A DNA stretch of 64,000 nucleotides from Luteimonas gilva (lineage in GTDB: Bacteria > Pseudomonadota > Gammaproteobacteria > Xanthomonadales > Xanthomonadaceae), in the NCBI RefSeq assembly GCF_005239095.1, contig NZ_SZUA01000001.1, positions 1,097,049 to 1,161,048 of the forward strand. Direction: 5' to 3'. Below the pieces are notes generated by a model, which saw only the letters and a list, made by a program, of their open reading frames with translations, was not told the origin of the DNA and did no database searches. A program made the translations under genes and the position numbers. Position 1 is the stretch's first letter, and each line of letters begins with the position of its first letter. Positions 1-64,000 of the stretch are shown in pieces.

Positions 1-332
1 TTGCCTTCCAGGCCGCGCAAGTAGTACAGCTTGCCCGAACGCACGTCGCCGCGGCGCTTGACTTGCACCGAATCGATGCTGGCGCTGTGGGTCTGGAACA
101 CGCGCTCGACGCCGTAGCCGTGCGAGATCTTGCGCACGGTGAAAGCGGAATTGAGGCCGGCGTTCTTCTTGCCGATGACCACGCCTTCGTAGGCCTGGAC
201 GCGCTCGCGGTTGCCTTCCTTCACTTTGACGTTGACGACGACGGTGTCGCCCGGGCCGAAGTCGGGCAGCTTGCGCTGCGTCTGGGCGGCTTCGAATTCC
301 TGCAACAGCGTGTTCAACGAGGGCTTGTTCAT
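1..332 (-). CDS. rplS: 50S ribosomal protein L19 (3' end outside window)
   Basis: Large-subunit ribosomal protein L19, located at the interface of the two ribosomal subunits. The reverse-strand frame opens with [14 protein letters not shown], runs through [17 protein letters not shown] and ends in the visible part with [17 protein letters not shown], the typical C-terminal L19 block. About 110 residues are present; the stop codon lies beyond base 1, so only the last few residues are missing. It is the last gene of rpsP-rimM-trmD-rplS, the usual order. The spacer to trmD (219 bp) holds a family-A repeat. Identity is certain from sequence; the co-transcription is inferred from gene order. Confidence 0.97.
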
Positions 333-476
333 GGCGCGGCCTGCTTGATCTTGGGGTTCTGTCGTTATTGTGGTTGCCCGGCCCGGAGGCCTGGCGGTGG
401 AGCGAAGCCGCGCATTATAGCGGGCTTTTTCCTTATGTGGCTAGGGTTTATGCAGTCCGTTCCCGCCTGGAGGGCT

Positions 477-545
477 TTTGTGGGCGGCTTCAGCCGCGAG
501 CTTTGGCCCCGCCTGAAGAGCTCGCGGCTGAAGCCGCTCCCACAA
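477..545. repeat. Family-A palindromic repeat (REP-like)
   Basis: Inverted repeat whose arms are variants of GTGGGAGCGGCTTCAGCCGC followed by GAGCTCTT, with a short loop. It lies between trmD and rplS and would be transcribed as a long hairpin. Similar copies are at 1312-1398, 25707-25792, 37779-37867, 42830-42925, 48587-48670, 53661-53744 and 60051-60134, with a single arm at 31433-31460. Confidence 0.9.
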
Positions 546-551
546 CCAGGC

Positions 552-1301
552 TCAGGCCTTCGGGTTTTCGGCCTTGAAGGCCTCTAGCAGCTCCCGATCG
601 GCTTTGGACAATCCGGCCTCATCCAGCAAGTCCGGACGCCGCAGCCAGGTCCGGCCCAGGGCCTGCTGCCGGCGCCAGCGGGCGATTTCGGCGTGGTTGC
701 CGGACATCAGCACCTCCGGGACGGTCCCCAGTTCGTGTTCGACCGGCCGGGTGTAGTGCGGGCAATCGAGCAGGCCGCCGTCGGCATCGAAGCTGTCCTG
801 AGCGGCCGATTCGGCGTCGTTAAGGGCGCCGTCCTGGAGCCGGGCGACGGCGTCAATCACCACCGCCGCCGCCAGTTCGCCGCCGGACAAGACGTAGTCG
901 CCGATCGAGAGCTCCTCGTCCACTTCGGCCGCGATCAGGCGCTCGTCGACGCCCTCGTAGCGGCCGCACAGCAGGATCAAGCGCGGCTCGTCGGCGAGCG
1001 CGCGGACCTTGGCCTGGTTCAAGGGCGCGCCTTGCGGGCTGAGGTAGACGACTTTGGCCGATGCCGGATCGGCCGCGCGCGCGGCGGCGATACAGGCGCG
1101 CAGCGGGTCGATCAGCATCACCATGCCGGGACCGCCGCCGAACGGGCGGTCGTCGACGCGACGATAGTTGCCCTCGGCGTAATCGCGCGGGTTCCAGCCT
1201 TGCAGCGCGATCAGCCCGCGCTCCTGGGCGCGGCCGACGACGCCGTGGCCGGCGATCTGGGCCACGAATTCGGGGAACAGGCTGACGATGTCGATGCGCA
1301 T
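552..1301 (-). CDS. trmD: tRNA (guanine-37-N1)-methyltransferase
   Basis: SAM-dependent methyltransferase that makes m1G37 next to the anticodon of tRNAs reading CNN codons, preventing +1 frameshifting. The 249-residue length is normal. It starts [12 protein letters not shown]; the trefoil-knot SAM site is visible as [16 protein letters not shown] followed by [11 protein letters not shown], and the C-terminal catalytic loop as [18 protein letters not shown]. It is third in the rpsP-rimM-trmD-rplS operon, 101 bp after rimM with a family-A repeat in between. Cytoplasmic and normally essential. No anomaly in the key motifs. Confidence 0.98.
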
Positions 1302-1311
1302 GGGTTTGCTC

Positions 1312-1398
1312 TTGTGGGAGCGGCTTCAGCCGCGAGCTCTTCCGGTATATCGCGGCGATCTGCGGGAAGAGCTCGCGGCGGAAGCCGCTCCCACACAA
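1312..1398. repeat. Family-A palindromic repeat
   Basis: Long inverted repeat (GTGGGAGCGGCTTCAGCCGC arms, AAGAGCTCGCGG on the return arm) filling the gap between rimM and trmD. Its position inside a ribosomal-protein operon means it is transcribed with the operon mRNA. Confidence 0.92.
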
Positions 1399-1402
1399 GC
1401 GG

Positions 1403-1915
1403 TCAGAAATCGGGGTCCCAATCGACGACGACCAGGCCGGCATCGAAATCGATCGAGACGACGTAATCGGGCATCAAGAAAGGGATCATCCGCTCGCGTT
1501 CGCCCTGCACCACCAACACGTCGTTCGCGCCGGTGGAAAACAAATGCGAAACGCGGCCGAACTCGATGCCGTCGGCGTTGACCACGCGCAGGCCTTCCAA
1601 GTCGATCCAGTAGTACTCGCCGTCCTTCGGCGGCGGCAGCGCCGAGCGCGGCACCCAGACTTCGGTGCCGCGCAGCGCCTCGGCGACGTCGCGATCGGCG
1701 ACCTCGGGCAGCGTCATCACTACGCCCTTCGGCGTCTCGCGGCCGCGCGCGCCCTGCAGCGCGCGTTCGCGGCCCTGCGCATCGCGCAAGGTCCACGGCT
1801 GGTATCGGAAGATCGCCGCTTTCGGCTCGGTGAACGATTCGAGCTTGAGCTCGCCGCGCACGCCGAAAGCGCCGACGATCCTGCCCAACAGGACGCGGCG
1901 CTCGGTTTCGCTCAT
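1403..1915 (-). CDS. rimM: Ribosome maturation factor RimM
   Basis: Assembly factor for the 30S head domain that binds S19 and acts on 16S rRNA maturation. The 170-residue product starts [20 protein letters not shown], the typical N-terminal beta-barrel motif ([13 protein letters not shown]), and has the PRC-barrel C-terminal half with [18 protein letters not shown] and [12 protein letters not shown]. It follows rpsP by 34 bp and precedes trmD, so all four genes look co-transcribed. Length and motifs are normal for the family. Confidence 0.97.
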
Positions 1916-1949
1916 GAGGCGTCGGCCGCGCGAAGCACGGCCGCGAGGA

Positions 1950-2207
1950 TCAGGCCGAAGCCTGGACCTTGGCCGCTTCCTTGTACAGGTTGCGGACCTT
2001 GTCGGTCATCTGCGCGCCCTTGCCGATCCAGTGTTCGACGCGAGCGGTGTCGAGCTCGACGCGCTTCTCGTTGCCGGAGGCGATCGGGTTGAAATAACCC
2101 AGGCGCTCGATGTTGCGGCCATCGCGCGCGGCGCGCTGGTCGGTGACGATGATGTGGTAGAAGGGGCGCTTCTTCGCGCCGCCACGGGTGAGGCGGATCT
2201 TGACCAT
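1950..2207 (-). CDS. rpsP: 30S ribosomal protein S16
   Basis: Small-subunit protein S16, 85 residues, beginning [20 protein letters not shown], the invariant start of the family, followed by [11 protein letters not shown] and [16 protein letters not shown]. The frame stays open 22 codons further upstream, but the ATG at 2207 matches the universal S16 N-terminus, so the longer version is rejected. First gene of the rpsP-rimM-trmD-rplS operon; a candidate promoter lies about 55 bp upstream. Confidence 0.98.
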
Positions 2208-2261
2208 GAACGGTATTTCCTGTGTTGCCCAGTCGCCAGGGAGCGGCGAGGTAAGCCGGCG

Positions 2262-2290
2262 ATTGTAAGCCATTGAAGCGGCCGAGGAAA
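2262..2290 (-). promoter_or_regulatory. rpsP: Candidate promoter of the rpsP operon
   Basis: Reading the minus strand, TACAAT (complement of 2262-2267) is preceded 17 bp upstream by TTTCCT (complement of 2285-2290). The -10 is good (5/6 to TATAAT), the -35 weak (3/6). Position fits a leader of about 50 nt before rpsP. This is motif matching only. Confidence 0.4.
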
Positions 2291-2340
2291 CTCCGCGCGG
2301 GCCGCCGAGCCGGTTCGGCGCCGGATGACGGCTTGAAAGC

Positions 2341-3405
2341 TCAGATCAGGGCCCGAGCCTGTCCCCACCACCTCGCGACGCAGTCGGCGGCCGGTTCGGC
2401 AGGCGCCAGCCAGGCCGATTGGCCGGCCCAGGCCTGGATCCGGGCCAGATCGTCGCCCTGCCCGCCCCGCTTGCGCATCGCCGCAGTCAGCCCGCGCTGC
2501 ACGGGGTAGTCCGCCGGGCTGGGCGCGCCGGGCTCGGCCATGGCGCGGACGAAATCGGTAGCCAGCGATCGGCCCAGCCGGCCCGAAAAAGCCCGGGTCG
2601 GTTGGGTGTCTTCCGGTTCGGCCCCGGCCAGCGCCCGCGCCCAGCTCGGTGCGATGCCGGCCTCGGGGCAGCGCAGGAACGCGGTGCCGATCTGCACCGC
2701 GCTGGCGCCGAGCGTCAGCGCAGCGGCGATGCCGCGGCCGTCCGCGATGGCGCCGCAGGCGACGATGGGGATCTCGAGCTGGTCGGCCAGTCTCGGCAGC
2801 AAGGCGAACAAACCTACCGATTGGCGTTCGGCCGAATCGCGCTCGAACGCGCCGCGATGGCCGCCGGCTTCGAAGCTTTGCGCGAGGATCGCATCCGCGC
2901 CCGCGGCCTGCGCGGCGCGCGCTTCGCGTAAGGTGGTCGCGGTCGCGAACCATGCGATGCCGGCTTCGCGCAAGCGCGCGACGTGAGCGGCGGAGAACAG
3001 TCCCATGATCGACGATGCGGCCTGCGGACGCGCCCGGATCAGCGCATCGAATTGGGATTCGAAGTCGTAGGGTCTCGCGTCGCCCGCGGCCGCGTCGACG
3101 GCGGGTCCCCACGCGGACAGGAATTCGCGCATGCGGCCTTCGCGTTCGGCATCGCGTTGCGGCGGCGAAGGTTCGGGAATCCACAGATTGATCTGCACCG
3201 GCGCATCGGTCTGCGCGCGGTAATCGGACATCCAAGCGCCGATTTCGTCGGGCGTGGACATCAGCGCGCCCAGTGCGCCCATGCCGCCGGCTTTGCCGAC
3301 TTCGATCGAGAGTCCGACCGGACAAGCGCCGGCCATCGGCGCGAGCAGGATCGGCAAGCGCAGGCCGTATTTCGTGCAGAAGGTTTCGGCGCGTTCGCGG
3401 ACCAT
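2341..3405 (-). CDS. Nitronate monooxygenase-like flavoprotein (2-nitropropane dioxygenase family)
   Basis: FMN-dependent TIM-barrel enzyme of the nitronate monooxygenase/enoyl-ACP reductase II superfamily, 354 residues. Visible motifs are [19 protein letters not shown] at the N-terminus, [16 protein letters not shown], the flavin-phosphate site [17 protein letters not shown], and [20 protein letters not shown]. The start at 3405 is chosen because AAGGAGG lies nine bases upstream and the longer frame would run into a repeat. Probable role: oxidative detoxification of alkyl nitronates such as propionate-3-nitronate; substrate cannot be read from sequence. Lies between rpsP and ffh, apparently as its own unit. 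Confidence 0.85.
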
Positions 3406-3431
3406 CAATCTCCGCCTCCTTGATCCCGCTC

Positions 3432-3498
3432 TTGTGGGAGGGGCTTCAGCCCCGACGGGATCGCTGCGAAGCAGTCGGGGCTGAAGCCCCTCCCACAA
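3432..3498. repeat. Family-C palindromic repeat
   Basis: Inverted repeat with arms GTGGGAGGGGCTTCAGCCCC-GAC and the reverse complement. It resembles family A but has GGGG/CCCC in place of the GCGG/CCGC core. Other copies: 29634-29690 and 31468-31523. Lies upstream of the nitronate monooxygenase gene. Confidence 0.9.
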
Positions 3499-3526
3499 AA
3501 GCAGCGCCGCCCGCCCTGCGGTCGGA

Positions 3527-4891
3527 TCAGCGGAACGGCATCCCGCCGCCGCCCATCATCCCGCGCATGCCGCGCATCATGCCCTTCAGGCCGCCGCGAC
3601 CCAGCTTACCCATCATCTTTTCCATCTGCTGGTATTGCTTCAGCAGACGGTTCACGTCGGCCGGCGTGGTGCCCGAACCCTTCGCGACGCGCGCGCGGCG
3701 CGAGCCGTTGAGCAAGTGCGGGTTGCGCCGCTCCTTCTTGGTCATCGAGTTGATGATGGCGATCATCCGCGGCATTTCCTTGCCGGTGACCTGGGCCTTC
3801 ACCGTATCGGGCACCTGACCGATGCCGGGCAGCTTGTCCATCAGCCCGGACAGGCCGCCCATGTTCTGCATCTGCTCCAATTGGTCGCGCATGTCGTTCA
3901 AATCGAACTTCTTGCCTTTGGCGACCTTCTCCGCGAGTTTCGCGGCCTTGTCCTTGTCGACTTGCTGTTCGACCTGTTCTACCAGCGACAGCACGTCGCC
4001 CATGTCCAGGATGCGGCCGGCGACGCGGTCGGGATGGAATACGTCCAAGCCATCGGGCTTTTCGCCCACGCCGATGAATTTGATCGGCCGGCCGGTGACG
4101 TAACGCACCGACAAGGCCGCGCCGCCGCGCGCGTCGCCATCGGTCTTGGTCAGCACCACGCCGGTCAGCGGCAGCGCTTCGCTGAAAGCCTTGGCGGTGT
4201 TGGCGGCGTCCTGGCCGGTCATCGAATCGACCACGAACAGGGTTTCGACCGGATTTACCGCTGCATGCAAGACCTTGATCTCGGCCATCATCGCTTCGTC
4301 GATCGCCAGGCGGCCGGCGGTGTCGACGATCAGCACGTCGGCGAAGGATTTGCGCGCATCGTCGATCGCGGCACGGACGATGGCTTCGGGCTTCTGCGAG
4401 GCCTCGGACGGGAAGAACAGCACGTCCACCTGCTGCGCCAGCGTCTTCAACTGTTCGATCGCGGCCGGACGGTACACGTCGGCCGACACCACCATCACCT
4501 TCTTCTTGCGCTTTTCCTTCAGGTGCTTGGCGAGCTTGGCGACGGTGGTGGTCTTGCCCGCGCCCTGCAGGCCGGCCATCAGGATCACCGCCGGCGCCGG
4601 CACATTGAGGTTCAGATCGCTGGCGGCCGATCCCATCACCACGGTCAGCTCGTCGCGCACGACCTTGATCAGCGCTTGGCCGGGGGTGAGGCTCTTCAGC
4701 ACTTCCTGGCCGACCGCGCGCACCTTGATCCGCTCGATCAGCGCTTGCACCACCGGCAGGGCGACGTCGGCCTCCAGTAAGGCGATGCGCACTTCGCGGG
4801 TCGCTTCGCGGATGTTCTCCTCGGTCAGCCGGCCGCGTCCGCGCAGGCGTTCGATGGTGCCGGACAAGCGTTGGGTGAGCGATTCGAACAT
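3527..4891 (-). CDS. ffh: Signal recognition particle protein Ffh (SRP54)
   Basis: GTPase subunit of the bacterial SRP; with 4.5S RNA it binds signal sequences and delivers ribosomes to FtsY at the membrane. The 454-residue protein has an N domain ([18 protein letters not shown]), a G domain with [20 protein letters not shown] and [10 protein letters not shown], and a Met-rich M domain ending [17 protein letters not shown]. The frame is open 37 codons further upstream, but MFESLTQRL is the conserved start. Transcribed divergently from the CcsA-like gene. Essential housekeeping gene with normal length. Confidence 0.98.
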
Positions 4892-4921
4892 GAGTGAGGG
4901 AAATGGCGTAAAGGAACGCGA

Positions 4922-4927
4922 ATTATA
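4922..4927 (-). promoter_or_regulatory. ffh: Candidate -10 element for ffh
   Basis: A perfect TATAAT on the minus strand (complement of 4922-4927), about 30 bp before the ffh start, suggests the ffh promoter. I see no convincing TTGACA 16-18 bp upstream, so only the -10 is proposed. Confidence 0.5.
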
Positions 4928-4995
4928 CCGATCCGGCCCTCGGCTCCCGGTTTGCGGGGCCTTCCCAAAATCCGAGCTTGTGCGACACTGCGCCG

Positions 4996-5784
4996 ATGAC
5001 AATCGTTCTCATCGCCGTCTTGCTCTATCTGGCCGCCGCCGGGCTGCTGGTGCGCGGGCTGGCGCGCGACGATGCAACGGCGTCCAAAGCCTGGCTGTGG
5101 CCGGCACTGGCGGCCGTCGCGCTGCACGCCGCCGATCACGTGCTGGGCTGGCGCCAGAGCGGCGGCGCGGACATGCATTTCTTCGCCGCGCTGTCGCTGG
5201 TCGGGCTGGGCATGGCGGCTTTGACGACGCTGTTCGGCGCCGGCGGCAGGATGGCGGCTCTGGGCGTGGTCGTATTTCCGGTGGCGGCGGCGATGCTGCT
5301 CGGCTACGCGCTCTACGGCCACGTCGCGGGCGAAGCCTTGGATTGGCGCCTGCAATTGCACGCCTGGTGCGCCCTGCTCGCGTACGCGACGCTGGCGATC
5401 GCCGCGCTGCTGGCGATCATGCTGTGGGCACAGGAGCGCGCGCTGCGCCGGCGCGAATTCCGCGGCTGGCTGCGCGCGCTGCCGCCGCTGACCGAATTGG
5501 AATCGCTGCTGTTCCGCACCATCGCGGTCGGTTTCGTGCTGCTGACCGCAACCCTGCTGACCGGCGCGCTGTTCGTCGAAAACCTGTTCGCGCAGCACTT
5601 GATCCACAAGACCGTGCTCAGCGTGCTGTCTTGGCTGGCCTTCGGCGCGCTGCTGCTGGGCCGCTGGCGCTACGGCTGGCGCGGCGCGATTGCGGTGCGC
5701 TGGACGTTGGCGGCGATGGCGCTGCTGGTGTTGGCTTTCTTCGGCAGCAAGTTCGTGCTGGAACTGCTGCTCAAGCGCGTCTGA
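4996..5784 (+). CDS. CcsA/YpjD-like inner-membrane cytochrome c assembly protein
   Basis: Polytopic membrane protein of the CcsA/CcmC/YpjD superfamily, 262 residues and about eight hydrophobic segments. Features include WRLQLHAWCALLAYATLAIA with a His, ERALRRREFRGWLRALPPL in a cytoplasmic loop, and LFVENLFAQHLIHKTVLSVLSW with the paired-histidine region typical of the family. The start at ATG 4996 places the first helix (TIVLIAVLLYLAAAGLLV) immediately after Met; an upstream start six codons earlier is possible. Divergent from ffh, an arrangement common in gammaproteobacteria, where the homologue is often called YpjD. Exact role in cytochrome maturation is unproven for this branch. Confidence 0.85.
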   Translation: MTIVLIAVLLYLAAAGLLVRGLARDDATASKAWLWPALAAVALHAADHVLGWRQSGGADMHFFAALSLVGLGMAALTTLFGAGGRMAALGVVVFPVAAAMLLGYALYGHVAGEALDWRLQLHAWCALLAYATLAIAALLAIMLWAQERALRRREFRGWLRALPPLTELESLLFRTIAVGFVLLTATLLTGALFVENLFAQHLIHKTVLSVLSWLAFGALLLGRWRYGWRGAIAVRWTLAAMALLVLAFFGSKFVLELLLKRV

Positions 5785-5811
5785 CCGTTTTCGAACGTTC
5801 CTGATCGCTTT

Positions 5812-5888
5812 TGTAGAGTCGAGCCTGCTCGACTGTTCTTGATCTTCTCGCGACTGGACGAAAAGCAGTCGAGCAGGCTCGACTCTAC
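5812..5888. repeat. Family-B palindromic repeat
   Basis: Inverted repeat with arms TGTAGAGTCGAGCCTGCTCG and AGCAGTCGAGCAGGCTCG around a loop of about 25 bases. Other copies are at 14365-14437 and in a compound at 61808-61924, with a single arm at 37749-37769. Confidence 0.9.
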
Positions 5889-5995
5889 GGTCGCCAGAAG
5901 CCGGTTCGTCGGCCCATTCCCGGTTTCATCGCAACTCCGGCCCGGCCGCCGCTGAAGCCCGTTACCGTCCACGCACTCCCTTGGAGCGCAGCGAC

Positions 5996-7228
5996 GTGAA
6001 ACGCATCGATCCCGGCACGCGCTTCGAGCGCGCCAAGAGATACTTCAAATACGCTTCGCTGACCGTTCTGGCGCTGCTTGTCCTGGCCGTCGGCTGGGAC
6101 GTCGCCAGTTACGACGCCGACGCTTGGCTGGAAGATTACGGCCGCTTGAAGCGGGACATGGCGCAGGGATACGCGAACCTGGACTGGATGGTCGAAAAAC
6201 GCGGCGCCGATCTGCCCGCGCTCGATCGCCGCACAACCGCGGCCTTGCGCAATGCGCATTCGAACGTGCGCGCGTTCGTGGCTTTGCGCGGTTTCGTACG
6301 CGGCTTCGGCGATCCGCATCTGCGGATGAAGGCCGGCGAGCGTCCGGCGCGTGCGCAAGCGGGCGCCGATGCGCACGGCACCCAGGACATCGACCCGCCC
6401 GCCGGCAAGGATTGCGCCGCGGCGGGCTACGAAGAAGGCGATCATGGTTTCCGCTTTCCGTTCGAACGGATCCAGGGCTGGAAACCGTTGCGCAAGGGCG
6501 ACTTCCCGAGCGGCACGATCGGCGGCACGGGCGTGCTGCGCATCGCGCAATTCGGCGAGGATCAGTATTTGTCCGCCTGCCAGGCCGTGTTCGAAACCGG
6601 CATCGGCCGATACGCGCTGAAGCTGGCCGTGCGCGCGCGCCAGCAAGCGCAACTGCGCGCCGCTATCGCCGAACTGCGCAAGAACGGCGCGCGCCGCTTG
6701 CTGGTGGACGTGTCCGGCAACGGCGGCGGCACCGAATGGGTGAACGAGGTCGTCGCCTTGATGACCGATCACGAGCTCGGGCGCCGAGGCGCGCTGCGCG
6801 TCGGCCCGGCCTGCGACCGCAGCGACGTTTGGCGCGGCGCTCGCGCGCCCTGCTCCGTATTCGCCGGGACGAGCGCGGATCGGATCTCGTTGCAGGGTAC
6901 GGGCGAATGGCGCGGCCCGCTTTTGATCCTCGCGGATAGCGGCACCGGTTCGGCGGCCGAAGACTTCGTCGCCTGGCTGCAACAGAACGGAATAGCGATC
7001 GTGATCGGCGAAAAAACCGCAGGCGCAGGCTGCGGCTATGTCGATGGCGGCAAGCCGACCCGCCTGAGCGTAGCGCCCGTCGATATCTGGATGCCCAATT
7101 GCGCGCGGTTCCTCGATGACGGCACCAACGAGATAGACGGCATCGCTCCGGACGTTCCGTTGCTCATGACGAACGTCGAGCCCGCCGCGAAAGCCAAAGC
7201 GCTGGCGGCCGCGCTAGCCGCCCATTAA
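5996..7228 (+). CDS. S41-family (C-terminal processing-type) peptidase, membrane-anchored
   Basis: Predicted serine peptidase of the S41/tail-specific protease family, 410 residues. After a basic N-terminus (KRIDPGTRFERAKRYFKY) comes one membrane segment (ASLTVLALLVLAVGWDVASY), then a periplasmic domain. Family motifs: RRLLVDVSGNGGGTEWVNEV, the presumed nucleophile region LILADSGTGSAAEDFVAWL (the Ser before AAE) and VIGEKTAGAGCG with the catalytic Lys. I see no obvious PDZ domain. Chosen start is GTG 5996 with GGAG about nine bases upstream; TTG at 5981 is the alternative. Substrate unknown. Stands alone between a family-B repeat and the FAD monooxygenase gene. Confidence 0.8.
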   Translation: MKRIDPGTRFERAKRYFKYASLTVLALLVLAVGWDVASYDADAWLEDYGRLKRDMAQGYANLDWMVEKRGADLPALDRRTTAALRNAHSNVRAFVALRGFVRGFGDPHLRMKAGERPARAQAGADAHGTQDIDPPAGKDCAAAGYEEGDHGFRFPFERIQGWKPLRKGDFPSGTIGGTGVLRIAQFGEDQYLSACQAVFETGIGRYALKLAVRARQQAQLRAAIAELRKNGARRLLVDVSGNGGGTEWVNEVVALMTDHELGRRGALRVGPACDRSDVWRGARAPCSVFAGTSADRISLQGTGEWRGPLLILADSGTGSAAEDFVAWLQQNGIAIVIGEKTAGAGCGYVDGGKPTRLSVAPVDIWMPNCARFLDDGTNEIDGIAPDVPLLMTNVEPAAKAKALAAALAAH

Positions 7229-7447
7229 GTCCGAGCGCCAACTCGCAGAGGCGGGCGACGACGTTCGCCATGCCGCAGGCCGCTGTTTTTCGCGAGGATC
7301 ATCCGTGGGGACGCAGACGAAGATGAAAAAAGGAGGCTACACGCTCCTTCCCACTCACAATTTATATAACTCCATAGGGCTTGCGGCAAGCCCCTCGGCG
7401 TATTGCAGCATCGCCGGCCCGCCTTATCGCAAGAACGGAGCCGAACC

Positions 7448-8962
7448 ATGCCTATGTCGTCATCGACGCGCGAATCGCAAGCGGATTCCCATCGCAACGC
7501 GGCTGCGGACGCGCATGCCGTGCTGATCGCGGGCGGCGGCCCCACCGGATTGATGCTGGCCGCGGAATTGGCGTTGGCCGGAGTCGACGTCGCCATCGTC
7601 GAGCGGCGCGCGAGCCAGAAACTCGACGGCTCGCGCGCGGGCGGCCTGCAATCGCGCACCCTGGAAACGCTCGACCAGCGCGGCGTCGTCGATCGCTTCC
7701 TGTCGCAAGGGCAGTTGCATCCGGCCGTGCATTTCCACGTGCCGCTGGACATCGGCGATCTCCCCACCCGGCACAACTACGTGCTCGGACTGTGGCAGGG
7801 CCACACCGAACGCATCCTGGCCGAATGGGTCGGCGAGTTGGGGGTGCCGATCTATCGAGGACTCGAAGCGACGGGCTTCGTGCAGGACGACGCAGGCGTC
7901 GATGTCGCGCTTTCCGATGGCCGATCGCTGCGCGCGGAATATCTGGTCGGCTGCGACGGCGGCCGCAGTCTGATCCGCAAAGCCGCCGGCATCGGATTCC
8001 CAGGATCGGACGCCACCACCAGTTGGCTGATCGCGGAAGTCGAAACGGTCCAGGAGCCGAAGTGGGGATTCCACGAAGACGCGTCCGGCAAGCATGCGAT
8101 AGGCCGCGGCGACAATCCCGGGCAGGCGCGGATCGTGTTGACCGAACGTCAGGTCGGAGCCGCTACCGAGCCTACGCTGGAAGACGTCAGCGAAGCGCTG
8201 ATCGCCGCGTACGGCACCGATTTCGGCGTGCGCAACCCCACCTGGATCTCGCGATTCACCGACATGACGCGCCAGGCCGCCGCGTACCGCGACCGACGCG
8301 TACTGTTGGCCGGCGACGCCGCCCATGTGCATCCCCCGCTCGGCGGACAGGGCCTCAACATCGGCGTGCAGGATGCCGCGAACCTGGGATGGAAGCTGGC
8401 GCAGGTGATCAAACGCATCTCGCCGGACGGATTGCTCGATACCTATCACGCCGAACGCCATCCGATCGGCGCCCGCGTGCTGCGCAATACGATGGCAGGT
8501 TCCGCCATGCGCCGCACCGACGATCGCACCAAGGCGCTGGGTGACGTGCTTTCCGAATTCCTCGCGATGGACGAACCGCGCCAACGCATCGCCGCGGAGC
8601 TGTCCGGACTGGATGTCCATTACGAACTCGGCGACGGGCACCCGTTGCTCGGACGCCGCATGCCGGATCTCGACTTGATCGCCGATGGCGTTCCGCTGCG
8701 CGTCTTCTCACTGCTTCATGAGGCTCGGCCGGTGTTCCTTAATCTCAGTGTGCCGCACAACCCGGCCATCGGGCGCTGGGCGGACCAGTTGCGCTCGATC
8801 GACGCCGAGTACGGCCGTGAGTGGGAGTTGCCGGTCATCGGAATCGTCCCTGCTCCCGCCGCCGTGTTGATCCGCCCCGACGGATACGTGGCCTGGATAG
8901 GAACGGGCACCGATGCGGGGCTCGTCGATGCACTGACCGCTTGGTTCGGCTCCCCGGCTTGA
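7448..8962 (+). CDS. FAD-dependent monooxygenase (PheA/TfdB, group A hydroxylase family)
   Basis: NADPH- and FAD-dependent single-component aromatic hydroxylase, 504 residues. The Rossmann motif LIAGGGPTGLMLAAELALAG is at residues 25-45, the DG motif at YLVGCDGGRSLIRKAAG, and the GD/FAD-ribityl motif at RVLLAGDAAHVHPPLGGQGL. A C-terminal thioredoxin-like region ends RPDGYVAWIGTGTD, typical of PheA/TfdB and rifampicin- or polyketide-modifying relatives. Two ATGs (7448, 7454) are possible; GGAG at 7438 fits the first. Substrate cannot be deduced. Apparently monocistronic, followed by a partial repeat and the emr operon. Confidence 0.87.
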   Translation: MPMSSSTRESQADSHRNAAADAHAVLIAGGGPTGLMLAAELALAGVDVAIVERRASQKLDGSRAGGLQSRTLETLDQRGVVDRFLSQGQLHPAVHFHVPLDIGDLPTRHNYVLGLWQGHTERILAEWVGELGVPIYRGLEATGFVQDDAGVDVALSDGRSLRAEYLVGCDGGRSLIRKAAGIGFPGSDATTSWLIAEVETVQEPKWGFHEDASGKHAIGRGDNPGQARIVLTERQVGAATEPTLEDVSEALIAAYGTDFGVRNPTWISRFTDMTRQAAAYRDRRVLLAGDAAHVHPPLGGQGLNIGVQDAANLGWKLAQVIKRISPDGLLDTYHAERHPIGARVLRNTMAGSAMRRTDDRTKALGDVLSEFLAMDEPRQRIAAELSGLDVHYELGDGHPLLGRRMPDLDLIADGVPLRVFSLLHEARPVFLNLSVPHNPAIGRWADQLRSIDAEYGREWELPVIGIVPAPAAVLIRPDGYVAWIGTGTDAGLVDALTAWFGSPA

Positions 8963-9122
8963 TGGCGTGCTTTGTGGGAGGGTTGGGCGCGACAAGCTGT
9001 TGGGGAGCTTCTCTCGCAAGAGTATGGACGCACCCGGCGGAAGGGTTAATCGCACGAATAGACGCCTTACACGGCCTCCGCACCCATTCAGCTCGCCAAA
9101 ACTCGGTGTTCTATTGCTAAAA

Positions 9123-9163
9123 CAATATTTGCATTGACAAATATTGCGCGCGGTACCAATATT
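9123..9163 (+). promoter_or_regulatory. MarR-type operator overlapping a promoter
   Basis: A perfect inverted repeat CAATATTTG (9123-9131), six bases, CAAATATTG (9138-9146), with a third half-site CAATATT at 9157-9163. The repeat overlaps a TTGACA -35 (9134-9139); 17 bp downstream CAATAT (9157-9162) could be the -10. A regulator on this palindrome would block RNA polymerase. The site immediately precedes the MarR gene, as expected for autoregulation. Assigning it to that regulator is inference. Confidence 0.75.
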
Positions 9164-9170
9164 CCGCGCC

Positions 9171-9629
9171 ATGAAAACGACCCCGCCCCTCGCAGCCTGC
9201 AGCGGTTCCACGCTCGGCCTGCTGATCCGCCAGGTCCGTGACGGCATTTGGGCCCAGATGGAGCGCGAGCTCGCCCAGGTCGGCCACGACCTCACCTTCA
9301 GCCAGTACATCGCCATCAAGAAGCTCGCCGGCGGCACCGCCAGCGTGACCGATCTGGCCCGCGCCGCCGAACTGAACCCCGGCGCGATGACCCGATTGCT
9401 GGATAAGCTGGAAGCCAGAGGCCTGGTGGCCCGCGTCGCCGATCCCAGCGACCGCCGCGCCTTGCACATCCACCTGACCGAGGCGGGTATGGCGATCTGG
9501 CGCGACGTCGACCAATGCGGCGCCCGCGTGCGCGAGCGCGCGATGTCGGGCATGAGCGATTCCGAACGCGAATTCCTGACGCGCTTGCTCGAACGCGTCC
9601 GCGACAACCTCACTTTGACGGAAGACTGA
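9171..9629 (+). CDS. MarR-family transcriptional regulator of the efflux operon (EmrR-like)
   Basis: Winged-helix repressor, 152 residues, first gene of a regulator/outer-membrane channel/HlyD/MFS operon. The recognition region is ASVTDLARAAELNPGAMTRLLDKLEARGLVARV followed by the wing with DPSDRRALHIHLTEAG. Start ATG 9171 is preferred; TTG at 9144 lies inside the operator. No Shine-Dalgarno sequence precedes ATG 9171, and the predicted transcription start is within a few bases of it, so the mRNA may be leaderless. By analogy with EmrR/EmrRCAB of Stenotrophomonas it should repress the operon and release DNA on binding small hydrophobic compounds. Confidence 0.9.
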   Translation: MKTTPPLAACSGSTLGLLIRQVRDGIWAQMERELAQVGHDLTFSQYIAIKKLAGGTASVTDLARAAELNPGAMTRLLDKLEARGLVARVADPSDRRALHIHLTEAGMAIWRDVDQCGARVRERAMSGMSDSEREFLTRLLERVRDNLTLTED

Positions 9630-9632
9630 ACC

Positions 9633-11123
9633 ATGTCCTCTTCCCTTTCCCGTCGCAGCTATCCCGCGATGGCCCTGCTCGCTTCCGCACTGGCCCTGGC
9701 CGGCTGCGCCAGCACGCACGGCCTCGCACCCGAAGGCCGCGCGACCGACGCCGATACGCTGCAGACCGCGCGCAGCTTCGGCGACTACAAGCTCAGCGAC
9801 GCCGCCTTTCCGAAACAGGATTGGTGGAACGCGCTCGGCGATCCGCAACTCGACGCGCTGATCCGCGAAGCGCTGCAAGGCAACCCCTCGCTCGCGGCCG
9901 CCGACGCGCGCCTGCGCCAGGCGCAAGCCCAGGCGAACATGGCCAACGACGCGCGCAAGCCGGAAACCAGCCTCAGCGCGCAATACACCGGCGTGCAGTT
10001 GCCGGAAACGCTGGTGCCGCCGCCGATCGGCGGCGATCTGCAGGCCAGCACGGTGCTGATGCTCAACTTCAAATGGACGCCCGACCTGTGGGGCGGACAG
10101 CGCGCCAAGTACGAAGCCGCCGTGGGCCAAGCCCGCGCGGCGGAAGTCGACGCGCAGGCCGCGCGCCTGACCTTGTCGGCCAACATAGCCCGCGCCTACG
10201 TGTCGCTCTCGCAAGCGTATGCGTCGCTCGATGTCGCCAACAACGAACAGAAACGTTCGTCCCACTTGTCCCAACTCAGCGCACAGCGGGTGAAGGCAGG
10301 CTTGGACAACCAATTGCAACTGCGGCAGTCGGAAAGCGCCATCGCCAGCGCGAAGCAGCAAGCGCAGGCCGCGCAGCAGCAGATCGAGGCGCTGCGCAAT
10401 GCGCTCGCCGCACTGATGGGCAAAGGCCCGGACCGCGGTTTGGACATCGCTCCGCCGCGACTGCTGGCCGCGCCCGCGCCGGGCGTTCCGGACGTGCTGC
10501 CGAGCGAGTTGCTGGGCCATCGCGCCGACGTGGTCGCCGCACGCTGGCGCGTGGAAGCCGCGAGCCGCGGCATCGACGCGAGCAAAGCCGCGTTCAAGCC
10601 CAGTGTCAACTTGAGCGCGCTGGTCGGCTTGGCCTCGTCCGGCCTGTCCGATCTTTTCAGCAACGACGCCCTGCTCGGCTTCGGCGGTCCGGCGTTGAGC
10701 TTGCCGATCTTCAACGGCAGCCGCTTGCGCAGCAATCTGGAAAAAAGCGACGCCGATTACGACCTGGCCGTCGCCAACTACAACCAGACGCTGGTGACCG
10801 CATTGCACGAGGTCACCGACGCGCTGCAGGCCGCGCGCTCGCTGGATGCGCAGGTCGCGTCGGCGACGCAAGCCCGCGACGCCGCGCAGGCCGCGCTGAA
10901 ACTCGCCGATACGCGCTACCGCGCCGGCCTGGGCACGCAGCTCGACGTGCTGTCCGCGCAGCGCCCGCTGCTGCAACTGGAACAGCAAGTCGCCGCGCTG
11001 CGCGCGCAACGCTTGGCCGCGACGGTCGACCTGGACCGCGCACTCGGCGGCGGGCTGACCCTCGCCTCCCCTTCCGCGCAAAACCTTTCCGATAACAACG
11101 TTTCGAAGGCCCCCACGCCATGA
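9633..11123 (+). CDS. Outer-membrane efflux lipoprotein (OprM/NodT family), EmrC-type
   Basis: TolC-like outer-membrane channel, 496 residues. The N-terminus SYPAMALLASALALAGCAST is a lipoprotein signal with lipobox LAGC. Two OEP repeats follow: GDPQLDALIREALQGNPSL with coiled coils in the first half, and DVLPSELLGHRADVVAARWR plus DTRYRAGLGTQLDVLSAQR in the second. It begins three bases after the MarR stop and overlaps the downstream emrA start by four bases, so it belongs to a tripartite MFS pump. A dedicated outer-membrane component inside an emr operon is characteristic of Stenotrophomonas/Xanthomonas-type EmrCAB. Confidence 0.93.
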   Translation: MSSSLSRRSYPAMALLASALALAGCASTHGLAPEGRATDADTLQTARSFGDYKLSDAAFPKQDWWNALGDPQLDALIREALQGNPSLAAADARLRQAQAQANMANDARKPETSLSAQYTGVQLPETLVPPPIGGDLQASTVLMLNFKWTPDLWGGQRAKYEAAVGQARAAEVDAQAARLTLSANIARAYVSLSQAYASLDVANNEQKRSSHLSQLSAQRVKAGLDNQLQLRQSESAIASAKQQAQAAQQQIEALRNALAALMGKGPDRGLDIAPPRLLAAPAPGVPDVLPSELLGHRADVVAARWRVEAASRGIDASKAAFKPSVNLSALVGLASSGLSDLFSNDALLGFGGPALSLPIFNGSRLRSNLEKSDADYDLAVANYNQTLVTALHEVTDALQAARSLDAQVASATQARDAAQAALKLADTRYRAGLGTQLDVLSAQRPLLQLEQQVAALRAQRLAATVDLDRALGGGLTLASPSAQNLSDNNVSKAPTP

Positions 11124-12307
11124 CCACCGAAATCAACCCGCAAGCCGCGGCCGCTCCGGCCGTCGCGCCCAAGAACGGCAAGCGCCGTAAGGCATTGATC
11201 ATTCTGGCGGCCGTCGTCGTCGTCGCCGCGATCGCCTGGACGTTCTACTACTTCCTGGTCGCGCGCTGGCACGAAGATACCGACGACGCCTACGTCCAAG
11301 GCAACGTGGTCAGCATCACGCCGCAGACCATCGGCACCGTGGTCAGCATCGGCGCCGACGACGGTATGAAGGTGAACGCCGGACAGGTGCTGGTGCAACT
11401 GGATCCGAACGACGCCAAAGTCGCTTACGAACAGGCCGTCGCCAACCTCGCCAGCACGGTGCGCCAAGTGCGCGGCTTGTACAGCGCGGTCGATGCCGGC
11501 CAAGCGGACCTCGCTGCCCGGCAAGTGGCCGTGAAGCAAGCGCGCGCCGACGTGAAGCGCCGCGAAGGCTTGGTCGCCTCTGGCGCGGTGTCGGCCGAAG
11601 AACTGGCGCACGCCCGCGACATGCTCGCCGCCGCCGAAGCTTCGCTGTCCTCGTCGAGCGGCCAGTTGTCGCGCAACCGCGCCCTGGTCGATGCGACCAC
11701 GGTCGCCGACCAGCCGCAAGTGCAAGCCGCCGCCGCGCAGTTGCGCCAGGCTTATTTGAACCTGCAGCGCGCGGCCATCGTCGCGCCGGTCTCCGGTTAC
11801 GTCGCCAAGCGCAACGTGCAGCTCGGCCAGCGCGTGCAGCCGGGCACGGCGCTGATGACGATCGTGCCGTTGGAACAAGTCTGGGTGGACGCGAACTTCA
11901 AAGAGACGCAGCTGCACAAGATGCGCATCGGCCAGCCGGTCGAACTGCATTCGGACTTGTACGGCAAGGACGTGACCTACACCGGCAAGATCGCCAGCCT
12001 GGGCCTGGGCACCGGCAGCGCGTTCGCCCTGTTGCCGGCGCAGAATGCCAGCGGCAACTGGATCAAGATTGTGCAGCGCGTGCCGGTGCGCATCGAACTC
12101 GATCCCAAGCAAGTGGCCGAGCATCCCTTGCGCCTGGGCTTGAGCATGAGCGTCGATGTCGGTCTGCGCGACCAGAACGGTCCGGTGCTCGCCGCCGTGC
12201 CGCCCACCAAGCCGGTGCTGACGACCGAGGCTTATGCCAAGCAATTGGCCGACGCCGAAGCGCTGATCCAGAAAGTGATCCGCGAAAACCTGGCCCGCCG
12301 CAGCTGA
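11120..12307 (+). CDS. emrA: EmrA-type membrane fusion protein (HlyD family)
   Basis: Periplasmic adaptor that links the EmrB transporter to the outer-membrane channel; 395 residues. One N-terminal membrane helix (ALIILAAVVVVAAIAWTFYY), then the HlyD entry motif DTDDAYVQGNVVSITPQTIG, a long coiled-coil hairpin (about residues 100-200), the lipoyl half-motif RAAIVAPVSGYVAKRNVQLG and a beta-barrel with VWVDANFKETQLHKMRIGQP. Starts with an ATGA overlap with the channel gene, implying translational coupling. Normal length for EmrA. Confidence 0.95.
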   Translation: MTTEINPQAAAAPAVAPKNGKRRKALIILAAVVVVAAIAWTFYYFLVARWHEDTDDAYVQGNVVSITPQTIGTVVSIGADDGMKVNAGQVLVQLDPNDAKVAYEQAVANLASTVRQVRGLYSAVDAGQADLAARQVAVKQARADVKRREGLVASGAVSAEELAHARDMLAAAEASLSSSSGQLSRNRALVDATTVADQPQVQAAAAQLRQAYLNLQRAAIVAPVSGYVAKRNVQLGQRVQPGTALMTIVPLEQVWVDANFKETQLHKMRIGQPVELHSDLYGKDVTYTGKIASLGLGTGSAFALLPAQNASGNWIKIVQRVPVRIELDPKQVAEHPLRLGLSMSVDVGLRDQNGPVLAAVPPTKPVLTTEAYAKQLADAEALIQKVIRENLARRS

Positions 12308-12397
12308 TCCCCCGTCCGGACGCGGGCCCCGCACCGCGTCCGGACAACTCTTCCGATGCGCGCAACTCATCGCACGCCTCACTTTTAGGCATCGCCC

Positions 12398-13963
12398 ATG
12401 TCCGCAACCGCCACTGCCGGCGCCGCGCCGGCGCCCCAGGCCGGCTTCCGACCGCGCAACATCCCGCTGACGACGCTCGGCTTGGCGCTGGCGTCGTTCA
12501 TGCAGGTGTTGGACCTGACCATCGCCAACGTCTCGCTGCCGACGATCTCCGGCAACTTGGGCGGCAGCGCGAACCAGGCCACCTGGGTCATCACTTCGTT
12601 CGCGGTGAGCAACGCGATCGCGTTGCCGCTCACCGGCTGGCTCACGCGCCATTTCGGCGAGCGCAAATTGTTCGTCTGGGCGACGTTCTTGTTCGTGATC
12701 GCCTCGCTGCTCTGCGGCTTGGCCAACAGCATGGGCTTGCTGGTCGCCGCTCGCGCTTTGCAGGGTTTCGTTGCCGGGCCGATGTATCCGATCACCCAAG
12801 CGCTGCTGATTTCGATCTATCCGCCGCAAAAACGCGGCCAAGCCATCGCCTTGTTGGCGATGGTGACGGTGGTCGCGCCGATCGCCGGCCCGATCCTGGG
12901 CGGCTGGATCACCGACAACTACAGCTGGGAGTGGATCTTCTTCATCAACGTGCCGATCGGCATCTTCGCCAGCCTGGTGGTCGGCAGCCAATTGCGCGGC
13001 CGGCCGGAGAAGCTGGAAAAGCCGAAGATGGACTACGTCGGCCTGATCACGCTGGTGATCGGCGTCGGCGCGCTGCAGATCCTGCTCGACCTGGGCAACG
13101 ACGAAGATTGGTTCCGTTCGAATTTGATCGTCGCGCTGTCGATAATTTCGGCGATCGCGCTGGCGGTGTTCGTGATCTGGGAGCTGACGGACAAGGATCC
13201 GATCGTCAACCTGCGCCTGTTCCGGCACCGCAATTTCAGCGCCGGCACCGCGGCGATGGTGGTGGCCTACGCGGCGTTCTTCAGCGTCGGCATCCTGGTG
13301 CCGCTGTGGCTGCAACGCAATCTGGGCTTCACTGCGATCTGGGCCGGTTTCGCCACCGCGCCGATCGGCATATTGCCGGTGCTGCTGACGCCCTTCGTGG
13401 GCCGCTACGCGCACAAGTTCGATTTGCGATGGCTGGCCACGCTGGCGTTCATCGCGATGTCGCTCACCAGTTTCGCCCGCGCCGGCTTCAATCTGGACGT
13501 GGACTTCAACCACATCGCGATGGTGCAGTTGTTCCAGGGCTTCGGCGTGGCGCTGTTCTTCATGCCGGTGCTGCAGATATTGCTGTCCGATCTGCAGCCG
13601 CACGAGATCGCGGCCGGCTCTGGCCTGGCGACGTTCATGCGCACCCTGGGCGGCAGTTTCGCCGCATCGCTCACCACTTACGCCTGGACCGAGCGCGGCG
13701 CGGTGCATCACGCCCACATGACCGAAAAGCTGTCGGCCTACGATCCGAACACGGTGGCCACGGTCACCCAGATGGGCGGCGGCGACTTGCAGCGCGGCGC
13801 GGCGATGCTGGAGCGCCTGATCTCCAACCAAGCCGCGCAAATCGGCTTCAACGAGATTTTCCACCTGCTGGGCATCATCTTCCTGGTGGTGATCCTGTTC
13901 GTATGGATGGCCAAGCCGCCGTTCACCGCCAAGGTCGGTCCGGCCGCTTCCGGCGGGCATTGA
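12398..13963 (+). CDS. emrB: EmrB-type drug:H+ antiporter (MFS, DHA2 family, 14 TM)
   Basis: Proton-driven exporter of hydrophobic toxic compounds; 521 residues with 14 predicted membrane segments. DHA2 signatures are visible: motif D-like LALASFMQVLDLTIANVSLP near the start, TSFAVSNAIALPLTGWL with RHFGERKLF (motif A), and the motif C region VTVVAPIAGPILGGWITD. It follows emrA by 90 bp and a repeat follows its stop, so it ends the operon. Substrate range (for example uncouplers or quinolones in related pumps) is inferred from family only. Confidence 0.95.
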   Translation: MSATATAGAAPAPQAGFRPRNIPLTTLGLALASFMQVLDLTIANVSLPTISGNLGGSANQATWVITSFAVSNAIALPLTGWLTRHFGERKLFVWATFLFVIASLLCGLANSMGLLVAARALQGFVAGPMYPITQALLISIYPPQKRGQAIALLAMVTVVAPIAGPILGGWITDNYSWEWIFFINVPIGIFASLVVGSQLRGRPEKLEKPKMDYVGLITLVIGVGALQILLDLGNDEDWFRSNLIVALSIISAIALAVFVIWELTDKDPIVNLRLFRHRNFSAGTAAMVVAYAAFFSVGILVPLWLQRNLGFTAIWAGFATAPIGILPVLLTPFVGRYAHKFDLRWLATLAFIAMSLTSFARAGFNLDVDFNHIAMVQLFQGFGVALFFMPVLQILLSDLQPHEIAAGSGLATFMRTLGGSFAASLTTYAWTERGAVHHAHMTEKLSAYDPNTVATVTQMGGGDLQRGAAMLERLISNQAAQIGFNEIFHLLGIIFLVVILFVWMAKPPFTAKVGPAASGGH

Positions 13964-13966
13964 TCC

Positions 13967-14049
13967 GTAGCCCGGGTGGAGCGCAGCGCGATACCCGGGG
14001 CCGAGTCGCGGCGTGTTTCCCGGGTATCGCTGCGCTCCACCCGGGCTAC
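13967..14049. repeat. Family-D palindromic repeat
   Basis: Long inverted repeat: GTAGCCCGGGTGGAGCGCAG on the left, and its reverse complement ending CCACCCGGGCTAC on the right, with CGATACCCGGG/CCCGGGTATCG inner arms. Directly follows the emrB stop and could terminate or stabilise its mRNA. Confidence 0.9.
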
Positions 14050-14135
14050 ATCCGATGCGTGAGGCCCATCACGGCAACCGCCCCGTTCCGGCGATATAGG
14101 TTGTCCCGCCCATGGTGGGCGCAAGGAGGACAACG

Positions 14136-14348
14136 ATGTCTGCCAAAAAGAATAAACCCAGCGCGTTCGCGGCGATCGGCCTGCTCGTCGTCGGCGCGGC
14201 GCTGTCGCTGAGCGCATACGCCTACACCTGCCAGCAGCAATGCCACACGCAGTACGTGAACTGCATCGAAAGCGGTACTTTGCCGCTGTACAAATGCCAG
14301 CAGATCTACAACACCTGCTTGCACCAGTGCGGGGGTAGCGTCCGCTGA
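14136..14348 (+). CDS. Small exported cysteine-rich peptide with mirror-image Cys spacing
   Basis: Seventy-residue product with a strong ribosome-binding site (AAGGAGGA at 14123-14130, five bases before ATG). Residues 1-30 look like a signal peptide or single helix: basic start, hydrophobic AAIGLLVVGAALSLSAYAY. The rest (about 40 residues) holds six cysteines spaced C-x3-C-x6-C-x10-C-x6-C-x3-C, a symmetrical pattern compatible with a disulfide-linked helical hairpin; the centre is IESGTLPLYK. I do not recognise a named family. It stands alone between the emrB repeat and convergent radA. Oxidation state and function are unknown. Codon use looks ordinary, and the combination of good RBS, signal-like segment and cysteine pattern supports it as real. 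Confidence 0.75.
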   Translation: MSAKKNKPSAFAAIGLLVVGAALSLSAYAYTCQQQCHTQYVNCIESGTLPLYKCQQIYNTCLHQCGGSVR

Positions 14349-14364
14349 CGGCGTACCGCTTTAC

Positions 14365-14437
14365 GTAGAGTCGAGCCTGCTCGAATGCTTTTCTGTCGGC
14401 TGGGAGCGAGAAGCAGTCGAGCAAGGCTCGACTCTAC
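14365..14437. repeat. Family-B palindromic repeat
   Basis: Inverted repeat GTAGAGTCGAGCCTGCTCGA / TCGAGCAAGGCTCGACTCTAC between the Cys-rich peptide gene and the 3' end of radA; one arm carries an extra A. Could act as a bidirectional terminator for the two converging genes. Confidence 0.88.
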
Positions 14438-14445
14438 ACAAGCGG

Positions 14446-15837
<1,392 letters not shown>

Positions 15838-15904
15838 GGATGCGCTCGATGCCGATCAGGCGCTACTGTAGCCGCCCGCCGTCTCTTGGTGCGAGACGCG
15901 CCGG

Positions 15905-17233
15905 TTAGGGACGATCCGCGGCGATGCGGATAACCAGCCCCGCGCGGTCGTCGGTGGTCCAAATCGCGCCGTCCTTCGCCACCGCCAATCCGACCGGCGA
16001 ACCTTGCGGCCGTTTTCCGGCGACGCGATCCCAACCCGGCGTCAGGATCTGCGCGTTCGCCGCCGGCCCAATGCCGTAAGCCCGTGGCGCACCGCCGTAA
16101 CTCGGATACCGAGCGTCCTTGTCCGCGATCGGCACTCCTTTCGCATCCGTGGCGAAGGCGGCGATGCGCCCGCCGACCGAACGATATCCGTGCCAAGTCA
16201 TCAGCAGCTTGCCTTGCAGCTGAGGGAACATCGCGCCGTCGTACCACAGCATGTCCAGCGGCGCCGCGTGCGGCGGCAACAGCAGCGCCGGCGCGGTGTG
16301 CGCCGACGAGCCGCAGGCCATCGCCCTGACCGATTTCCAGCCGGGCGTCGGCGTTGCGGCGTCGGCGCAATAAGGCCAGCCGTAATGCTTGCCCGCTTCG
16401 ATCCGATTGATTTCGTCGAACGGCGACCAGCGCGCGGCGAAGTCGTAGCTGTTTTCGCCTTGCAGCACGGTGCCCGACGGATGCACCGCGAGCGCGACGG
16501 AATTGCGCAAGCCCTTCGCATAGACCGTGTATTCGCCGCTCCAGCGCCCGGGCGCGAGCAAGGCGTATCGGCGGATGCCGGCGGCTCGCTCGCCGGTGTC
16601 GGATTGCGGACAAGCCTTGCCGAGCGGCTTGCCGTTCGCGTCCAGGCATTGATCGGAAGGCGCGCCGATGTTCACCAGCAAGGCGCCGTCGGCGGCGAAC
16701 GCGAATTTGGACAAGGGGTGTCGGTTTTCGTGCAGGCGATTGTCGGGTAGGTCCGCGATCACCGTTTCGACGGTCTTGGCCGGATCGGCGGCGCGCGGAT
16801 CGAAGCGGAAGATCTTGCTCATCTCGCCGAGGTAGGCCAAGCCGTCCGGGCCGATCGCCAATGCGTGTGGCAGATTCAGGCCGCCGAGCAGCCGCGTCAG
16901 TTCGGCCGGCGCGCCGGGACGGCTGCGCAGTTTCCAAACCGCGCCGCGCTTCGTGCCCCATCCGCCCAGATCGGTGACCAGCCAAGTCGTTTCGTCCAAC
17001 TGCGCCAGCGATCGCGGCAACAGCAGCTTGCGCGTCCTATCGCCCGCCGTGGGACCGAGCACCAGCCCGGCGCAAAAACCCTTCGCCATGCCGATATTCA
17101 AGCGCGGATAGCCGTCGCAGGTGCCTTGCGGGGCGGCGTAGGCATCCCGTGCCGGCGGCGCGGCCGAAGCGGTCAGCGCGAACGCCGCCAACAAACCGAT
17201 TGCGCCGATGTCGCGTTTCCGTATGCGCCGCAT
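15905..17233 (-). CDS. PQQ-type sugar (sorbosone/glucose) dehydrogenase, secreted
   Basis: Soluble six-bladed beta-propeller dehydrogenase of the glucose/sorbosone dehydrogenase family, 442 residues. Signal peptide MRRIRKRDIGAIGLLAAFAL ending near ASA. Family-like segments include LAIGPDGLAYLGEMSKIFRF, a NRHPLSKFAFAADGALLVN region with the active-site His, YAKGLRNSVALAVHPSG and GKHYGWPYCAD. Start ATG 17233 is chosen because AGGAGG lies five bases upstream. It acts in the periplasm if PQQ is available; no PQQ synthesis genes are in the window and the substrate is not predictable. Follows no obvious operon partner. Confidence 0.82.
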   Translation of the reverse strand: MRRIRKRDIGAIGLLAAFALTASAAPPARDAYAAPQGTCDGYPRLNIGMAKGFCAGLVLGPTAGDRTRKLLLPRSLAQLDETTWLVTDLGGWGTKRGAVWKLRSRPGAPAELTRLLGGLNLPHALAIGPDGLAYLGEMSKIFRFDPRAADPAKTVETVIADLPDNRLHENRHPLSKFAFAADGALLVNIGAPSDQCLDANGKPLGKACPQSDTGERAAGIRRYALLAPGRWSGEYTVYAKGLRNSVALAVHPSGTVLQGENSYDFAARWSPFDEINRIEAGKHYGWPYCADAATPTPGWKSVRAMACGSSAHTAPALLLPPHAAPLDMLWYDGAMFPQLQGKLLMTWHGYRSVGGRIAAFATDAKGVPIADKDARYPSYGGAPRAYGIGPAANAQILTPGWDRVAGKRPQGSPVGLAVAKDGAIWTTDDRAGLVIRIAADRP

Positions 17234-17284
17234 GCCTGCCTCCTGTCGCCAGCATGGCACGACTCGGCCGCGGCGGGAATCGCA

Positions 17285-17989
17285 TCAAACCGAGGCGGCG
17301 ATTCGCTTCGATTCCCGGGCTCCCATGATCAGCAGCCACAAGCAGGTGCCGATTTCGCCGACGGTAGCGGGCAAAACGACGAATCGGGCGATCGCCATCT
17401 CCGGATAATCCGCAAACAAGGCGCGACCGAGGAAATCGATCAGGTAGCCGAAGCAGCCCGCCATCAGCAGGACGCCGAGGATTCTGGGCAGGATTCCGGA
17501 TTTGAAGACCAGATAGCCGAACGGCAGCAGCCATAGGCCCCAGAAGATCTTGGAAACCAAAATGCCCTTGTTGTACGCATCCAGCGACAGCATCGCCTGC
17601 GCTTGCAACTGCTCGGCGCCGAACGCGCGCAAATAATCCGCGCCGCTCAGCAGCGAAAGCACTTCGAACTTGTGGGACAAGTTGGCGAACGAGAGCGGCA
17701 CGCTGACCGCCACGAAGGCGACCATCAAAGCCGCGGCATTTCTGTTCACCGGACTCAGCAGCCGGTGCAAGGCCAGCGGCAACAGCAGGAAGGCGACGTA
17801 GCAGACGCAGCTCGCGACGATGCCGAGCCGGAACAAGGTTTCCGACGATGCGATCTTGGCCCAGGTCGCCGCCGCATCGCCCGGCACGACCGTATGCGCG
17901 GGCACGTAGGCCAGGCTGAAGATGCCGGCCGCGACGACGATCAGATACAGCAGGCCCGCGGTGCGGGCGAGCTTCGCATTCGCGTTCAT
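17285..17989 (-). CDS. DUF4386-like integral membrane protein
   Basis: Membrane protein of 234 residues with about six hydrophobic helices, starting MNANAKLARTAGLLYLIVVA and containing PAHTVVPGDAAATWAKIASS, SETLFRLGIVASCVCYVAFLLLP and a C-terminal ILGVLLMAGCFGYLIDFLG. These match my memory of the DUF4386 family. Start ATG 17989 overlaps the stop of the upstream gene by four bases (ATGA), so both are translated from one message. A frame open far upstream (to 18937) is not coding there. Function unknown. Confidence 0.75.
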   Translation of the reverse strand: MNANAKLARTAGLLYLIVVAAGIFSLAYVPAHTVVPGDAAATWAKIASSETLFRLGIVASCVCYVAFLLLPLALHRLLSPVNRNAAALMVAFVAVSVPLSFANLSHKFEVLSLLSGADYLRAFGAEQLQAQAMLSLDAYNKGILVSKIFWGLWLLPFGYLVFKSGILPRILGVLLMAGCFGYLIDFLGRALFADYPEMAIARFVVLPATVGEIGTCLWLLIMGARESKRIAASV

Positions 17990-18414
17990 GCCGCGATCCT
18001 CGGCCACTTCCACGCCTGCCAGGCGATGAGCAGGCACAAGGCGATTTCGACGACGCCGAAGAACAGATAGAAATTCCACGCACCGCCGCGCATCGTGAGC
18101 ACCATGATCGCCGCGTAAGCCAGCCCCAGGAAAATATTCAGCCAGCGGCTCACGGCCGGCTTCACGACCACGCACAGAAAAACCATGAGCGCCGGGATCG
18201 CCATCATGATCGACGTCCCCAACAGCACGCCTTGGGTGACTTCGCCCAGCGGCCCCATTCGTCCGTGCAGCATGTCGTCGAGCTTGCCGGGCCTGTAGAA
18301 GCCGAAATAATCCCCGTAGACGTAGCAAAACATTAGGCTCGCCCATGCGGCCGCGAGCTTGAGCTTCACATCGATCCGGGTATCGGCCAAGGCCGCTTTT
18401 TTCGCTGCCGCCAT
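17986..18414 (-). CDS. DUF6326-like small integral membrane protein
   Basis: Membrane protein of 142 residues with about four helices: KLAAAWASLMFCYVYGDYFG, LLGTSIMMAIPALMVFLCVV, IFLGLAYAAIMVLTM and FFGVVEIALCLLIAWQAW. The YGDYFGFYRPGK motif resembles the DUF6326 family. Start ATG 18414 has GAGGGG six bases upstream; an ATG six codons earlier lacks such spacing. First gene of a two-gene membrane-protein operon with the DUF4386-like gene. Divergent from the AraC/GyrI gene. Function unknown. Confidence 0.72.
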   Translation of the reverse strand: MAAAKKAALADTRIDVKLKLAAAWASLMFCYVYGDYFGFYRPGKLDDMLHGRMGPLGEVTQGVLLGTSIMMAIPALMVFLCVVVKPAVSRWLNIFLGLAYAAIMVLTMRGGAWNFYLFFGVVEIALCLLIAWQAWKWPRIAA

Positions 18415-18684
18415 ATCTTTCCCCTCGCCCATACCGGTTCGGATGCGAGTTTATCCTCGCCGAAAATCGCGGCGTGCGCCGGAACGACCGACCCCCGTCC
18501 GTGCGAATCATGCCGCCGCCCCATGAAGCGCTCATGTGCCTGTCGCCCGGGTGTCCATGGTCATGGCGCGCACAGACGGTTGCCCATGGCCGCCGCATCG
18601 TGGAACCTGCCGCCGTCGCAAAATCCGCAACCTGGATCAATCGCTCCGCCCCAACATGGCCTGGCGGAAACGACGGAGAGCCCG

Positions 18685-19557
18685 ATGCTTCGCACGGATA
18701 CCCAACGCAACTACGGCCGCCGGATCGAAAAGGTCGTCGCCCATCTCGGCGAACGCCTGGACCAGCCCCTGACCTTGGAAGCGTTGGCGGCCGTCGGCCA
18801 TTTCTCGCCCTACCACTTCCACCGGATCTACCGCGGAATGATGGGCGAAACCGTGGCCGACTCTTTGCGGCGCATGCGCTTGCACCGGGCGGCGGTGGAA
18901 CTGATCCACGGCACGCGAACGCTGGCCGCGATCGCACGTCTGTGCGGCTACGGCAGCACCGCCGCCTTCAACCGCGCCTTCGCCCAGACCTACGGCTGCC
19001 CGCCGGGCGAATTCCGTCGCCGCCGCGGTGCGGACGCGATCCTCGCGCCGCGCCCCACGCAAGATACGAACGAGGACCCCACCATGTATTCGGTCGACAT
19101 CATCCAACGCGATCCGGTCGTCGTCGCGGCTCTGCGCCATCGCGGCGCCTATCACGAGATCGGCACCGCTTTCGAACGTCTCGGCGCCTGGGCCGGCGGC
19201 CGTGGACTGGCGGAAAACCGTTCGTTCGGCGTGTATTACGACGATCCGGAAAGCAAACCGGCGGACGAGCTGAACGCCGACGCTTGCATCGAAATTCCCG
19301 AGGCCTTGGCGCTGGAGAGCGGCGGACCGCAACGCCTCACCATCGCCGGCGGCCGCTACGCCGTGCTGATCCACACCGGACCTTACGCGGAACTGGAACG
19401 GCCGTACCGCTGGCTATACGGCGAATGGCTGCCCAACAGCGGCGAAGAGGCCGCGGACGCGCCCGTCGTCGAGGAATACCTCAACGATCCGCGCGCGCTG
19501 CCCCCTTCGCAATGGCGTACCGCGATCTGCGTGCCGCTGCGCGAGGATCGAGCATGA
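18685..19557 (+). CDS. AraC-family regulator with C-terminal GyrI-like effector domain
   Basis: Transcription factor of 290 residues. Residues 1-115 form the two helix-turn-helix AraC domain (QPLTLEALAAVGHFSPYHFH, then ARLCGYGSTAAFNRAFAQTYG); residues 130-290 match the GyrI-like small-molecule-binding fold (VVVAALRHRGAYHEIGTAFE, TIAGGRYAVLIHTGPYAELE). This is the Rob/SoxS-GyrI arrangement used by multidrug and stress sensors. Start ATG 18685 follows GGAGAG. Its stop overlaps the ATG of a VOC-family gene by four bases, so regulator and VOC protein are translationally coupled. Inducer unknown. Confidence 0.88.
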   Translation: MLRTDTQRNYGRRIEKVVAHLGERLDQPLTLEALAAVGHFSPYHFHRIYRGMMGETVADSLRRMRLHRAAVELIHGTRTLAAIARLCGYGSTAAFNRAFAQTYGCPPGEFRRRRGADAILAPRPTQDTNEDPTMYSVDIIQRDPVVVAALRHRGAYHEIGTAFERLGAWAGGRGLAENRSFGVYYDDPESKPADELNADACIEIPEALALESGGPQRLTIAGGRYAVLIHTGPYAELERPYRWLYGEWLPNSGEEAADAPVVEEYLNDPRALPPSQWRTAICVPLREDRA

Positions 19558-20087
19558 AGATGGCCTTCGCCGTCATGATCGCCGCCTCTTTCGCTGCCGC
19601 TCCCGCCGTCGCCAACGACGCACCGACCAGGAATACCCCGACGATGCGATTGCAATCCGCCTACCCCGTGGTCGTCACCGACAAGATGGCCGAATGCCGC
19701 GACTTCTACGTGCGCCACTTCGGTTTCGAAGTCGCGTTCGAAGCCAGCTGGTTCGTGTACCTGAGCGCCGGCGGCGGGCAGCCGTACGCGATCGCGTTCA
19801 TGACGCCCGATCACCCTTCGCGTCCGCCGGGACCGGAAAAATTCGACGGCAAGGGATTGTTCCTGACCCTGCAGGTCGACGATGCCGCGAAGGAATTCGA
19901 AAGGCTGCGCAAAGCCGGCGTCGCCGTCGCTTATCCGGTCGCGGACGAGCCCTGGGGCCAGCGTCGGTTCGGTGTGGTCGATCCGTCGGGATTGTGGGTG
20001 GATGTAGTGCAGCAAACCGAATCCGCTCCGGGCTACTGGGACCCCTACATGCGCGTCGAGCAAGCCGCCGACCCGTCGCGAAATTGA
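19554..20087 (+). CDS. VOC (glyoxalase/bleomycin-resistance) family protein, possibly exported
   Basis: Protein of 177 residues. From about residue 31 it carries a betaalphabetabetabeta VOC domain (YPVVVTDKMAECRDFYVRHF, GLFLTLQVDDAAKEFERLRK, GVVDPSGLWVDVVQ). Residues 1-20 (MKMAFAVMIAASFAAAPAVA) look like a cleavable signal peptide, unusual because VOC proteins are normally cytoplasmic. An internal ATG at 19644 (MRLQSAYPVV) would give a signal-less form, but the ATGA overlap with the regulator favours 19554. VOC proteins bind or modify small molecules via metal; ligands cannot be assigned. Probably a target and partner of the upstream regulator. Confidence 0.8.
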   Translation: MKMAFAVMIAASFAAAPAVANDAPTRNTPTMRLQSAYPVVVTDKMAECRDFYVRHFGFEVAFEASWFVYLSAGGGQPYAIAFMTPDHPSRPPGPEKFDGKGLFLTLQVDDAAKEFERLRKAGVAVAYPVADEPWGQRRFGVVDPSGLWVDVVQQTESAPGYWDPYMRVEQAADPSRN

Positions 20088-20303
20088 TCGATGGCGATCT
20101 GCGCACGAACGAAAAATCATGCAACCCTCTCTCGATCGATCGCGTCTCTCTTGAACACGATGCGATAACTTTCGGTTGCTTTGTTGCGTTCGAACTGAAG
20201 CGTTCATCGTGGGTTGTCTGAGTTCACGCTCCCGTACATGAGTAGAGCGCAGCCTGCATGCAGGAAGTGGATTCTCCACGTCCTTATCAGGAGCAATAAC
20301 ATC

Positions 20304-20450
20304 ATGACGAACCAAAACGACACCAAGCCCAACCCCGGCCAGGACGACAAGGGCCAGGATCCGAACCGCAAGGATCAGGGCGGCCAGGAAGGCCGTCAGC
20401 CGGGTCAGGGCGACGACAAGAAGCAGACGAGCGGCGGCCAGAACCGCTAA
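20304..20450 (+). CDS. Small disordered hydrophilic protein (48 residues)
   Basis: Product of 48 residues almost entirely of Asp, Gln, Gly, Lys, Asn, Pro and Arg (MTNQNDTKPNPGQDDKGQD then GQEGRQPGQGDDKKQTSGG). It has AGGAG at 20288-20292 before ATG 20304 and is followed by a good intrinsic terminator, so it looks like a real monocistronic gene. The composition resembles hydrophilin-type stress proteins, but I recognise no named family. It precedes a hemerythrin-like gene. Confidence 0.65.
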   Translation: MTNQNDTKPNPGQDDKGQDPNRKDQGGQEGRQPGQGDDKKQTSGGQNR

Positions 20451-20466
20451 TCCGATGCGAAGCAGC

Positions 20467-20493
20467 GGCCCCGGTAGCGCGGGGCCATTGTTT
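20467..20493 (+). terminator. Intrinsic terminator after the 48-residue protein gene
   Basis: Stem GGCCCCG, loop GTAGCG, stem CGGGGCC followed by ATTGTTT. Perfect seven-pair GC stem located 17 bases after the stop codon. Confidence 0.75.
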
Positions 20494-20537
20494 AAGACCC
20501 AACCGCTAGCCATAGCGCCATCGCCAAAGGATCGGAA

Positions 20538-21059
20538 ATGCCTCGCGACATACTGAAAACGCTGCAAGAAGAGCACGATCTCGTGCGTTCGCTTTTCGAC
20601 GAGATCAAGGGCACCACGGATCGCGCGAAGAAGAAACGCGGCGATCTGCTCGCTAAGATCGAAAACAATCTCCTTCCACACGCAAAATGGGAAGAGACCG
20701 TCTTCTACCCGGCCTTCAAGGAACGCGCAGACCGCGACGGCTTGCAGACGCACGCCGAAGCGGTGGAAGAGCACAAGGCCGTCGAAGATACGGTGATGCC
20801 GGACGTGCGTGCCGCGGACATCGAGTCGCCGGAATTCGCCGGACGCGTGAAGGTCTTCGGCGAAATGATCGAGCACCACGCCGACGAAGAAGAGAAGACC
20901 ATGTTCAAGATGGCGCGGAAGATGTTCACTCCCGCCGAGCGCGCGGAGATGGACGCGGCCTACGAAGCGTGGAAGGAATCGCCTGCCGGCCTGACCGCCG
21001 TCCGAGCGGCGCAAGCCAAGAACGGCGCCAAGGGCGCGATGAGATCCATGGTCGGGTAA
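20538..21059 (+). CDS. Hemerythrin-like domain protein
   Basis: Predicted non-haem di-iron four-helix protein of 173 residues. Candidate ligands are H13 (LQEEHDLVRSLFDEI), H48 and E52 (LPHAKWEETVFYPAF), H79 (AEAVEEHKAVED) and H113/H114 with E117-E119 (MIEHHADEEEKTMF), the HHE/hemerythrin pattern. The C-terminus is Ala/Lys-rich. Such proteins sense or bind O2, NO or iron, or protect against oxidative damage; which one applies is not determinable. Lies next to the disordered 48-residue gene; convergent with a histidine kinase. Confidence 0.88.
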   Translation: MPRDILKTLQEEHDLVRSLFDEIKGTTDRAKKKRGDLLAKIENNLLPHAKWEETVFYPAFKERADRDGLQTHAEAVEEHKAVEDTVMPDVRAADIESPEFAGRVKVFGEMIEHHADEEEKTMFKMARKMFTPAERAEMDAAYEAWKESPAGLTAVRAAQAKNGAKGAMRSMVG

Positions 21060-21148
21060 ATCCGACAGACCACCACCGCACTCCGGTTGCCCGCGGATCC
21101 GTGCAGTTTTCGCTATCCGATCGAATCGCGCAGGATGCCCGTTTCGAA

Positions 21149-22321
21149 TCAGCCGACCAAGACGGGAGCGCTAGCGACGACGCTCGCCTCGGGCAACGAA
21201 TGGCGAGGCAAGTCGACGGTGAAAACGCATCCGGTGCCGGGAAGATTGCGGACGCTGAGAATGCCCCCGTTCGCTTTGACGCTGCGCCGGGAAATGGACA
21301 GGCCGAGCCCCAGGCCGCTGGAGTCCACGCCTACCTGCGTGAACGGAAGGAACATTCTTTCGGCGTCGCCCGCCCGCAGGCCGCCGCAGCGGTCCTCGAC
21401 ATCGATCAAAATACGGTCGGCCACGGCATAAGCGTTGAGGCTGACCTCGCTGTGGGCGTGCGTGTACTTGAAAGCGTTCTGCAGCAGGTTTCCCACGGCG
21501 GACAAGAGCAGATCCCGATCCGCATCCACGCCCAGCAGTGGATCGACGTTCGAAACGGTCAACATGCAACCCTTGACCTGCGCTTCGAGCGTTGCCGAAA
21601 GCTTGATCTCGGCGATGAAGTCGGCAAGAGAGAACAGCCGATGCTGGATGGGCATCCCGGCCGTCATCCGAACCTCGGCCAAGGAGCGGTCTATCAGGTT
21701 GCCCAAGCCGACCAAGGCGCGGTCGAGCACGCCGCCCGTGGCGCCGGTCAAACCGACATTGCCTTCCTTGATGATCGAAAGCGCGAGCGTGGCGGTACAG
21801 AGCAGGTTCCGCAATTCATGGGCGAAGAACCCCAAGCGTTCGTTCAACGCGTCGGCCTGCTGGCCGGCTACGACGAAATCGTGCTGATAGCCGAATTCGG
21901 TGACGGCGGTCGCGATGGCATTGTCTAGGCAACGGTTGAGGGTCCTGAACTCATCGATGTCGATGACGACCCCTTCTTCGAAAGCCAAGTCGGTGATGGC
22001 TTGGCAAAGATCGCCGTAGTCGTGGACGACTTCATCGACCGTAAATCCATGCTGCAACAGTTCCCGGCCGTGAAGCGCGGCCGATTCGCTGATCTCCGAC
22101 AAAGCCGACTGGCCGCCGCCCGACGCGCCGGAAATCTTGCGGCTCTGCATCGGGTCGGACGTCTGCTCAACCTTGAGCGTCTTGATGAGCTGTTCGAGGA
22201 ACACGGTGATCCCATGCTCCAATTCTTTCTCCGGCACGCCCGGCGGCGCCCGTTGGGCGACCTTTATCCTGCAACGGGTGATCAACTCGTCCCGATGCGA
22301 CGTAAGGAATTCGTGCATCAT
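21149..22321 (-). CDS. Soluble orphan sensor histidine kinase with RsbRD-like N-terminal domain
   Basis: Histidine kinase of 390 residues without transmembrane segments. Residues 1-150 are helical and resemble the RsbRD/N-terminal sensor module (MMHEFLTSHRDELITRCRIK). The H-box is LGFFAHELRNLLCTATLAL with H168; the ATPase domain has N282 in NLLQNAFKYTH, DRCGGL and GLGLGLSISRR, so it should be active. The usual Pro after HELRN is Leu. No response regulator is adjacent. Two consecutive ATGs (22321, 22318) make the start ambiguous by one residue. Its 5' end faces tRNA-Thr on the same strand. Partner and signal unknown. Confidence 0.85.
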   Translation of the reverse strand: MMHEFLTSHRDELITRCRIKVAQRAPPGVPEKELEHGITVFLEQLIKTLKVEQTSDPMQSRKISGASGGGQSALSEISESAALHGRELLQHGFTVDEVVHDYGDLCQAITDLAFEEGVVIDIDEFRTLNRCLDNAIATAVTEFGYQHDFVVAGQQADALNERLGFFAHELRNLLCTATLALSIIKEGNVGLTGATGGVLDRALVGLGNLIDRSLAEVRMTAGMPIQHRLFSLADFIAEIKLSATLEAQVKGCMLTVSNVDPLLGVDADRDLLLSAVGNLLQNAFKYTHAHSEVSLNAYAVADRILIDVEDRCGGLRAGDAERMFLPFTQVGVDSSGLGLGLSISRRSVKANGGILSVRNLPGTGCVFTVDLPRHSLPEASVVASAPVLVG

Positions 22322-22518
22322 CGCGGCACCATACGCCTCATCTGTTCAGGTCGCGCAAGCGGCGGCCTGGATCCATTGTGGCTAGCGGCGCACTGGAGGG
22401 TATCTCTTCGTTCGGCGGGCGTCCCAAGTACGCTTCGACGGCCCGGCAAAGTGGATACGGCGACCTGGAATCCAGAGAATTACTTTTAATTCTTTGATTC
22501 TAAAAGTCTTTATGGAGA

Positions 22519-22594
22519 TGGTGCCGGAAATAGGAATCGAACCTACGACCTACGCATTACGAATGCGCCGCTCTACCGACTGAGCTATTCCGGC
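22519..22594 (-). tRNA. tRNA-Thr (anticodon CGU)
   Basis: The reverse complement begins GCCGGAATAGCTCAG and ends TTCCGGCACCA, a seven-pair acceptor stem (GCCGGAA/TTCCGGC) with encoded CCA. Anticodon stem GCGCA/TGCGT flanks the loop TTCGTAA, giving anticodon CGT, which reads ACG. T-arm GTAGGTTCGATTCCTAT is intact. Total 76 nt. It stands between the ispH-fragment and the histidine kinase gene. Confidence 0.97.
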
Positions 22595-22646
22595 GTGTTT
22601 TTCTCGGGATCCGGCCGAACCGGCCGTTCCGGGCCGGCAATTGTAG

Positions 22647-22751
22647 GTTTCTCAGGGCTTTAGGGTCAATCGACCGGGCGCAGCCGCAGTTCCTTGGGGG
22701 CGAAGACCATGTCCTCGGGCTCGCCATGCAATTCCGGACCGAATGGGGCCC
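22647..22751 (-). pseudogene. ispH: Duplicated, decayed 3'-end fragment of ispH
   Basis: About 105 bp that match the last ~90 codons' worth of bases... more exactly the final part of ispH plus its stop and a few bases beyond (compare 24219-24329). Shared blocks include GGGCTTTAGGGTCAATCGAC, GGCGCAGCCGCAG and GGCGAAGACCATGTCCTCGG. Relative to the intact copy it has several substitutions, a 3-base loss (TCCTTGGGGGCG versus TCCTTGGGCAGGGCG) and a 1-base loss (ATTCCGG versus GTTCGCGG) that breaks the frame. Only roughly the last 30 codons are represented. It abuts the stop codon of the L,D-transpeptidase gene and lies next to tRNA-Thr, where the original ispH end probably was. Confidence 0.88.
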
Positions 22752-22752
22752 C

Positions 22753-23466
22753 TCACCGGCGGGCGTGCCGTGCGCGTCGTCCATCGTTGCGTTGCGTAGT
22801 CTGGCGACTTTGCGCGAACTCCGGGAAGGTCTCCGCCATCGGCGCCGCATCCGGCAAGATGTAGAACACCCCGCCCCGCTCGAACGTCGGACGGATGATC
22901 CGCTCGTAAAACTCGGGCGAGACGTTGATGCAGCCATGAGTGACGCGGTTGTCGTCCGGCGAAGGCGATGCCAGTCGTTCGACGCGTCTCTCGGCCGGGA
23001 CGCCAGTAGCCGTAGGGTGGATGGAGACCGAGGAATCGTAGTCCACCCACAGCACGCGCCCAGCGTCGATGGACGGACCGAAACCGCCCACAAAGCGACC
23101 CGCAGGCGTCGTGCGATCCCGGCCCGGAATCTCGCGCAGCGCGAGACCGGCGATGCCGGGTGCCGTGTGATCGCCGATCGCCGAGCCAAAGAGCCCAGGT
23201 GCGGCGCCGCGAAGCCGGCCGTCGCCGCCGAATACCAAGATCTGTGCGGCGGCCTTGTCTATGACCGCGAACGGATAGCCTTGGCTATCCTTGGTTGCGA
23301 CAACCCAGCCCGCAAGCTCGATCACCGTGCCGGAGACATCTTGGCCTCGCGGAAGCTGGTCGACGCCGGCGACCGGTTGCGCGGCGTTGGCCACGCCGAA
23401 GCTCGCGAACGCCAGCGCCAGCGCACCCAAAACGGCCCGGATCGCAGGGTATGTGTACGTACGGAT
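22753..23466 (-). CDS. L,D-transpeptidase (YkuD family), start codon apparently ATC
   Basis: Peptidoglycan L,D-transpeptidase, 237 residues from 23466. The catalytic motif is NRVTHGCINVSPEFYERI, with an upstream SVSIHPTATG His. Signal peptide: TYTYPAIRAVLGALALAFAS ending ANAA. No ATG or GTG begins this signal; the codon at 23466 is ATC, eight bases after TAAGGA. The first conventional candidate is TTG 23430, which loses the basic n-region. The C-terminus (DGRRARHARR) stops two bases from the duplicated ispH fragment, so it may have been altered by the insertion. Lies downstream of the Lpp-like gene, separated by a terminator-like hairpin. Such enzymes form 3-3 crosslinks or attach Lpp. Confidence 0.82.
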   Translation of the reverse strand: MRTYTYPAIRAVLGALALAFASFGVANAAQPVAGVDQLPRGQDVSGTVIELAGWVVATKDSQGYPFAVIDKAAAQILVFGGDGRLRGAAPGLFGSAIGDHTAPGIAGLALREIPGRDRTTPAGRFVGGFGPSIDAGRVLWVDYDSSVSIHPTATGVPAERRVERLASPSPDDNRVTHGCINVSPEFYERIIRPTFERGGVFYILPDAAPMAETFPEFAQSRQTTQRNDGRRARHARR

Positions 23467-23508
23467 GAGACGGTTCCTTAGAACGAAGACTCGGGTGAAG
23501 CTAAAGAG

Positions 23509-23532
23509 ACCGGTGGCCAGAAGGCCACCGGT
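23509..23532 (-). terminator. Hairpin between the Lpp-like gene and the L,D-transpeptidase gene
   Basis: Perfect ten-pair stem ACCGGTGGCC / GGCCACCGGT around a four-base loop; on the minus strand it is followed by CTCTTTAGC. It lies 38 bases beyond the Lpp-like stop codon and could terminate or attenuate transcription between the two genes. Confidence 0.7.
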
Positions 23533-23570
23533 CCCGGTTCAGGCCGTTCTCGCGAATGGTGCAAGAGCGA

Positions 23571-23831
23571 CTAACCGCGCGGCGCGCGGCGCGGCGCCGC
23601 TTCGAGCTTCTGAACGCGGCTTTCTATTTGATCCAGCCGTTGGTTGGCCTGCTGCGCGGACTGATTGGCGGATTCCGCGCTCTGGGCCGCGCCCTGCACC
23701 TTCGTGTCGAGTTGATCGAGGCGCGAGTTGATCCCCGCAAATTCTTCTTTATAGGTGGCGCAGGCGCCAAGGCCCAAGGTGACGACGATCGCCACGCCGA
23801 GCTTCGCCAGATGTTGCTTGGTCATAAGCAT
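23571..23831 (-). CDS. Lpp/OprI-like alanine-zipper outer-membrane lipoprotein
   Basis: Small lipoprotein, 86 residues. Signal MTKQHLAKLGVAIVVTLG with lipobox LGAC (Cys24). The mature 62 residues form one heptad coiled coil rich in Ala, Ser and Gln (SRLDQLDTKVQGAAQSAESA, NQSAQQANQRLDQIESRVQK), the Lpp/OprI pattern. Unlike E. coli Lpp the C-terminus is AAPRRAPRG with no terminal Lys, so classical Lys-mediated attachment to peptidoglycan is not possible in the same way. AGGAGG lies six bases before ATG 23831. Its location just upstream of an L,D-transpeptidase suggests a shared cell-envelope function. Part of the segment flanked by duplicated ispH ends. Confidence 0.82.
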   Translation of the reverse strand: MLMTKQHLAKLGVAIVVTLGLGACATYKEEFAGINSRLDQLDTKVQGAAQSAESANQSAQQANQRLDQIESRVQKLEAAPRRAPRG

Positions 23832-23986
23832 TCCAATCCTCCTCGTCTGGTGTGTCGGAAATGGAATATAGCGGCCTTTTTGCCGGAGTCATGACTCGCC
23901 TTCAGCTGGCATTGGAATACGTAGATGGATTGTGAAGATGTGGTAATTAGCGAGAGTCGCGGCCCGTAGTGCGAGCCGTTTTGCAT
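23822..23986 (-). CDS. Possible small coupled reading frame upstream of the Lpp-like gene
   Basis: A 54-codon frame (MQNGSHYGPRLSLITTSS... ending RRGGLECL) preceded by GGGAGGAG three bases before ATG, closer than ideal. Its stop overlaps the first codons of the Lpp-like gene, which would allow coupling. No signal peptide or domain is seen, the sequence is AT-richer than its neighbours and unlike typical protein for this genome. It may instead be the 5' leader of the lipoprotein mRNA. Low confidence. Confidence 0.2.
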   Translation of the reverse strand: MQNGSHYGPRLSLITTSSQSIYVFQCQLKASHDSGKKAAIFHFRHTRRGGLECL

Positions 23987-24199
23987 CGACTCCTCCCAAT
24001 TCATCAGCAAGGAAAGCTATACCGGCCCCTCCAATGCGTCTAGCCGGTCGGCATAATCTCTACCGCTACTACTGCACGACGCGCAATGTCCGCTTCGGGT
24101 CGAAAGCAGCCCGGCTGAAGCCATCGATAAGCCACCATCCTCTCAGCATCGCGAATAGGCGCCTAGAAGCGGAACCGTCCGTATCGGATGGAACCCCGA
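23987..24199. other. Non-coding part of the segment between the Lpp-like gene and ispH
   Basis: About 210 bp without a supportable gene, comparatively AT-rich for this genome. It includes CGCAATGTCCGCTTCGGGTC, a string resembling short repeats I recall from other proteobacteria, and should contain the lipoprotein promoter, which I cannot place with confidence. Confidence 0.4.
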
Positions 24200-24234
24200 A
24201 AATACAAAAGCCCGCGCTTGTTTCTACGGGCTTT
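24200..24234 (-). terminator. ispH: Intrinsic terminator of ispH
   Basis: On the minus strand AAAGCCCG, twelve-base loop, CGGGCTTT, then TGTATTTT. It starts about five bases after the ispH stop. The corresponding sequence beside the duplicated fragment (22640-22665) no longer forms this hairpin. Confidence 0.75.
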
Positions 24235-24238
24235 AGGG

Positions 24239-25189
24239 TCAATCGACCAGGCGCAGCCGCAGCTCCTTGGGCAGGGCGAAGACCATGTCCTCGGGTTCGC
24301 CGTGCAGTTCGCGGACCGAATGGGCGCCCAGTTCGTGCAGGCGCTCCAGCACGCCCTGCACCAGGATCTCCGGGGCTGAGGCGCCGGCGGTGACGCCGAT
24401 GTGCTGGCGGCCGTGGACCCAATGCGGGTCGATTTCGACCGCGCCGTCGATCAGATGGGCCTCGACGCCCTCGCGCTCGGCCAGTTCGCGCAAACGGTTG
24501 GAGTTGGAGCTGTTCGGCGAGCCCACCACCAGCACCAGATCGCAATGCTGGGCCAGCTCGCGCACCGCATCCTGTCGATTTTGCGTGGCGTAGCAGATGT
24601 CGTCGTTCTTGGGCCCTTGGATCAAGGGGAAGCGCGCCTTCAACGCCTCGATGATGCCGCGCGTGTCGTCCACCGACAGCGTGGTCTGAGTGGTGTAGGA
24701 CAGGTTGTCCGGCTGGTCGACCTGCAGCGTCGCCACGTCGCCGATGTCCTCGACCAGATAAATGCGCCCGACGCCGGCCTGCGCGCTCCACTGCCCCATC
24801 GTGCCCTCCACTTCCGGATGCCCGGCGTGGCCGATCAGCACCATGTCGCGGCCCGCGCGGCATTGCCGGGCGACTTCCAAATGCACCTTGGTCACCAGCG
24901 GACAGGTGGCGTCGAACACTTTCAGCCCGCGGCGATCGGCTTCGCTGCGCACCGCTTGCGACACGCCGTGCGCGCTGAAGATCACCGTGGCGCCGTCGGG
25001 CACTTCGTCTAACTCTTCGACGAAGACCGCGCCGCGATGCTTCAAGTCTTCGACCACGAAACGGTTGTGCACCACCTCGTGGCGAACGTAGATCGGCGCG
25101 CCCAGCGTCTCCAGCGCGCGCTTGACGATCTCGATCGCGCGATCGACGCCGGCGCAGAAACCGCGGGGATTGGCCAGGACGACGTTCAT
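24239..25189 (-). CDS. ispH: 4-hydroxy-3-methylbut-2-enyl diphosphate reductase
   Basis: Last enzyme of the MEP isoprenoid pathway; a [4Fe-4S] reductase making IPP and DMAPP. The 316-residue protein starts [20 protein letters not shown]. The three cluster cysteines are C12, C96 ([10 protein letters not shown]) and C199 (KNDDICYAT); H41, H74, H124 and E126 of the active site are present. Start ATG 25189 lies 8 bp from the lspA stop. It ends the murJ-ribF-ileS-lspA-ispH cluster. The last ~30 codons are duplicated as a decayed fragment at 22647-22751, on the far side of the lipoprotein/transpeptidase segment. Confidence 0.98.
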
Positions 25190-25197
25190 AGGGCCTA

Positions 25198-25707
25198 TTA
25201 TCGCGCTTTCCGGCCGCGGTCGCTGCCGCCGATCAGGCCGAACAAGGCGATGCCCACCGCACCGCAGACGATGGCCGAATCGGCCAGGTTGAAGGCCGGC
25301 CAATAATGGTCGCGCCAGTACCACTGCACGAAATCGACCACGTGGCCGTGCTGCAGGCGGTCGATCACGTTGCCCAGCGCGCCGCCGATCACCAGCGCGA
25401 ACGGCAGCGCCGTCTTCCAGTCGCCGCGGCGGGTGCGACTGAGCCAGAACGACAGCACCAAAGTGATCACGATGGCGAAAGCGGCGAACAGATACTGCTG
25501 CCAGCCGCCGGCATCGCTGAGGAAGCTGAATGCGGCGCCGGTGTTGTAGGTGCGGTACCAGTTCCAGAAACCGTCGATCACCGGGATCGCGGTGTATTCG
25601 GGCAGGCTGGTGAGCACCCAGTACTTGGTCAGCTGGTCGAGGGCGACGATCGCCACCGACAGCAGCAGCCAGATCAGGGCATTGGGTTTGGGGTGCGATT
25701 CGGTCAT
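25198..25707 (-). CDS. lspA: Lipoprotein signal peptidase II
   Basis: Inner-membrane aspartyl peptidase that cleaves prolipoprotein signal peptides after lipidation; 169 residues with four membrane helices. Catalytic Asp residues are in [19 protein letters not shown] and [12 protein letters not shown]. Starts [20 protein letters not shown]. Directly upstream of ispH, as in most gammaproteobacteria, and separated from ileS by a family-A repeat. Confidence 0.97.
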
Positions 25708-25792
25708 GTGGGAGCGGCTTCAGCCGCGAGCTTTTTCATTTCAGGTCGCGGCGATCTGCGGGGAGAACTCGCGGCTGAAGCCGCTCCCACAA
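25707..25792. repeat. Family-A palindromic repeat
   Basis: Inverted repeat (GTGGGAGCGGCTTCAGCCGC / GCGGCTGAAGCCGCTCCCAC) filling the gap between ileS and lspA within the operon. Confidence 0.92.
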
Positions 25793-25808
25793 AAGGCCGA
25801 TCGGGAAA

Positions 25809-28667
25809 TCAGAACCACTGGCGATCCTCGCCCGGGCCTTCGATGTTGGACACGCAGCGTCCGCACAGTTGCGGATGCGCTTCGGCCAGGCCGATGTCGC
25901 CGCGATATTGCCAGCAGCGCACGCACTTCCGCTTCTCGGTGGGCGCGGCTTCGACCACGAGTTCCTTGGCCGCGTCGTCGGCCACCACCGACACGTCGCC
26001 GCTGATGAACAGGAAACGCAACTCGTCGGACAGCGGCGCCAGCGCGTTCTGGTCGGCGACGCCGCAACGCAGCGCGATCTCGGCTTCCAGCGCCGCGCCG
26101 ATCTTGCCTTCGGCGCGCATCGGCTCCAGCACCTTGGCCACTTGTTCGCGCAGTTCCAGCAAACGCTCGAAATCGTGCGCGGACAGCGGCGCGTCGGCTT
26201 CCAACGGCGCCAAGCCGTCGTACCAAGTGGCGAACAGCACGTTCTCCTCGCGCTCGCCCGGCAGATAGCCCCACATCTCTTCGGCGGTGTACGCCAGGAT
26301 CGGCGCGATCCAGCGCACGAAAGCCTCGGCGATGCGGTACATCGCGCTCTGAGCCGAACGGCGGCCGCGCGAGTCCTCGGCCATCGTGTACAGGCGGTCC
26401 TTGGTGACGTCCAGGTACAGCGAGCCGAGGTCGACGCTGCAGAAGTTCGACAGCGATTGCACCACTTCGGCGAAGTCGTATCGGGCGTAAGCGTCGGCGA
26501 TCTTTTCCTGCAATTCGAAAGCGCGGTGCACGATCCAGCGGTCCAGCGCGACCATGTCGCCGAGCGGACGCAGGTGCGCCGCCGGATCGAAGCCCTGCAG
26601 GTTGCCCAGCAGGAAGCGCGCGGTATTGCGGATACGGCGGTAGGCGTCGCCGCTGCGTTTGAGGATCTCATCGGAGACCGACATTTCGTTGCGGTAGTCG
26701 GTCGCAGCGATCCACAGGCGCAGCACGTCCGCGCCCATCGCATCGATCACCTTTTGCGGCTCGACGACGTTGCCGAGCGACTTGGACATCTTGCGGCCGT
26801 CGGCGTCGACGGCGAATCCATGGGTCAACACTTGCCGGTAAGGCGCGGCGCCGTCCATCGCCACGCCGGTGAGCAACGCCGACTGGAACCAGCCGCGGTG
26901 CTGGTCCGAGCCTTCCAGATACAGCTCGGCCGGCTTGTGCAAGCCGTCTTGCGGGCGCTGGGCGAGCACGCATTCGTGGCTGGCGCCGGAATCGAACCAG
27001 ACGTCCAGGATGTCGGTGACTTTTTCGTAACGCGACGCATCGGCGGCGAGCAATTCTTCAGGCTGCAGCGCGTACCAAGCGTCGACGCCTTCGGTTTCGA
27101 CGCGTTCGGCCACTTTGCGCATCAGCGCGGCCGAATCCGGATGCGGCTCGCCGGTTTCGCGATCGTAGAAAAGCGCGATCGGCACGCCCCAATAACGCTG
27201 GCGCGAAATGGTCCAATCCGGGCGGCCTTCGACCATGCCGTAGATGCGGGCCTCGCCCCATTCCGGCACCCACTTCACTTGGCCGATCGCGGCCAGCGCG
27301 TCGCGGCGCAGTCCGGCCTGCTCCATCGAAATGAACCATTGCGGCGTGGCGCGGAACGCCACCGGCGTCTTGTGCCGCCAGCAGTGCGGATAACTGTGGT
27401 TGAGAACGAAATGGGCGAGCAGCGAACCGTCTTCGCGCAGCTTGGCGACGATGGCGTCGTTCGCTTTCCAGATATGCAAGCCGGCGAGCACGACGTCGCC
27501 CGCGGGCGGCGTAGTCGGCAGATAGACGCCGCGGCCGTCGACCGGATTCAGTTCGGCGGCCGAATATTGGTCGATCAAGCCATAGCGTTGGCCGACCGCG
27601 AAGTCTTCCTGGCCGTGGCCCGGCGCGGTGTGCACGGCGCCGGTGCCCTCTTCCGCCGACACGTGGTCGCCCAGCAGCACGGGAATATCGCGTTCGGCGT
27701 AGAACGGATGCTTGAACAGCTGGCCTTCGAGTTCTACGCCTTTCGCGCGGCCGTGCACGACGTATTCTTCGACGCCGTAACGCTTCAGCGCCTTTTCGGC
27801 CAACGCTTCGGCCAGCACCAGCCAACGCCGACGGCCGTTGCGGGCCGGGCCTTCGACCAGCACGTAGTCGAGATCGGCGCCGAGGCTGATCGCCAAGCTC
27901 GCCGGAATCGTCCATGGCGTGGTGGTCCAGATCGGCAGCGCTAATTCGACGTCGCCGTCGAGCGGCACGCCGAACGCGGACGCCAGCGCCTGCGGCTGCT
28001 TGGCCGCGTAAGCGATGTCCACCGCCGGCGACTGCTTGTCCTGATATTCGATCTCTGCCTCGGCCAGCGCCGACTGGCAATCGAAGCACCAATGCACCGG
28101 CTTGAAGCCGCGCGCGACGTGGCCGCGCTCGACGATCTTGGCGAGCGCGCGCAGCATGTCCGCCTCGTAGCGGAAATCCATGGTGCGGTACGGGTTTTCC
28201 CAATCGCCGATCACGCCCAGTCGCTTGAAATCGCGGCGCTGGCTGTCGATCTGCTCGGCGGCGTATTCGCGGCATTTGACCCGGAACGCGGCGGCGTCGA
28301 GCTTGTCACCAACCTTGCCGTACTTCTTCTCGATGGCGTGCTCGATCGGCAGGCCGTGGCAATCCCAGCCCGGCACGTAGGGCGCGTCGAAGCCGGCCAT
28401 CAACTTCGACTTGACTACCATGTCCTTCAGCACTTTATTGACCGCATGGCCAATGTGGATCGCGCCGTTCGCGTAAGGCGGACCGTCGTGCAGCACGAAC
28501 TTGCGCTCGCGGCCTTGCACCTTTTCGCGGATGCGGTGGTACAGGCCTTCGGATTCCCAACGCGCGAGCGTCTGCGGCTCGCGCTTGGGCAGGTCGCCGC
28601 GCATCGGGAAATCGGTGGCCGGAAGGTGGATCGTGGCCTTGTAGCGGTGGGTGTCGTTCTCGCTCAC
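25809..28667 (-). CDS. ileS: Isoleucyl-tRNA synthetase
   Basis: Class I aminoacyl-tRNA synthetase, 952 residues. HIGH motif in [22 protein letters not shown] in [15 protein letters not shown], editing (CP1) domain in the middle with [16 protein letters not shown], and a C-terminal zinc ribbon [12 protein letters not shown]...[14 protein letters not shown] at 28667 is chosen as start because it overlaps the ribF stop (GTGA), matches the family length and yields [20 protein letters not shown]; a frame open further upstream belongs to the ribF antisense-of-frame region. Cytoplasmic, essential. Confidence 0.98.
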
Positions 28668-29614
28668 GCGTACGCCTGTTTGGGTGCTTGTTGGAGGATG
28701 GCACGTGCCTGTGCGGCATCCTTGTGCATTTGCGCGACCAGACTTTGCAGGTCGGGGAATTTCTCTTCGTCGCGCAGCTTGGCCACGAATTCCACTTCGA
28801 TGCGGCGGCCGTAGAGGTCGCCGTCGAAATCGAACAGATGCGCTTCGAGCAAAGGTTCGACGCCGTCCACCGTCGGCCGCGTGCCGAAGCTGGTCACCGC
28901 GGCGATCGGCGTCTTGCCCACGCCGTGCACCCAAGCGGCGTGGATGCCGGTGAAGGCCGGCGTCTTGCCGCCGAAACGCAGATTGGCGGTGGGAAAGCCG
29001 AGCGTGCGGCCGAGCTGCGCGCCGCGCACGACGTGCCCGGCGATCGCGTACGGGCGTCCGAGCAGACGCGAAGCGAGACGGAAATCGCCGTCGCCGAGCG
29101 CGTTGCGGATGCGGGTGCTGGAGACACGCTCGCCGTCGAGCGCCACCGGCTCGATTTCGCCGGCTTCGAAATCCAGGTGCGTTCCCAACCGGCGCAACGT
29201 GGCCATATCGCCGCCGCGCTTACGGCCGAAACGGAACTCCGGCCCAACCCAGACCTCGCGTGCGGACAGCCTGCCGACGAGCACGTCGCGCACGAAATTC
29301 TCGGCGCTCATCGACGCCAAGCGCACGTCGAAACGCAGCAGACCGATGCCGTCGGCGCCGAGATCGCGCAGGCCTTCGATCCTGGCGCGCGGCAGAGTGA
29401 GCCGCGGCGGCGCAGCGCCGGCGGCGAAGAACTCGCGCGGCAACGGTTCGAAGCTCAACGCGACCGCAGCCACGCCTAAGGCGCGCGCACGCGAAGCCGC
29501 ATGCCGCACCAGCGCGCGATGGCCCAGATGCAGGCCGTCGAAGGCGCCGATGCAGACCACGCTTCCCTGCGGATATAGGGATCCGCCATCGACGTCGCGA
29601 AACAGCCTGCTCAT
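28664..29614 (-). CDS. ribF: Bifunctional riboflavin kinase/FAD synthetase
   Basis: Converts riboflavin to FMN and FAD; 316 residues. N-terminal nucleotidyltransferase domain with [20 protein letters not shown]-terminal flavokinase domain with [20 protein letters not shown] and GFPTANL. Start ATG 29614 gives [11 protein letters not shown]. Overlaps the ileS start by four bases and is followed upstream by murJ across a family-C repeat. Normal length and motifs. Confidence 0.97.
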
Positions 29615-29633
29615 CAGTTCTCTGGTTGTGGAC

Positions 29634-29690
29634 TTTGTGGGAGAGGCTTCAGCCCCGACAACCATGTCGGGGCTGAAGCCCCTCCCACAA
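29634..29690. repeat. Family-C palindromic repeat
   Basis: Inverted repeat GAGGCTTCAGCCCCGACA / TGTCGGGGCTGAAGCC with CCTCCCACAA on the right and TTTGTGGGAG on the left, between murJ and ribF. Confidence 0.9.
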
Positions 29691-29758
29691 GAGCGATACC
29701 GATTACCCGCATACGGGTAGATTCCGGAGTATAGCTGCGGTGCAGCAAACCGGCCGGC

Positions 29759-31417
29759 TCAATGCCTCAGATCGCGCGGCCGGATGCCCTGCAGCCACAA
29801 CAGCCCGGCATAGGCCGTCGCGCCGCTGCCCACCAGCACCGCCAGCTTCCAGATCCGCTCCCACCACGGCCAGACCGTCCAGCCCTGCCAGTACGCCAAG
29901 AAGGCGACTACGACCGCGGTCATGCCGATCGCCGCCACCGCCAATTGACGCAGGAAGCGGGCCCACCCGGCTTGGCTTTCGTAGACGCCGGCACGGCGCA
30001 GATACCACCACAGCTGCACGGCGTTGAGCCAACCGGCCAACGCGATCGCCAAAGCCAAGCAGGCGTGCGCGCCGGGAACGCGGCCCAACGCTTCGAACAC
30101 GCGGCCGCCCGTCGCGGTCAGCGCGGCGCGCCCGGCATCGGTCAAGTACAGCAAGCCCAGCACGAGCGACACCGTGAATACCGCGTTCGCGATCACCGAC
30201 ACCACCGCCGACTTCACCGGCGTCTTGGTGTCCTGCCGCGAATAGAACGCCGGCGCCAATACTTTGACCAGCAGGAACGCCGGGACGGCCGTCGCCTGGG
30301 CCATCAGGCTCAGACCGCTCATCCGGGTGTCCTCGGCGGTGAAATTGCCGTGCTGGAACAAGGCCGCCATCAACGGCTGCGCGCACAGGATCAGCCCTAG
30401 GCAAGCCGGCACGCCGATCAGCAGGCAAAGCCTGAAACCCCAATCCAACGCCTTCGAAAATCCATGCGGATCGGTGGCGGCGTGGCGGCTGGACAGGTGC
30501 GGCAGGATCACCGTGCCGATCGCCACGCCGAACATGCCCAGCGGGAATTCCAGCAGGCGATCGGTGTAGTACAGCCAAGTCACGCTGCCGCCGATCAGGA
30601 ACGAGGCCATGATCGTGTTGAGCAGCAGGTTCACCTGCGCCACCGATGAGCCGAACAACGTCGGCACCATCAGCTTCATGATCTTGCGCACGCCGGCATG
30701 GGCCACGCCCCAGCGCGGCCGCGGCAGCAGACCGATCTTCGCCAACGACGGCAGTTGGAACACCAGTTGCAGCACGCCGGCCGCGAACACGCCCCAGGCC
30801 AGCGCCAGCACCGGTTCGCGCATGAAGGGCGCCACGCACAGCGCCGCGGCGATCATGGCCAAGTTCAGCAACACCGGCGACAAGGCGGGAATCGCGAAGC
30901 GCTGGTAGCTGTTGAGGATGCCGCCGGCCAGCGAGGCTAGCGAAATGAACAAGGCGTACGGGAAGGTGATCCGCAGCATCTCCGCGGCCAGCCGGCCCTG
31001 TTCGGTGTCGGCGCCGAAACCGGGGGCGAAGATCGGCATGATCCAGGGCGCGGCCAGCACCGCGCCTGCGGTCAGCACCAGCAGGAACGCGGTCAAGGTG
31101 CCGGCGACCCGGTCGACCAGTTCCTTCACCGCGGCGTGGTCGCCGCGTTCCTTGTACTCGGCCAGGACCGGGACGAAGGCCATCGAGAACGAGCCCTCGG
31201 CCGACAGCCGGCGCATGAAATTGGGGATCCGGAACGCCACCACGAAGGCGTCCATGGCCGGGCTGGCCCCGAACACGGCCGCGTAGACCTGGTCCCGGAC
31301 CAGGCCCGAGATCCGGGACAGGAAGGTCATGGCGCTGAACACGGCCGTGGAGCGCAGCAGGCCGGACTTGCGGGGGGTGGGCGGCGGGACGGCCGCTGCA
31401 GGGTCCGGGGCGTTCAT
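29759..31417 (-). CDS. murJ: Lipid II flippase MurJ (MviN)
   Basis: MOP-superfamily membrane protein that flips lipid II for peptidoglycan synthesis; 552 residues with about 14 membrane helices. The start MNAPDPAAAVPPP is followed by RSTAVFSAMTFLSRISGLVR, the conserved first helix, and by GASPAMDAFVVAFRIPNFMR and EGSFSMAFVPVLAEY. Its start is divergent from rpsT. First gene of the murJ-ribF-ileS-lspA-ispH cluster. Confidence 0.97.
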   Translation of the reverse strand: MNAPDPAAAVPPPTPRKSGLLRSTAVFSAMTFLSRISGLVRDQVYAAVFGASPAMDAFVVAFRIPNFMRRLSAEGSFSMAFVPVLAEYKERGDHAAVKELVDRVAGTLTAFLLVLTAGAVLAAPWIMPIFAPGFGADTEQGRLAAEMLRITFPYALFISLASLAGGILNSYQRFAIPALSPVLLNLAMIAAALCVAPFMREPVLALAWGVFAAGVLQLVFQLPSLAKIGLLPRPRWGVAHAGVRKIMKLMVPTLFGSSVAQVNLLLNTIMASFLIGGSVTWLYYTDRLLEFPLGMFGVAIGTVILPHLSSRHAATDPHGFSKALDWGFRLCLLIGVPACLGLILCAQPLMAALFQHGNFTAEDTRMSGLSLMAQATAVPAFLLVKVLAPAFYSRQDTKTPVKSAVVSVIANAVFTVSLVLGLLYLTDAGRAALTATGGRVFEALGRVPGAHACLALAIALAGWLNAVQLWWYLRRAGVYESQAGWARFLRQLAVAAIGMTAVVVAFLAYWQGWTVWPWWERIWKLAVLVGSGATAYAGLLWLQGIRPRDLRH

Positions 31418-31432
31418 CGGGCAACCTGGCTC

Positions 31433-31523
31433 TTTGTGGGAGCGGCTTCAGCCGCGAGCGTTTGCCCTTGTGGGAGGGGCTTCAGCCCCGACGAGTTGTC
31501 GGGGCTGAAGCCCCTCCCACAAA
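31433..31523. repeat. Single family-A arm joined to a complete family-C repeat
   Basis: A lone A arm (31433-31460, TGTGGGAGCGGCTTCAGCCG then CGAGCG) is followed directly by a full C palindrome (31468-31523). The A arm has no partner here, so part of an A element seems lost or overwritten by the C element. Lies in the murJ/rpsT divergent region. Confidence 0.85.
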
Positions 31524-31549
31524 AGCCGCGCCCGAAACCGGCCCTGAGG

Positions 31550-31578
31550 TTGACGCAAGTACCTGAATCCCCCATAAT
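31550..31578 (+). promoter_or_regulatory. rpsT: Strong promoter of rpsT
   Basis: TTGACG (31550-31555), 17 bp, CATAAT (31573-31578); each hexamer matches consensus at five of six positions. The expected transcript start near 31585 gives a leader of about 50 nt before rpsT. Confidence 0.75.
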
Positions 31579-31635
31579 TTCCGGCTCGTTTGTCCCAGAC
31601 ACCGCTTTTTTCACCCCAGTTTCCAGGATCCCATC

Positions 31636-31902
31636 GTGGCCAATATCAAGTCCGCCAAGAAGCGCGCCAAGCAGGCCGTCGTGCGCAATCTGCGCAACGC
31701 CAGCCAGCGTTCGATGCTGCGCACCGCCGTCAAGAAAGTCCTCAAGGCGCTCGACGCCAACGACGCCGCCGGCGCCCAGGCCGCTTTCGCCACCGCGCAG
31801 CCGATCCTCGATCGCTTCGCCGCGCGCGGCCTGATCCACAAGAACAAGGCCGCTCGCCATAAGAGCCGCCTGTCGGCCCGCATCAAGGCGCTGGCCGCCT
31901 GA
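31636..31902 (+). CDS. rpsT: 30S ribosomal protein S20
   Basis: Primary 16S rRNA-binding protein of the small subunit, 88 residues, starting with [20 protein letters not shown] (GTG start codon) and ending [14 protein letters not shown]. Preceded by a strong promoter and followed by an intrinsic terminator, so it is monocistronic. Divergent from murJ, as in many gammaproteobacteria. Confidence 0.98.
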
Positions 31903-31925
31903 TATCGGCTTAGCGAGCGTTCCGA

Positions 31926-31952
31926 AAAACCCGGCTTCGGCCGGGTTTTTTG
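31926..31952 (+). terminator. rpsT: Intrinsic terminator of rpsT
   Basis: AACCCGGCTTCGGCCGGGTT followed by TTTT: stem AACCCGGC / GCCGGGTT with a UUCG-like tetraloop, 23 bases after the stop codon. Confidence 0.92.
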
Positions 31953-31964
31953 TTGCCCCGGCTT

Positions 31965-32036
31965 TCGTGGGCGCGAATTCATTCGCACGCATTTCGGTTC
32001 CGATGAAAGAGCGTGCGAATGAATTCGCACCTACAA
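31965..32036. repeat. Family-F palindromic repeat
   Basis: Perfect 18-bp inverted repeat GCGAATTCATTCGCACGC (31973-31990) and GCGTGCGAATGAATTCGC (32011-32028) around a 20-base loop, with GTGGGC/CACCTAC-like flanks. Only copy in the window. Between rpsT and obgE, which converge. Confidence 0.88.
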
Positions 32037-32059
32037 AAATGCCGGCTCCGCGTCGCGAC

Positions 32060-33247
<1,188 letters not shown>

Positions 33248-33288
33248 TCACTGGATTCCCGCCTTCGCGGAATGACGGCTTGAAGAAA

Positions 33289-33315
33289 CGAAAAGCCCCG
33301 CACGCGGCGGGGCTT
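33289..33315 (-). terminator. rpmA: Terminator after rpmA
   Basis: Minus strand: AAGCCCCGC, five-base loop, GCGGGGCTT followed by TTCG and a T-rich run. Nine-pair stem 20 bases beyond the rpmA stop; probably reduces read-through to obgE. Confidence 0.8.
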
Positions 33316-33335
33316 AATCGCATCGCAAGCGAGGA

Positions 33336-33596
<261 letters not shown>

Positions 33597-33608
33597 GGCG
33601 GCTTCTCC

Positions 33609-33929
33609 TTACTTGCTGTCGCCACCGGCGATGCCGGTGATCTCGATTTCGGTGTAATGCTGCCGGTGGCCCATCTGCTTGCGATGGTGCTTGCGGCGGC
33701 GGAACTTCACGATGCGCACCTTGTCGGCGCGGCCGTGGCCCTTCACGGTGGCGGAAACGGTGGCGCCTTTCAGCGCGTCGCCGAGCTTCACGCCTTCGCC
33801 GTCGCCCAGCATCAGGATCTGCTCGAACTTGATCTCTTTGCCGGCTTCGACGTCGAGAAGTTCGACGCGGATCGTTTCGCCCTTCATCACGCGGTATTGC
33901 TTACCGCCGGTGACCAGAACTGCGTACAT
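33609..33929 (-). CDS. rplU: 50S ribosomal protein L21
   Basis: Ribosomal protein L21, 106 residues, starting [20 protein letters not shown]; the RNA-binding C-terminal half has [19 protein letters not shown]. The frame is open 13 codons further upstream but [11 protein letters not shown] is the universal start. First gene of the rplU-rpmA(-obgE) operon behind a strong promoter. Confidence 0.98.
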
Positions 33930-34002
33930 GATCGATATTCCTTTCTGTAGTTCTTCTGTAATTTTCATAGCCTGGCCGCCATCGAGGGCGGACAGAAGCG
34001 GA

Positions 34003-34032
34003 ATTGTAGGGGATTCAGGGAGTTAGGGTCAA
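34003..34032 (-). promoter_or_regulatory. rplU: Strong promoter of rplU
   Basis: Minus strand: TTGACC (complement of 34027-34032), 18 bp, TACAAT (complement of 34003-34008), each five of six to consensus. Leader of about 65 nt to rplU. Confidence 0.75.
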
Positions 34033-34048
34033 CTGGATGAGCGACTTC

Positions 34049-34213
34049 GGAGCTTCCCCTTCTCCCACCGGGAGAAGGTACCCGGAGGGCGGATGAGGGT
34101 TCGGCGTAGCGGCGGAAGGATCCGATCGGGAGACCGGTCGGAAACCCGCGATCTGGACCATCCCAGCTCCGCCGAACCCTCACCCCAACCCCTCTCCCGA
34201 TGGGAGAGGGGCT
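34049..34213. repeat. Large inverted element between rplU and uvrA
   Basis: Outer hairpins CCTTCTCCCACCGGGAGAAGG (about 34054-34074) and CCCCTCTCCCGATGGGAGAG (from about 34189); between them a perfect 13-bp inverted pair TGAGGGTTCGGCG (34094-34106) and CGCCGAACCCTCA (34170-34182). It occupies most of the 449-bp gap before uvrA. No coding potential seen inside. The element looks like a composite repeat unit flanked by two small hairpins. Confidence 0.75.
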
Positions 34214-34378
34214 AAATCCAGGGCTTAACCGCTCAGTCGCATCTCCTGAGACCTGTCCATGCCAGGCTGGCATTCCGCCGATTTGCCCCCAAATCGTCGG
34301 CTCGCTACGCTCCCCTGTTGGCCGCGCATCCGCGCAAGCCCCGCCCGGGGCTTCAACCCGTTGCTGGACCCCTCATCG

Positions 34379-37255
<2,877 letters not shown>

Positions 37256-37260
37256 GATCA

Positions 37261-37339
37261 GGAACTAGTGAACAGGAATTAGGAACTAGTAAGATCGCCA
37301 GGCCACTCGTTTCTCGTTCCTATTTCACTAGTTACTAAG
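37261..37339. repeat. ACTAGT-containing inverted repeat
   Basis: GGAACTAGTGAACAGGAATT then a second GGAACTAGTAA, answered by TTCACTAGTTAC near 37326-37337. The arms AACTAGTGAA and TTCACTAGTT are perfectly complementary. It fills the gap between uvrA and the thioesterase gene and is AT-rich relative to the genome. Confidence 0.75.
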
Positions 37340-37342
37340 CTT

Positions 37343-37753
37343 ATGGGTTTGGACAACGAAAAAACCCTGTTCCGCATGCCCATCGCGCTGCGCTGGCGCG
37401 ATCTGGACGCGTTCAACCACGTCAACAATTCCAACTTCCTCACCTATCTGGAGGAAGCGCGGATCCGCTGGTTCGATTCGCTGGGCGAGGAGTGGGTGAC
37501 CGACCAAGTCGCTCCGCTGCTGGCGGCGGTGCAGATGAACTACCGTCAGCCGATCCCGTATCCCTCGGAAGTGACCGTCGAACTGTTCGCCGAGCGCGTC
37601 GGCAACACCAGCGTGACCTTGGGCCATCGCATCGTTAGCGAGGACGGAGCGATCCTGTACGCGGACGGCCATGTGGTGATGGTGTGGATCGAGCGCGCCA
37701 GCGGCCGGCCCACGCCCCTGCCCGATCCCGTGCGCCGCGCATCGGCTTTGTAG
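37343..37753 (+). CDS. Acyl-CoA thioesterase (4HBT hot-dog family, YbgC-like)
   Basis: Hot-dog-fold thioesterase, 136 residues. The catalytic region LRWRDLDAFNHVNNSNFLTY has the Asp and His-Val-Asn-Asn pattern of 4-hydroxybenzoyl-CoA thioesterase/YbgC enzymes, followed by EEARIRWFDSLG. ATG 37343 gives MGLDNEKTLFRMPIALRW. Probably hydrolyses acyl-CoA thioesters; substrate not predictable. Stand-alone gene between two repeat regions. Confidence 0.88.
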   Translation: MGLDNEKTLFRMPIALRWRDLDAFNHVNNSNFLTYLEEARIRWFDSLGEEWVTDQVAPLLAAVQMNYRQPIPYPSEVTVELFAERVGNTSVTLGHRIVSEDGAILYADGHVVMVWIERASGRPTPLPDPVRRASAL

Positions 37754-37867
37754 AGTCGAGCCTGCTCGATTGCTCTGGCTTTGTGGGAGCGGCTTTAGCC
37801 GCGAGCTCTTTCCTGCACGTCGCTGGGATCTTCGCGCAAGAGCTCGCGGCTAAAGCCGCTCCACAAA
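37749..37867. repeat. Single family-B arm followed by a full family-A repeat
   Basis: A lone B arm (GTAGAGTCGAGCCTGCTCGA, 37749-37769) immediately follows the thioesterase stop, then a complete A palindrome (37779-37867) whose loop contains CACGTCGCTGGGATCTTCGC. One B arm is missing, suggesting partial overwriting by the A element. Confidence 0.88.
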
Positions 37868-37874
37868 GCGAGAA

Positions 37875-38318
37875 TCAGAGCGCAGAAGGATTGCGCACTT
37901 CGAATTCGCCCAGCACCTTGCGTCCGTCGGCCAATTCGAATTCCACCACCACCTTGCTGCCCGCTTTCAACGCCGAACGCGGCTGCATCAGCATCAGATG
38001 CAATCCGCCCGGCTTCAGCGTCGCCGCGCCGTCCGGCGCGATGCGCAGTTCGGGCACCGCGCGCATCTTGCTGACGCCGTCGACGATGCGGGTTTCGTGG
38101 AGCTCGACGCTGCCGTAAGCCGGGCTGCTCGCGGCCACGACCGTAGCCGGCGCCGGACAGCGGTTTTCGATGCGGCCGAAGCCGGCCTGCATCGGCATGC
38201 CGCCGGGAACCAAGCGGATCCAGGCGTCGCGCACTTGCGGCGAGCAATCGCGGGCGAAGGACGGGCTGCTCAGCGCGGCCAGCAACGAAAACGACAGGGC
38301 GGCGGAAATTCTGTTCAT
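37875..38318 (-). CDS. Periplasmic copper chaperone PCu(A)C-like protein
   Basis: Secreted protein, 147 residues, signal MNRISAALSFSLLAALSSPS. The PCu(A)C ligand pattern is present: H74 and M85 in ELHETRIVDGVSKM, and LHLMLMQPRSALKAG with H107/M109/M111. PCu(A)C proteins bind Cu(I) in the periplasm and help load the CuA centre of cytochrome oxidase. Start ATG 38318 gives the complete signal peptide. Divergent from the enoyl-CoA hydratase-like gene; no SCO1 homologue is adjacent. Confidence 0.85.
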   Translation of the reverse strand: MNRISAALSFSLLAALSSPSFARDCSPQVRDAWIRLVPGGMPMQAGFGRIENRCPAPATVVAASSPAYGSVELHETRIVDGVSKMRAVPELRIAPDGAATLKPGGLHLMLMQPRSALKAGSKVVVEFELADGRKVLGEFEVRNPSAL

Positions 38319-38358
38319 GAGCCTATGATAACGGCCAACCGCCTTTCCGACCGAACCC

Positions 38359-39117
38359 ATGACCTCGCTCATCGCTATCGAAGACCACGGCAGCATCCGG
38401 GAATTGCGGCTGGCGCGCGCGCCGGTCAACGCCCTGAATCCGGCCTTGTGCGCCGAACTGGCATCGGCGATCGCCGATGCCGCCGCGCAAGGCGCGCAAG
38501 GCCTGGTGCTGAGCGGCGGCCCCAAGGTGTTCTCGGCCGGGCTGGACGTGCCGCATCTGCTGACGATCGACGACCGCGGCGCTTTGAAAGCGGCCTGGGA
38601 AACCTTCTTCGCCGCCGCGCGCGCATTGGCGGCGTGCCCGGTGCCGGTCGTGGCGGCCATCGCCGGCCATGCGCCGGCCGGCGGTTGCGTGCTGGCTTTG
38701 TGCTGCGACTACCGGATCATGGCCTCGGGTCCGTTCCGGATCGGCCTGAACGAAACCCAGGTCGGCCTGGCCGCGCCGGAAGGCATCCGGAGGCTGATGG
38801 CGCGCGTGGTCGGCCCTTATCGCGCCGAACGCTTGCTGGTCGCCGGCGAGATGGTGGAAGCCGAACGCGCGCTGGCGATCGGCTTGGTCGACGAACTCGC
38901 CGACATCGATCACGTCCCCGTCCGCGCCCGCGCATGGCTGGAAGAACTGCTGAAGTTGCCGCGCAAGCCGATGCTGACCACGCGCGGTTTCGCCCGCGCC
39001 GATCTGATCGCCGCTCTGCATCCCGACTTCATCCAGCTCGACCGCTTCATCGATGCATGGAACGAACCCGATACGCAAGCCGGCCTGCGCGCCCTGGTCG
39101 CCAAACTGGGCAAGTGA
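38359..39117 (+). CDS. Enoyl-CoA hydratase/isomerase family protein
   Basis: Crotonase-fold protein, 252 residues. The oxyanion-hole region GGPKVFSAGLDVPHLLTIDD and VVAAIAGHAPAGGCVLALCC are seen, then FRIGLNETQVGLAAP. The residue at the second catalytic Glu position is Thr/Gln-like (NETQVGLA), so isomerase or another crotonase reaction rather than hydration is possible. Followed at one base by the DUF1272 gene; likely co-transcribed. Substrate unknown. Confidence 0.82.
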   Translation: MTSLIAIEDHGSIRELRLARAPVNALNPALCAELASAIADAAAQGAQGLVLSGGPKVFSAGLDVPHLLTIDDRGALKAAWETFFAAARALAACPVPVVAAIAGHAPAGGCVLALCCDYRIMASGPFRIGLNETQVGLAAPEGIRRLMARVVGPYRAERLLVAGEMVEAERALAIGLVDELADIDHVPVRARAWLEELLKLPRKPMLTTRGFARADLIAALHPDFIQLDRFIDAWNEPDTQAGLRALVAKLGK

Positions 39118-39119
39118 CG

Positions 39120-39359
39120 ATGCTGCAAATGCGCCCGTGCTGCGAATGCTGCGGCCGCGACTTGCCGGCCGATACCGCCGGCGCGCTGATCTGCTCGTTC
39201 GAATGCACGTTCTGCGCGGATTGCGATGCGCGCACGCTGCATGGGCGTTGCCCGAATTGCGGCGGCGAACTGCGGCCGCGCCCGACCCGCATCGGCGATG
39301 CGTTGGCGCGCCACCCCGCTTCCAACGAGTGCGTCGTCAAGCCTGGCGGCTGTCCATAG
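39120..39359 (+). CDS. DUF1272 zinc-ribbon-like small protein
   Basis: Cys-rich protein of 79 residues starting MLQMRPCCECCGRDLPADTA and containing CSFECTFCADCDARTLHGRC and CPNCGGEL, the DUF1272 pattern with several CxxC pairs that should bind zinc. The start overlaps the region just after the enoyl-CoA hydratase stop (three bases later). Function of DUF1272 is unknown; possibly a regulatory zinc ribbon. Confidence 0.85.
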   Translation: MLQMRPCCECCGRDLPADTAGALICSFECTFCADCDARTLHGRCPNCGGELRPRPTRIGDALARHPASNECVVKPGGCP

Positions 39360-39443
39360 CTTTTTTTGCGTCAACCCGGCGCAGGCTCGAGCGTTCACCC
39401 CGCATCGCACCGGCATCGCCGCCGGTGGAACAGGGGTACCGCC

Positions 39444-40913
39444 ATGTTTTTTGAGATGCGCATCGCCCGCCGGAACCGAATCTTTCCGATCTCGCTGCTG
39501 CTTGCCGCCCTGCTGCCTTTTTCGGCCTTCGCGCAAAAGGCCGAGACCCCGGCCGAACGCACCGACCGTGCCGTGCAAGCCTTCGTGACCCAATACCGGG
39601 TGCCGGGCGCGCAGGTCGCGGTAGTCAAGGACGGCGCCATCGTCTTCTCTCGCGCTTACGGCAAGGCGAACGTGGCGCTCGACGTTCCCGCCACCAAGCA
39701 GAACGTGTTCACGCTCGCTTCGATCACCAAGGCTTTCACCGGACTGGCCGCGATGCAGGCGGTCGAGGCCGGCAAGCTCGATTTGTCCGCGCCGGTTTCG
39801 CGCTATCTGGACGGCCTGCCCGAGGCATGGCGCGCCGTCACCATCCGTCAATTGCTCAGCCATATGTCGGGCCTGCCCGACACCAATCGCGCGCCGACCG
39901 TCGACAGCAATGCCGAAGAAGCCTGGCGCTGGACGCTAGCGCAACCGGTGTACTTCGCGCCGGGCGAGCGTTTCCACTATTGCCAGACCAACTACACGCT
40001 CATCCAGCGCGTACTGAACCGGCTCTACGGCAGAAGCGAGGACGCGATGGTCGGCGAGGCGCAGATCGCCGCCGCCGGCATGGTCCGCACGCGCTACGGC
40101 GACGCGCGCGATCTGATCGTCGGCAAGGGACCCGATTATCAGTTCGTGCGTTCGACGCCCGCCGCGTCAGGCGTGCTCGAGCAACGCTATCCCGTGTCCC
40201 TGCCTTTCCATCGTGCGTCGAACGGTTTGGCGAGCACCGCTGAGGACGTGGCGCGTTGGATCATCGCGCTCGAACAAGGGAAGCTGCTCGAGCCCAAGCA
40301 GATCGAGACGATGTGGACTCCGGCCGCGTTCAACGACGGCAAGCCGGGCCAATGGGGCATGGGCTGGACGATCCTGCCGCGCGGCGCCGGGCATCGTGCG
40401 GTAGGCATGACCGGCGGCGCGCGTTCGGCCTTTTACCTGTATCCCGAAGATGATGTCGCGGTCGTCATTCTCACCAATCTCGTCGGCAGCTACCCAGAAG
40501 ACGAGATCGACCGGATCGCCACCTATTGGGCGCCCGGTTTGCGAATCACGGGCGTGCCGGCGCTGCGGATCGCGCTCGACGACGCCGGCTACGACCGCGC
40601 CGTGCAGGTCGCCGGCAACATCGCCAAAAAAGATCCCGCGCAGCGTTGGAACGAAGCCGAACTCAACGATTGGGGTTACCGATTGCTGCACAGCGGCCGC
40701 CCGCGCGACGGCCTGGAGATCATGAAGCTCGTCGTCGCGCTCTTTCCCCGCAGCGGCAACGCGGAGGATAGTTTGGGCGAGGCTTATGCGATCAACGGCG
40801 ATATCCGCCAGAGCATCGTCCATTACCGACGCTCGCTAGCCCTCGATCCTGCCAATACACACGCGACGCAGCAGATCGAACGGCTCGAAAAGAAGTCTTC
40901 CGCTGAAAATTGA
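39444..40913 (+). CDS. Serine hydrolase (beta-lactamase class C/penicillin-binding family S12), exported, TPR-like tail
   Basis: Predicted S12 hydrolase, 489 residues. Signal MRIARRNRIFPISLLLAALL. Catalytic SxxK is S93-I-T-K96 (TLASITKAFTG). The usual Y-x-N triad position reads Y179-C-Q (FHYCQTNYTLIQ), so the Asn is replaced by Gln. The third motif is likely GMTGGARSAF (KTG/HTG site). The last ~100 residues hold a TPR-like stretch (DSLGEAYAINGDIRQSIVHY). It probably acts on D-amino-acid peptides or esters rather than beta-lactams. Start ATG 39444 has AGGGG upstream; 39456 is an alternative. Confidence 0.82.
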   Translation: MFFEMRIARRNRIFPISLLLAALLPFSAFAQKAETPAERTDRAVQAFVTQYRVPGAQVAVVKDGAIVFSRAYGKANVALDVPATKQNVFTLASITKAFTGLAAMQAVEAGKLDLSAPVSRYLDGLPEAWRAVTIRQLLSHMSGLPDTNRAPTVDSNAEEAWRWTLAQPVYFAPGERFHYCQTNYTLIQRVLNRLYGRSEDAMVGEAQIAAAGMVRTRYGDARDLIVGKGPDYQFVRSTPAASGVLEQRYPVSLPFHRASNGLASTAEDVARWIIALEQGKLLEPKQIETMWTPAAFNDGKPGQWGMGWTILPRGAGHRAVGMTGGARSAFYLYPEDDVAVVILTNLVGSYPEDEIDRIATYWAPGLRITGVPALRIALDDAGYDRAVQVAGNIAKKDPAQRWNEAELNDWGYRLLHSGRPRDGLEIMKLVVALFPRSGNAEDSLGEAYAINGDIRQSIVHYRRSLALDPANTHATQQIERLEKKSSAEN

Positions 40914-40954
40914 TCCGTTGACGCAAGAAACTTATCGATGCGCCTGAAATGGAT

Positions 40955-41103
40955 CGTCATCCCGGCGAAACGAGCGAAGCGAGTTAACAGCGAAGCTGGC
41001 CCGAAGGGCGAGTGCACAGCGCGAGTCAAGCCGGGATCCAGGAATTCCGTCGAATGTGCGGATGCGTCGGAAGCCCTGGATCCCGGCTTCCGCCGGGATG
41101 ACG
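40955..41103. repeat. Family-E inverted repeat
   Basis: CGTCATCCCGGCG ... CCGGGATCCAGG on the left and CCTGGATCCCGG ... CGCCGGGATGACG on the right; arms about 12 bp each with a second inner pair. A related copy is at 49893-49964. It ends a few bases before the sulfurtransferase stop. Confidence 0.88.
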
Positions 41104-41114
41104 GCTAGGGGCGA

Positions 41115-41963
41115 CTATTCAGGCCCCGTCGCCACCGGCCGCTTCGGATCGCTGATCCATCCGCTCCACGATCCTGTGAACAGCTTCGCGCCGGGCAAGG
41201 CCGCATACGCCATCGCCAATAGATGATGGCAGGCGGTGACGCCCGAGCCGCACATCGCGACCATCTCGCGCGGATCGCTATCGCGGAGCAATTCGCGGAA
41301 CTCCTGCGCCAACCGTTCGCGGGGCTTGAAGCGACCGTCGGCCAGGTTCAAGGCATAAGGCCGATTGCGCGCGCCGAGAACGTGGCCCGCGACGCGATCC
41401 AGCGGCTCGGTCTCGCCGCGGAAGCGTTCGGCGGCGCGGGCATCGACGAGCAGACCGCCGGCATCGAGATGCGCTTGCACCCGAACGGCGTCCAGCAACC
41501 GGTCCGCGTCGAATTCGGCTTCGTAGTCCGTGCGCACCGGCGTGCGGATGTCCGTCTCCACCGGCAAGCCGAGCGCGTTCCAGCGCGCCCAGCCGCCGTC
41601 GAGCACGGCGGCGCGCCGATGGCCCAGCGCTTGCAGCAAGAACCAAAACCGCGCCGCGTAAGCGCCGTCGGCATCGTCGTAGGCTACGACCTGGGTCTGC
41701 GGGCCGATGCCCCAGGCGCCCAATTTCGCGGTGAAATCGGCCGCCTCCGGCCAAGGGTGGCGGCCCTGACCTTGCTTCGAGTGATCGGACAGATCGCGAT
41801 CCAGATGCGCGTACACGGCGCCGGGCACGTGCGCTTGCGCGTACGCGCGTTCGCCCGCCTGCGGGTCCGCGAGCGAGAAGCGGCAATCGACGACGGCCAC
41901 GTCGTCGCGCCCCAACGCCCGAGCCAAATCTTCCGCCTGCACCAGCGTGTCCCATCCGGTCAT
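41115..41963 (-). CDS. sseA: 3-mercaptopyruvate sulfurtransferase (two-domain rhodanese)
   Basis: Two tandem rhodanese domains, 282 residues. The C-terminal domain carries the active-site loop CGSGVTA (MVAMCGSGVTACHHLLAM), the motif typical of 3-mercaptopyruvate sulfurtransferases rather than thiosulfate:cyanide sulfurtransferases. The N-terminal domain is inactive-type and contains VVAYDDADGAYAARFWFLL. Start ATG 41963 overlaps the Nudix gene stop by four bases, so they form an operon with the DUF1289 gene. Confidence 0.92.
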   Translation of the reverse strand: MTGWDTLVQAEDLARALGRDDVAVVDCRFSLADPQAGERAYAQAHVPGAVYAHLDRDLSDHSKQGQGRHPWPEAADFTAKLGAWGIGPQTQVVAYDDADGAYAARFWFLLQALGHRRAAVLDGGWARWNALGLPVETDIRTPVRTDYEAEFDADRLLDAVRVQAHLDAGGLLVDARAAERFRGETEPLDRVAGHVLGARNRPYALNLADGRFKPRERLAQEFRELLRDSDPREMVAMCGSGVTACHHLLAMAYAALPGAKLFTGSWSGWISDPKRPVATGPE

Positions 41964-42589
41964 GCCGCGTTCTCCAGCCTTTGCCGCAGGTTGAACAGGA
42001 TCGAAGCCGTCGCGCCCCAGATGCGGTGTTCGGAAGCGTGCTCGTAGTTGCGGTATTCGAGCACATGGCGGGCGCGGCCGCAGTATTCGATGTCGACGCG
42101 CAACAGATTGTCAGGCGTCATCAAGTAATCCAGCGGCACTTCGAACACCGCCGCCACTTCGTTCGGATCGGGCGCGGCGACGAAACCAGGATCGACGCAA
42201 GCGACGACCGGCAGCACGCGATAGCCGGTGATCGTGGTCAGCGGGTCCAAATAGCCCCAGGGCGAGGCCGACGAAGGCGGCAATCCGATTTCCTCGTGCG
42301 CTTCGCGCAACGCGGCGGCGACCGGATCCGCGTCGCCGGCTTCGATGCGCCCACCGGGAAAACTGACCTGGCCCGCATGCTGGCGCAACGCGTCGGTGCG
42401 GCGGGTCAGCAGCACCGTCAACGCCTCCGGGCGGGGCACCAGGCCCACCAGCACCGCCGCTTCGACGGTGGCGGCGTCTTGCGGCAGCAGATCGCGCAAC
42501 TCTGCGGCGTTCCAGCCCTGCCCGGTCGGCGCTTCCGCGAGCGGATGCAGCGCTTTGCGCAAGCGGGCTTCGTCGAGCGGGAATTTCAT
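41960..42589 (-). CDS. Nudix hydrolase (CoA pyrophosphatase-like)
   Basis: Nudix protein of 209 residues. The Nudix box GGRIEAGDADPVAAALREAHEEIGL fits G-x5-E-x7-REUxEExGU. The preceding UPF0035-like region LTRRTDALRQHAGQVSFPGG suggests a CoA diphosphatase (NudL/YeaB). Start ATG 42589 chosen: it overlaps the DUF1289 gene stop (ATG within TGA region) and gives MKFPLDEARLRKAL; a frame open to 42736 is the DUF1289 coding region. Middle gene of a three-gene operon with sseA. Confidence 0.9.
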   Translation of the reverse strand: MKFPLDEARLRKALHPLAEAPTGQGWNAAELRDLLPQDAATVEAAVLVGLVPRPEALTVLLTRRTDALRQHAGQVSFPGGRIEAGDADPVAAALREAHEEIGLPPSSASPWGYLDPLTTITGYRVLPVVACVDPGFVAAPDPNEVAAVFEVPLDYLMTPDNLLRVDIEYCGRARHVLEYRNYEHASEHRIWGATASILFNLRQRLENAA

Positions 42590-42795
42590 GCGCCGCTGCG
42601 CCCGTTGCGTTCGCGCTCGGGCAATACGGTTTCCATCAGGCGCAATCTTTCGTCGTCGCCCATCGTGCTCCAGCGCGCGATTTCGTCGAGGGTGCGATGG
42701 CAGCCGCCGCACAAGCCCCGCGTGTCGATCGTGCACACGCCCGTGCAGGGACTGAGCACGGCGCGGTAGACGGGGGGCGTGGATGCGAACGTCAT
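42586..42795 (-). CDS. DUF1289 small Cys-rich protein
   Basis: 69-residue protein with SPCTGVCTIDTRGLCGGCHRTLDEIARW, the four-Cys DUF1289 motif, probably binding iron-sulfur or zinc. Its stop overlaps the start of the Nudix gene. A longer upstream frame (to 42978) reads through a family-A repeat and is not coding. Function unknown; DUF1289 is common in gammaproteobacteria. Confidence 0.85.
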   Translation of the reverse strand: MTFASTPPVYRAVLSPCTGVCTIDTRGLCGGCHRTLDEIARWSTMGDDERLRLMETVLPERERNGRSGA

Positions 42796-42829
42796 GGAAT
42801 GCGGATTATCGCCGATTCGCGATTCGGCT

Positions 42830-42925
42830 TTTGTAGGAGCGGCTTTAGCCGCGAGCTCTTTCCCCCAATCGCGATATCGCAAGGATTTGAGGGGAAAGCT
42901 CGCGGCTAAAGCCGCTCCCACAAAA
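42830..42925. repeat. Family-A palindromic repeat
   Basis: Inverted repeat with arms TTGTAGGAGCGGCTTTAGCC and GCGGCTAAAGCCGCTCCCAC around a longer loop. Lies between the DUF1289 gene and the FKBP gene. Confidence 0.9.
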
Positions 42926-42943
42926 AGCGGGGTCGCCGAAAGC

Positions 42944-42969
42944 ATTACGCCGGCATATGCCGGCGTAAT
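42944..42969. repeat. Perfect 26-bp palindrome
   Basis: ATTACGCCGGCAT/ATGCCGGCGTAAT with no loop: a completely symmetric 26-bp sequence near the 3' end of the FKBP gene. Could be a terminator (no T-tract) or a dyad site for a DNA-binding protein. Confidence 0.85.
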
Positions 42970-43004
42970 GGGGAACAACTTCGGATTCCGGCTTTAGCCG
43001 AAGA

Positions 43005-43706
43005 TCACTTCACGCTGACGAGCTTGACCTCGAAAGCGACCGCCACGTTCGGCGGGAAACCGCTGCGCGGGTCGGCGCCGAAGGCCTTTTCCGGCGGCAG
43101 CACCACTTCCCACTTCGAACCGGCCGGCATCTGCTGCAGCACTTCGCGCATCGCCTGCATGTCGACTTCGCTCAGCTTCACGCTGGGCACCGACTGGGCC
43201 TTGCCTTGGTTCGGATCGGTCGGACGCTGGCCGAACGGGAACGGGCCGGCGACTTCCAACGCGACCGTGCTGGCTGTGGTCGGCTTGGCGCCGGTGCCGT
43301 TCTCGATCACCTTGTACTGGGTGCCGTTGGGCAGCGCCTTCACGCCGGCCTGGGCCTTGTACTGGGCCAGAAACTGGTCGCTCTTGGTCTTGTTCGCGGC
43401 GGCGTCCTTATCGAACGCGGCCTTGGCCGCCTGGGCCTTGGCCTGCTGGCGCTTCTGGAAGGCCTCGACCGCCGGACGCAGCTGATCCACCGCGATCGCC
43501 GGCTGCTTCTTGGCCAGACCGTCCTGGACCGCCTTGGTCAGGGTCGCGGCATCGATTTGCTCGCCCGACTCGGCCAAGCTGCGACCGAAGTCGTAACCGA
43601 AGTAATAGCTCAATTTGCCTTTTTCGGACGTCGTGTCCTGGGCGCTGGCGGTACCGGCCGTCAGGATCAGGGCCGTGAAAGCGGCAGCTAACAAACGCAA
43701 CTTCAT
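43005..43706 (-). CDS. FKBP-type periplasmic protein with degenerate PPIase domain
   Basis: Secreted protein of 233 residues: signal MKLRLLAAAFTALILTAGTA, then an FKBP N-terminal dimerisation region (GKLSYYFGYDFGRSLAESGE, coiled-coil QQAKAQAAKAAFDKD), then an FKBP-like C-terminus. Compared with FkpA, the residues forming the isomerase pocket (Tyr/Asp-Asn/Trp) are missing: the FDNS-type loop reads FPFGQRPTDPNQ and the GW position reads DMQAMREV, though LPPEKAFGADPRSGFPPNVA is recognisable. Chaperone activity without prolyl isomerase activity is plausible. GGAGG precedes ATG 43706. Own transcription unit. Confidence 0.83.
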   Translation of the reverse strand: MKLRLLAAAFTALILTAGTASAQDTTSEKGKLSYYFGYDFGRSLAESGEQIDAATLTKAVQDGLAKKQPAIAVDQLRPAVEAFQKRQQAKAQAAKAAFDKDAAANKTKSDQFLAQYKAQAGVKALPNGTQYKVIENGTGAKPTTASTVALEVAGPFPFGQRPTDPNQGKAQSVPSVKLSEVDMQAMREVLQQMPAGSKWEVVLPPEKAFGADPRSGFPPNVAVAFEVKLVSVK

Positions 43707-43742
43707 GCAGCGATACCTCCAGAATTGGGCCTTAAATGGCGC

Positions 43743-43761
43743 GGGGCGGTAAAACCGCCCC
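43743..43761. other. Hairpin in the FKBP gene leader region
   Basis: GGGGCGGT-AAA-ACCGCCCC, a perfect eight-pair stem without a T-tract, located in the likely 5' leader of the FKBP gene (minus strand). May influence stability of that mRNA. Confidence 0.5.
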
Positions 43762-43893
43762 GATTGGAACGCGGTAGGATACCCGGGCGGCAGCTTAACT
43801 GCCACTGAGGGGCAGCCCTGTGACCGGCCCGAGCCGGCGAAGTTCCTCAGAGTGCGCCATTTCACGGTTTTTACGCCCTACTGCGAGCCCCCG

Positions 43894-44676
43894 ATGACCG
43901 AATCCCCGCTGCTCCTGACCGACCGCGGCGCCGTCCGCACGATCGCGGTCAACCGCCCCGACAAATTGAACGCGCTGGACGCGGCCACCTTGGACGCGCT
44001 GCACGCCGCCTTCGACCAGGCGGCGCAGGATCCGAACGTGCGTGTGGTGGTGCTCACGGGCACCGGGCCGAAAGCCTTCGTCGCCGGCGCCGACATCGCG
44101 CAGATGTCCGGTTTGAGCGCGGTCGAAGGCCGCGATTTTTCGCTGCGCGGCCAGCGCATGATGCGGCGCGTGGAGAAGATGCCCAAGCCCGTGATCGCGA
44201 TGGTCAACGGTTTCGCCCTCGGCGGCGGTTTGGAGCTGGCGATGTGCTGCCATCTGCGCATCGCCGCGGACACCGCCAAGGTAGGGCAGCCGGAAATCAA
44301 TTTGGGCTTGATCCCGGGCTTCGGCGGAACGCAGCGCTTGATCCGCTTGGCCGGACGCGCGGCGGCGTTGGAGTTGTGCTTGACCGGCGCGCCGATCGAC
44401 GCGGCGCGCGCTTTGCAATTGAGCGTCGTCAACCGCGTCGTGCCGGCTGCGGAGTTGGAAGCCGAAACGATGAAGCTGGCCGAGCAATTGGCCAACGCCG
44501 CGCCGCTGGCGCTGCGCGGGATGATCGACTGCGTCAACGTCGGCGCCGAATGCGGCCTGGAAGAAGGCCTGGAATACGAATCGGCGCAGTTCGGCCTGAT
44601 CTTCTCCAGCGAAGACATGCGCGAAGGCACCCGCGCCTTCCTCGAGAAGCGCAAGCCTGCGTTCAAGGGCGTTTGA
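43894..44676 (+). CDS. Enoyl-CoA hydratase (short-chain, ECH family)
   Basis: Crotonase of 260 residues. Oxyanion-hole motif PKAFVAGADIAQMSG and the second-Glu region VNGFALGGGLELAMCCHLRI followed by PEINLGLIPGFGGTQRLIRL; both catalytic Glu positions (in GGGLE and in PEINLGLIPG) are present, so hydratase activity is likely. Start ATG 43894 gives MTESPLLLTDRGAVRTIAVN; GTG 43852 upstream is rejected for lack of conservation. Followed closely by a small zinc-ribbon gene and nth. Confidence 0.92.
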   Translation: MTESPLLLTDRGAVRTIAVNRPDKLNALDAATLDALHAAFDQAAQDPNVRVVVLTGTGPKAFVAGADIAQMSGLSAVEGRDFSLRGQRMMRRVEKMPKPVIAMVNGFALGGGLELAMCCHLRIAADTAKVGQPEINLGLIPGFGGTQRLIRLAGRAAALELCLTGAPIDAARALQLSVVNRVVPAAELEAETMKLAEQLANAAPLALRGMIDCVNVGAECGLEEGLEYESAQFGLIFSSEDMREGTRAFLEKRKPAFKGV

Positions 44677-44713
44677 CGCGCGCGGTCGGTTCGTCGCGAT
44701 GGAAGAAAGCCCG

Positions 44714-45097
44714 ATGCCACCCATAGCCTGCCCGGCCTGCGCATGCCGCGACGCGCGCGGCGCGTCCGCGCACGCCGTCGTCGCGGCCTTGCGCGAAGAC
44801 GACCTGGACCGCGCGATGGATCTGGGCTTGCTCGAAACGGAACCTTGCCCGGCTTGCGACGCCTCATGCGCAGCCGCGCTGACGGACGCGCGCGATGCGC
44901 GACGGCGCGCGCTCGAAGCGCGCGAACGCTATCGCGCCCGCGGCGCGCGCCTGCAACGCCGCGCCGAAGAGTTGCGAGCCAAACGCGCCGCGACGCCGGC
45001 GGTCGACATCGGAACCAAGGCGCCCGCTTTGCCCGCCGCCGCCGCGGCTGCGCTGGCGCGGGCGAAGGCTAAAGCCGCTGGAAGCGAACCGAAATGA
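44714..45097 (+). CDS. Hypothetical protein with two CPAC motifs (zinc-ribbon-like)
   Basis: 127 residues starting MPPIACPACACRDARGASAH; a second CPACDASC follows at about residue 45, then a long Arg/Ala-rich helix and an Ala-rich tail. Two C-P-A-C knuckles suggest one zinc site. A start at 44699 is the alternative; 44714 has GGAAG upstream. Its stop overlaps the nth start (ATGA), so it is translationally coupled to endonuclease III. I do not recognise a named family. Confidence 0.6.
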   Translation: MPPIACPACACRDARGASAHAVVAALREDDLDRAMDLGLLETEPCPACDASCAAALTDARDARRRALEARERYRARGARLQRRAEELRAKRAATPAVDIGTKAPALPAAAAAALARAKAKAAGSEPK

Positions 45098-45819
45098 AGA
45101 AGGCCGCCGCCAAGACCCCGGCCCGCGCCGCGAAAAAGCCGATTTCGCCTCCCGCCAAGCCCGCGCGGCGCAGCAAAACCTTGTCGCCGGCCGAAATCCG
45201 CGAGTTGTTCGTGCGGCTGTCGGAATTGAACCCCAAGCCGACCACGGAACTGGTCTACAGCACGCCCTACGAACTGCTGGTGGCGGTGACCCTCTCGGCC
45301 CAGGCGACCGATGTCGGCGTCAACAAAGCCACGCGCCGCTTGTTCCCGGTGGCGAACACGCCGCAGGCGATGCTCGCGCTCGGCGAAGAGGGGCTCAAGA
45401 AATACATCTCGACCATCGGCCTGTACAACGCCAAGGCCGCGAACGTGATCGCGACGAGCCGCTTGCTGATCGAACGCCATCGCGGCGAGGTGCCGCGCGA
45501 CCGCGAAGCTTTGGAAGCCTTGCCTGGCGTCGGCCGCAAAACCGCCAACGTGGTGCTCAACACGGCCTTCGGCGAACCGACCATCGCGGTCGACACGCAT
45601 ATCTTCCGCGTCGCCAACCGCACCGGCCTCGCGCCCGGGCGCAACGTGCGCGAGGTCGAGGACCGTTTGCTGAAAGTGGTGCCGGCCGAATTCCGCCTGG
45701 ACGCGCACCACTGGCTGATCCTGCACGGCCGTTACGTCTGCAAGGCGCGCAAGCCGGCCTGCCCCGAATGCGTAATCCGCGATTTGTGTCGGTTCCCTGA
45801 CAAGACGCCGGCGCCTTAA
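45094..45819 (+). CDS. nth: Endonuclease III
   Basis: DNA glycosylase/AP lyase for oxidised pyrimidines, 241 residues, slightly longer than E. coli Nth because of a basic N-terminal tail (KKAAAKTPARAAKKPISPPA). Helix-hairpin-helix LPGVGRKTANVVL with catalytic Lys, Asp in TIAVDTHIFRVANR, and the [4Fe-4S] loop CKARKPACPECVIRDLC. Overlaps the preceding gene by four bases. Confidence 0.97.
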   Translation: MKKAAAKTPARAAKKPISPPAKPARRSKTLSPAEIRELFVRLSELNPKPTTELVYSTPYELLVAVTLSAQATDVGVNKATRRLFPVANTPQAMLALGEEGLKKYISTIGLYNAKAANVIATSRLLIERHRGEVPRDREALEALPGVGRKTANVVLNTAFGEPTIAVDTHIFRVANRTGLAPGRNVREVEDRLLKVVPAEFRLDAHHWLILHGRYVCKARKPACPECVIRDLCRFPDKTPAP

Positions 45820-45820
45820 A

Positions 45821-45838
45821 CCGTCATATTCCGGTCAT
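45821..45838 (+). promoter_or_regulatory. Pho-box-like direct repeat upstream of the porin gene
   Basis: CCGTCAT, four bases, CGGTCAT: two seven-base direct repeats with the spacing of PhoB sites (consensus CTGTCAT-N4-CTGTCAT). It lies right after the nth stop codon, 140 bp before the porin start. Motif match only. Confidence 0.55.
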
Positions 45839-45910
45839 TACCCGGACAAAACGGCCTGCGATCCTCCGCCGCGCCGCTCGGAAGACCGCGAAGCCCGGAA
45901 TTAAGACAGG

Positions 45911-45928
45911 CTGTCATCGCAACGAAAT
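45911..45928 (+). promoter_or_regulatory. Pho-box half-site plus degenerate half-site, porin promoter region
   Basis: CTGTCAT (perfect half-site), CGCA, ACGAAAT (weak). About ten bases downstream TACCCT could be a -10. Position about 50 bp before the porin start fits a Pho promoter. Confidence 0.5.
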
Positions 45929-45980
45929 ATTCACGCCCTACCCTGCGCGGCGTCTTTCCTCTCGCCCGAAGGGCCCTACG

Positions 45981-47252
45981 ATGAAACTCACCCCGAGCAC
46001 CCTTTCCCTCGCGCTGCTTGCGGCGCTGGCCGCACCGGCCGCGCACGCCGAAATCGCCATCGACGTGATCGGCAATTCCGAAGTCAGCTTCGAAGGCCTG
46101 GTCCAGGCGGATTTCTACAGCTTCGACACCGATCTGAACGATTACGGCGCCGACTCGGCTCCGCCCTGCTCCACCTCGACCGACTGCGACGGTAAGGATT
46201 ACCTGCAGGAACTGCGCCGCGCCGAGCTGGTGCTGAAGGGCAAGGGCCCGGGCAATATCGAATGGGTGCTGGGCTACGACGCCAAGGACGACAAGTTCCT
46301 CGACGCCAACATCAAGTACAAGTTCGGCAACAACGCGAACCACTTCATCCAGGTCGGCCAGTACAAGCAGCCGGGCGCGACGATGGAAGAGCTGTCGTCG
46401 ACCAAGAACAACGACTTCGTCTCCAAGTCGTCGATCACCAACAGCCTGGGCACCGCGCGCCGTCTCGGCGTGCAGTACAACTACGGCGACGTCAACTGGG
46501 GCCTCACCGCCAGCTACTTCGGCCGCGAACTGACCCGCAACCGCGAACACGGCAGCGGCTACGGCCTGCGCGGCTATTGGGCGCCGGTGAACGATGCCGG
46601 CAGCATCTTCCACATCGGCGCTTCCTACACCAGCAAGGACACCGACGCCGACGGCATCCGCCTGCGCGCGCGTCCGATGGCCGACATGGTCAGCTTGCGC
46701 TACATCGACACCGGCAGCAGCCTGACCAGCGCCAACAGCCTGAACAACCGCACCGACCGCGTCAGCCTGTTCGGCGCGGAAGCCTTGTGGGTCACCGGCC
46801 CGTTCAAGCTGCAGGCCGAGTACATGAACATCGACGTGGACCGCTACGGCAACCTGAAGAACTTCAGCGGCGACGGCTACTACGTTTCCGGCCTGTGGAA
46901 CATCACCGGCGAAACCTGGGGCTACAAGTCCGGCACGCCGGTCACCAACCTGCCGGAAGAACCCGGCATCGGCCTGTGGCAGCTGGGCCTGCGCTACGAC
47001 ACCATCGATCTGAACGACGGCAACATCGCCCCGCCCCTCACTCCGACCGGCGCGCCGATCGTCAACGGCGTCCTGGGCGGCAAGATGGACTCCTGGACCT
47101 TGGGCGTGAACTGGTACTGGCGCTCCAACTTCAAGTTCATGCTGAACTACGTGGCCGTGAAGCAAGAGAAGTACAACAACGCCGTGGGCTTCCGCCGCGA
47201 CGTGCACGACGATCCGAACATCATCGAAGCGCGCGCGCAGTTCTACTGGTAA
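45981..47252 (+). CDS. Phosphate-selective porin (OprP/OprO family)
   Basis: Outer-membrane channel of 423 residues. Signal KLTPSTLSLALLAALAAPAA followed by HAEIAIDVIGNSEVSFEGLV; then alternating amphipathic beta strands such as YLQELRRAELVLKGKGPGNI, WVLGYDAKDDKFLDANIKYK, HFIQVGQYKQPGATMEELSS and a final WYWRSNFKFMLNYVAVKQEK...EARAQFYW, ending in an aromatic residue as expected for BAM-dependent barrels. This is the OprP/OprO pattern. Pho-box-like sites upstream and pst genes downstream point to phosphate uptake under starvation. Terminator follows. Confidence 0.88.
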   Translation: MKLTPSTLSLALLAALAAPAAHAEIAIDVIGNSEVSFEGLVQADFYSFDTDLNDYGADSAPPCSTSTDCDGKDYLQELRRAELVLKGKGPGNIEWVLGYDAKDDKFLDANIKYKFGNNANHFIQVGQYKQPGATMEELSSTKNNDFVSKSSITNSLGTARRLGVQYNYGDVNWGLTASYFGRELTRNREHGSGYGLRGYWAPVNDAGSIFHIGASYTSKDTDADGIRLRARPMADMVSLRYIDTGSSLTSANSLNNRTDRVSLFGAEALWVTGPFKLQAEYMNIDVDRYGNLKNFSGDGYYVSGLWNITGETWGYKSGTPVTNLPEEPGIGLWQLGLRYDTIDLNDGNIAPPLTPTGAPIVNGVLGGKMDSWTLGVNWYWRSNFKFMLNYVAVKQEKYNNAVGFRRDVHDDPNIIEARAQFYW

Positions 47253-47288
47253 GCAAGCATCCACAACCCCCGTCGTGGATAGGGCAGG

Positions 47289-47320
47289 AAGGCGCGGCGA
47301 AAGCCGCGCCTTCTTTTTTG
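47289..47320 (+). terminator. Intrinsic terminator of the porin gene
   Basis: AAGGCGCGGC-GAAA-GCCGCGCCTT-CTTTTTT: ten-pair stem with a GNRA-like loop and T-tract, 37 bases after the stop. Confidence 0.92.
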
Positions 47321-47420
47321 GCGCAGAGAACCCGGGCCCGCGAACCGCACGCCCCGCCCGAGCGGCCGTCCTGAACGCCTCGCCCGCCCCGCTGCGCCCT
47401 CGATGACGTTTTTGCCGAGC

Positions 47421-47438
47421 TTGTCATCGCATTGTCAC
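47421..47438 (+). promoter_or_regulatory. pstS: Pho box upstream of pstS
   Basis: TTGTCAT-CGCA-TTGTCAC: near-perfect Pho box with two half-sites and four-base spacer, about 65 bp before the pstS start. TTATGA at 47446-47451 could be the -10. Confidence 0.8.
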
Positions 47439-47503
47439 GGGACCGTTATGAAATGCGCGCGGACGGGCTGGGGCCCGTACTTTTCCTCCAAGGAGTCGCA
47501 CCC

Positions 47504-48520
47504 GTGTTCAAGACCCATTACCGCGTCGCGGCCATCGCGCTCGCGACCGCCTTCGCAGGCAACGCCTTCGCCGCCGACGTCACCGGCGCCGGCGCCTCTT
47601 TCATCTACCCGGTCATGTCCAAGTGGTCGGCCGACTACAGCAAGGCCACCGGCAAGAAGGTCAACTATCAGTCGATCGGTTCCGGCGGCGGCATCGCCCA
47701 GATCAAGGCCGGCACGGTCGATTTCGGCTCCTCCGACGCCCCGATGAAGCCCGACGAACTGGCTAAGTTCGGCCTGGCCCAATTCCCCTCGGTGATCGGC
47801 GGCGTGGTGCCGGTGATCAACGTCCCGGGCGTGCCTTCCGGCGCGATGAAGCTGGACGGCGAAACCCTGGGCAACATCTTCCTGGGCAAGATCACCAAGT
47901 GGAACGATCCGGCCATCGTCGCCATGAACGGCGGCGTCAACCTGCCCGACAAGAAGATCACCGTCGTGCACCGCTCGGACGGTTCGGGCACCACCTTCAA
48001 CTTCGTCAACTACTTGTCCAAGGTCAACGCCGAGTGGAAGACCAAGGTCGGCGAAGGCACGTCGGTGAAGTGGCCGACCGGCATCGGCGGCAAGGGCAAC
48101 GAAGGCGTGGCCGCGTACGTCAAGCAGATCCAGGGCGGCATCGGCTACGTCGAACTGTCCTACGCGCTGCAGAACAAGATGGCCTATTCGCGCATGAAGA
48201 ACGCCGCCGGCAACTACGTGCTGCCGACCGACGAAACCTTCGGCGCCGCGGCCGCCAGCGCCGACTGGGCCAACGCCAAGGATTTCTACCTGGTGATGAC
48301 CAACGCGCCGGGCGAGAACTCCTGGCCGATCACCGCCACCAACTTCATCCTGATGTACAAGCAGCCCAAGAACGCCGACGGCGCCAAGAACGCCAAGGAA
48401 TTCTTCAAGTGGGTCTACGCCAACGGCGACGCGCAGGCCAAGGCGCTCGACTACGTGCCGCTGCCGGACGCTCTGGTCAAGCAGATCGACGCCTACTGGG
48501 CGCAGAACATGGGCTACTGA
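47504..48520 (+). CDS. pstS: Phosphate ABC transporter substrate-binding protein PstS (soluble form)
   Basis: Periplasmic phosphate receptor of 338 residues. GTG start 47504 eight bases after AAGGAG; signal VFKTHYRVAAIALATAFAGN AFA. Ligand motifs: GAGASFIYPVMSKW, SIGSGGGIAQIKAGTVDFGS and HRSDGSGTTFNFVNYLSK. It has a type I signal, unlike the lipoprotein paralogue at 48758. Followed by a strong terminator, so expressed from its own Pho promoter. Confidence 0.96.
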   Translation: MFKTHYRVAAIALATAFAGNAFAADVTGAGASFIYPVMSKWSADYSKATGKKVNYQSIGSGGGIAQIKAGTVDFGSSDAPMKPDELAKFGLAQFPSVIGGVVPVINVPGVPSGAMKLDGETLGNIFLGKITKWNDPAIVAMNGGVNLPDKKITVVHRSDGSGTTFNFVNYLSKVNAEWKTKVGEGTSVKWPTGIGGKGNEGVAAYVKQIQGGIGYVELSYALQNKMAYSRMKNAAGNYVLPTDETFGAAAASADWANAKDFYLVMTNAPGENSWPITATNFILMYKQPKNADGAKNAKEFFKWVYANGDAQAKALDYVPLPDALVKQIDAYWAQNMGY

Positions 48521-48549
48521 TTTTCCTCGATCCCAAGCACACCCCTTTT

Positions 48550-48577
48550 GCGCGGGCTTCGGCCCGCGCTTTTTTTG
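48550..48577 (+). terminator. pstS: Intrinsic terminator after the first pstS
   Basis: GCGCGGGC-TTCG-GCCCGCGC followed by TTTTTTT: perfect eight-pair stem with UUCG loop. Confidence 0.93.
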
Positions 48578-48586
48578 CCGGGGCTT

Positions 48587-48670
48587 TTGTGGGAGCGGCT
48601 TTAGCCGCGAGCTCTTCCCGCACCTCGCTGCGATCTGATGCAAAAGCCCGCGGCTAAAGCCGCTCCCACA
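48587..48670. repeat. Family-A palindromic repeat
   Basis: Complete A element (GTGGGAGCGGCTTTAGCCGC / GCGGCTAAAGCCGCTCCCAC) between the terminator of pstS and the next Pho box. Confidence 0.92.
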
Positions 48671-48674
48671 GTCC

Positions 48675-48692
48675 ATGTCATCCGGATGTAAC
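48675..48692 (+). promoter_or_regulatory. Pho box upstream of the second pstS
   Basis: ATGTCAT-CCGG-ATGTAAC, a Pho-box match with slightly altered second half-site, 65 bp before the second PstS start. Confidence 0.72.
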
Positions 48693-48757
48693 AAAAACAT
48701 CATTTCATAGCGGCATCTCGTCGGCAGGCTATGCCGACACGCCGTATGGAGCGCCGC

Positions 48758-49852
48758 ATGAACGCCACCCCCCTTCGCCTGGCCGTCCTGGCCTGTTCAG
48801 TGACCCTGCTCCTGGCCGCGTGCAAGGGCGGCGACAACGCGGCGGCTCCCGGCACCGGCAACCAGGCTCCGAACGCCGCCGCGGCCCCGGCCGGCGACAA
48901 GAAAGTCGCCGAGATCACCGGCGCCGGCGCGACCTTCATCTATCCGCTGCTGTCGCGCTGGTCCGCGGACTACAACCAGCAGACCGGCAACAAAGTGAAT
49001 TACCAATCGATCGGCTCCGGCGGCGGCATCGCCCAGATCAAGGCCGGCACGGTAGATTTCGGCTCCAGCGACAAGCCGCTGTCCAGCGAAGAACTCGCCG
49101 CCGCGGGCCTGGGCCAGTTCCCGTCCGCGATCGGCGGCGTGGTGCCGGTGGTCAATCTGGAGGGCGTCGAAGCCGGCAAGCTGCGCCTGACCGGCGCGCT
49201 GCTGGGCGACATCTTCCTCGGCAAGATCACCGCCTGGAACGATGCGGCGATCGCCGCCGCCAATCCCGGCGCCAAGCTGCCTTCGACCAAGATCAACATC
49301 GTCCACCGCTCCGACGGTTCGGGCACCACCTTCAACTTCTCCAACTACCTGTCGAAGGTGAATGCGGAGTGGAAGTCGAAAGTCGGCGAAGGCACTTCGG
49401 TGCAGTGGCCGGGCGGCGTCGGCGGCAAGGGCAACGAAGGCGTGGCTTCGTACGTGAAGCAGATCAAGGGCTCGATCGGCTACGTCGAACTGGCCTACGC
49501 GCTGCAGAACAAGATGACCTACATCTCGCTGCAGAACGCCTCCGGGAATTGGGTGCAACCCAGCGCCGAATCGTTCCAGGCCGCCGCGGCGACCGCCGAC
49601 TGGGCGAACGCCAAGGATTTCAACCTGGTCATCACCAACGCTTCCGGCGCGGACGCGTGGCCGATCACCGCCACCAATTTCATCCTGATGTACAAGCAGC
49701 CGAAGGACGCGCAGCGCTCGAAGGATGCGATGGCCTTCTTCAAGTGGGCGTTCGAAAACGGACAGCCGCAGGCGCAGGCGCTGGATTACGTGCCTCTGCC
49801 GGCGGAGCTGGTGAAGCAAGTCGAAGCGTATTGGGCGGCGGAGTTCAAGTGA
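48758..49852 (+). CDS. pstS: Second PstS paralogue, predicted lipoprotein
   Basis: PstS-like protein of 364 residues closely matching the upstream PstS (shared blocks VNYQSIGSGGGIAQIKAGTV, HRSDGSGTTFNF, GIGGKGNEGVA-like GVGGKGNEGVASYVKQIKGS). Its signal ends LAACKGG, a lipobox, so the mature protein starts at Cys and is membrane-anchored, with an Ala/Gly/Pro-rich spacer (APGTGNQAPNAAAAPAGDKK). ATG 48758 has GGAG upstream. It precedes pstC across a family-E repeat. Different anchoring suggests different localisation or affinity from PstS1. Confidence 0.93.
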   Translation: MNATPLRLAVLACSVTLLLAACKGGDNAAAPGTGNQAPNAAAAPAGDKKVAEITGAGATFIYPLLSRWSADYNQQTGNKVNYQSIGSGGGIAQIKAGTVDFGSSDKPLSSEELAAAGLGQFPSAIGGVVPVVNLEGVEAGKLRLTGALLGDIFLGKITAWNDAAIAAANPGAKLPSTKINIVHRSDGSGTTFNFSNYLSKVNAEWKSKVGEGTSVQWPGGVGGKGNEGVASYVKQIKGSIGYVELAYALQNKMTYISLQNASGNWVQPSAESFQAAAATADWANAKDFNLVITNASGADAWPITATNFILMYKQPKDAQRSKDAMAFFKWAFENGQPQAQALDYVPLPAELVKQVEAYWAAEFK

Positions 49853-49892
49853 GGTTCCGGCCCGCGCGCGAAGCGCGCGGCTTTGCCGGAAC

Positions 49893-49964
49893 ATCATCCC
49901 GGCGCAAGCCGGGATCCAGAACTACGACGCAGGCCCTGGATCCCGGCTTCGCCGGGATGACGGG
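49893..49964. repeat. Family-E inverted repeat
   Basis: TCATCCCGGCGCAAGCCGGG ATCC ... ending CCCGGCTTCGCCGGGATGACG; arms ATCCCGGC and GCCGGGAT pair. Related to 40955-41103. Between pstS2 and pstC. Confidence 0.85.
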
Positions 49965-50006
49965 AACCGGGGGATCCTGCCTGTGGGCGGGAACGAGTAA
50001 AAACTG

Positions 50007-50981
50007 ATGAACGCAACCACGATTCCCGAAGCCATCGTAGCTCCCACCGGCCGCGACGTGCGCGACGCCCGCGCCGACCGCTGGTTCCGCTACGCCTTGG
50101 TCGCGACGGTGGTCTTCGTGTTGATCGCGCTGGCCACCGCGGCGCTGTCCATGCTCTGGGGCGGCCGCCAAGTGCTGGCCCACGAAGGCATCAACTTCTT
50201 CTTCTCCACCGAGTGGAATCCGGTGGAGAACAAGTACGGCGCGCTCGCGCCGATCTACGGCACCATCGTCACCGCCATCATCGCCATGCTGATCGCCGTG
50301 CCGATCAGCTTCGGCATCGCCCTGTTCCTGACCGAAGTCGCGCCGCGCTGGCTGCGCGGGCCGATCGGCACCGCGATCGAATTGCTGGCCGCGATCCCGT
50401 CGATCATCTACGGCATGTGGGGCCTGTTCGTGCTGGTGCCGATGATGACCGAATACGTCACGCCCTGGATCAACGACCACCTGGGCACGCTGCCGCTGAT
50501 CGGCCGCTTGTTCCAAGGCCCGCCGCTGGGCATCGGCGTGCTCACCGCCGGCTTCGTGCTGGCGATCATGGTGATCCCCTTCATCTCCTCGGTGATGCGC
50601 GAAGTGTTCCTGACCGTGCCGACGCGGCTGAAGGAATCGGCCTACGCGCTGGGTTCGACCAAGTGGGAAGTGAGCTGGGACATCGTCCTGCCCTACACCC
50701 GTTCGGCGGTGGTCGGCGGCATCTTCCTGGGCCTGGGCCGCGCGCTCGGCGAAACCATGGCGGTGGCCTTCGTGATCGGCAACTCGGTGTCGCTGTCGGC
50801 GTCGCTGCTCGAGCCGGGCACCACGATCGCGGCGCTGATCGCCAACGACTTCGGCGAAGCGACCGAAACCTACCGCTCGGCGCTGCTGCTGCTCGGCTTC
50901 GTCCTGTTCATCGTCACCTTCTGCGTGCTGGCGGTGGCCCGCTTCATGCTGATGCAGTTGGCCAGGAAGGAGGGCACCTGA
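50007..50981 (+). CDS. pstC: Phosphate ABC transporter permease PstC
   Basis: Integral membrane permease, 324 residues, six core membrane helices, long cytoplasmic N-terminus (ATTIPEAIVAPTGRDVRDAR). The ABC-permease EAA loop is in RLKESAYALGSTKWEVSWDI. Starts 154 bp after pstS2 and its stop shares one base with the pstA start (TGATG). Confidence 0.96.
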   Translation: MNATTIPEAIVAPTGRDVRDARADRWFRYALVATVVFVLIALATAALSMLWGGRQVLAHEGINFFFSTEWNPVENKYGALAPIYGTIVTAIIAMLIAVPISFGIALFLTEVAPRWLRGPIGTAIELLAAIPSIIYGMWGLFVLVPMMTEYVTPWINDHLGTLPLIGRLFQGPPLGIGVLTAGFVLAIMVIPFISSVMREVFLTVPTRLKESAYALGSTKWEVSWDIVLPYTRSAVVGGIFLGLGRALGETMAVAFVIGNSVSLSASLLEPGTTIAALIANDFGEATETYRSALLLLGFVLFIVTFCVLAVARFMLMQLARKEGT

Positions 50982-51877
50982 TGAGCGCGATCGCCGCACA
51001 AGCCAAGGCCCATGCCGTCGCCGACGGCCTGTACCGCCGCCGCAAAGTCTTCAACGCTTTCGCCCTGCTGCTCTCGTGCGCAGCGGCGCTGTTCGGCCTG
51101 TTGTTCCTGGCCTGGATCCTGTGGACCTTGGTCTCCAAGGGCATCCGAGGCGTCAATTGGCCGCTATTCTCGCAAATGACGCCGCCGCCGATGGAAGAAG
51201 GCGGATTGCTGAACGCTTTCTTCGGCAGCGCGGTGATGTGCGGCTTGGCGATCCTGATCGGCACCCCGCTCGGCATCGCCGCCGGCACTTGGCTGGCCGA
51301 GTACGGCAACGCGCGCAAAGCGGGCACCGTAGTCCGCTTCGTCAACGACATCCTGCTTTCGGCGCCGTCGATCGTGCTGGGCCTGTTCATCTACGCGATG
51401 TGGGTGTCGCAAGGCGACCCGCAGATGGGCTTCTCCGCGCTCGCGGGCTCCTTCGCCCTCGCCTTCATCGTGCTGCCGGTGGTGGTGCGCACCACCGACG
51501 AGATGCTGCGGCTGGTGCCGGCGCAGATGCGCGAAGCCGCGCTGTCGCTGGGCGTGCCGCAGTGGAAGGTGATCGTGCAGGTGCTGTACCGCAGCGCCTC
51601 GGCCGGCATCGTCACCGGCGTGCTGCTGGCGCTGGCGCGCATCAGCGGCGAGACCGCGCCGCTGCTGTTCACCGCTTTCGGCAACCAGTACTGGAACGGC
51701 AACGTGCTGCAGCCGATGGCCAGCGTGCCGGTGGTGATGTACCAGTTCGCCGGCAGCCCCTACGAAACCTGGCAGACCCTGGCCTGGGCCGGCGCGCTGG
51801 TGCTGACGCTGTTCGTGCTGCTGGTCAGCCTCGGCGCTCGCGCCATCCTGCTGCGCAACCGCGTGGCCAACGATTGA
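50981..51877 (+). CDS. pstA: Phosphate ABC transporter permease PstA
   Basis: Second permease, 298 residues, with EAA-type loop [20 protein letters not shown] and six membrane segments. Start ATG 50981 overlaps the pstC stop by one base. A much longer upstream open frame (from 50213) is the shadow of pstC in another phase. Confidence 0.96.
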
Positions 51878-51923
51878 CATGCTTACGAATTCCGACCGGA
51901 ACACATCTTCTAAAGGCAGCGCC

Positions 51924-52748
51924 ATGAACGACGTCCGCACCGCCGAGGCCACGCACCGCATCGCTACGCCGCAACGCGAGGCCAGCGCCGCATCGCCGGT
52001 CAAGCTCGCCGCGCGTGGGCTCGATTTCTACTACGACAAGTTCCACGCGCTGAAGGGCATCAACCTGGAGATCCCGGAGAAGCGCGTGACCGCGCTGATC
52101 GGTCCTTCCGGCTGCGGCAAATCCACCCTGCTGCGCATCTTCAACCGCATCTACGCGCTGTACCCGAAGATGACCGCCACCGGCGAAGTGTCGCTGGACG
52201 GGGAGAACATCCTCTCGCCGAAATACCCGATGAACCGGCTGCGCAGCAAAGTCGGCATGGTGTTCCAGAAGCCGGTGCCGTTCCCGATGACGATCTACGA
52301 AAACATCGCCTACGCCATCCGCCATCACGAAAAGCTCTCCAAGTCCGACATGAACGACCGCGTCGAGCACGCGCTGCGCCAAGGCGCGCTGTGGGACGAG
52401 GTGAAGGACAAGCTGGGCCAGAGCGCGCTGGGCCTGTCCGGCGGCCAGCAGCAGCGCCTGTGCATCGCCCGCGCCGTGGCGCTGAAGCCTGACGTCCTGT
52501 TGCTGGACGAGCCGACCTCGGCGCTGGACCCGATCTCCACCAGCCGCATCGAGCAGCTGGTGGAAGAGCTGAAGCAGAACTATACGATCGCGATCGTGAC
52601 CCACAACATGCAGCAGGCCGCGCGCGTGTCCGACTTCACCGCCTTCATGTATCTGGGCGACCTGATCGAGCACGATACGACGGAAACGATCTTCTCCAAC
52701 CCCTCGAAGCAGCAGACCGAGGACTACATCACCGGTCGTTTCGGGTGA
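51924..52748 (+). CDS. pstB: Phosphate ABC transporter ATPase PstB
   Basis: Nucleotide-binding subunit, 274 residues. Walker [18 protein letters not shown], signature [18 protein letters not shown], Walker [14 protein letters not shown], and the PstB-typical [18 protein letters not shown]. Start 51924 (AAAGG upstream, [13 protein letters not shown]) is preferred over 51879, which lacks an SD. Confidence 0.97.
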
Positions 52749-52908
52749 GGGCCGCCGCTTTCGCGCGCCACAGGGCGCGTGAGGCGGACCGAACGCTCGT
52801 CCATGGATGGACGGGCCGGGGCATCCGAAGCCGAACCCGCAGCGCCATGGAAGGCAACGAAAAAAGCGACGGGAATCCGGAATATCTCCAAGTATCGGGA
52901 TCAAACCT

Positions 52909-53619
52909 ATGAACACGGCCCAGCCCCACGACCACATCGTCAAGAGCTACGACGAAGAGCAGCAGCGGCTGCACAACGAAATCCTGCGCATGGGCGAGAT
53001 GTCGGTCGCGCAGCTGGAGGCCGCGCTGGACGTGGTCGAGCGCCGCGACGACAAAGCCGCCGAGCGGATCATCGCCAACGACGAGGCGATCGACAGCCTC
53101 GAGCAGGAGATCAGCCACGACGTGATGCGCCTGGCGCTGCGCGGACCGATGGCCAGCGACCTGCGCGTGATCCTCGCCGCGCTGCGCATCGCCGCCGACA
53201 TCGAACGCGTAGGCGACTACGCGGCCAACGTCGCCAAGCGTTCGATGGCGCTGAACATGGCGCCGCCGATTCCGCACACCAACGGCCTGCGCGCGCTCGG
53301 CGGCCTCGCCGTGCAGCAGTTGCGCGACGTGCTGGCCGCCTACCGCGACTTGGACGTGGACGCCGCCCAGCGCGTGCGCGCCCGCGACGCCGAGCTCGAC
53401 ACCCAGTACACCAGCCTGTTCCGCGAACTGCTGACCTACATGATGGAAGACGCGCGCGCGATCACCCCGTGCACGCACCTGCTGTTCATGGCCAAGAACC
53501 TGGAGCGGATCGGCGACCACGCCACCAACATCGCCGAGAACATCTGGTTCCGCGTGCACGGCGAGAATCGCGCGCTGCCGCCGCGCGAGAAGCGCGACGA
53601 CACCAACACCGCGACCTGA
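52909..53619 (+). CDS. phoU: Phosphate signalling protein PhoU
   Basis: Negative regulator linking PstB to PhoR; 236 residues forming two three-helix bundles. The repeated motifs are ASDLRVILAALRIAADIERV and PCTHLLFMAKNLERIGDHAT, with RxGD/RIGDH metal-binding signatures. Start ATG 52909 gives MNTAQPHDHIVKSYDEEQQR. Separated from pstB by 160 bp without a clear terminator. No phoB or phoR in the window. Confidence 0.96.
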   Translation: MNTAQPHDHIVKSYDEEQQRLHNEILRMGEMSVAQLEAALDVVERRDDKAAERIIANDEAIDSLEQEISHDVMRLALRGPMASDLRVILAALRIAADIERVGDYAANVAKRSMALNMAPPIPHTNGLRALGGLAVQQLRDVLAAYRDLDVDAAQRVRARDAELDTQYTSLFRELLTYMMEDARAITPCTHLLFMAKNLERIGDHATNIAENIWFRVHGENRALPPREKRDDTNTAT

Positions 53620-53660
53620 TCCGCTGCAGATACCAAGCCCTTTCGCAATGGAACGGGCTT

Positions 53661-53744
53661 AGAAGCGGCTTCGGCCGCGAGCTCTTTCCCGCACATCGCC
53701 GCGATTTGAAGGAAGAACTCGCGGCTGAAGCCGCTCCTACAAAG
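53661..53744. repeat. Family-A palindromic repeat
   Basis: A element with a slightly shortened left arm (AGAAGCGGCTTCGGCCGCGA) and right arm GCGGCTGAAGCCGCTCCTAC. Lies between phoU and the ECF sigma gene. Confidence 0.85.
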
Positions 53745-53899
53745 TCTGGACTAAGGCCAGACCTGCGAGATAGCTAAACGCCAGCTGAAGACAGCCCGAA
53801 AAAGGGCCAATCCGCGCGCACCCGCGCGGTGCCATCCATGACTCTGGTAAGGGGTCCGGCCACCGACGATCCGGATATTCTCCGCATCGAGGTCAACCC

Positions 53900-54439
53900 A
53901 TGGCGGCCAACCCGAGTCCCGAGGAATTCCAAGCGGCGCAGCGCGGCGATCGCGCCGCGTTGGAAAGCCTGTTGGCGCATTCGCGCCAAGACCTGCGCCG
54001 CTACGCCGAATACCACTGCTCGATCAACGACGTCGAAGACGCGGTGCAGGAAAGCCTGTTCCTGGTAGCGCGCAAGATCGGCCACCTGCGCGCGATCGAG
54101 GCCTATGCCTCGTGGCTGTTCCGGATCGTCAAACGCGAGTGCAACCGGCTCAAACGCGGCCTGCGGCGCATGGTGCTGCAGCCTAGCCTGGAAGAGATCG
54201 ACGGCCCGCACTATCCGCCTCCGGACGGCCTGCTCCGCGATCTGGCGCGCACTTTGCAGGCCATGCCCGCGCACTACCGCGAGATCGTGCTGCTGCGCGA
54301 TTACGAAGGCTTGAGCATGGCCGAGATCGCCGCCCGCCTGGGCCTGCATTTGGAAGCCGCCAAGGCGCGTCTGCACCGCGCCCGCGGCTTGGCCCGGCAA
54401 TTGTTGTCGGTTCCGGAGGCGCCGCTCATGCCGGCTTAA
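53900..54439 (+). CDS. ECF-type RNA polymerase sigma factor
   Basis: Sigma-70 family factor of 179 residues with only regions 2 and 4: region 2 QAAQRGDRAALESLLAHSRQ and DVEDAVQESLFLVARKIGHL, region 4 HYREIVLLRDYEGLSMAEIA. No anti-sigma gene is adjacent. Its stop is 82 bp before an EF-hand/EGKCG precursor gene, so it probably controls the RiPP operon, as ECF factors do for related metallophore operons in other bacteria. Trigger (perhaps copper) is inference. Confidence 0.88.
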   Translation: MAANPSPEEFQAAQRGDRAALESLLAHSRQDLRRYAEYHCSINDVEDAVQESLFLVARKIGHLRAIEAYASWLFRIVKRECNRLKRGLRRMVLQPSLEEIDGPHYPPPDGLLRDLARTLQAMPAHYREIVLLRDYEGLSMAEIAARLGLHLEAAKARLHRARGLARQLLSVPEAPLMPA

Positions 54440-54522
54440 CCCCTTCCTGGCTAGCGTGCCCGCCACCGGCCAGCCCATCGAATACATCTACGCGGCCTAG
54501 CCGCATTTAGGGAGGCAATACC

Positions 54523-54921
54523 ATGTCCAACAAGAAACCCGTCGCCATCGCTCTCGGCACCGCGCTCGCCGGCGGCCTGGTCCTATCCGGTTCGGCGTTC
54601 GCGATGCAGCCGCTGGCGCAAGGCTATCTGCTCAGCGCACAGGACGCCGGCAAGGCGGCGATGAAAGAAGACAAGGCGAAAGAAGGCAAGTGCGGCATGG
54701 ACGTGATGGACACCGACAAGGACGGCAAGGTGTCGCGCGCCGAATTCAACGCCAAGCACGCCGACAAGGCCGAGCAAGCCAAGTTCGACAAAGCCGACGC
54801 CAACAAGGACGGCTTCATCGACGCGACCGAAAGCAAGGCGCACAAGGAAGGCAGCTGCGGCGGCGACAAGAAGGCCGGCGAAGGCAAGTGCGGCGAGGGC
54901 AAGTGCGGCGGCAGCGTCTGA
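54523..54921 (+). CDS. hvfA: Predicted copper-binding RiPP precursor (HvfA-like) with two EF-hands
   Basis: Precursor of 132 residues. Signal peptide [20 protein letters not shown] ending about residue 27. EGKCG motifs at 54-58, 120-124 and 125-129, and a variant EGSCG at 109-113, so four Cys (57, 112, 123, 128). Between the first and the others are two canonical EF-hand loops: D63-x-D65-x-D67-G...E74 ([12 protein letters not shown]) and D92-x-N94-x-D96-G...E103 ([12 protein letters not shown]). EGKCG Cys is what HvfB/HvfC convert to copper-binding oxazolone/thioamide pairs in Haemophilus; the EF-hands are an addition I do not know from that system. AGGGAGG precedes ATG 54523. Confidence 0.85.
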
Positions 54922-54943
54922 CGCATTCGCTTCTCCGCTCATC

Positions 54944-55789
54944 ATGAAGTTGGCCGAAGCCAGCGCAGGCCTCGGACTGCGGCGCGCCCTGATGGGCGCG
55001 TTGCGGTCTGCGGACGCCGACGCGGTCGATTTCCTGGAATGCGCGCCGGAAAACTGGATCGGCGTCGGCGGCCGCCTCGGCGACGCGTTCGCCGAGCTCG
55101 CTTCGCGCCGCCCGCTCACCTGCCACGGCCTGTCGCTCTCGCTCGGCGGCACCGAACCGCTGGACGAGACTTTCCTGCAACGCTTGCGCCGCTTCCTCGA
55201 CCGCAATGCCGTCGCTCTGTACAGCGAACACCTCAGCTATAGCGCCGACGACGGCCATCTGTACGATCTGTTGCCGATTCCGTTCACCGAAGAAGCGGTG
55301 GGCCACGTCGCGGCGCGCATCCGTCGCGTGCAGGATGCGCTAGGCCGCCGGATCGCGGTCGAGAACGTCTCCTACTACGCCGCGCCTTTCCAGGCGATGG
55401 CCGAAGCCGATTTCGTCGGCGCGGTGCTGCAGGAAGCGGACTGCGACTTGCTGCTGGACGTGAACAACATCTACGTCAACAGCATCAACCACGGCTACGA
55501 CGCTTTCGAATTCCTGGCGCGGATGCCGGGCGCGCGGATCGCCAGCTATCACATCGCCGGCCATTACGACGAAGCCGACGACCTGAAAGTCGATACCCAC
55601 GGCGCGCCGGTCAAGAACGATGTCTGGGCGCTGCTCGCCGAGGCCTACCGCGTGCACGGGGTGCGCCCGACCCTGCTGGAACGCGATTTCAATTTCCCGC
55701 CGCTGGAAACTTTGCTCGCCGAAGTCGCGCGGATCCGCGAATCGCAACGCACGGCGCAACCGGCCCTGGATGCGGCGAGCCATGGCTGA
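54944..55789 (+). CDS. hvfB: DUF692 multinuclear iron enzyme (HvfB/BufB/MbnB-like RiPP maturase)
   Basis: DUF692 protein of 281 residues with a TIM-barrel and a di- or tri-iron site. Candidate ligands: H61 (CHGLSLS), E95/H96 (YSEHLSY), E140 (VENVSYY), D172/N174 (DVNNIYVN), H183, H203 and H207 (YHIAGHYDE), D218/H219 (DTHGAP), E246 (LERDF), all positions conserved in MbnB-type enzymes. It lies 22 bp after the precursor gene. Family members oxidise Cys to oxazolone/thioamide or thiooxazole using Fe and O2. Its stop overlaps the next start by eight bases. Confidence 0.92.
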
Positions 55790-56546
55790 GGCGCCGATCG
55801 CGTTACGCGAGCAGCAATTCGCGCTCGCGCGCCATGTGCGCGACCCGGCAGCGAACCTTCCGCCGCCGGACATCGAAGACCGGCGTTTGGCGGTCTATCG
55901 CGAATTGTTCTACAACAACGTCGACAGCCTGCTGGCCGGCAATTTCCCGGTCATCCGAAAAACGCTTTCGGATGCCGATTGGCATGCGCGGGTACGCGCG
56001 TTCTTCGCCGAACACCGCTGCCGCACGCCCTTGTTCACCGAGATCGGCCGCGAGTTCATCCGTTTCCTCGACGCGCGCCAGGAAGCCGGCGCCGACGATC
56101 CGCCCTGGCTGGCGGAGTTGGCGCACTACGAATGGGTCGAACTGGCGCTGCAGATCTCCGACGAACCGGCGCCCGCGCACGACCCCGGCGGCGATCTGCT
56201 GCAAGGCCGTCCGCTGGTTTCGCCGCAGGCGTGGGCGCTGGCCTATCGCTGGCCGGTGCAGCGCATCGGCCCGGAATACCGGCCCAACGAAGCGCCGGAT
56301 GCGCCCACCTTGCTGCTGGTGCGGCGCGATGCCGGCGGCGACGTGCGCTTCGCCGAAATTTCGCCGCTGGTCTATCGCCTCTTGGAATTGCTGGGCGGCG
56401 AAACGCCGCGCACCGGACGGGAATCCCTGGGCTTGCTCGCGAAAGAAGCCGGCGCGTCCGACATCGATGCTTTCATCGTAGAAGGCGCCACGATGCTCCG
56501 GCGGATGCGCGAGGAAGGCTCTTTGCTCGGTACGCAGAGCTCCTGA
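55782..56546 (+). CDS. hvfC: DUF2063 RiPP-binding partner protein (HvfC/BufC-like)
   Basis: Protein of 254 residues with the DUF2063 putative DNA-binding-type N-terminal domain ([20 protein letters not shown] and [20 protein letters not shown]). In Hvf/bufferin operons this partner recognises the precursor and forms a complex with the DUF692 enzyme. Overlaps hvfB by eight bases (ATGGCTGA), so the three genes form one translationally coupled operon. The DoxX-like gene often present in these clusters is absent; rnt follows. Confidence 0.9.
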
Positions 56547-56572
56547 TCGGCCGCGTCTGCTAGGCTTGACGC

Positions 56573-57253
56573 ATGACCCAAGCCGAATCCGCCGTTCTTC
56601 CCTCCCCGCCCGTTTTCCGCAAGATGATCGAACGCTTCCGCGGCTTCCTGCCGGTGGTGGTGGACGTGGAGACCGGCGGTTTCGACTGGAACAAGCACGC
56701 CTTGCTGGAAATCGCGGCGGTGCCGATCGATCTGGACGAGCAAGGCCGCTACGTCTGCGGACCCGGCATCAGCGCCCACGTGATGCCCGCGCCCGGCACC
56801 GAAATCGACCCGAAGTCGCTGGAAGTGACCGGCATCGACATCGACCATCCTTTCCGCGACGCCAAATCCGAGCGCGAAGCTTTGGACGCGGTGTTCGCGC
56901 CCGTGCGCGAGGCCCTGCGCAAGCACAACTGCCAGCGCGCGATCCTGGTCGGCCACAACGCGCATTTCGATCTGAACTTCCTCAACGCCGCCGTGGCGCG
57001 CTGCGGCCACAAGCGCAATCCGTTCCATCCTTTCAGCGTGTTCGACACGGTCACGCTGGCCGGCGTCGCGTACGGCCAAACCGTACTGGCCCGCGCCGTG
57101 CACGCCGCGGGCCTGGAATGGAATTCGGAATACGCGCACTCGGCGGTGTACGACGCCGAACGCACGGCGCAGCTGTTCTGCAGGATCGCGAACGCGTGGC
57201 CGCAACGGTACGCGACCGCAGCCGCGGAAACCGTTTCAGCCGCCGATTATTGA
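56573..57253 (+). CDS. rnt: Ribonuclease T
   Basis: DEDDh 3'-5' exonuclease that trims tRNA 3' ends; 226 residues. Exo [21 protein letters not shown], Exo [18 protein letters not shown], Exo [20 protein letters not shown] with the catalytic His. Starts [20 protein letters not shown]. 26 bp after hvfC; may be in the same transcript. Confidence 0.96.
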
Positions 57254-57261
57254 TGCGGCAT

Positions 57262-57579
57262 TCAATGCGAAGCGAGCTTCAGGCCGATGATGCCGGCGAC
57301 GATCAAGCCTAGGCTGATCAAGCGCCCAGGATTGGAAGGCTCGCCCAACAGCACCATGCCGAGGATCGCGGTGCCGACCGCGCCGACGCCGACCCAAACC
57401 GCGTAGGCCGTGCCGACCGGCAAGGATTTCATCGCCACGCCAAGCAGAACGATGCTGCTCACCATCGCCGCGACGGTGCCCAACGTGGGCCACAAACGGG
57501 TGAAGCCTTCGGTGTATTTCAAGCCGATCGCCCAGCCGATTTCCAGCAAACCGGCGAGCACGAGGATGGTCCAGGACAT
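57262..57579 (-). CDS. gdx: Guanidinium exporter Gdx (SugE, SMR family)
   Basis: Small multidrug resistance protein of 105 residues with four membrane helices, starting [20 protein letters not shown]; the conserved Glu13 ([13 protein letters not shown]) and [16 protein letters not shown] are typical of the Gdx/SugE subtype, which exports guanidinium by H+ antiport. An upstream guanidine-II riboswitch supports this substrate. AAGGAG lies about ten bases before ATG 57579. Convergent with rnt. Confidence 0.95.
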
Positions 57580-57601
57580 GGTCCTTTCTCCTTAACCTGA
57601 C

Positions 57602-57643
57602 GGGGTCGTCCCCTGTTCGGGAAGGCGCATCGGGGTCGTCCCC
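57602..57643 (-). ncRNA. Guanidine-II riboswitch (mini-ykkC)
   Basis: On the minus strand two identical hairpins GGGG-ACGA-CCCC (complement of 57632-57643 and of 57602-57613) joined by an 18-base linker, just upstream of AAGGAG and the gdx start. Two short GC stems with ACGR loops are the definition of the guanidine-II class. It should free the ribosome-binding site when guanidine is bound. Motif, spacing and downstream gene all agree. Confidence 0.93.
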
Positions 57644-57843
57644 GAGTCCTGTGCGGCGCCAATGTCTCACATCCGGCGCCGCACCGGCTTACCCGCATGT
57701 AACCCGGTAAGCCCGAAACGATCTTGCGGGCGGCGATGGCGCATCCCAAGCCGGAATGCGCGGACGCAGCGTTCCGCAAGCCGAATGGCGGCGCGCCGCG
57801 GGCGATGTCATCCTTCCGCGATGCGAATCCGAAGGAGCCGACC

Positions 57844-58707
57844 ATGACCACGATCATCGCCCCGCGCGTCCACGATCTGGGCGGTTTTCAAGTCCGCCGC
57901 GCGGTGCCGACCTTGCAAGCGCGCTCGGTCGGCCCGTTCGTGTTCGTCGACCACATGGGGCCGGCCGTGTTCGAACCCGGCCGCGGCATCGACGTGCGTC
58001 CGCATCCGCACATCGGCCTGGCCACCGTCACCTTTTTGTGGGCCGGCAGCATCACTCATCGCGACACGCTCGGTTCGCTGCAGGACATCAATCCCGGCGA
58101 CGTCAATTGGATGACCGCCGGACGCGGCATCGCCCATTCGGAACGCACGCCGCAGGCCGCGCGCGAACGCGGCGCGGAAGCGCACGGCATGCAGACATGG
58201 GTCGCCCTGCCCAAGCCCGACGAAGAGGCCGCACCGGAATTCCACCATCATCCGGGCGCCACCTTGCCGCAGTTCGAGCGCGGCGGCGCGCTGCATCGGA
58301 TCATCGCCGGACGCGGCTTCGGCCTGGAATCGCCGGTGCGCGTGTTCGCCGACACCTTCAACGTCGCGCTCGATCTGCAAGCCGACGCTGAGACCGATAT
58401 CGACGACGGCCACGTCGAACGCGCCTTGTACGTGCTCGACGGCGAAGCGCAGCTCGACGGCGCCGACATCCCGAAGCAGCACCTGGTGCTGCTGGATCGC
58501 GGCACGCGGCCGCGTTTGCGCGCCAAGACGCCGCTCAAGGCCATGCTGCTGGGCGGCGAGCCGCTGGACGCGCACCGGCACGTGTGGTGGAACTTCGTGT
58601 CGTCCTCGCGCGAGCGGATCGAGCAAGCCAAGCAGGACTGGCTGGACGGCCGTTTCGGCAAGATTCCGGGCGACGACGCCGAGTTCATTCCTCTCCCGGA
58701 GCGCTGA
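57844..58707 (+). CDS. Pirin family protein
   Basis: Cupin-fold pirin of 287 residues. Metal-binding region IDVRPHPHIGLATVTFLWAG, SITHRDTLG and WMTAGRGIAHSERT, with the conserved GRGIAHSE motif. ATG 57844 gives MTTIIAPRVHDLGGFQVRRA. Some pirins have quercetinase activity; function here unknown. A second pirin is encoded at 61930-62787. Confidence 0.92.
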   Translation: MTTIIAPRVHDLGGFQVRRAVPTLQARSVGPFVFVDHMGPAVFEPGRGIDVRPHPHIGLATVTFLWAGSITHRDTLGSLQDINPGDVNWMTAGRGIAHSERTPQAARERGAEAHGMQTWVALPKPDEEAAPEFHHHPGATLPQFERGGALHRIIAGRGFGLESPVRVFADTFNVALDLQADAETDIDDGHVERALYVLDGEAQLDGADIPKQHLVLLDRGTRPRLRAKTPLKAMLLGGEPLDAHRHVWWNFVSSSRERIEQAKQDWLDGRFGKIPGDDAEFIPLPER

Positions 58708-58782
58708 GACGCGATTTGCGGTCGCGGCCCGGCTGTTCTATGGTCGGGCCAGCGGTGGGGACCGCGAACCGGGGGAAAAGCC

Positions 58783-59220
58783 ATGAAACAGCTGATCGCA
58801 CTGCCGATCCTGCTCGGCCTGGCGGGCTTCGCGCATGCCCAGGACAAAGGCGGTTGCCCGCAACTGCCCACTGCCGAGTTTGCCTGGCAACAACGCGCCT
58901 ACGGCAACACCCTGCTCTGCCGCGCCCTGCGCGCGGACGGCAGCGAGGCCTTCGGCCTCTCGATCACGCCCGAAGCGCCCTACGATCTGAAACGCGCGAA
59001 CCGCCGCAATACCGGCTCGGTCGGCGGCCAAAGCGTCTACTGGTACGAAGGCCAATTGGCCACCAAGCCCGGCGCGCTGGTGCGCGAAACCATGTTCGAA
59101 CTGAGCAACGGCAGCAATGCGCACGTCTGGATCCAATCCGATTCGGAAGCCCAGCTGACCCAGGACATGGGCGTCATCCAGGGCCTGCGCTTCGACAACG
59201 CCCAACTCAGCAGCAAGTGA
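58783..59220 (+). CDS. Hypothetical secreted protein (145 residues)
   Basis: Signal MKQLIALPILLGLAGFAHA followed by a 126-residue domain with QDKGGCPQLPTAEFAW and LLCRALRADGSEAFGLSITP; two Cys could form one disulfide. I do not recognise the family. Starts after a GGGGGAAAAGCC ribosome-binding region. Single gene, hairpin TGCGGCC/GGCCGCA at its 3' end. Confidence 0.6.
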   Translation: MKQLIALPILLGLAGFAHAQDKGGCPQLPTAEFAWQQRAYGNTLLCRALRADGSEAFGLSITPEAPYDLKRANRRNTGSVGGQSVYWYEGQLATKPGALVRETMFELSNGSNAHVWIQSDSEAQLTQDMGVIQGLRFDNAQLSSK

Positions 59221-59222
59221 CC

Positions 59223-59242
59223 TGCGGCCGGCGACGGCCGCA
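59223..59242 (+). terminator. Hairpin after the secreted hypothetical gene
   Basis: TGCGGCC-GGCGAC-GGCCGCA, seven-pair stem two bases after the stop. No T-tract, so possibly a mRNA-stability element rather than a full terminator. Confidence 0.45.
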
Positions 59243-59318
59243 TGATCACATCGGCTTAACCGCTTTGCTCTAGCGTGGCCCACGGCCGGGGGAGCCGGCC
59301 GACCATCGGAGGGAAACT

Positions 59319-60035
59319 ATGCTGAAACGACTCGGCGCCGAATTTCTCGGCACGTTCTGGTTGGTGTTGGGCGGTTGCGGCAGCGCGGTGTTGGCGGCGA
59401 AGTTCGGCGGCGACGGCAATCCGCTCGGCATCGGGCTGCTCGGCGTCTCTCTCGCGTTCGGCTTGACGGTGCTCACCGGCGCTTATGCATTCGGGCACAT
59501 TTCGGGCGGGCATTTCAATCCGGCGGTGAGCTTCGGACTTTGGGCCGGCGGCCGCTTTCCGCTGAAGGACCTGGTGCCTTACGTCGTCGCCCAAGTGCTG
59601 GGCGCGATCTTGGCCGGCTGGATCCTGTTCCAGATCGCCAGCGGCAGCCCCGGATTCGCGATCGACCCGAACGCCGCCGGCGCTTTCGCCAGCAACGGCT
59701 ACGGCGCGCTGTCGCCGGGCGGGTATACCGTCGCGGCCGCGTTCCTGTGCGAAGTGGTGCTGACCGCGATGTTCCTGGTGGTGATCATGGGCGCGACCCA
59801 TCCGCGCGCGCCGGCCGGCTTCGCGCCGATCGCGATCGGCCTGGCGCTGACCCTGATCCATCTGATCAGCATTCCGGTCACCAACACCTCGGTGAATCCG
59901 GCGCGTTCGACCGGCGTGGCCTTGTTCGCCGGCAGCGGCGCGCTCGGCCAGTTGTGGCTGTTCTGGCTGGCGCCGATCGCCGGCGGCTTGCTCGGCGGCG
60001 TGGTCTACAAATGGCTCGGCAGCGAAAAGGGCTGA
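59319..60035 (+). CDS. aqpZ: Aquaporin Z
   Basis: Water channel of the MIP family, 238 residues, six helices and two NPA loops ([11 protein letters not shown] and [10 protein letters not shown]). The selectivity filter looks AqpZ-like with an Arg after the second NPA (NPARST). Starts [25 protein letters not shown] precedes the ATG. Confidence 0.95.
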
Positions 60036-60050
60036 GCCTTCGGTAACAAT

Positions 60051-60134
60051 GTGGGAGCGGCTTCAGCCGCGAGCTCTTTCCCTCAGATCGCAGTAATCTG
60101 GTTGAAGAGCTCGCGGCTGAAGCCGCTCCCACAA
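60051..60134. repeat. Family-A palindromic repeat
   Basis: Complete A element between aqpZ and the 3' end of the NAD(P)-binding gene, arms GTGGGAGCGGCTTCAGCCGC and GCGGCTGAAGCCGCTCCCAC. Confidence 0.92.
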
Positions 60135-60141
60135 GAGCCCG

Positions 60142-60789
60142 TCAATTCGCCGATGCCGCCGTGAACCGCCGCCGCGAATGCTGCGGACGTTCGATCTCGT
60201 CGAGCACCGCCACGGCCAAATCCCCGACCGAAATCTTCGCCGGATGGTCGCCGTCCATCAGCAATTCGTCCGCGCCTAAGCGGTATTTGCCGGTGCGTTC
60301 GCCCGGTTCCAGGAAAGCGGACGGCGATACGACCGTCCAATCCAGCGCCGGTTCGGTCTGCAGATCGCGCAGCGCCTGGCGCGCGCCGAGCGCGCCTTCT
60401 TTCCATTCGGCCGGAAACTGCGGCGTGTCGACCAACTGCACGCCCGGCGCCACGAACAAGCTGCCGGCGCCGCCGATGACGACCAGGCGCGGCACGCCCG
60501 CCCGCTTCACGCCCTCGACGATCGCGCGCGAACCGCGCACGTGCTGCGCTTGCGCTTCCGGCCCGGCGTAGCCGCCGTTGAAAGCGCTGAGCACGACGTC
60601 GTGGCCCGCGACCGCGTCGGCGACTTCGCCCGCCTCGTACGCGTCCGCGGCTTTTGCCGTCAGCGCTGCGTGCTGCGGCAGCTTGTCAGGATGACGGACG
60701 ATGGCGGTGACCTGGTGGCCGCGCCGCAGCGCTTCCTCCAGCAATTGCGCGCCGACGAAACCGCTGGCGCCGATCAATGCGATTTTCAT
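60142..60789 (-). CDS. NmrA/atypical SDR NAD(P)-binding protein
   Basis: Rossmann-fold protein of 215 residues starting MKIALIGASGFVGAQLLEEA (GxSGxxG nucleotide motif). The rest resembles the YwnB/NmrA-like atypical SDR family (FNGGYAGPEAQAQHVRGSRA). Divergent from a LysR gene, the usual arrangement for a regulator and its target. Substrate unknown. Confidence 0.88.
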   Translation of the reverse strand: MKIALIGASGFVGAQLLEEALRRGHQVTAIVRHPDKLPQHAALTAKAADAYEAGEVADAVAGHDVVLSAFNGGYAGPEAQAQHVRGSRAIVEGVKRAGVPRLVVIGGAGSLFVAPGVQLVDTPQFPAEWKEGALGARQALRDLQTEPALDWTVVSPSAFLEPGERTGKYRLGADELLMDGDHPAKISVGDLAVAVLDEIERPQHSRRRFTAASAN

Positions 60790-60872
60790 GGAGTTCTCCT
60801 GATCCGTTCGATGGATGACGCCAGCATGCGCTCCGCGATTGGATTCATAAACCGCCCAATGCTAGATTTACT

Positions 60873-60889
60873 GTCCAGTTTTTATGGAC
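60873..60889. promoter_or_regulatory. Dyad in the NmrA/LysR divergent promoter region
   Basis: GTCCA (60873-60877), seven bases, TGGAC (60885-60889). LysR-type sites are T-N11-A dyads; this one overlaps the first LysR ATG, which suggests that the true start is the Met at 60899. Confidence 0.4.
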
Positions 60890-61801
60890 AATGGATCGAT
60901 GGCCGGCATCGTCCCGAGCAAAGTGGATCGCCTCGCCTACGTGGCCGCGGTCGCCGAAGCCGGCGGTTTCACCGCCGCCGCCGAGCGCTTGGGGGTGACC
61001 AAATCGCTGGTCAGCCAACAAGTGCGGAAACTGGAAGAAGAACTCGGCGGCGCCTTGTTCACCCGCACCACGCGGCAAGTGCGGCTCACCGCGGCAGGAC
61101 GGCGCCTGCTCGACGAATGCGCGCCGCTGCTGCGCGACTTGGGTTCGGCGCTGGAACGCTTCGGCGGCGAACGCGAGCGGTTGGACGGATTGTTGCGCCT
61201 GACCGCACCGCCGGATTTCGCCACGCGTACGCTGGCACCGCTGGTGGCCGAGTTCGCGCAGCGACATCCCGGCATCCGCTTCGATCTGGACAGCAGCGAA
61301 GAACAATTGGATCTGGTCGCCGAGGGCATGGATCTGGCGATCCGCTTCGGCCGCTTGCGCGATTCGCGATTGCGCGCGGCGCGTCTGGGCGGTTTCGAGC
61401 AATGGGTGATCGCTGCGCCGGACTACGTCGCGCGTTACGGTGCGCCAAAGGATCCGGCAGCGCTGGCGGAGCATCGCTGGGTCGCAATCAGCCTGCTGTC
61501 CTCGCCGCTGACCTGGATTTTCCGCCGCGGCGGCCAGCAGCAAACGGTGCGCGTGCGCGAAACGATGCGCTGCAATTCGGCGCAGGCCCTTCAAGCCTTG
61601 GTGCGCAGCGGCGCCGGCGTCACCATCCTGTTGGACACGGTGATCGCCGAAGACGTGGCCCAAGGCCGATTGCTGCGCTTGCTGCCGGAATGGAAATTGC
61701 CCGACGGCGCGATCCACGCGGTTTTTCCGCCGGGACGCGACGTGCCTTTGCGGGTGAGACGCTTCGTCGAGTTCTTGCGCGAGCGGATGCCGCGCGCTTG
61801 A
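60884..61801 (+). CDS. LysR-family transcriptional regulator
   Basis: LTTR of 305 residues (or 300 from 60899). Helix-turn-helix AEAGGFTAAAERLGVTKSLV followed by QQVRKLEEELGGALFTRTTR; C-terminal effector domain with RFDLDSSEEQLDLVAEGMDL. Similar to the regulators of NAD(P)H-oxidoreductase/quinone genes. Divergent from the NmrA-like gene, its probable target. Confidence 0.92.
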   Translation: MDNGSMAGIVPSKVDRLAYVAAVAEAGGFTAAAERLGVTKSLVSQQVRKLEEELGGALFTRTTRQVRLTAAGRRLLDECAPLLRDLGSALERFGGERERLDGLLRLTAPPDFATRTLAPLVAEFAQRHPGIRFDLDSSEEQLDLVAEGMDLAIRFGRLRDSRLRAARLGGFEQWVIAAPDYVARYGAPKDPAALAEHRWVAISLLSSPLTWIFRRGGQQQTVRVRETMRCNSAQALQALVRSGAGVTILLDTVIAEDVAQGRLLRLLPEWKLPDGAIHAVFPPGRDVPLRVRRFVEFLRERMPRA

Positions 61802-61807
61802 TCCGTT

Positions 61808-61924
61808 TGTAGAGCCGAGCTTGCTCGACTGCTTTCGCTCTTGCTGCGTAGAGTCGGGCCTGCCCGACTGCTCTTGCCACGTCTTCGCGCGCGGAAAAAG
61901 CAGTCGAGCAGGCTCGACTCTACA
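61808..61924. repeat. Compound family-B element (three arms)
   Basis: TGTAGAGCCGAGCTTGCTCG (about 61808), CGTAGAGTCGGGCCTGCCCG (about 61847) and CAGTCGAGCAGGCTCGACTC (about 61901): two left-type arms followed by one right-type arm, so a B element overlapping a degenerate copy. Between the LysR gene and the second pirin. Confidence 0.85.
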
Positions 61925-61929
61925 AGAGC

Positions 61930-62787
61930 TTAGAAGCGGCCTTCTTGGAAATCGACGAAGGCCTGCATCAATTCCTGGCGGGTGTTCATCACGAACGGGC
62001 CGTGACGCGCCACCGGCTCGCGCAGCGGCCGGCCGGCGACGAGAATCAGCCGCGCGCCTTCGCTGCCGGCTTCGACCCTGAGCGCATCGCCGCCGCCGAG
62101 GATGCCGAGTTCGTGCGTGGCGAGCGGACGCGCTTCTTCGCCCTGCCCCAGCGTCGCGGCGCCTTCGAACACGTAGGCGAAAGCGTTGTGGCCCGAGGGC
62201 AATCCATACTCCCACGCCGCGTTCGGCGCCAAACCGATGTCGAGGTACACCGGCGATGTCGCCGGCTGTTCGATCGGCCCGCGCACGTCGCCGACTTCGC
62301 CGGCGATGACCTTGACCGCGACGCCGGCAGCCGGCGTCGCGACGGGAATGCGCTCAGGCGCGAATTCCTGATAGCGCGGCTCGGTCATCTTGTCCTTGGC
62401 GGGCAAGTTCACCCACAACTGGAAGCCGCGCATGCGGCCTTCCTGTTGCTCGGGCATTTCCGAGTGCACCAGGCCGCGGCCGGCGGTCATCCACTGCACG
62501 CTGCCCGGCACCAGCAGGCCTTCGTTGCCGTGGTTGTCGCGGTGGCGCATGCGGCCGTCGAGCATGTAGGTGACGGTTTCGAAGCCGCGATGCGGATGCT
62601 CCGGGAAGCCGGCGATGTAGTCCTCGGCGCGGTCGGTGCCGAATTCGTCGAGCAGCAGGAACGGATCCAGATCGGGCAGCACGTGCCCGCCGATCACGCG
62701 GGTCAGTTTCACGCCGGCGCCGTCGGAAGCGGCCTGGCCGCGTACGACGCGGGCGATGCGGGCGGGGTGTTGGGTGGCGGCGGTCAT
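61930..62787 (-). CDS. Pirin family protein (second paralogue)
   Basis: Cupin pirin of 285 residues. Metal motif EHPHRGFETVTYMLDGRMRH, DNHG, WMTAGRGLVHSEMP (conserved GRG.HSE). Starts MTAATQHPARIARVVRGQAA. More typical of classical pirins (with PEHPHRGFET) than the first copy. Lies next to a methyltransferase gene on the same strand. Confidence 0.93.
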   Translation of the reverse strand: MTAATQHPARIARVVRGQAASDGAGVKLTRVIGGHVLPDLDPFLLLDEFGTDRAEDYIAGFPEHPHRGFETVTYMLDGRMRHRDNHGNEGLLVPGSVQWMTAGRGLVHSEMPEQQEGRMRGFQLWVNLPAKDKMTEPRYQEFAPERIPVATPAAGVAVKVIAGEVGDVRGPIEQPATSPVYLDIGLAPNAAWEYGLPSGHNAFAYVFEGAATLGQGEEARPLATHELGILGGGDALRVEAGSEGARLILVAGRPLREPVARHGPFVMNTRQELMQAFVDFQEGRF

Positions 62788-62863
62788 GGCGGCTCCTGTT
62801 GCGGAATGCCGGATAAATGCGGCCGCAGGGCCGCGCCAACAGCGCCGCCGGTGGAACGCAGGG

Positions 62864-63472
62864 TTACGCGGTTCCGCTCGCCTTGCGGTAGACGTAGACC
62901 GTCGCCGGCGGCACGTTGCGCAGCACGAAACCGCCGCGCTCGGCTTCCAGGCGCAGTTCGCGCGCCACCGAATCGGCCAAAGGCGGCTGCGGGCCGTAGG
63001 TGAATTGGATCAAGCGGCCGTCCGGACGCAGGCAATCGAAGGCGGCCGCGTAGATATCGCGCTGCAGCCAGCGCTCCATCGACAGCACGCCCAAGCCGGA
63101 AACGATGGCGTCGGCCGCGCCCTCGCCGGCGAAGCCCTCGGCCGCGGCGATTTCGCGCAGGCGCCGCGCGTCGCCGTGCACGACGTGCGTTTGCGGGAAG
63201 CGCCTGCGCAGGCGCGCGTGCATGGCGTCGTTCAATTCCAGCACCAGCAGATCCTGCGGCGCGATGCCGTGCGCCAGCAGCGCCTTGGTCAGGGCGCCGG
63301 TGCCGCCGCCGAGCTCGATCACCCGGCGCGCGTCCGCCGGCAGTTCCGCGACGATCGCGGTGGCCAGTTCGGGACTGGACGGCGCGATCGCCGCGGTGCG
63401 GCGCGGATGCTTCAGCCATTGCCGCAGCATCAGCATCCAGGGGGGCAGGACATCGCTAAGGTGGGTATTCAT
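62864..63472 (-). CDS. Class I SAM-dependent methyltransferase (phospholipid N-methyltransferase-like)
   Basis: Methyltransferase of 202 residues. Motif I VIELGGGTGALTKALLAHG, motif II LLVLELNDAMHARLRRRFPQ, motif III-like ADAIVSGLGVLSME. The N-terminal WLKHPRRTAAIAPSSPELAT resembles PmtA-type phospholipid N-methyltransferases. ATG 63472 gives MNTHLSDVLPPWMLML. If correct it would make mono- or dimethyl-PE; this is inference. Confidence 0.8.
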   Translation of the reverse strand: MNTHLSDVLPPWMLMLRQWLKHPRRTAAIAPSSPELATAIVAELPADARRVIELGGGTGALTKALLAHGIAPQDLLVLELNDAMHARLRRRFPQTHVVHGDARRLREIAAAEGFAGEGAADAIVSGLGVLSMERWLQRDIYAAAFDCLRPDGRLIQFTYGPQPPLADSVARELRLEAERGGFVLRNVPPATVYVYRKASGTA

Positions 63473-63561
63473 ACCTGCATCATGGCGCCTGGGATATTCC
63501 GGCTGCGTTAAGCGCCGCAGGCGGATCGTAACCCAGCCGTCCGGCCGCCGCGGTGATCGCC

Positions 63562-64000
63562 ATGAAAACGCCTCTTCTCGCCTTGCTCGCTTCGGCACTG
63601 GCATTGGGTGCCGGTGTTTCTACGGCCGCCGGCCCGACGCCGCGGACCCCGATCCGGCCCACCGGCGATTGCCTGGTCGCCCGGCAAGTATTGGACTGGG
63701 GCGTGGTCGACGACCGTCGCCTGGTGGTCAAAAGCCTGGGCAAGCGCTATTACGACATCCAGCTCGCGCACAGTTGCCGCGATTTGAACCGCCGCCCCTA
63801 TCTGACTTTCCGCGACGGCCTGCGGCCGACGCGGTTGGGCTCGGGCCTGGGCTATCGCCGCGGCACCGGCAGCGATCCGGTCACCTCCGACGGCCGCATC
63901 TGCGGCGACCTCGGCGATGCGGTGATCCCGGTCAGCGGCGTGCGCAACGGTCTGGAAATCCCGTGCCGCATCGGCAATATCCGCCGCATCGACGAAAACA
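63562..64000 (+). CDS. DUF6491-like secreted protein (3' end outside window)
   Basis: Open reading frame of at least 146 codons starting MKTPLLALLASALALGAGVS (signal peptide), with GDCLVARQVLDWGVVDDRRL, LVVKSLGKRYYDIQLAHSCR, SDGRICGDLGDAVIPVSGV and CRIGNIRRIDEN. The four Cys and the DRLVVKSLGKRYY-type pattern fit DUF6491, a periplasmic family of unknown function common in Xanthomonadaceae. Truncated by the window edge. Confidence 0.65.
   Translation, partial: MKTPLLALLASALALGAGVSTAAGPTPRTPIRPTGDCLVARQVLDWGVVDDRRLVVKSLGKRYYDIQLAHSCRDLNRRPYLTFRDGLRPTRLGSGLGYRRGTGSDPVTSDGRICGDLGDAVIPVSGVRNGLEIPCRIGNIRRIDEN

Follow-up and report, generated by a model that had tools for sequence, protein, structure and literature searches.

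An EGKCG/EF-hand precursor operon in Luteimonas gilva and its relatives, with an ECF sigma factor gene as an optional layer

What does an exported protein that carries both EGKCG motifs and EF hands do, and what parts do calcium and a neighbouring sigma factor gene play? A locus of Luteimonas gilva raises this question; it lies in a stretch of 64,000 nucleotides that was analyzed as a whole (the window). The operon bears on a wider issue, the possible link between Ca2+ and metal uptake through EfhP of Pseudomonas aeruginosa. The accounts of EGKCG/EF-hand proteins that we consulted hold no report of copper and calcium measured on one modified protein of this kind. The combination of EF hands and EGKCG is itself already in print (PMC12452194, PMC11559002). 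What appears new here is a flanked layout with fixed spacing, and a sigma layer that is optional and comes with an operator-like repeat; we found no report of either arrangement in the text passages seen from the literature on EF-hand, MNIO, and EGKCG systems, and a literature search for an ECF sigma factor with DUF692 in Xanthomonas found none.

Gene content and family of the operon

Four genes follow one another on the forward strand. The first encodes an ECF sigma factor of 179 aa (53900..54439; PF08281, E 5.8e-15, and PF04542), and the second an EGKCG/EF-hand RiPP precursor of 132 aa that is predicted to be exported (54523..54921; NF050137, PF13202, and EGxCG motifs). They are followed by an HvfB-type MNIO (DUF692) RiPP maturase gene (54944..55789; PF05114, NF003818) and an HvfC-type partner gene (DUF2063/NGO1945_C; 55782..56546; NF050145), whose ATG lies inside the MNIO frame, with an 8 bp overlap. 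The genes pst (named by eye) and phoU (PF01895) precede the operon, and an exonuclease gene (PF00929) comes after it. The order of the DUF692 and DUF2063 genes behind the precursor and of the ECF sigma gene ahead of it agrees with the original prediction, both in the open reading frames and in the profile matches. No anti-sigma gene was recognized from phoU to the precursor, and Rfam gave zero matches within 53500-57000. The operon has no DoxX gene; the genome's closest DoxX match is outside the window, ~1.4 kb beyond its left end and ~56 kb away from the operon. PF05114 had one match in the whole genome, the MNIO gene of the operon.

A profile search, proposed with the original prediction, placed all three proteins in HvfABC-type families. 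The precursor scored 25.8 against NCBIfam NF050137, the "HvfA family oxazolone/thioamide-modified RiPP metallophore" (cut-off 19.5), the MNIO 427 against NF003818 (HvfB family; cut-off 360) and 338 bits against PF05114, and the HvfC protein 300 against NF050145 (cut-off 142). The BufB model NF050167 gave the MNIO 270.7, under its cut-off of 310. Lanmodulin and XopAW models gave weak matches, far under cut-off. Among solved chains, 3bww was the best match of the MNIO; conserved His/Glu/Asp blocks were kept in the alignment, including LLERDFNFP, and these blocks presumably hold the iron ligands, going by the work on MbnB. The HvfC protein matched 3dee (E 2e-7). The genetic traits of an HvfA/oxazolin-type system (captophorin) are found: a precursor with a signal peptide (by eye) and repeated EGKCG, an HvfB-type MNIO, and an HvfC-type DUF2063 partner.

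The operon shares an EGKCG precursor, an MNIO, and an RRE partner with the oxazolin system HvfABC of Haemophilus influenzae, the fontiphorin system FonABC, and "captophorins" generally. The products of HvfABC and FonABC are described as 5-thiooxazoles that bind Cu (PMC13419390, PMC13097082), and the same is predicted for the system in the window. The term EF-hand is absent from the main texts of these two papers, while the precursor in the window has two EF hands; Hvf has a DoxX-like gene (HvfX), which this operon lacks. Bufferin Buf1 clusters are also reported with an MNIO, DUF2063, and a sigma gene, but their precursor is of the DUF2282 type and they carry the anti-sigma factor NrsF (PMC12452194), in contrast to the EGKCG precursor here and an operon with no anti-sigma gene recognized next to it. 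A Buf1 bufferin was ruled out, with DUF2282 absent from the Pfam matches and the BufB model under its cut-off.

We searched 149 whole genomes of the family with the precursor and obtained matches in 119, many through the EF hands alone. From these, 80 neighborhoods were picked by hand, of which 75 had an MNIO gene; together with the window they form a set of 76 loci from 75 genomes. Five neighborhoods whose stretch gave no MNIO match were left out (L074, L082, L098, L104, L108; L098 starts at a contig end). In each of the 76 loci the MNIO gene is preceded by a cysteine-rich precursor ORF and followed by an HvfC-like ORF. Of these Lysobacteraceae loci, 67 of 76 have phoU upstream in the same orientation. 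Since gene order and motifs recur in diverged relatives, the operon is not a product of chance. It is real and conserved, and it belongs to the published class of EGKCG/EF-hand chimaeras that have MNIO and DUF2063 proteins as partners (PMC12452194).

Layout of the precursor

The precursor begins with a Sec-type signal peptide (residues 1-27, 54523..54603, +), which was recognized by eye and resembles the N-terminus in an alignment consensus. An EGKCG (Cys57; 54682..54696, +) stands 6 residues ahead of EF-hand loop 1 (residues 63-74; 54709..54744, +), and loop 2 spans residues 92-103 (54796..54831, +). Behind the EF pair come an EGSCG found in the motif scan (Cys112; 54847..54861, +) and tandem EGxCG motifs (Cys123, Cys128; 54880..54909, +). 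The predicted count of three EGKCG and one EGSCG was right, and both loops had been called canonical, as they are: PF13202 matched two stretches (39.8 bits, cut-off 25.9), with ligands at positions 1, 3, 5, and 12 and Gly at 6; position 3 of loop 2 is Asn.

Two EF-hand loops are encoded in 60 of the 76 loci, a share biased upward because the query itself has EF hands; the other 16 carry EGKCG-type motifs only. The fusion whose conservation was in question holds for the 60 and does not extend to the 16. Cysteines after the signal peptide number 1 to 11 per precursor. A tree of MNIO + HvfC (quick search, SH-aLRT support only) requires at least five changes of EF-hand presence; its rows closest to the window come from three loci of the same genus.

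In 57 of the 60 EF-hand precursors the EF pair has cysteines to its left and right; in two they occur on the N side only, and in one on the C side only. Going by the motifs listed, about 289 of the 333 flanking cysteines sit in EGKCG or EGSCG. EGKCG is the most frequent frame (101 on the N side, 172 on the C side), ahead of EGSCG (14 and 12). The tandem EGxCGEGxCG is found N-terminal to the pair in 36/60, C-terminal to it in 57/60, and at both places in 35/60. The spacing is also regular: the last N-side Cys precedes loop 1 by 6 residues in 50/60, as in the window, and the first C-side Cys follows the end of loop 2 by 9 residues in 26/60. Glu occupies position 12 of both loops in 60/60, and loop 2 keeps Asp at 5 and Gly at 6 in all 60; the search pattern accepted Asp or Glu at position 12 and itself imposed Asp at position 1.

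The published class is close to this arrangement. The Buf_EGKCG|EF-hand_5 chimaera is described as exported, with EGKCG cysteines, two PF13202 EF hands, and MNIO and DUF2063 genes, and the precursor in the window likewise joins two EF hands to an EGKCG segment. The text of PMC12452194 describes a short EGKCG domain with the EF hands fused at its C-terminus; in the window EGSCG and the tandem come after the EF pair, so that EGxCG motifs stand on both sides, a comparison made with the text description of a set that may include flanked members. The passages seen of that paper connect sigma genes with Buf1 clusters and not with the EGKCG/EF-hand group. EfhP (PA4107, with PA4106/PA4105) is similar in its two canonical EF hands, four EGKCG repeats (PMC11559002), DUF692/DUF2063 neighbors (PMC4053335), and predicted periplasmic location. 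Work on EfhP has concerned Ca2+ binding and the regulation of iron and virulence, and the text seen of the three reports (PMC4053335, PMC9132961, PMC11559002) does not mention an adjacent sigma gene.

Outside the family, we searched 274 genomes of the class and obtained 49 matches, most through the EF hands alone. Among the eight best loci (L192-L199), six have the flanked layout with two EF loops (L192, L193, L195-L198), L194 has it with one EF loop as called by the pattern, and the EGxCG frame is absent from L199. The flanked EGKCG/EF-hand layout extends beyond Lysobacteraceae. The precursors of L193, L195 (1480-1893), and L197, which are of the flanked type and come from other families, had no MNIO match within ~1.5 kb on each side; their enzyme may be encoded elsewhere. 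In Bordetella (L131), Cupriavidus cauae (L133), and Nitrosomonas (L132, L137, L140), and in Lysobacter loci away from phoU, EGKCG stands ahead of the EF pair and is missing behind it. The MNIO loci L105 (G128), L128, L130, L134-L136, L138, and L139 had no phoU match in the stretch and carry EGKCG before the EF hands only; G128 has a second, phoU-linked locus, L035, and so does Lysobacter antibioticus HS124 (L136), namely L127.

The sigma factor gene and upstream elements

The original prediction gave the operon "its own ECF sigma factor", which goes too far. Among the 76 loci, 30 have an adjacent sigma gene, which in one of them (L066) is a short ORF only, and 46 do not. In the four-row clade of the window it is present in three and gone in Luteimonas cucumeris (L034), where the operon is kept. 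L034 retains a short piece resembling the 3' end of the sigma gene, and its genome holds no close copy elsewhere (best 33% identity). Because it is adjacent in 30/76 only and gone in L. cucumeris with the operon kept, the sigma gene is an optional layer of the operon.

Does the sigma factor control the operon where it is kept? It is possible, though short of an even chance, that it does not: the sigma gene would be a neighbor with targets elsewhere, and the operon would run on a housekeeping promoter. This is consistent with the 46 loci that have no adjacent sigma gene, and with the tree, on which sigma presence needs at least ten changes. It is also consistent with the promoter region of the window, where a pattern search found no classical ECF promoter before the precursor. 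A possible promoter element, TGGCTAGCGTG (54448..54458, +), is identical in L034 despite the loss of the sigma gene; it has one mismatch in L032 and two in L033.

Against this stand the position of the gene, as the adjacent sigma gene ends just 46-268 bp before the precursor, and a contrast in promoter boxes. We compared 22 sigma-bearing and 43 sigma-less representatives with six patterns in two windows each, and all P values are uncorrected. Housekeeping-type boxes (TAnnAT) were fewer in sigma-bearing loci, with 3/22 versus 16/43 at 30-100 bp before the precursor (P 0.08) and 3/22 versus 18/43 at 0-150 bp (P 0.026). At 30-100 bp, TAG[GC]AT gave 1/22 versus 13/43 (P 0.02), TANNNT 11/22 versus 26/43 (P 0.44), GGAAC-N14-18-[CG]GTC 2/22 versus 0/43 (P 0.11), and GGAAC alone 4/22 versus 1/43 (P 0.04). 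Over all 76 loci, the GGAAC type occurred in 5/30 sigma-bearing and 1/46 sigma-less loci. A list of boxes drawn up by eye from the same sequences, and hence circular, gave 11/22 versus 4/43 (P 0.0005). The contrast is a hint, short of proof, that the sigma factor may drive the operon where it is kept.

A direct repeat, CTAAAC-N5-CTGAA with an 11-bp step, lies upstream of the sigma gene (53774..53789, +) and is a possible operator. With at most one mismatch it was found in 18/30 sigma-bearing and 0/46 sigma-less loci (shuffles, 0.1-0.2%), in rows that are related and in sequences where the repeat had first been spotted by eye. A slightly different pattern, searched up to 1.4 kb, gave 16/30 versus 0/46. 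The genome of the window has one match, as has the pattern read backwards, and the chance expectation in 64 kb at the same tolerance is 0.71, so a single match is not rare. Among 11 genomes of sigma-bearing relatives, nine had one match, G042 two, and G070 three; of seven sigma-less genomes, G123 had two and the other six none. Over these 18 genomes there were 16 matches versus 23 for the pattern read backwards. Only the place of the repeat before the sigma gene is therefore telling, since the backwards pattern gives as many matches or more genome-wide. By eye, the extra copies in G042, G070, and G123 have no evident tie to the operon; one of them, in L180 (G070) at ~1501, stands just before a small ORF that is followed by a YceI-like ORF.

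A step of 11 bp fits a regulator of the OmpR/PhoB type. With phoU so near, the repeat could be thought a Pho box, a reading that we do not favor; by eye, the repeats of the pstS-like and porin-like genes read as the TTGTCAT type. Pho-box matches numbered 24 over the window against 27.9 expected, with no excess. Two tandem pstS-like genes (47432-48520 and 48731-49852, by eye) stand ahead of the pst genes and phoU. TTGTCAT repeats resembling Pho boxes occur before the first of them (47421-47448), and similar ones before a porin-like gene (45821-45848).

Proposed function of the product

We think it likely that the operon is of the HvfABC type (captophorin/oxazolin) and that its product is a Sec-exported, Ca2+-folded, Cu(I)-buffering thiooxazole protein, with the sigma factor as an option. 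From the relatives named above we infer modification, export, and the binding of copper and calcium. HvfC and HvfB would recognize the precursor in the cytoplasm with its signal peptide still in place; HvfA without signal peptide is reported to be modified less (PMC13419390). The enzymes would then oxidize EGKCG cysteines, most likely the tandem Cys123 and Cys128, and less surely Cys112 and Cys57. The modification was first predicted as oxazolone/thioamide; the product that HvfBC and FonBC make on EGKCG is now assigned as 5-thiooxazole (PMC13097082, PMC13419390), with -4 Da per modified Cys (PMC13419390). After export through Sec, the EF-hand pair would fold around Ca2+ in the periplasm and the flanking segments would bind Cu(I), thus buffering copper. 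Where the sigma gene is kept, we surmise that it is probably switched through the upstream direct repeat and would raise transcription of the operon under stress.

Some findings speak against a copper buffer: the result for a one-repeat FonA peptide, which bears on Cys57, the study of EfhP as a Ca2+/iron-response protein, and the operon without DoxX. In vitro, FonBC modified a two-repeat EGKCG peptide and not the one-repeat peptide (PMC13097082), and for this reason the lone N-side EGKCG (Cys57) may undergo little modification or none.

Whether calcium has a regulatory part is a separate question. The EF hands could serve a disordered low-complexity peptide as a structural spacer or as a module that keeps it soluble, with no regulatory part for Ca2+; we find this rather doubtful. 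The AlphaFold2 model of the mature protein is in keeping with it, since it has an isolated folded EF pair (at ~residues 32-81, mature numbering; pLDDT block means 79-88; first helix short, 32-35) between unstructured motif arms of low confidence. The model is weak overall (mean pLDDT 61.4), with only the EF pair confident, and the best listed Foldseek matches were mostly EF-hand proteins (best E 0.011, none under 0.001). The repeated changes of EF-hand presence on the tree would also suit a spacer. However, the ligand residues are kept and the step of 6 residues from Cys to loop recurs in 50/60, which is beyond what a spacer would need.

Conserved ligands also favor an alternative that we consider unlikely, namely an EfhP-like calcium sensor, in which the EF pair would sense periplasmic Ca2+ and the thiooxazole cysteines would report or gate iron or copper status; the product would serve signalling, not copper buffering. 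EfhP, with its EF hands, EGKCG repeats, and DUF692/DUF2063 neighbors, is reported to mediate Ca2+ responses and control of iron uptake (PMC4053335, PMC9132961, PMC11559002); it binds Ca2+ at 13.7 uM (PMC9132961), and iron sensing has been proposed for it (PMC11559002). Yet 16 of the 76 loci are without EF hands and still have EGKCG-type motifs, which fits metal binding as the main task, and 1 to 11 cysteines per copy suit capacity more than signalling. The same 16 loci also weigh against the calcium part of the reading that we prefer, since the core function does not need calcium.

It is quite unlikely that the EF-hand pair acts as a calcium-set clamp with export as the switch from substrate to copper trap. 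EGKCG lies directly against the shortened helix 1 of EF hand 1, and the C-side motifs come after the final helix of EF hand 2; on this reading, Ca2+ folding would for that reason draw the two thiooxazole arms together to form a single Cu(I) site. The calcium-poor cytoplasm would keep the arms open for HvfBC, the calcium-rich periplasm would close them, and the ECF gene of sigma-bearing lineages would answer to a dedicated response regulator at CTAAAC-N5-CTGAA.

The roles of calcium and of the sigma factor are directly testable, because the operon is compact, the genome has a single MNIO match, and the relatives form a natural series that differs in the presence of EF hands and of the sigma gene. 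Two precursors in the set depart from the usual motif content. L090 (3821-4207) is an EF-hand precursor with no C-side cysteine and two cysteines left. L066 (1760-2185) has one EGKCG left, with the EF pair kept and a short sigma ORF, and looks like decay of the copper part.
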